14,177 nt of DNA, taken from the NCBI GenBank assembly GCA_900547455.1, contig URGV01000047.1:1-14177 (forward strand), read 5' to 3'. Positions within the stretch are counted from its first letter, which is position 1. Every line of letters begins with the position of its first letter. The position numbers and the translations under genes were made by a program. The notes under the pieces are model-generated. The model did no database searches. It saw nothing but the letters and a program-made list of their open reading frames with translations, and was not told the DNA's origin. Below, piece by piece: positions 1-14,177 of this stretch. Origin of the DNA: an uncultured Oscillospiraceae bacterium (lineage in GTDB: Bacteria; Bacillota; Clostridia; Oscillospirales; Ruminococcaceae).

Positions 1-76
1 CTTTCTCATCGGGGAGAAAGTCACCCGGGTGCAGGGCGGAGCGCCTGCAGGTGGGCGCAGGGGCTACCAGCCCCGC
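1..76. repeat. Partial copy of hairpin-rich repeat arm (third copy of the 13.0-13.8 kb arms)
   Basis: The window opens inside a hairpin: CTTTCTC (1-7) pairs with GAGAAAG (14-20) around a 6-nt loop, and is followed by TCACCCGGGTGC (21-32). The same layout (12-bp stem ending in TCACC, 6-nt loop, then CGGGTG) occurs at 13646-13681 and, reversed, at 12991-13026. Here the inner stem pairs differ (CTC/GAG instead of CGT/ACG) but pairing is kept. Further on are GCAGG (31-35)/CCTGC (44-48) and GGGGCT (60-65)/AGCCCC (69-74) with a 3-nt loop, matching the GGGGC-type hairpins of the other arms. The first half of the element must lie upstream of base 1. It sits downstream of rpoN. Confidence 0.6.
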
Positions 77-94
77 AAAAGCCCAGGGGGGGCT
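76..94 (-). terminator. Possible terminator for rpoN
   Basis: Read on the minus strand, about 25 bases past the rpoN stop, AGCCC (94-90) and GGGCT (84-80) form a 5-bp stem with a 5-nt loop, followed by TTTT. The stem is short and the T-run is only four, so this is a weak candidate. Confidence 0.35.
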
Positions 95-117
95 GCAGAC
101 CGCCCTTTTACAAAAAA

Positions 118-1503
118 CTAGTGGTGATGATGACCGCAGTCATCGTCGCAGCAGTGCTCCTCCTCGGACTGGGGATCATAAAAGATGCGGTGCTCGCTGT
201 CGGGGATGTTCAGCTCCTCCCGCAGACGCTCCACCAGCTCCTCGGTCATAAAGACACCGTCCTTGGCCATCAGCTGGGCCAGCTGTTCGTCGGTGTAGGG
301 CTCGTCCGGGTGCTCACTGCGGATAAGCTGCGCCAGCTGCTGGCGGATGGCCTCCATGCCCTCCTGCTGGGGGTGGTGCTCCCGCGCCAGGAAGTATTTC
401 ATCGGGTAGACGCCGAACGGCGACTGCAGGTACTTGTTTTTGAGGGTGGCCGAGACCAGCTCCTCCGGCATCGAGAGCGCCTGCGCCAGCTCCTGGATGG
501 GCAGGAGCTTGGTGTAGCGCGGTCCGTAACGGAAGAAGGGCTCCTGCAGCTTAATCAGCGCCTTGGTGATCTCCAATAGCGTCCTGCCACGGAAAGCGAT
601 CTGCTCCTGCAGCAGCTTGGCGTCGGCGATCTTTTCTTCCAGATATTCCCGCTCCTCGCGGTGTTCCTCCCCGCGGGCGCGCAGAAGCATGTTCTGATAT
701 TCCTCGTTGATGCGGATGCGCGGCAGCGAGTAGTCGTTGAGCGCCACATAGTATTCGTCCACAAATTTAATCATGGTGACATCCGGCAGGATGTAGGGCG
801 AGCGGCTGTGGCTGGTGTACTGGGAGCCGGGCTTGGGGTTTAGCCTGCGGATGCGCAGCATGGCCTGCTCGATTTCCTGCGCCGGGACACCAAAGCGGGC
901 GGCAAGCTCTGCCGGGTCGATGCTGCCGGTCAGGTCGATTTCGTCCAGCAGCCGGCGGGCAATCTCGTCGCCCTCGTCCAGCTGCAGGCACAAACATTCC
1001 TTCAGGCTGGAAGCGCCCACGCCCAGCGGCTCCAGGTTGCGGATGACCGCCAGCGCCTCGTCAAATTCCGACTCGCAGAAGCCTGCCTCGGCCAGGTCCT
1101 GAGCCTGAGCCAGCAGGTAGCCGTTCTCGTCCAGGCATCCGGCGAGGTAGTTTGCGGCGGCGCGGACCCGCTCGTCCAGCTGCTGCACACTGATCTGGCT
1201 GCGCAGGTGCTGCTCCAGCGTCTTGCCCTCGTGCATGTTGAGCAGGGCATAGTCCGGGTCCTCGGCCTCGGGCAGCTCGGTCTCCTTGTCAAAGTAGCCC
1301 AACCCCTCCTCAAAGTCGTTGGACTCCAGCCACTCCGCCTTGCGGGCGCGCATGTCCTCGTCGGTATAGCCGGTCAGGTTTTCCTCGATCTCGATGACCG
1401 GGTTTTCCAGCATCATTTCGTTGAGGTAGTGGTTCAAATGCAGGGTGTCCATCTTTAAAATTTTAAGCTGTCTTGCGTTGACAGCGTCCTTGGAAGCAGT
1501 CAT
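118..1503 (-). CDS. rpoN: RNA polymerase sigma-54 factor, divergent in its DNA-recognition motifs
   Basis: This 461-residue protein keeps the RpoN layout. A shortened region I (residues 1-40, with QLKILKMDTLHLNHYLNE and ENPVIE) replaces the usual glutamine-rich activator-interaction start. An acidic linker follows, then the core-binding domain (about 95-330, with NLEPLGVGASSLKECL and NPKPGSQY). The helix-turn-helix is at about 334-357, and NKYLQSPFGVYPMKYF follows. Family members direct RNA polymerase to -24/-12 promoters and need an AAA+ activator. Two hallmark motifs are altered. The RpoN box, normally ARRTVAKYRE, reads TEELVERLRE (420-429). The serine-arginine of the recognition helix reads Ser351-Ala352. 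The C-terminus carries an extra Cys/Asp/His-rich tail (451-461, ending GHHHH) that could bind metal. Start: the ATG at 1503 has AGAGGTGA just upstream; the further open frame toward 1839 does not resemble sigma-54. Identity is strong; whether it still recognises -24/-12 sites is doubtful. Confidence 0.88.
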   Translation of the reverse strand: MTASKDAVNARQLKILKMDTLHLNHYLNEMMLENPVIEIEENLTGYTDEDMRARKAEWLESNDFEEGLGYFDKETELPEAEDPDYALLNMHEGKTLEQHLRSQISVQQLDERVRAAANYLAGCLDENGYLLAQAQDLAEAGFCESEFDEALAVIRNLEPLGVGASSLKECLCLQLDEGDEIARRLLDEIDLTGSIDPAELAARFGVPAQEIEQAMLRIRRLNPKPGSQYTSHSRSPYILPDVTMIKFVDEYYVALNDYSLPRIRINEEYQNMLLRARGEEHREEREYLEEKIADAKLLQEQIAFRGRTLLEITKALIKLQEPFFRYGPRYTKLLPIQELAQALSMPEELVSATLKNKYLQSPFGVYPMKYFLAREHHPQQEGMEAIRQQLAQLIRSEHPDEPYTDEQLAQLMAKDGVFMTEELVERLREELNIPDSEHRIFYDPQSEEEHCCDDDCGHHHH

Positions 1504-1590
1504 GTTGTCTTGTTCACCTCTTATGGTATGATTGCCTGCGCCGTACAAATAGAAAAAAGCAGGCACGATTGGGGGGATTGATTTATATTT

Positions 1591-1599
1591 ATTATAGCA
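1591..1599 (-). promoter_or_regulatory. Extended -10 promoter for rpoN
   Basis: On the minus strand the bases read TGCTATAAT, a perfect extended -10 box. No good -35 is visible (TTTTCG at 17 bp spacing). A start about 7 bases downstream leaves a leader of about 80 nt. The leader contains a 7-bp inverted repeat, TGCCTGC (1533-1539)/GCAGGCA (1559-1565), with a 19-nt loop. Confidence 0.6.
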
Positions 1600-1745
1600 T
1601 ACCTTTCGGACAGCGAAAATGACCTGCGCGCTCTTTCGGGAAAATGAACAAAAACACGACAGAATTCTTGACGGATTGAGCGGCGGGCAGAGCGCCTTTG
1701 TGCCAAAAGGTGGCGAAACCTTGAAAAAATTTAATAGTTCACGCC

Positions 1746-1774
1746 TAGTCTTGGGAGGGAAAATCCGATATAAT
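1746..1774 (+). promoter_or_regulatory. Promoter for the zinc-ribbon membrane protein
   Basis: A perfect TATAAT lies at 1769-1774. The hexamer at 17 bp spacing, TAGTCT, is a poor -35. The surrounding bases GAAAAT-n-CG-n-TATAATAGG-n-GCAT match the promoter in front of hemW almost exactly, which supports function. Confidence 0.5.
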
Positions 1775-1844
1775 AGGTGCATGTGCGGGGAAATTCCCTT
1801 TTCTCGCAGAAGGATTTTTTGATTAGAAAGGTGTGTCACATTTC

Positions 1845-3779
1845 ATGAAGTGCGTCCACTGCGGCGGAGAATTTACCGCCGACCAGTTACAGGAAAATCA
1901 GGGAGCCTGCCCACACTGCGGCCAGCCGCAGCAGATGGAGGCGGACCCGCAGCCAGAAGAGACCAAAGAGCCAACAAGCGATCCGCAGGAAAAGCCTGAC
2001 AAGCCGGAAACTGCCGCGCCGCGCAAGCGCAGCAGCCTGCCCCTGATTGTGGGGGCGGTGGTGATCATCCTGGCGCTGGCAGCGGTGCTGTGGGCCGTGC
2101 TGGGAACCGGCGGCCAGCAGGTCACCGCCGAGCAGCACAACAACCCGACGGTACTGACCGCCTTCAGCGACGACGCCATCCGCTTTGCCATCGGCGACGA
2201 ACTGGTTGCCATGTACACCAACGATGCCGAGGATGAGACCGAGCGGCAGTACATCGCCAACGGCCTTTCCATCTCCACCCCATATATCGGCAGCCGCAAC
2301 TATGTGGAGCTGGCAAACGGCGAGGTTGTCTACCTGCCGATGAGCTTTGAGACCAGCGCGGAGATGGTCGGCAAGCTGTATGTGCGCACCGCCGACGGAG
2401 AAGAAAAGGTGCTGGACGAAAACGCCAGCGTCATCTACGCATACAGCGACAATGCGGTCTACTACAACAAGCTGGAGGATGACAAGTTGGTGCAGACCCG
2501 CTATATGGACGGGGAGCTGACGCCGGTTTCGGAGATTGCCGGTCAGGACAACATCGTTGTCACCAAGGCCTCCTCCGACAACAGCCTGCTGCAGGTGATA
2601 CAGCTGGACGATGACCAGAACACGGTGGCGGGCGGCTACATCTATAACGGCACGCTGCACCTGCTGGACACCCAGTACAACGTCTACAATATTTCCGATC
2701 AGGACGTCTTTGTTGTGTCCAGCGAGGAGGAAACCGGTCTGGTCACCCTCTACCGCGTCTCCGACCTGGAGACCGGGGAGCTTGAGCAGCTGGGCTCTGC
2801 GGTCAGCGAGGCGCTGCTGTACAGCGACGGCAGCATGGCCTTCATCGCCGACGCGGATCTGCAAGCCAACGAATACAACCCGGTCGGCAGCCTGTACCGG
2901 TACGACCCGGCCACCAAGACCGCCGAGAAATGGGCGGACAACGCGGTCGCCATTCTGGAGACAACCTCCCAGTCGGACGGCTGGAACGAGAATGTCCGTC
3001 AGCTTGCCACCAGCGAGATGCAGTCCACCAACGAGGAACGCCAGACCCTCTATCCGGGACAGCTGCACTACATCGACGCGCAGGGCAGCCTCCGCGCGGT
3101 CTCCCCGGACACCGCGACGGTGGGTCAGAGCGGCCTGGAGGGCTTCACCATCTACGAAAAATTCTACAGTGTCAACGGCTACGAGATCGACTATGACATC
3201 GATTTCACCGCCGCCAACAACACCTATATCTACTGGGGCGTCGAGGACCAGATGTACCGCTATCAGCTGGGCAGCATGCAGCAGCCCCAGGTGGTGACAC
3301 TGGACAGCTCGCTGGCAGAGCAGGGCACCACCGCCATGCAGGTCGGATACCTCATCACCGGCAGCGGCAACGTGCTGGAGGAGAGCGACTCCCGACTGGT
3401 GCTCAAAAACTTTGAGGACGACTCCACCTTCATCATTCTGGACAATGTCGGCACCATCACCCTGGTCGGCATGGACAACGACAGCGAGAACGTCTACTTT
3501 ATCTCGGAGGACAACAGCCTTTACTCCAAGGCGACCGAGAGCCGCAGCAATCCAAAGCACATCGCTTCCAAAGTAAAGGAGGCGGTGGCCACCAGCGATG
3601 GACTGTACTTTTTGCAGGAATCGGAAAATCAGCCCGAGCCGGTGATCGGTGAGTCGGGCGAGGTGGAGGAGACCGAGCCGGTCACCGACCTGATGTATCT
3701 GCCGTATGGACAGAGCCAGCCGCAGAAGCTGCTGGAAAACGTCACCAGCATCTCCTCCTACTACTTCCCACAAAATTAG
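1845..3779 (+). CDS. Zinc-ribbon single-pass membrane protein with large predicted extracellular domain, function unknown
   Basis: The protein has 644 residues. Two CxxC pairs (C3, C6, C22, C25) form an N-terminal zinc ribbon. A proline- and charge-rich linker (about 30-60), a basic KR-rich stop (60-62) and one hydrophobic helix (about 65-86) follow, so the ribbon should be cytoplasmic. Residues 87-644 should be outside. They are rich in Asp, Tyr and repeated short strands such as NAVYYNKL, TYIYWGVEDQMYRY, NSLYSKA and DGLYFLQE, which suggests a beta-propeller-like fold. This general layout is common in Clostridia but I know no defined function. The ATG at 1845 was chosen because AAGGTG (1828-1833) lies 11 bases upstream; a GTG at 1833 in frame overlaps that site. 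The gene diverges from rpoN and is followed by a clear terminator, so it is probably monocistronic. Similarity to signalling or cell-envelope sensors is inference only. Confidence 0.85.
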   Translation: MKCVHCGGEFTADQLQENQGACPHCGQPQQMEADPQPEETKEPTSDPQEKPDKPETAAPRKRSSLPLIVGAVVIILALAAVLWAVLGTGGQQVTAEQHNNPTVLTAFSDDAIRFAIGDELVAMYTNDAEDETERQYIANGLSISTPYIGSRNYVELANGEVVYLPMSFETSAEMVGKLYVRTADGEEKVLDENASVIYAYSDNAVYYNKLEDDKLVQTRYMDGELTPVSEIAGQDNIVVTKASSDNSLLQVIQLDDDQNTVAGGYIYNGTLHLLDTQYNVYNISDQDVFVVSSEEETGLVTLYRVSDLETGELEQLGSAVSEALLYSDGSMAFIADADLQANEYNPVGSLYRYDPATKTAEKWADNAVAILETTSQSDGWNENVRQLATSEMQSTNEERQTLYPGQLHYIDAQGSLRAVSPDTATVGQSGLEGFTIYEKFYSVNGYEIDYDIDFTAANNTYIYWGVEDQMYRYQLGSMQQPQVVTLDSSLAEQGTTAMQVGYLITGSGNVLEESDSRLVLKNFEDDSTFIILDNVGTITLVGMDNDSENVYFISEDNSLYSKATESRSNPKHIASKVKEAVATSDGLYFLQESENQPEPVIGESGEVEETEPVTDLMYLPYGQSQPQKLLENVTSISSYYFPQN

Positions 3780-3792
3780 GCTTGTGAACAGG

Positions 3793-3827
3793 GGCGCGGA
3801 CCTTCGGTAAAGGGCCGCGCCTTTTTT
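3793..3827 (+). terminator. Rho-independent terminator
   Basis: GGCGCGG (3793-3799) pairs with CCGCGCC (3815-3821), helped by inner CC/GG pairs, and is followed by six T (3822-3827). It lies 13 bases after the stop of the zinc-ribbon protein gene. Confidence 0.9.
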
Positions 3828-3845
3828 GCTGCCCCAAAACAAGGC

Positions 3846-3874
3846 TGGAGAATCGGGCGAAAATGCGCTATAAT
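3846..3874 (+). promoter_or_regulatory. Promoter for hemW
   Basis: TGGAGA (3846-3851), 17 bp, TATAAT (3869-3874). The region GAAAAT-n-CG-n-TATAATAGG-n-GCAT is shared with the promoter at 1769. The expected leader is about 30 nt, with AGGAGG at 3898-3903. Confidence 0.65.
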
Positions 3875-3911
3875 AGGAGCATAACCAAAAAGGAAAAAGG
3901 AGGATTTGGGG

Positions 3912-5024
3912 ATGCTGGGAATCTATATCCATATCCCGTTCTGTCTTTCCAAGTGCCCCTACTGCGACTTCTACTCGCTGCCCTACCGCGAGGAGCTGGC
4001 GCAGCAGTATGTGCAGGCGGCGGTGCGGGCGGTGGAAACGGCCCCCGCAGCGGGGCAGGCGGTGGACAGCGTCTACTTTGGCGGCGGCACGCCGGTGCTG
4101 CTGGGAGAGAGACTTCTGGAGATTTTGTCCGCGGTGCGGCGGCGCTTTGCGGTGCAGCCGGAAAGCGAGATCACGCTGGAGGCAAACCCCGCCGCCATGA
4201 CCTTTGCCCAGCTGCAGGCGCTGCGGGAAGGGGGCTTTAACCGCATCTCGATGGGGGTGCAGTCCGCCTCGGACCGCGAGCTGCAGACGCTGGGCCGCCG
4301 GCACAGCTTTGCTCAGGCGCAGCAGAGTGTGCAGATGGCGCAGGCAGCGGGCTTTCGGAACGTCTCGGTCGACCTGATGCTCGGCACGCCCGGGCAGACC
4401 GCGCAGGCCATCGACCGCTTTGTCGAGACCTTCGATGCGCTGGGGGTGCAGCACATCTCCGGCTACCTTTTAAAGATCGAGCCGGGCACCCCCTTTGCGC
4501 GGCAGCACGTCGAGAGGGACTGCCCGGACGAGGAGCGCAGCGCCGACCTCTACCTGCACACCGTCGAGCAGATGGCCCGCCACGGCTTTTTGCAGTACGA
4601 GGTGTCCAACTTTGCGCGGCCGGGCTTTGAAAGCCGCCACAACCTGAAGTACTGGCGGTGCGAGCAATACTTGGGGCTGGGCCCGGCGGCGCACTCCTTC
4701 TGGGAGGGCAGGCGGTTTTATTTTCCGCGCGATCTGGCGGGCTTTGTGGCGGCGCAGGACCCCTGGGCGCTGCGTGTGGACGACGGCCCGGGCGGAGAGC
4801 TGGAGGAGCAGCTGATGCTGCGCCTGCGCCTGAGCGAGGGGATTTCGCTCGATTGGATTCGGGAACATTTTTCGGCCGATACAAAAAAGCTGGAGCAGCG
4901 GGCGCGCTTTCTGCAGCAGCATGGGCTGACCCTTCTGAAGGGTGGCCGGCTGCGGCTGACCCCGCAGGGATTTTTGGTCTCCAACAGCGTCATTGTGGAT
5001 TTGTTGGAAACGGTGGAGGTTTAG
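3912..5024 (+). CDS. hemW: Radical SAM heme chaperone HemW (HemN-like)
   Basis: This 370-residue protein is a typical full-length HemW. C11, C15 and C18 (CLSKCPYC) form the CxxxCxxC site for the [4Fe-4S] cluster that reductively cleaves S-adenosylmethionine. GGGTP (57-61) and SMGVQSAS are the SAM-binding strands. HISGYLLKIEPGTPFA, YEVSNFARPGFESRHNLKYW and YLGLGPAAHSF are HemW signatures. The C-terminal HemN_C-type domain starts around LMLRLRLSEGIS and ends with RLTPQGFLVSNSVIVDLL. HemW proteins bind heme and deliver it to membrane respiratory enzymes. They are often annotated as coproporphyrinogen III dehydrogenase, but lack that activity when the cysteine pattern is CxxxCxxC. The ATG at 3912 has AGGAGG 8 bases upstream; a TTG two codons earlier is too close to that site. 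In many Firmicutes hemW lies by lepA and hrcA, but not in this window. A promoter directly upstream makes it independent of the preceding gene. Confidence 0.93.
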   Translation: MLGIYIHIPFCLSKCPYCDFYSLPYREELAQQYVQAAVRAVETAPAAGQAVDSVYFGGGTPVLLGERLLEILSAVRRRFAVQPESEITLEANPAAMTFAQLQALREGGFNRISMGVQSASDRELQTLGRRHSFAQAQQSVQMAQAAGFRNVSVDLMLGTPGQTAQAIDRFVETFDALGVQHISGYLLKIEPGTPFARQHVERDCPDEERSADLYLHTVEQMARHGFLQYEVSNFARPGFESRHNLKYWRCEQYLGLGPAAHSFWEGRRFYFPRDLAGFVAAQDPWALRVDDGPGGELEEQLMLRLRLSEGISLDWIREHFSADTKKLEQRARFLQQHGLTLLKGGRLRLTPQGFLVSNSVIVDLLETVEV

Positions 5025-5048
5025 CGCAAAAGTTTTACACAGAAATGC

Positions 5049-5077
5049 TTGTGCAGTTTTACCAACTGTGTTACAAT
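5049..5077 (+). promoter_or_regulatory. Promoter for the 2-hydroxyacid dehydrogenase
   Basis: TTGTGC (5049-5054), 17 bp, TACAAT (5072-5077), with TG one base before the -10 (TGTTACAAT). The ribosome binding site AGGAGG (5121-5126) lies 9 bases before the ATG. Confidence 0.7.
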
Positions 5078-5135
5078 AAAGGGAAATCGATCCGTTCCGG
5101 GTCGAGAGCATTTTTGGGCGAGGAGGAGTGTTTTT

Positions 5136-6098
5136 ATGAAAATTCTGGTATTGGACGGGTTCGCGCTGAATCCAGGCGACCTGAGCTGGAAGGGAATCAA
5201 GGAATTGGGGACGACGGTTGTCTATGACCGCACCGAGCAGGCGCGCATCCTCAACCGCATCGGAGACGCCGAGATCGTGCTGGTCAACAAGTGCCCGATC
5301 ACGCGGGAGACCATTGAGGCCTGCCCGAACCTGAAGCTCATCTGCGTCACCGCAACCGGCTACAACACCGTCGACGTGCAGGCGGCCAAGGAAAAGGGAA
5401 TCCTGGTCTGCAACGTGCCGACCTATGCGACCGAGGCGGTGACCCAGCATGTCTTTGCGATGCTGTTTGCCATCACCAACCGCGTCTATGAGCACGCGCA
5501 GTCGGTGCGCGCGGGGGATTGGCAGCGCGCGCCGGACTTCTCCTACCGCAAGACCCCGCTGGACGAGATTGCCGGGCAGACAATGGGCATCATCGGCGCG
5601 GGACGCATCGGCATGAGCGTGGCCAGGGTGGCCAAGGCTTTTGGCATGAAGGTGCTGTGCTACAATGGGAACAATCCGCATCCGGAATGGGAGGATGAGC
5701 AGCTCCGCTTTGTCTCGTTTGACGAGCTGCTGGCAAATTCGGACATCATCTCGCTGCACTGTCCGCTGACTGCCGAGACCGAGAATATGATCCGCCGCGA
5801 GACCATCGCCAAGATGAAGAAGGGCGTCATCATCATCAACACCGCCCGTGGCAAGATCATCAACGACACCGATCTGGCAAACGCCCTGTCCAGCGGCAGG
5901 GTGGGCTATGCCGCCATCGACGTGCTGGCCGAGGAGCCGCCGGTGCACGGTTCGCCGCTGATCGAGCAGCCGCACTGTATGGTCACCCCACACATCGCCT
6001 GGGCGCCGCTGCAGGCCCGCCGCCGCTGCATGCAGATTGTGGAGGACAACATCCGCGCCTTCCAGCAGGGCAAGCCGCAGAACGTGGTGGCAGGCTGA
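5136..6098 (+). CDS. D-isomer-specific 2-hydroxyacid dehydrogenase, glycerate dehydrogenase (hydroxypyruvate reductase)-like
   Basis: This 320-residue protein has the full family layout: a split catalytic domain (1-100 and about 290-320) around a Rossmann domain with GAGRIG (154-159). The catalytic triad is visible as Arg238 (NTARGK), Glu267 (VLAEEPP) and His286 (TPHIAWA). The start, MKILVLDGFALNPGDLSW, resembles glycerate dehydrogenases, which interconvert hydroxypyruvate and D-glycerate with NAD(P)H. D-lactate or other 2-keto acid activity cannot be excluded. At the end of the second Rossmann strand, where NAD-specific enzymes usually have Asp, there is Asn177 (LCYNGN), so cofactor preference is uncertain. 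The ATG has AGGAGG 9 bases upstream, and a promoter lies at 5049-5077. The stop codon TGA (6096-6098) forms the loop of the first hairpin of the 27-nt repeat array that follows. Confidence 0.88.
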   Translation: MKILVLDGFALNPGDLSWKGIKELGTTVVYDRTEQARILNRIGDAEIVLVNKCPITRETIEACPNLKLICVTATGYNTVDVQAAKEKGILVCNVPTYATEAVTQHVFAMLFAITNRVYEHAQSVRAGDWQRAPDFSYRKTPLDEIAGQTMGIIGAGRIGMSVARVAKAFGMKVLCYNGNNPHPEWEDEQLRFVSFDELLANSDIISLHCPLTAETENMIRRETIAKMKKGVIIINTARGKIINDTDLANALSSGRVGYAAIDVLAEEPPVHGSPLIEQPHCMVTPHIAWAPLQARRRCMQIVEDNIRAFQQGKPQNVVAG

Positions 6099-6276
6099 GC
6101 CTGCACCCAATTCGCGCCGGGCTGAGCCCGGACCCAATTCGCGAACGGAGCTTCTGGTGCTCGGAACTTAACGTTCTCGCGCAGATCGCTTGCCTCTGGC
6201 TGCGCTCGGTGGAGTGACACCGCACCCGATTCGCGCCGGGCTGAGCTGAGCGGCATGATGCCGCTGCCAATTCACG
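6090..6276. repeat. Array of 27-nt hairpin units with invariant TGA loop
   Basis: Each unit is six bases, TGA, six complementary bases, then a 12-base spacer ACCCAATTCGCG. Unit 1 (6090-6116) has stem GCAGGC/GCCTGC and unit 2 (6117-6143) has CCGGGC/GCCCGG, with identical spacers. Unit 3 (6209-6235) has a decayed stem GTGGAG/CACCGC and spacer ACCCGATTCGCG. Unit 4 (6250-6276) has stem GCGGCA/TGCCGC and spacer TGCCAATTCACG. A fragment CCGGGCTGAGC (6236-6246) precedes unit 4, and a lone spacer-like ACCCAGTTTGCG lies at 6316-6327. Stem sequences differ but pairing is kept in units 1, 2 and 4. Unit 1 overlaps the end of the dehydrogenase gene. Together with the hairpin repeat after it, this accounts for most of the gene-free stretch 6099-6449. 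Confidence 0.8.
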
Positions 6277-6335
6277 TATTGGTTAGGTGGGTGGCCCTGG
6301 TTTCTACCTCGCGGCACCCAGTTTGCGGAAAAGAA

Positions 6336-6418
6336 AATGAAATTTTCGTCCACCTTTTTCAAAAGGTGGCAGGTGTCCAGCGGGCAGCGCCTGCTGTTCG
6401 AGCTCCGCAGAGCTCGAA
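6336..6418 (+). repeat. Intergenic hairpin repeat, copy 1 (copy 2 at 7744-7803, reversed)
   Basis: AAATTTTCGTC leads into an inverted repeat, CCACCTTTT (6350-6358)/AAAAGGTGG (6361-6369). A second hairpin follows, AGCGGGC (6379-6385)/GCCTGCT (6389-6395), and a third, TTCGAGCTC (6397-6405)/GAGCTCGAA (6410-6418), with loop CGCA. Read on the minus strand, 7803-7744 repeats the leader and the 20-base inverted repeat, with a compensated base-pair change (CCACC/GGTGG to CAACC/GGTTG), then a different hairpin at the same offset. Confidence 0.7.
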
Positions 6419-6449
6419 ACGCCTTTGCATAAAATAAGGAGGAGTCGAG

Positions 6450-7082
6450 ATGCTTAAAAAGCTGCTTTTCTTTTTGCTGCCGGTGCTGGTGCTGCTGGGC
6501 GGCTGTTCCGCTGCGCAGGGTAAGGCGGGCGGCGCGCAGACCGTTTCCTTCCCGGCAAACCAGGAAGGGAAGGACGAGTACAACGCCGCCATCTACGACA
6601 CCGAGCCCTTCACCCTCTCGGTCGAGCTGCCGGAGGGCTGGACGCTCGGGGATGCAAAGGAGAAGGGAAGTGTTGTGGGCCCGGATGGCCTGCTGTATAC
6701 GCCGGTGGGCATCTTCAGGGAGGGGGAGCAGGTCGGCACGGTCGGCTTTAACATCTATGAGGAGGCCGAAGGGGTGCCGCCGGAGCAGTACTATCAGGTG
6801 GTTTACAGCGCCATCCGGCTGGGAAGCGTGGCCTTTTGGAATGTCGACCCCTATCAGCCGCTCTGTCAGATCGGCAACGGTGAGACCACCCTGGCCACCG
6901 TCTGCTACAAGGACCCGGAGCAGATGGGGGAGGGAAAGTCTGCGGCGGCGATTCCCTACATCGAGGAACAGGGCATCCTCTCCTATGACCGGGAGCGCAG
7001 GGTGTATGTCGGCTTCCACTTCACCGAGACGCTTGCGCAGGACGAGCTGGAGGCGATTGCAAAGAGCGTCGCGATTGACTAA
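6450..7082 (+). CDS. Predicted lipoprotein, function unknown
   Basis: This 210-residue protein begins MLKKLLFFLLPVLVLLGGC, a typical type II signal peptide: two lysines, a hydrophobic stretch and a lipobox LGGC with the lipidated Cys19. The mature part begins with a short flexible linker. It then looks like one small globular domain with a central PEGWTL motif and a C-terminal helix (AQDELEAIAKSVAID). PEGW-like turns are common in Clostridial lipoproteins that hold a single alpha/beta domain, but I cannot name the family. It should be anchored to the outer face of the membrane. AGGAGG (6437-6442) lies 7 bases before the ATG. No good promoter could be placed upstream because hairpin repeats fill that space. 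The neighbours give no clue to the role. Confidence 0.85.
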   Translation: MLKKLLFFLLPVLVLLGGCSAAQGKAGGAQTVSFPANQEGKDEYNAAIYDTEPFTLSVELPEGWTLGDAKEKGSVVGPDGLLYTPVGIFREGEQVGTVGFNIYEEAEGVPPEQYYQVVYSAIRLGSVAFWNVDPYQPLCQIGNGETTLATVCYKDPEQMGEGKSAAAIPYIEEQGILSYDRERRVYVGFHFTETLAQDELEAIAKSVAID

Positions 7083-7152
7083 CCGGACCTATCAAATGTG
7101 ACCAATCAAAAGACAGGGATTTCACATATCTTACAAAAATCGAAAAATGAGA

Positions 7153-7181
7153 TTGCCTTTATGAGAATAAAATGATAATAT
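7153..7181 (+). promoter_or_regulatory. Promoter for the small secreted peptide gene
   Basis: TTGCCT (7153-7158), 17 bp, TAATAT (7176-7181), with TG one base before the -10 (TGATAATAT). The surrounding DNA is clearly more AT-rich than the neighbouring genes. Confidence 0.55.
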
Positions 7182-7227
7182 GAAGGTGGTTCGAACATAC
7201 CGGTTTTGTCAAAAAGGAGGAAAACTG

Positions 7228-7347
7228 ATGCGGAAATTATTGGCTGTAATGCTCGCTTCGTTGCTAATCGTTTTTTCATGCACAGGCTGCCTTTTTGCGC
7301 CCGATCCATCTTGGGGACTAGAAACCCAGACGGAAGAAACAGCGTGA
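7228..7347 (+). CDS. Small secreted peptide or mini-lipoprotein, 39 residues
   Basis: An ATG with a perfect AAGGAGG (7214-7220) seven bases upstream opens a 39-codon frame ending at TGA 7345-7347. The product starts MRKLLAVMLASLLIVFSC, then has TGCLFAPDPSWGLETQTEETA. This is a short basic start, a hydrophobic core and a cysteine-containing end (C18 and C21), like a type II signal peptide. If cleaved before C18 or C21, only about 20 lipidated residues remain. Tiny lipoproteins of this kind occur in Clostridia next to larger genes, but no function can be assigned. It has its own promoter and is followed after 21 bases by a second ribosome binding site with an aborted frame. The AT-rich composition suggests transfer or decay. 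Confidence 0.55.
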   Translation: MRKLLAVMLASLLIVFSCTGCLFAPDPSWGLETQTEETA

Positions 7348-7368
7348 TTGAGAAAGGGAGGAGAGGCG

Positions 7369-7398
7369 ATGAGACGATTTTTATCACTCTCTCTTTGA
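7369..7398 (+). pseudogene. Aborted reading frame with good ribosome binding site
   Basis: GGGAGGAG (7356-7363) precedes an ATG whose frame encodes only MRRFLSLSL before TGA (7396-7398). The start looks like the beginning of a signal peptide, so this may be the remains of a second secreted protein. It could also be a real nine-residue peptide. The terminator at 7437 follows. Confidence 0.35.
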
Positions 7399-7436
7399 GC
7401 ACCGAAGTACCGAAATAAAAAATCTAGATACGATGC

Positions 7437-7470
7437 AAAAAACGGCTCCCTTTCTGGGAGCTGTTTTTTT
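7437..7470. terminator. Bidirectional terminator after the small peptide genes
   Basis: GCTCCC (7445-7450) pairs with GGGAGC (7456-7461) around a 5-nt loop, extended by AAC/GTT with one G-T wobble. An A-run precedes the stem and seven T (7464-7470) follow it. Confidence 0.85.
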
Positions 7471-7582
7471 GTGTCAGCGAAGACTTGGTTTTAGAAAATC
7501 CCTGTATCGCGAGTGTAAAAGAAAGTTTTTCTGAAACACGGATACAGACTTCATTCACCATGAGGTTCTGAAGCAGAAAAAC

Positions 7583-7601
7583 CTCCCACTGGGAGTTTTT
7601 T
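7583..7601. terminator. Second terminator-like hairpin, both directions
   Basis: CTCCC (7583-7587) and GGGAG (7591-7595) enclose ACT and are followed by six T; on the minus strand GGGAG is followed by GTTTTT. It could end the minus-strand transcript of the carboxypeptidase/DUF1667 pair. Bases 7471-7580 contain nothing I can recognise. Confidence 0.6.
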
Positions 7602-7626
7602 CTAGATTGTGCGAAACAGAAGTTTG

Positions 7627-7803
7627 TGGGGAACTTTTTCTCTTACAAAAAGTTCCCCAATCTGCAAGAGAATTTTCTCTTGCAGATTTTCCCTTCAAAA
7701 GGCGCTTGAACGATAAAAGAGTTTCGCCCGCTGCGGCGTGCGACCAAAGGCTTTGCCTTTGGAAACCACAACCTTTTGAAAAAGGTTGACGAAAATTTTA
7801 TTA
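7627..7803. repeat. Run of four strong hairpins downstream of the DUF1667 gene
   Basis: In order: a 13-bp stem TGGGGAACTTTTT (7627-7639)/7647-7659; a 14-bp perfect stem 7659-7672/7675-7688 (AATCTGCAAGAGAA and its complement) with a 2-nt loop; CCAAAGGC (7744-7751)/GCCTTTGG (7755-7762); and CAACCTTTT (7769-7777)/AAAAGGTTG (7780-7788). The last two, with the AAATTTTCGTC leader on the minus strand, are copy 2 of the repeat at 6336. No open frame here is convincing. The stems would protect the 3' end of the minus-strand mRNA. Confidence 0.75.
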
Positions 7804-8160
7804 TTGATTTTCCAGCTCGTCGGTGTCGATCACCACGTCCAGCTCCATCCCCAGCGGCTGGTGCAGCAGCACCTCGCCGCGCTTCATTGGGCGGTCGATC
7901 TTCTGCTTTTTAATCAGGCGGATCAGCTTAAAGACCAGCTCCTTGGGGACGGTGGCGGTGGTCTTTACCGGCACCGAGGGGATGCCCACAAAGGTGGTGG
8001 CGGCGCGGTAGGTGACGATCTTGCGCTCGCCGTTTAGCTCCTCGCGGCCATACAGGTCGCCGCGGGCGCATTTATTTCCGGAGACGGTGATGGCGCCCGC
8101 CTGCTCCTCCACGGTGAGCAGGCAGTGGTTTTTGCAGACCGGACAGGTCATTTGCGGCAT
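7801..8160 (-). CDS. DUF1667 domain protein, probable Fe-S/redox accessory
   Basis: This 119-residue protein matches DUF1667 along its whole length. A cysteine cluster C6-x2-C9-x3-C13 and C31 in GNKCARG (28-34) suits a [4Fe-4S] or zinc site. The middle contains RKIVTYRA, PVKTTATVPKELVFKLI and the family's closing MKRGEVLLHQPLGMELDVV. DUF1667 genes usually sit beside an anaerobic glycerol-3-phosphate dehydrogenase-like FAD oxidase and a flavin oxidoreductase (glpA/glpB-like). Neither is in this window, so this copy looks orphaned. AAAGGAAG lies about 9 bases before the ATG. It starts 28 bases after the end of the carboxypeptidase gene on the same strand, so the two may be cotranscribed. The electron-transfer role is inferred from family context only. 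Confidence 0.85.
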   Translation of the reverse strand: MPQMTCPVCKNHCLLTVEEQAGAITVSGNKCARGDLYGREELNGERKIVTYRAATTFVGIPSVPVKTTATVPKELVFKLIRLIKKQKIDRPMKRGEVLLHQPLGMELDVVIDTDELENQ

Positions 8161-8188
8161 GGTAAAACGCTTCCTTTACAATTTTAGT

Positions 8189-9730
8189 TTAAAAGTGCCG
8201 GCGGCGGGTGACGCGGCGATAGCGCTTGCGTTTTTTGCGCTTGACGGCGTTGACAACAATCGAGAACACGATAATCAGCACCACGAACAGAAAGACAAAC
8301 CGGAACCAGAAGTTCTGGAAAAACTGCCCGATCTCGTCCAGCGTCAGCAGCAGGGGGCTGACCTCGATGTCCTCGGCGGCGATGAGGTCCACCTCACCCA
8401 GCACGCTTCCGTACAGAATCAGCTTGAGGGTGCCCATCTTGGCGCCCTGTTCCACCGGGGCGGTGACGTAGTCGTTTTCGCCGATGCGCTCGCCGTTATT
8501 GTTGTAGGCGATGCGCCGCACGTTGGAGACGTCGATGTTGTCGGGGATCAGCGCGGTGAAGGTTTCGGCGCTGACCAGCTGCAGGTAGTCCTTGCCGTCC
8601 TTGGCCAGCCGGACATTGTTGATGCTGCTGACCTTGTCCCCTTTTTCCACGATGGTCTTGGCTTTATAGGTGTCGAACACCCAGTCATAGAACTGCGCGG
8701 TCAGCACGAAGGCCTGGTTGGGGGTGATGTAGTTGCCCGCCTCGTCCATATACGGCGCGCCCATCAGCACCAGCAGGTACTCATAGCCGTCCTTTTCGGC
8801 GGTGGTGATCAGGCACCGTCCGGACTCCTCCAGCGTGCCGGTCTTGACGCCGGTGATTTCCGGGTGGTAGAAGCCGGAGCCCTCCACAATCATCTGGTTG
8901 GTGTTGTCCCAGTGCAGGTTTTCCTGCTGGTTGGTCGGGCCGGTGTCGTAGCTGGGGGTGGAGACGATCTCGCGGAACAGGTCGAACTGCAGCGCGTATT
9001 TGGTGATGAGGTACATGTCGTAGGCGGTGGTGTAGTGGTCCTCCTCGAACAGGCCGTTGGAGTTGACAAAGTGGGTGCCCTGGCAGCCCAGCTCCGCGGC
9101 CTTCTCGTTCATCATCTCGGCAAAGCGTTCCAGCGAGCCGTCGCCGATCTCATAGGCCAGCATGACGGCGGCCTCGTTTGCCGAGGGCAGCATGATGGCG
9201 TACAATAGCTGCTCGACGGTCAGCGTCTCGTTTAAGACGATGCCGCCGGTAGAGATGCCGCCGCCGTAGGAGAGGTTGATCTCATAGACATAGTTTTGCA
9301 GCTCGGCGGTGAAGGTGATCTCCCGGTCCAGGTCGGGGATATTTTCCAGCGTCAGGATGGCGGTCATGATCTTGGTCAGCGACGCGGGATAGCGGCGCTC
9401 GTTGGCGTTGCGGGAGTGGATGAGGGTGTCGGTGGTCAGCTCCACCATATACACCGCCAGGTTTTCCATCAGCGGGTCGCTCTCGTCGATGAAGGGGACG
9501 GTGCCCTGCGAGATGTCCAGCTTTTCGGACCCCTCCGCATAGTCGCTGCTGCTGGAGGAGCCTTCACTGTCTGCGTCCTGTTCGCCGGCAGCCTGAATCT
9601 CGCTGCCGGTGTCCTCCTCCTGCGTCTCGGTGGAGGTTTCGGTCGTGGTCTGCGCAAAGGCGGGCAGGCCGGGGCTGAGCATCGAGCCGGCCATCAAAAG
9701 GCTCAACAAAAACGCCAGGAATTTTTTCAT
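8189..9730 (-). CDS. Membrane-anchored D-alanyl-D-alanine carboxypeptidase (peptidase S11, PBP5/DacA family)
   Basis: This 513-residue protein carries the three active-site motifs of low-molecular-mass penicillin-binding proteins: SxxK at Ser117-Lys120 (PASLTK), SxN at Ser183-Asn185 (PSANEA) and KTG at 296-298 (GVKTGT). It removes the terminal D-alanine from peptidoglycan pentapeptides outside the cell and so controls cross-linking. A Sec signal peptide (about 1-27, cut near AFA-Q) is followed by a Thr/Glu/Ser-rich spacer (28-75). After the catalytic domain come a PBP5_C-type beta domain (about 355-455), a transmembrane helix (about 475-496) and a strongly basic cytoplasmic tail (KRKKRKRYRRVTRRRHF). 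A real membrane helix instead of the usual amphipathic anchor is common in Clostridia. The ATG at 9730 was chosen because AAGGAAAGGAA lies just upstream; an ATG at 9754 lies before that site. The promoter is at 9854-9882. Confidence 0.95.
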   Translation of the reverse strand: MKKFLAFLLSLLMAGSMLSPGLPAFAQTTTETSTETQEEDTGSEIQAAGEQDADSEGSSSSSDYAEGSEKLDISQGTVPFIDESDPLMENLAVYMVELTTDTLIHSRNANERRYPASLTKIMTAILTLENIPDLDREITFTAELQNYVYEINLSYGGGISTGGIVLNETLTVEQLLYAIMLPSANEAAVMLAYEIGDGSLERFAEMMNEKAAELGCQGTHFVNSNGLFEEDHYTTAYDMYLITKYALQFDLFREIVSTPSYDTGPTNQQENLHWDNTNQMIVEGSGFYHPEITGVKTGTLEESGRCLITTAEKDGYEYLLVLMGAPYMDEAGNYITPNQAFVLTAQFYDWVFDTYKAKTIVEKGDKVSSINNVRLAKDGKDYLQLVSAETFTALIPDNIDVSNVRRIAYNNNGERIGENDYVTAPVEQGAKMGTLKLILYGSVLGEVDLIAAEDIEVSPLLLTLDEIGQFFQNFWFRFVFLFVVLIIVFSIVVNAVKRKKRKRYRRVTRRRHF

Positions 9731-9853
9731 TGCAACACGTTCCTTTCCTTGCATGGTGTCTCTATCTGAAAATGTGGTTTTGTATCTGGTAAAGGAAAAT
9801 CAGCGCCGCCCACAGTGGGAAAAGCCTGCGGACCGGCGGCAACTTTTACCCTT

Positions 9854-9882
9854 ATTATAATATATCGCGCGGCGTTTGTAAA
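9854..9882 (-). promoter_or_regulatory. Promoter for the carboxypeptidase gene
   Basis: On the minus strand: TTTACA (9882-9877), 17 bp, TATAAT (9859-9854). The leader is about 115 nt. Confidence 0.75.
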
Positions 9883-9944
9883 ACCGTTTGCGGGAGAAAA
9901 GAAAATTTTTATCCTCAAGTTTTACGCCACGTTCATATTCACCC

Positions 9945-9973
9945 TTGCAAAAGACAGGGCGGTGCGGTAAGAT
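9945..9973 (+). promoter_or_regulatory. Promoter for the metallophosphoesterase gene
   Basis: TTGCAA (9945-9950), 17 bp, TAAGAT (9968-9973). It diverges from the carboxypeptidase promoter. The leader is very short, with AGGAGGG at 9987-9993. Confidence 0.6.
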
Positions 9974-9999
9974 AAAAGGGTATGACAGGAGGGACCAGG

Positions 10000-10665
10000 A
10001 TGATTTATCTGACGGGAGACCTGCACGGCGATCTCGAGCGCTTTAAATCCAAAGAGATGAAGAAGCTCAAAAAAGGGGACACCCTGATTGTCTGCGGAGA
10101 CTTCGGTTTTTTGTGGGACGGCTCAAAAAAGGAGCAATCGATTTTAAAAAAGCTGGGCAGGAGCAAGTACCAGATTCTGTTTGTCGAGGGCACCCACGAC
10201 AACCTCGACCTGATTGCCCAGTACCCGCTGGAGGACTGGAACGGCGGCAAGGCGCGCCACATCAGCGGCTCGCTGTACAAGCTGGAGCGGGGAAGCGTGT
10301 TCACCCTGGAGGGCAGGCGCTTCTTTGTCTTTGGCGGCGGCGAAAGCCAGGAGATGGATATCCGCCAGGCCGACGGCACCTGGTGGCCGCAGGAGCTGCC
10401 AAGCGTAGAAGTAATTGCGGCGGCAAAAGGGGAGCTTGCAAAGTATGACAACGAGGTGGACTTCATCGTCACCCACGAGTGCAGCTCGACGGTGCGCCAC
10501 TTCATCGACATGGACGGCGATCACCACAACCTGATGACCCGCTTCTTCGATGAGCTGACCGAACAGGTCCGCTTTCAAAAGTGGTTCTTTGGCTGTTACC
10601 ACATGGATAAGGTGATCCCCCCGCGCTACTACGCGCTGTTTTCCAAGGTGGTGCCGGTCGAATAA
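10000..10665 (+). CDS. Metallophosphoesterase-family protein with altered metal-site motifs
   Basis: This 221-residue calcineurin-like protein has the family's motif order: DLHGD (Asp7, His9), CGDFG (Asp34), EGTHDN (65-68), VTHE (His159) and GCYHMD (198-203, His201). Enzymes of this family use two metal ions to cut phosphate esters, for example of nucleotides or phosphoproteins. Two usual ligands differ here. The Asn of GNH(E/D) is Thr65, and the first His of GHxH is Cys199. The protein may thus bind different metals or have weak activity. The ATG at 10000 has AGGAGGG 6 bases upstream; an ATG at 9982 lies before this site. Two short stems (10674-10700 and 10701-10728) without T-runs separate it from the nitroreductase gene, so the two may be cotranscribed. 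Substrate unknown. Confidence 0.85.
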   Translation: MIYLTGDLHGDLERFKSKEMKKLKKGDTLIVCGDFGFLWDGSKKEQSILKKLGRSKYQILFVEGTHDNLDLIAQYPLEDWNGGKARHISGSLYKLERGSVFTLEGRRFFVFGGGESQEMDIRQADGTWWPQELPSVEVIAAAKGELAKYDNEVDFIVTHECSSTVRHFIDMDGDHHNLMTRFFDELTEQVRFQKWFFGCYHMDKVIPPRYYALFSKVVPVE

Positions 10666-10747
10666 AAAGGGGAAGGGTAGACCCCAAAAGAGAGGATAAC
10701 GGCGTTGGGAGAAAGGAACCCTGACGCCCCAAAAGGAGGAAGGATCG

Positions 10748-11485
10748 ATGATCGATTATGTCAGCGCCATCCATCAGCGCATTTCCCGCCGCAGCTATCT
10801 GCCCGCCCCCATCGAGGAGGAGAAGCTGGCGGTTTTAAAACAGGAAATCGAAAAGGCCAATCAGGAGAGCGGGCTGAGCATCACCTTTCTGGAGGATGGC
10901 AGCGAAGCCTTTGAGGGGGTCAAAAGCTATGGCATGTTCAGCGGGGTGCGCTCGCTGATCGTGCTCAAAGGCTGGGAGGAGACCGAACACCTCAGGGAAA
11001 AGGCGGGCTACTACGGCGAGCGCCTGGTGCTTGCCGCCACCGCCCTGGGCCTTGGCACCTGCTGGGTGGGCGGCACCTTTGACAAGGAGAGCGAAGTCTT
11101 TGCTCTGCCAAAGAACGAGCAGATTGTCTGTGTCATCACCGTCGGCCATGTGGCCCAAAGCAGCTTTAAGGAGAAGGTGATCCGCGGGGTCATGCACCGC
11201 AAAACAAAGCCGATCGAGGAGATGGTCCGCACCGACCGCCCTTTGTCTCCGGAGGAGGAAGCGGCGATGGAGCTGGTGCAGCACGCCCCCACCGCCCGCA
11301 ACACCCAGAAGGTGGTCTTTTCCTTCTTTGGCGACCGCATCACCGCCGGGGTGCCGGACGACGCGCCGTTTGACCTGGTGGATCTGGGAATCTGCAAGCT
11401 GCACTTTGAGATTGGGATGCGCGAGCTGTTCCCGCAGTGCCGCTTTGCCTGGGGAAACGGCGGGGCCTTTAACCCGGCGGCGTAG
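10748..11485 (+). CDS. Nitroreductase-family protein (TM1586-type, FMN)
   Basis: This 245-residue protein looks like the 'putative TM nitroreductase' family, in which two nitroreductase half-domains are fused in one chain. The first begins with AIHQRISRRSY (Arg14, Arg15, Ser16 for FMN phosphate). It includes YYGERLVLAATALGLGTCWVGG, the usual helix and flavin loop, and ends near VITVGHVA. The second starts at RPLSPEEEAAMELVQHAPTARNTQKV and contains LVDLGICKLHFEIG. Relatives are FMN oxidoreductases acting on unknown substrates. AGGAGGA lies 7 bases before the ATG. The gene is 82 bases from the metallophosphoesterase and 58 from the fucosidase gene, all on the plus strand, so readthrough is possible; I see no strong internal promoter. 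Confidence 0.85.
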   Translation: MIDYVSAIHQRISRRSYLPAPIEEEKLAVLKQEIEKANQESGLSITFLEDGSEAFEGVKSYGMFSGVRSLIVLKGWEETEHLREKAGYYGERLVLAATALGLGTCWVGGTFDKESEVFALPKNEQIVCVITVGHVAQSSFKEKVIRGVMHRKTKPIEEMVRTDRPLSPEEEAAMELVQHAPTARNTQKVVFSFFGDRITAGVPDDAPFDLVDLGICKLHFEIGMRELFPQCRFAWGNGGAFNPAA

Positions 11486-11543
11486 GATTTTAAAGGGAAA
11501 GCAACTTCTGTGTACGAAAATGAAAAATGGGAGGATACAGTTT

Positions 11544-12863
11544 ATGTCCAGCTATGTTACCAAAAAAACACCGGGCAACACCGCCTGGTTTACCCATGAC
11601 CGCTTTGGCATGTTCATCCACTGGGGGCTTTATTCGATGCCGGCCCGCCACGAGTGGGTCAAGACCCGCGAGCGCACCCCGGAGGAGGTCTATGACCGGT
11701 ATTTCCAGTACTTTGACCCGGACCTCTATGACCCGAAGGAGTGGGCGCGGCAGGCCAAGGCGGCGGGCATGCGCTATGCGGTCTTTACCACCAAGCACCA
11801 CGAGGGCTTCTGCATGTTCGACAGCCAGTACACCGACTACAAGTGCACCAACACCCCGGCCGGGAGAGATTTGACCCGCGAGTTTGTCGACGCCTTCCGC
11901 GCCGAGGGCATCCACATCGGCTTCTACTATTCGCTGATTGACTGGCACCACCCGGACTTCACCATCGACGTCAACCACCCTCGCCGCGACGACCCGGACG
12001 CCAAGGAGCAGAATGAGGGCCGCGACATGCACCGCTATGCGGAGTATATGCGCAACCAGATCCGCGAGCTGCTGACCAACTACGGAAAGATCGACATCCT
12101 GTGGCTGGATTTCTCCTACAGCCAGCGCCACGGCGAGGGCGACAAGGCCTGGCTGGGCGGCAAGGGCAAGGACGACTGGGAGTCGGAGGAGCTGATCAAG
12201 CTGGCCAGAAGCATCCAGCCGGAGATCATCATCGACAACCGCGCTGAGCTGGAGCAGGACCTGTGGACCCCCGAGCAGTTCCAGCCGACCGACTGGTTCC
12301 GCCACCCCAAGACCGGGGAGCTGGTCACCTGGGAGGCCTGCCAGACCCTTTCCGGCTCCTGGGGCTACTACCGCGACGAGTTCACCTGGAAATCCCCGGA
12401 GATGCTCATCCGGATGCTGATCAACACCGTCTCCAACGGTGGCAACCTGATTATGAACGTCGGTCCGACCGCCCGCGGCTATCTGGATTACCGCGCAGAG
12501 GAGGCGCTGAAGGTCTACGCCGACTGGATGAAGTACAACAGCCGCTCGATCTACGGCTGCACCAAGGCCGAGCCGGAGTTTAAGACCCCGACCGACTGCC
12601 GCCTGACCCAGAGCGAGGACGGCAAGCGGCTGTACATCCACCTGTTTGCCTACCCGTTTGACAACATGAAGGTGCAGGGCTTGGCGGGCAAGGTGGCCTA
12701 CGCGCAGTTCTTGCACGACGGCAGCGAGGTCAAGTTCACCGACGGCAAGGTGGAGCTCATTAGCGACGACAAGCAGGAGGACGACGAGAGCGCGACCTTC
12801 TTCTATCTGCCGCATGTCAAGCCGCATACGCTGGTTCCGGTTATTGAGGTGTTTTTGCGGTAG
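11544..12863 (+). CDS. Alpha-L-fucosidase, glycoside hydrolase family 29, cytoplasmic
   Basis: This 439-residue enzyme carries GH29 barrel motifs: FGMFIHWGLYSMPARHEWV (21-39), TTKHHEGFCMFDS (82-94), YYSLIDWHHPD (128-138) and IDILWLDFSYS (183-193), in which Asp189 is the likely catalytic nucleophile. NTVSNGGNLIMNVGPTARG is another strong GH29 signature. A small beta-sandwich ends the protein. It hydrolyses alpha-L-fucosides and retains configuration. The acid/base residue of GH29 varies and cannot be assigned by eye. There is no signal peptide, so it probably works in the cytoplasm on fucosylated oligosaccharides already imported, such as mucin, milk or blood-group glycans. No transporter or fucose catabolic genes are in this window. 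The ATG at 11544 has GGGAGGAT about 7 bases upstream; an open frame extends to 11328 but overlaps the nitroreductase gene. The giant inverted repeat starts just after its stop. Confidence 0.93.
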   Translation: MSSYVTKKTPGNTAWFTHDRFGMFIHWGLYSMPARHEWVKTRERTPEEVYDRYFQYFDPDLYDPKEWARQAKAAGMRYAVFTTKHHEGFCMFDSQYTDYKCTNTPAGRDLTREFVDAFRAEGIHIGFYYSLIDWHHPDFTIDVNHPRRDDPDAKEQNEGRDMHRYAEYMRNQIRELLTNYGKIDILWLDFSYSQRHGEGDKAWLGGKGKDDWESEELIKLARSIQPEIIIDNRAELEQDLWTPEQFQPTDWFRHPKTGELVTWEACQTLSGSWGYYRDEFTWKSPEMLIRMLINTVSNGGNLIMNVGPTARGYLDYRAEEALKVYADWMKYNSRSIYGCTKAEPEFKTPTDCRLTQSEDGKRLYIHLFAYPFDNMKVQGLAGKVAYAQFLHDGSEVKFTDGKVELISDDKQEDDESATFFYLPHVKPHTLVPVIEVFLR

Positions 12864-13128
12864 GAGGGGCGTTTGTGCGGGGCTGGGAGCCCCTGCACCT
12901 CCCGATGCGAGGAGGGGCGCAGCCCCTCCGGGAGCAAGTCGTCAGACTTGGCTCCTCGCTCCTCCCCGTGAGTGGGCCTACCCGGCCCACACCCGGGGTT
13001 CCTTTCGTTTCACGACGAAAGGAACCAAAGGCGTGCCGGGGCTGCGCCCCTGGCCCCCCAGTGCGTAGTCGCCGCCCTTTTCGCGCTCGCTTACGCATCG
13101 CGCCGGGCTACCTTCTACCACCAACTCA

Positions 13129-13174
13129 GACCGATTTGCCACTTTGAGATGAGTGAGCGAATCGGTCTTTTTTT
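13129..13174 (+). terminator. Terminator inside the left arm
   Basis: GACCGATT (13129-13136) pairs with AATCGGTC (13160-13167), followed by seven T (13168-13174). It could end fucosidase readthrough. The loop is long (23 nt) and contains the 13133-13147 block's second half. Confidence 0.6.
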
Positions 13175-13251
13175 CTCCTTCGGTTTTTGCGGGGTCACAC
13201 CTCCTGTTTTCAAACCGTGGCGCGGCAGGTAGGGCACTGGGCGGCCGCTGT

Positions 13252-13430
13252 TGACACACTGACACAGTTGACACAGTTGACACAGTAATTTCCTAACTCT
13301 CTCTATATATCCTATTATAAAATATCTTTTTATAGAAATACTGTGTTTACTGTGTCAAGGCCAAACAAATGGCTTAATTAAGCCAAATTCCCTGACACAA
13401 ACTTGACACAAAACCGACACAGCCGACACA
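13252..13430. other. TGACACA iterons around an AT-rich core, origin-like
   Basis: TGACACA occurs on the plus strand at 13252, 13260, 13269, 13278, 13393 and 13404, with CGACACA at 13415 and 13424. The reverse form TGTGTCA is at 13351, with a near-copy at 13342 and another exact one outside the core at 13521. Most neighbours are 9 bp apart (TTGACACAG period). Between the left and right sets lies a 50-60 bp AT-rich stretch (13286-13340), and a 16-bp perfect palindrome TGGCTTAATTAAGCCA lies at 13370-13385. Iterons beside an AT-rich unwinding region are typical of replication origins of plasmids, phages and integrative elements. A repressor or transposase binding site is the alternative. Confidence 0.6.
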
Positions 13431-13888
13431 TTCGGCACCTGTAATCCCCGCGCCACGGTTTGAAAGTAGCCGGTGTTCCCCCGATAGAGCTCCAGGAGAA
13501 AGAAATGCCAATTGCATCACTGTGTCAAAGTGGCAAATCCAGCTGGGTTAGTGCCGCTACCCCCTATCGAGGGGGTGCGGCTTGCCGCAGGGGGAGCGAA
13601 GCATCCCCCTCGGGGGTTCAGGGGGATACCCCCTGACACGCCTTTGGTGACTTTCGTCGTGAAACGAAAGTCACCCGGGTGCCGAGCATGGCAAGGCCAT
13701 GCTCTCGCGGAGCGCCCGCTCAAGGGGAGAGCAGAGGGGCAACGCCCCTCGCATATTCGGGGTATGCAGGGGCCTTGCCCCTGCTCCAGCTCCCCCGGGG
13801 AGACGCAGTCCCCCCTTCACCTATACCCCGAAACGAACAAAAAGTTGCATCCCAACGTGCAACCGAACAGAAAGAAAAATAAAAAAAG

Positions 13889-13926
13889 AGGAGGCCCTCC
13901 CTGCCTGTTTGGGGGAGAGCCTCTTT
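13889..13926. terminator. Terminator-like hairpin, strongest on minus strand
   Basis: GAGGC (13891-13895) pairs with GCCTC (13919-13923) and CTCCC (13897-13901) with GGGAG (13913-13917), with one mismatch between. On the minus strand it is followed by TCCTCTTTTTTTATTTTT, a strong T-run; on the plus strand only by TTT. It would stop transcripts entering from the right. Confidence 0.6.
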
Positions 13927-13976
13927 GCATGTTGCGTCTGACGACACATCAGCATGTTCCGTCAAACGCAACATGC
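13927..13976. repeat. Long inverted repeat ahead of the RNA gene
   Basis: GCATGTTGCGT (13927-13937) is perfectly complementary to ACGCAACATGC (13966-13976). One base further in, TGACG (13939-13943) pairs with CGTCA (13960-13964). The loop also contains CATGTT. It has no T-run, so it may be an operator or a structured RNA element rather than a terminator. It sits 30 bases before the promoter at 14007. Confidence 0.65.
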
Positions 13977-14006
13977 GATCCGGGAAAAATAATTGTCCCG
14001 CAGCTC

Positions 14007-14035
14007 TTGAAAATTGCTGGAAAATCTGTTATAAT
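14007..14035 (+). promoter_or_regulatory. Strong promoter of the tRNA-like gene
   Basis: TTGAAA (14007-14012), 17 bp, TATAAT (14030-14035), with TG one base before the -10 (TGTTATAAT). This is close to ideal and typical of stable RNA genes. A start near 14042 leaves about 24 nt before the mature RNA. Confidence 0.8.
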
Positions 14036-14065
14036 TACTAAGCTTGATTGCATTCATTGAAATCT

Positions 14066-14177
14066 GGAGACGTATCGAAGTGGTCGTAACGAGAACGACT
14101 CGAAATCATGTTTCCACTTTGCAAGTCCAAACTGCCGAAAAGCCAGTAACCATGCGGGTTTGCGGGCAAGTTCAAAT
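14066..14177 (+). tRNA. tRNA-Ser-like RNA with CGA anticodon loop, truncated by window end, unusually long variable region
   Basis: GGAGACG (14066-14072) suits a serine tRNA acceptor strand, followed by TA and a class II D-arm (TCG at 14075-14077, CGA at 14090-14092, loop with GTGGTC). The loop CTCGAAA (14099-14105) would give anticodon CGA. TTCAAAT (14171-14177) looks like a T-loop preceded by GCAAG. Two things are wrong for a normal tRNA. The anticodon stem AACGA/TCATG has two mismatches, although skipping AT gives a perfect TCGTT. The variable region would be about 55 nt (14111-14165), against at most about 25 in known tRNA-Ser. GCAAGTCCAAA (14121-14131) nearly repeats GCAAGTTCAAA (14166-14176), 45 bases apart, so an insertion or duplication is possible. 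The 3' half of the acceptor lies beyond the window. Confidence 0.4.

Follow-up and report, generated by a model that had tools for sequence, protein, structure and literature searches.

Short palindromic repeats are common in bacteria. The REP/BIME repeats consist of palindromic units in inverted intergenic pairs and are moved by REP-associated tyrosine transposases, and the iterons of SaPI surround an AT-rich region. Other short non-autonomous bacterial repeats are the MITEs and similar sequences, such as the enterobacterial RU elements (PMC2759123). The P4 protein is reported to bind repeats at its origin, and the pRN1 origin to be formed by a stem-loop lying 3' of the gene for the primase-helicase (PMC4234260); the replication proteins of SaPI and P4 are described as having primase and helicase activity (PMC7145576).

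Here we describe a non-coding, mirror-symmetric element at positions 12879-13784 of a 14,177-nucleotide stretch of DNA (the window) from a gut bacterium, an uncultured member of the Oscillospiraceae, where it adjoins the gene of a sugar-cleaving (fucosidase-type) enzyme. Like MITEs and similar repeats such as the RU elements (PMC2759123), the element is short and non-coding, with inverted ends and many intergenic copies; it differs in having no detected target-site duplication or partner transposase, and in that its arms are multi-hairpin arrays and its centres are interchangeable, one kind carrying iterons. Palindromic units in inverted pairs between genes are shared with REP/BIME repeats, although the units of the element are longer and have three stems. 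In the P4-, SaPI- and pRN1-type systems, repeats or a large stem-loop serve as the origin, resembling the window element in this respect, and the pRN1 origin lies 3' of its replication gene, as the viral TGACACA arrays described below sit at gene ends; the window element, in contrast, has no adjoining replication gene and is embedded in a dispersed chromosomal repeat. These parallels are likenesses of layout, not proof. In the literature surveyed (mostly open-access, preprints excluded) we found no account of such an element or of TGTGTCA phage iterons.

Structure of the element and relatives of its arms

The following parts were distinguished in the element and its right flank.

12889..12928, plus strand: outer left GC-rich inverted-repeat arm, 73% complementary to 13734-13773
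12970..13053, plus strand: left three-hairpin module, in the order stem 1, stem 2 with TTTCACGA loop, AAAGGCGTG, stem 3 (covariance model, 83.6 bits, E 5.4e-16; among the 18 sequences used to build the model)
13119..13225, plus strand: left inner arm, from the GATTTGCCACTTTGA block to the TTTCAAACCGTGGCGCGG block, 79/106 identical to the reverse complement of 13448-13553
13128..13168, plus strand: hairpin with a 17-nt loop and then a T run, within the left inner arm (repeat search; missing from the terminator scan, the loop limit of which is 8)
13252..13284, plus strand: left iteron array, four TGACACA (motif positions)
13285..13350, no strand: AT-rich stretch, 77% A+T, possible unwinding region (A+T scan)
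13351..13357, minus strand: inverted iteron (motif match)
13393..13430, plus strand: right iteron array of four TGACACA, two exact and two with one mismatch (motif positions)
13448..13553, minus strand: right inner arm (complementarity and alignment to the left inner arm)
13521..13527, minus strand: iteron within the right inner arm (motif match)
13618..13702, minus strand: right three-hairpin module (covariance model, 67.6 bits, E 9.3e-13; also among the 18 sequences behind the model)
13734..13773, minus strand: outer right GC-rich inverted-repeat arm, complementary to 12889-12928
13843..13864, minus strand: hairpin, candidate outer right end (just after it, the reading of relative P0088 diverges from the window)

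The original prediction of a giant inverted repeat at 12879-13784 was borne out, since the arms are homologous in inverted orientation, with 295/417 aligned bases identical. The mirrored blocks were found where they had been placed, and the predicted 97-nt spacing is exact on both sides: from the end of ACCAAAGGCGTG at 13035 to the start of GATTTGCCACTTTGA at 13133 on the left, and from the end of TCAAAGTGGCAAATC at 13539 to the start of CACGCCTTTGGT at 13637 on the right. Four block pairs were measured and are complementary at 86% (12993-13041/13631-13679), 83% (13119-13147/13525-13553), 73% (13152-13225/13448-13521) and 73% (12889-12928/13734-13773). The global alignment of the whole arms scores 166 versus -75 +/- 14 in 300 dinucleotide shuffles (maximum -19.5), and with modules and iterons removed the inner arms score 73.5 versus -30.6 +/- 10.4 in 1000 shuffles (maximum 4.5); identity over aligned columns is 64/83 in the module and 79/106 in the inner arm. 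Thus the arms are continuous homology, not isolated blocks. Folded as single-stranded DNA, the element reaches -271.7 kcal/mol versus -153.6 +/- 5.9 for 20 shuffles, and the inverted structure is far beyond chance. This arm homology supplies the terminal inverted repeats typical of a MITE, the ends of the element being approximate.

Reading frames through the arms were used as probes against 5.8 billion predicted proteins, yielding 87 relatives of the left-arm frame, 17 of the right-arm frame and 29 of the outer-left frame, of which 87, 11 and 29, respectively, were read individually. The relatives have the arm in common and differ in the centre and the downstream part. An iteron reading (VSVCQQ), which points to iterons through the amino acids, is present in 14 of the 87 left-arm relatives; others have a CSLCCLC centre (18), an MITTP start (7), an LYP...LHPN stretch (6) or an SRLFDILHLKF start (6). 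Among the 29 outer-left relatives, the module reading occurs in 26, the inner-arm reading in 12 and another common end centre in 8, and a single one (P0105) reads into the iterons. That the element is singular is not supported, as its arms and iterons recur. The claim that no protein gene lies inside agrees with open frames not being kept in one frame among the relatives. By a simple motif, the inner arm is read in a different frame in eight of the 87, hence the arm frames are probably not genes, and these readings suggest that the conserved thing is the DNA and not a protein. Like a MITE, the element has no coding capacity; the sole Pfam domain among the relatives is PF00269, in two fused frames (P0118 and P0119) that start as small acid-soluble spore proteins and then run into the element. 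These two frames differ from each other in a 16-residue stretch before the junction.

Several relatives extend beyond the arms. Over 64% of the query P0105, which lies on a 55,026-base NCBI contig, shows no difference; it then continues as a reading of about 13196-13286, so that it looks like the same locus minus about 150 bp of the left inner arm. The tRNA-side flank of the window is also present in P0100-P0102. P0088 contains the right arm and diverges from the window after about 13862; from such peptide readings, the hairpin at 13843-13864 may mark the outer right end of the element. Among phage and plasmid records, neither the left-arm reading nor the whole element had a relative, and the core alone gave short partial matches to 7 and 8 records.

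The three-hairpin module family

Further copies in related genomes, the first check proposed for this locus, were found as modules. A blast search of the element against G001, a metagenome-assembled genome of an uncultured Negativibacillus sp., gave 25 matches, nearly all to one segment of the left arm, and matches were present in three of the six nearest-genus genomes (G001-G006). We aligned 18 copies of the module, two of them from the window. Stem pairs are changed on both sides (14/18), paired cells make up 87.6% versus 69.9% in shuffles, and the covariation score is 0.480 versus 0.160. Three points count against this: helix 1 pairs in only 72.5% of cells (helix 2 in 99.4%), the tally of additional pair types is unremarkable, with 52/500 shuffles attaining it, and the copies were chosen by a pattern in which the inner stem 2 bases are constant. 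With 150 candidates scored per genome, the covariance model matched 51 times in G001, 37 in G002 and 25 in G006, and not at all in G003-G005. Under stricter filters it matched in 8 of 119 family genomes, G001 included. The family genome G056 has 22 weaker module matches, all within about 2 Mb of one contig (C1, 924328-2938973).

From these matches 26 inward-facing module pairs of 233-482 bp were picked by hand, one of them cut by a contig end; single modules and outward-facing neighbours are also present. The window copy measures 733 bp from module to module because of its longer inner arms and core. The family thus combines palindromes in inverted pairs between genes, as in REP/BIME repeats, with the many dispersed copies of a MITE, modules in the genus genomes and arms among the predicted proteins. 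In the genomes searched only modules recur, with no arm that includes the inner blocks: the inner region gave one weak match among 197 family genomes, in a repetitive stretch reading as coding, and a profile of the arm reading gave only module-sized matches among 396 family genomes, in G001, G002 and G006.

The gene left of the element encodes a fucosidase-type protein that shares 92% identity with a protein of G001, 92% with one of G002 and 91% with one of G006, and 44% with one of G005; no relative was found in G003 and G004 at the limit used. Left of the fucosidase end, G002 is largely collinear with the window; to the right it has other genes, apparently for a uracil permease and for a transporter, and a tRNA-Ser(CGA) whose relative orientation is reversed. 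The window end falls inside the presumed start of a tRNA-Ser near 14068, and ARAGORN reported no tRNA in the window. Near the tRNA-Ser start, at 13927-13976, there is a 23-bp palindrome, GCATGTTGCGTC..., and in G002 the DNA from the transporter gene to the tRNA-Ser contains similar TGCGTCAAATGCAACATTTTAA repeats. No target-site duplication or clean empty site was found, the G002 locus being rearranged and the element ends approximate. At one site, G001 and G002 both have a copy, the stems differing in sequence; such sharing is also compatible with inheritance in place. No autonomous relative with the same ends was seen among the loci read.

Such observations could be accommodated by intergenic hairpin repeats of the REP/BIME kind that are retained by the host to shape transcript ends or the nucleoid and are spread or evened by recombination, not transposition, the iterons being a neutral tandem expansion. 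Short covarying hairpins between genes, the site common to G001 and G002 with its different stems, and nine terminator-like sites in 12800-14177 versus 2.1 expected are all consistent with this possibility, which we nevertheless consider rather unlikely. Convergent gene ends are not preferred (14 tandem, 5 divergent and 2 convergent among the 21 units with both neighbours called, from rough ORF calls), copies run into spore-protein frames, and the right iterons, which flank the AT-richest stretch, are spaced irregularly (11/11/9), as would not be expected of a simple slippage array. Mobilization by a REP-associated transposase (RAYT) was tried as an explanation and is not supported: the Y1 transposases of the genus are frames of 143-178 aa, and no transposase could be tied to the modules, the eight Y1 loci (in three of the six genomes) having no module on the flanks examined.

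The iteron core and TGACACA arrays in viral contigs

Exact TGACACA occurs 11 times in the window versus 1.15 expected, and eight of these lie at 13252-13527. With one mismatch allowed, plus-strand copies start at 13252, 13260, 13269, 13278, 13393, 13404, 13415 and 13424, and minus-strand copies at 13351 and 13521. The predicted iterons are therefore real, whereas their strict 9-bp period is not, the left copies being spaced 8/9/9 and the right ones 11/11/9. An AT-rich stretch in the core had likewise been foreseen, and 13285-13350 has 77% A+T versus 42% in the window; only 10 of 14112 segments of 66 bp are as AT-rich, nine at the core and one at 7119. Clustered iterons and an AT-rich unwinding stretch are features of iteron-type origins (P4/SaPI-like). 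The third, an adjacent cognate initiator gene, was not seen among the window ORFs read by eye, and no DUF5906 or VapE gene occurs in the six genus genomes. A promoter role for TTGACA within the iterons was rejected, as the promoter scan lists no site there.

No TGACACA array of the window's kind was found in 396 family and 394 order genomes. In the family genomes the triple TGACACA pattern has six matches, of which two read as coding repeats and one is different again; the other three (L118, L119 and L121) carry three TGACACA with an 11-bp period just after a presumed ribosomal protein S9 gene and its terminator, possibly an attachment site. A 20-mer with two mismatches allowed gave eight matches in the order genomes, none of them such an array.

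The proposal to look for Rep or primase genes near TGACACA arrays elsewhere proved productive in viral contigs. The sequence TTGACACAGTTGACACAGTAA is present in one of them, L006, where it lies at the 3' end of a frame of 832 aa that has a DUF5906 domain and matches to phage DNA primases, and the triple TGACACA pattern recurs in 56 viral stretches. Dense arrays, in which five or more TGACACA lie no further than 600 bp from the match, were present at 33 of 61 loci examined. A protein of the primase/helicase group accompanies 13 of the 33, in ten cases within 300 bp and in one at 336 bp, giving 11 within 340 bp; the eight primase/helicase frames tested had Pfam matches to DUF5906, D5_N, Prim-Pol, PriCT_1, AAA_25 and VapE. 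The remaining 20 have no such gene on the stretch covered. Control loci from unrelated patterns have a primase/helicase gene in 2 of 123 cases (one within 300 bp), a contrast inflated because the HMM seeds came from iteron loci and some loci are near-duplicates. Both orientations occur in 27 of the 33 dense arrays, several being mirror-like (e.g., ------++++++), and the largest gap is richer in A+T than the locus in 26. Dense arrays of 5-13 copies, in viral contigs of varied G+C, include L004, L006, L137, L139, L141, L150, L152, L166, L175, L178, L189 and others (IMG/VR).

The window core resembles these IMG/VR arrays (e.g., L004, L006 and L139) in iteron sequence, AT-rich stretch and the use of both orientations. 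Its iteron order, ++++-++-, is less regular than in the viral mirror arrays, its AT-rich stretch is not the largest gap among the iterons, and the viral arrays lack the hairpin arms, no match to the hairpin loop or AAAGGCGTG being present in viral loci L001-L086 and L250-L372. The hairpin 20-mer is absent from viral contigs. Two inner-arm patterns matched 50 and 73 viral stretches with no other feature of the element alongside, and a profile scan of viral contigs gave 41 pattern matches and no relative of the element.

The resemblance of the core to phage arrays beside primase-helicase genes would also be expected if the core were an origin left by an integrated phage, satellite or plasmid, since decayed and caught between two ordinary host repeats. 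We find this quite improbable. The two inner arms that flank the core are mutually homologous, and they come back together with the iteron reading in 14 of 87 relatives and around other centres in the remainder, so that the core travels as part of the repeat; moreover, no phage or plasmid gene was seen among the window ORFs read by eye. It is still less probable that the locus is a structured RNA, a transcribed palindrome whose RNA structure is what matters: the covarying stems and strong folding suit RNA as well as DNA, but no curated Rfam family matched at its gathering score, leaving the suggestion of a known RNA without support (eight low-scoring matches at a relaxed threshold are each below the gathering score of their family), no promoter-like site lies within the element, and the gene context of the copies is not constant. 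Finally, false joining of two strands during assembly, which the original prediction had named as a danger, is of negligible probability, for although several module matches sit at contig ends, as is often the case with repeats, 122/417 aligned arm bases (about 29%) differ and the same arms and flank, in same-locus readings, occur on other contigs.

Discussion

We assign a probability of roughly 0.6 to the reading that the element is a copy of a MITE/REP-like modular palindromic family, with an iteron-subfamily centre resembling a phage/satellite-type origin, mobility and initiator binding being the inferred components. The analysis establishes the family, its construction from palindromic modules and the repeated occurrence of the iteron reading. 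Each copy would have two diverged inward-facing arms, each with a covarying three-hairpin module, and inner arms and a centre that vary between copies; the family would be one of this bacterial lineage, placed between chromosomal genes. The copies may have spread as a non-autonomous element through an enzyme that recognises the hairpins in trans, and non-autonomous mobility appears the likeliest route of spread.

The element lacks a conserved protein frame, and its core is similar to viral arrays beside primase-helicase genes. By analogy with these arrays, the likeliest role of the core would be binding of a phage- or satellite-type primase-helicase initiator, at a site that would be either a working origin or a remnant or decoy. 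The suggestion of a MITE-like element carrying an origin thus stands as to the multi-copy inverted repeats between genes and the likeness of the core to primase-helicase arrays, and falls short as to a target-site duplication, a clean empty site and an initiator gene; in its likeness to known systems, the element may work as a MITE with an iteron origin. Counting against the preferred reading are the absence of modules from G003-G005 and of DUF5906 or VapE genes from the six genus genomes, and the 20 of 33 viral arrays without such a gene. A bolder and doubtful extension is that the iteron subfamily is a gene-free origin parasite, whose core would be fired in trans by an incoming phage or satellite primase-helicase, the copies being amplified during infection and re-inserted, or the initiator being titrated as a defence decoy.

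Found in both orientations beside viral primase-helicase genes, the TGACACA arrays have the appearance of a type of origin that recurs. If the window element is indeed a dispersed non-coding repeat built around a phage-type origin, it would link the way in which such repeats spread to the replication of phages, and would offer a testable route for the amplification of gene-free DNA.
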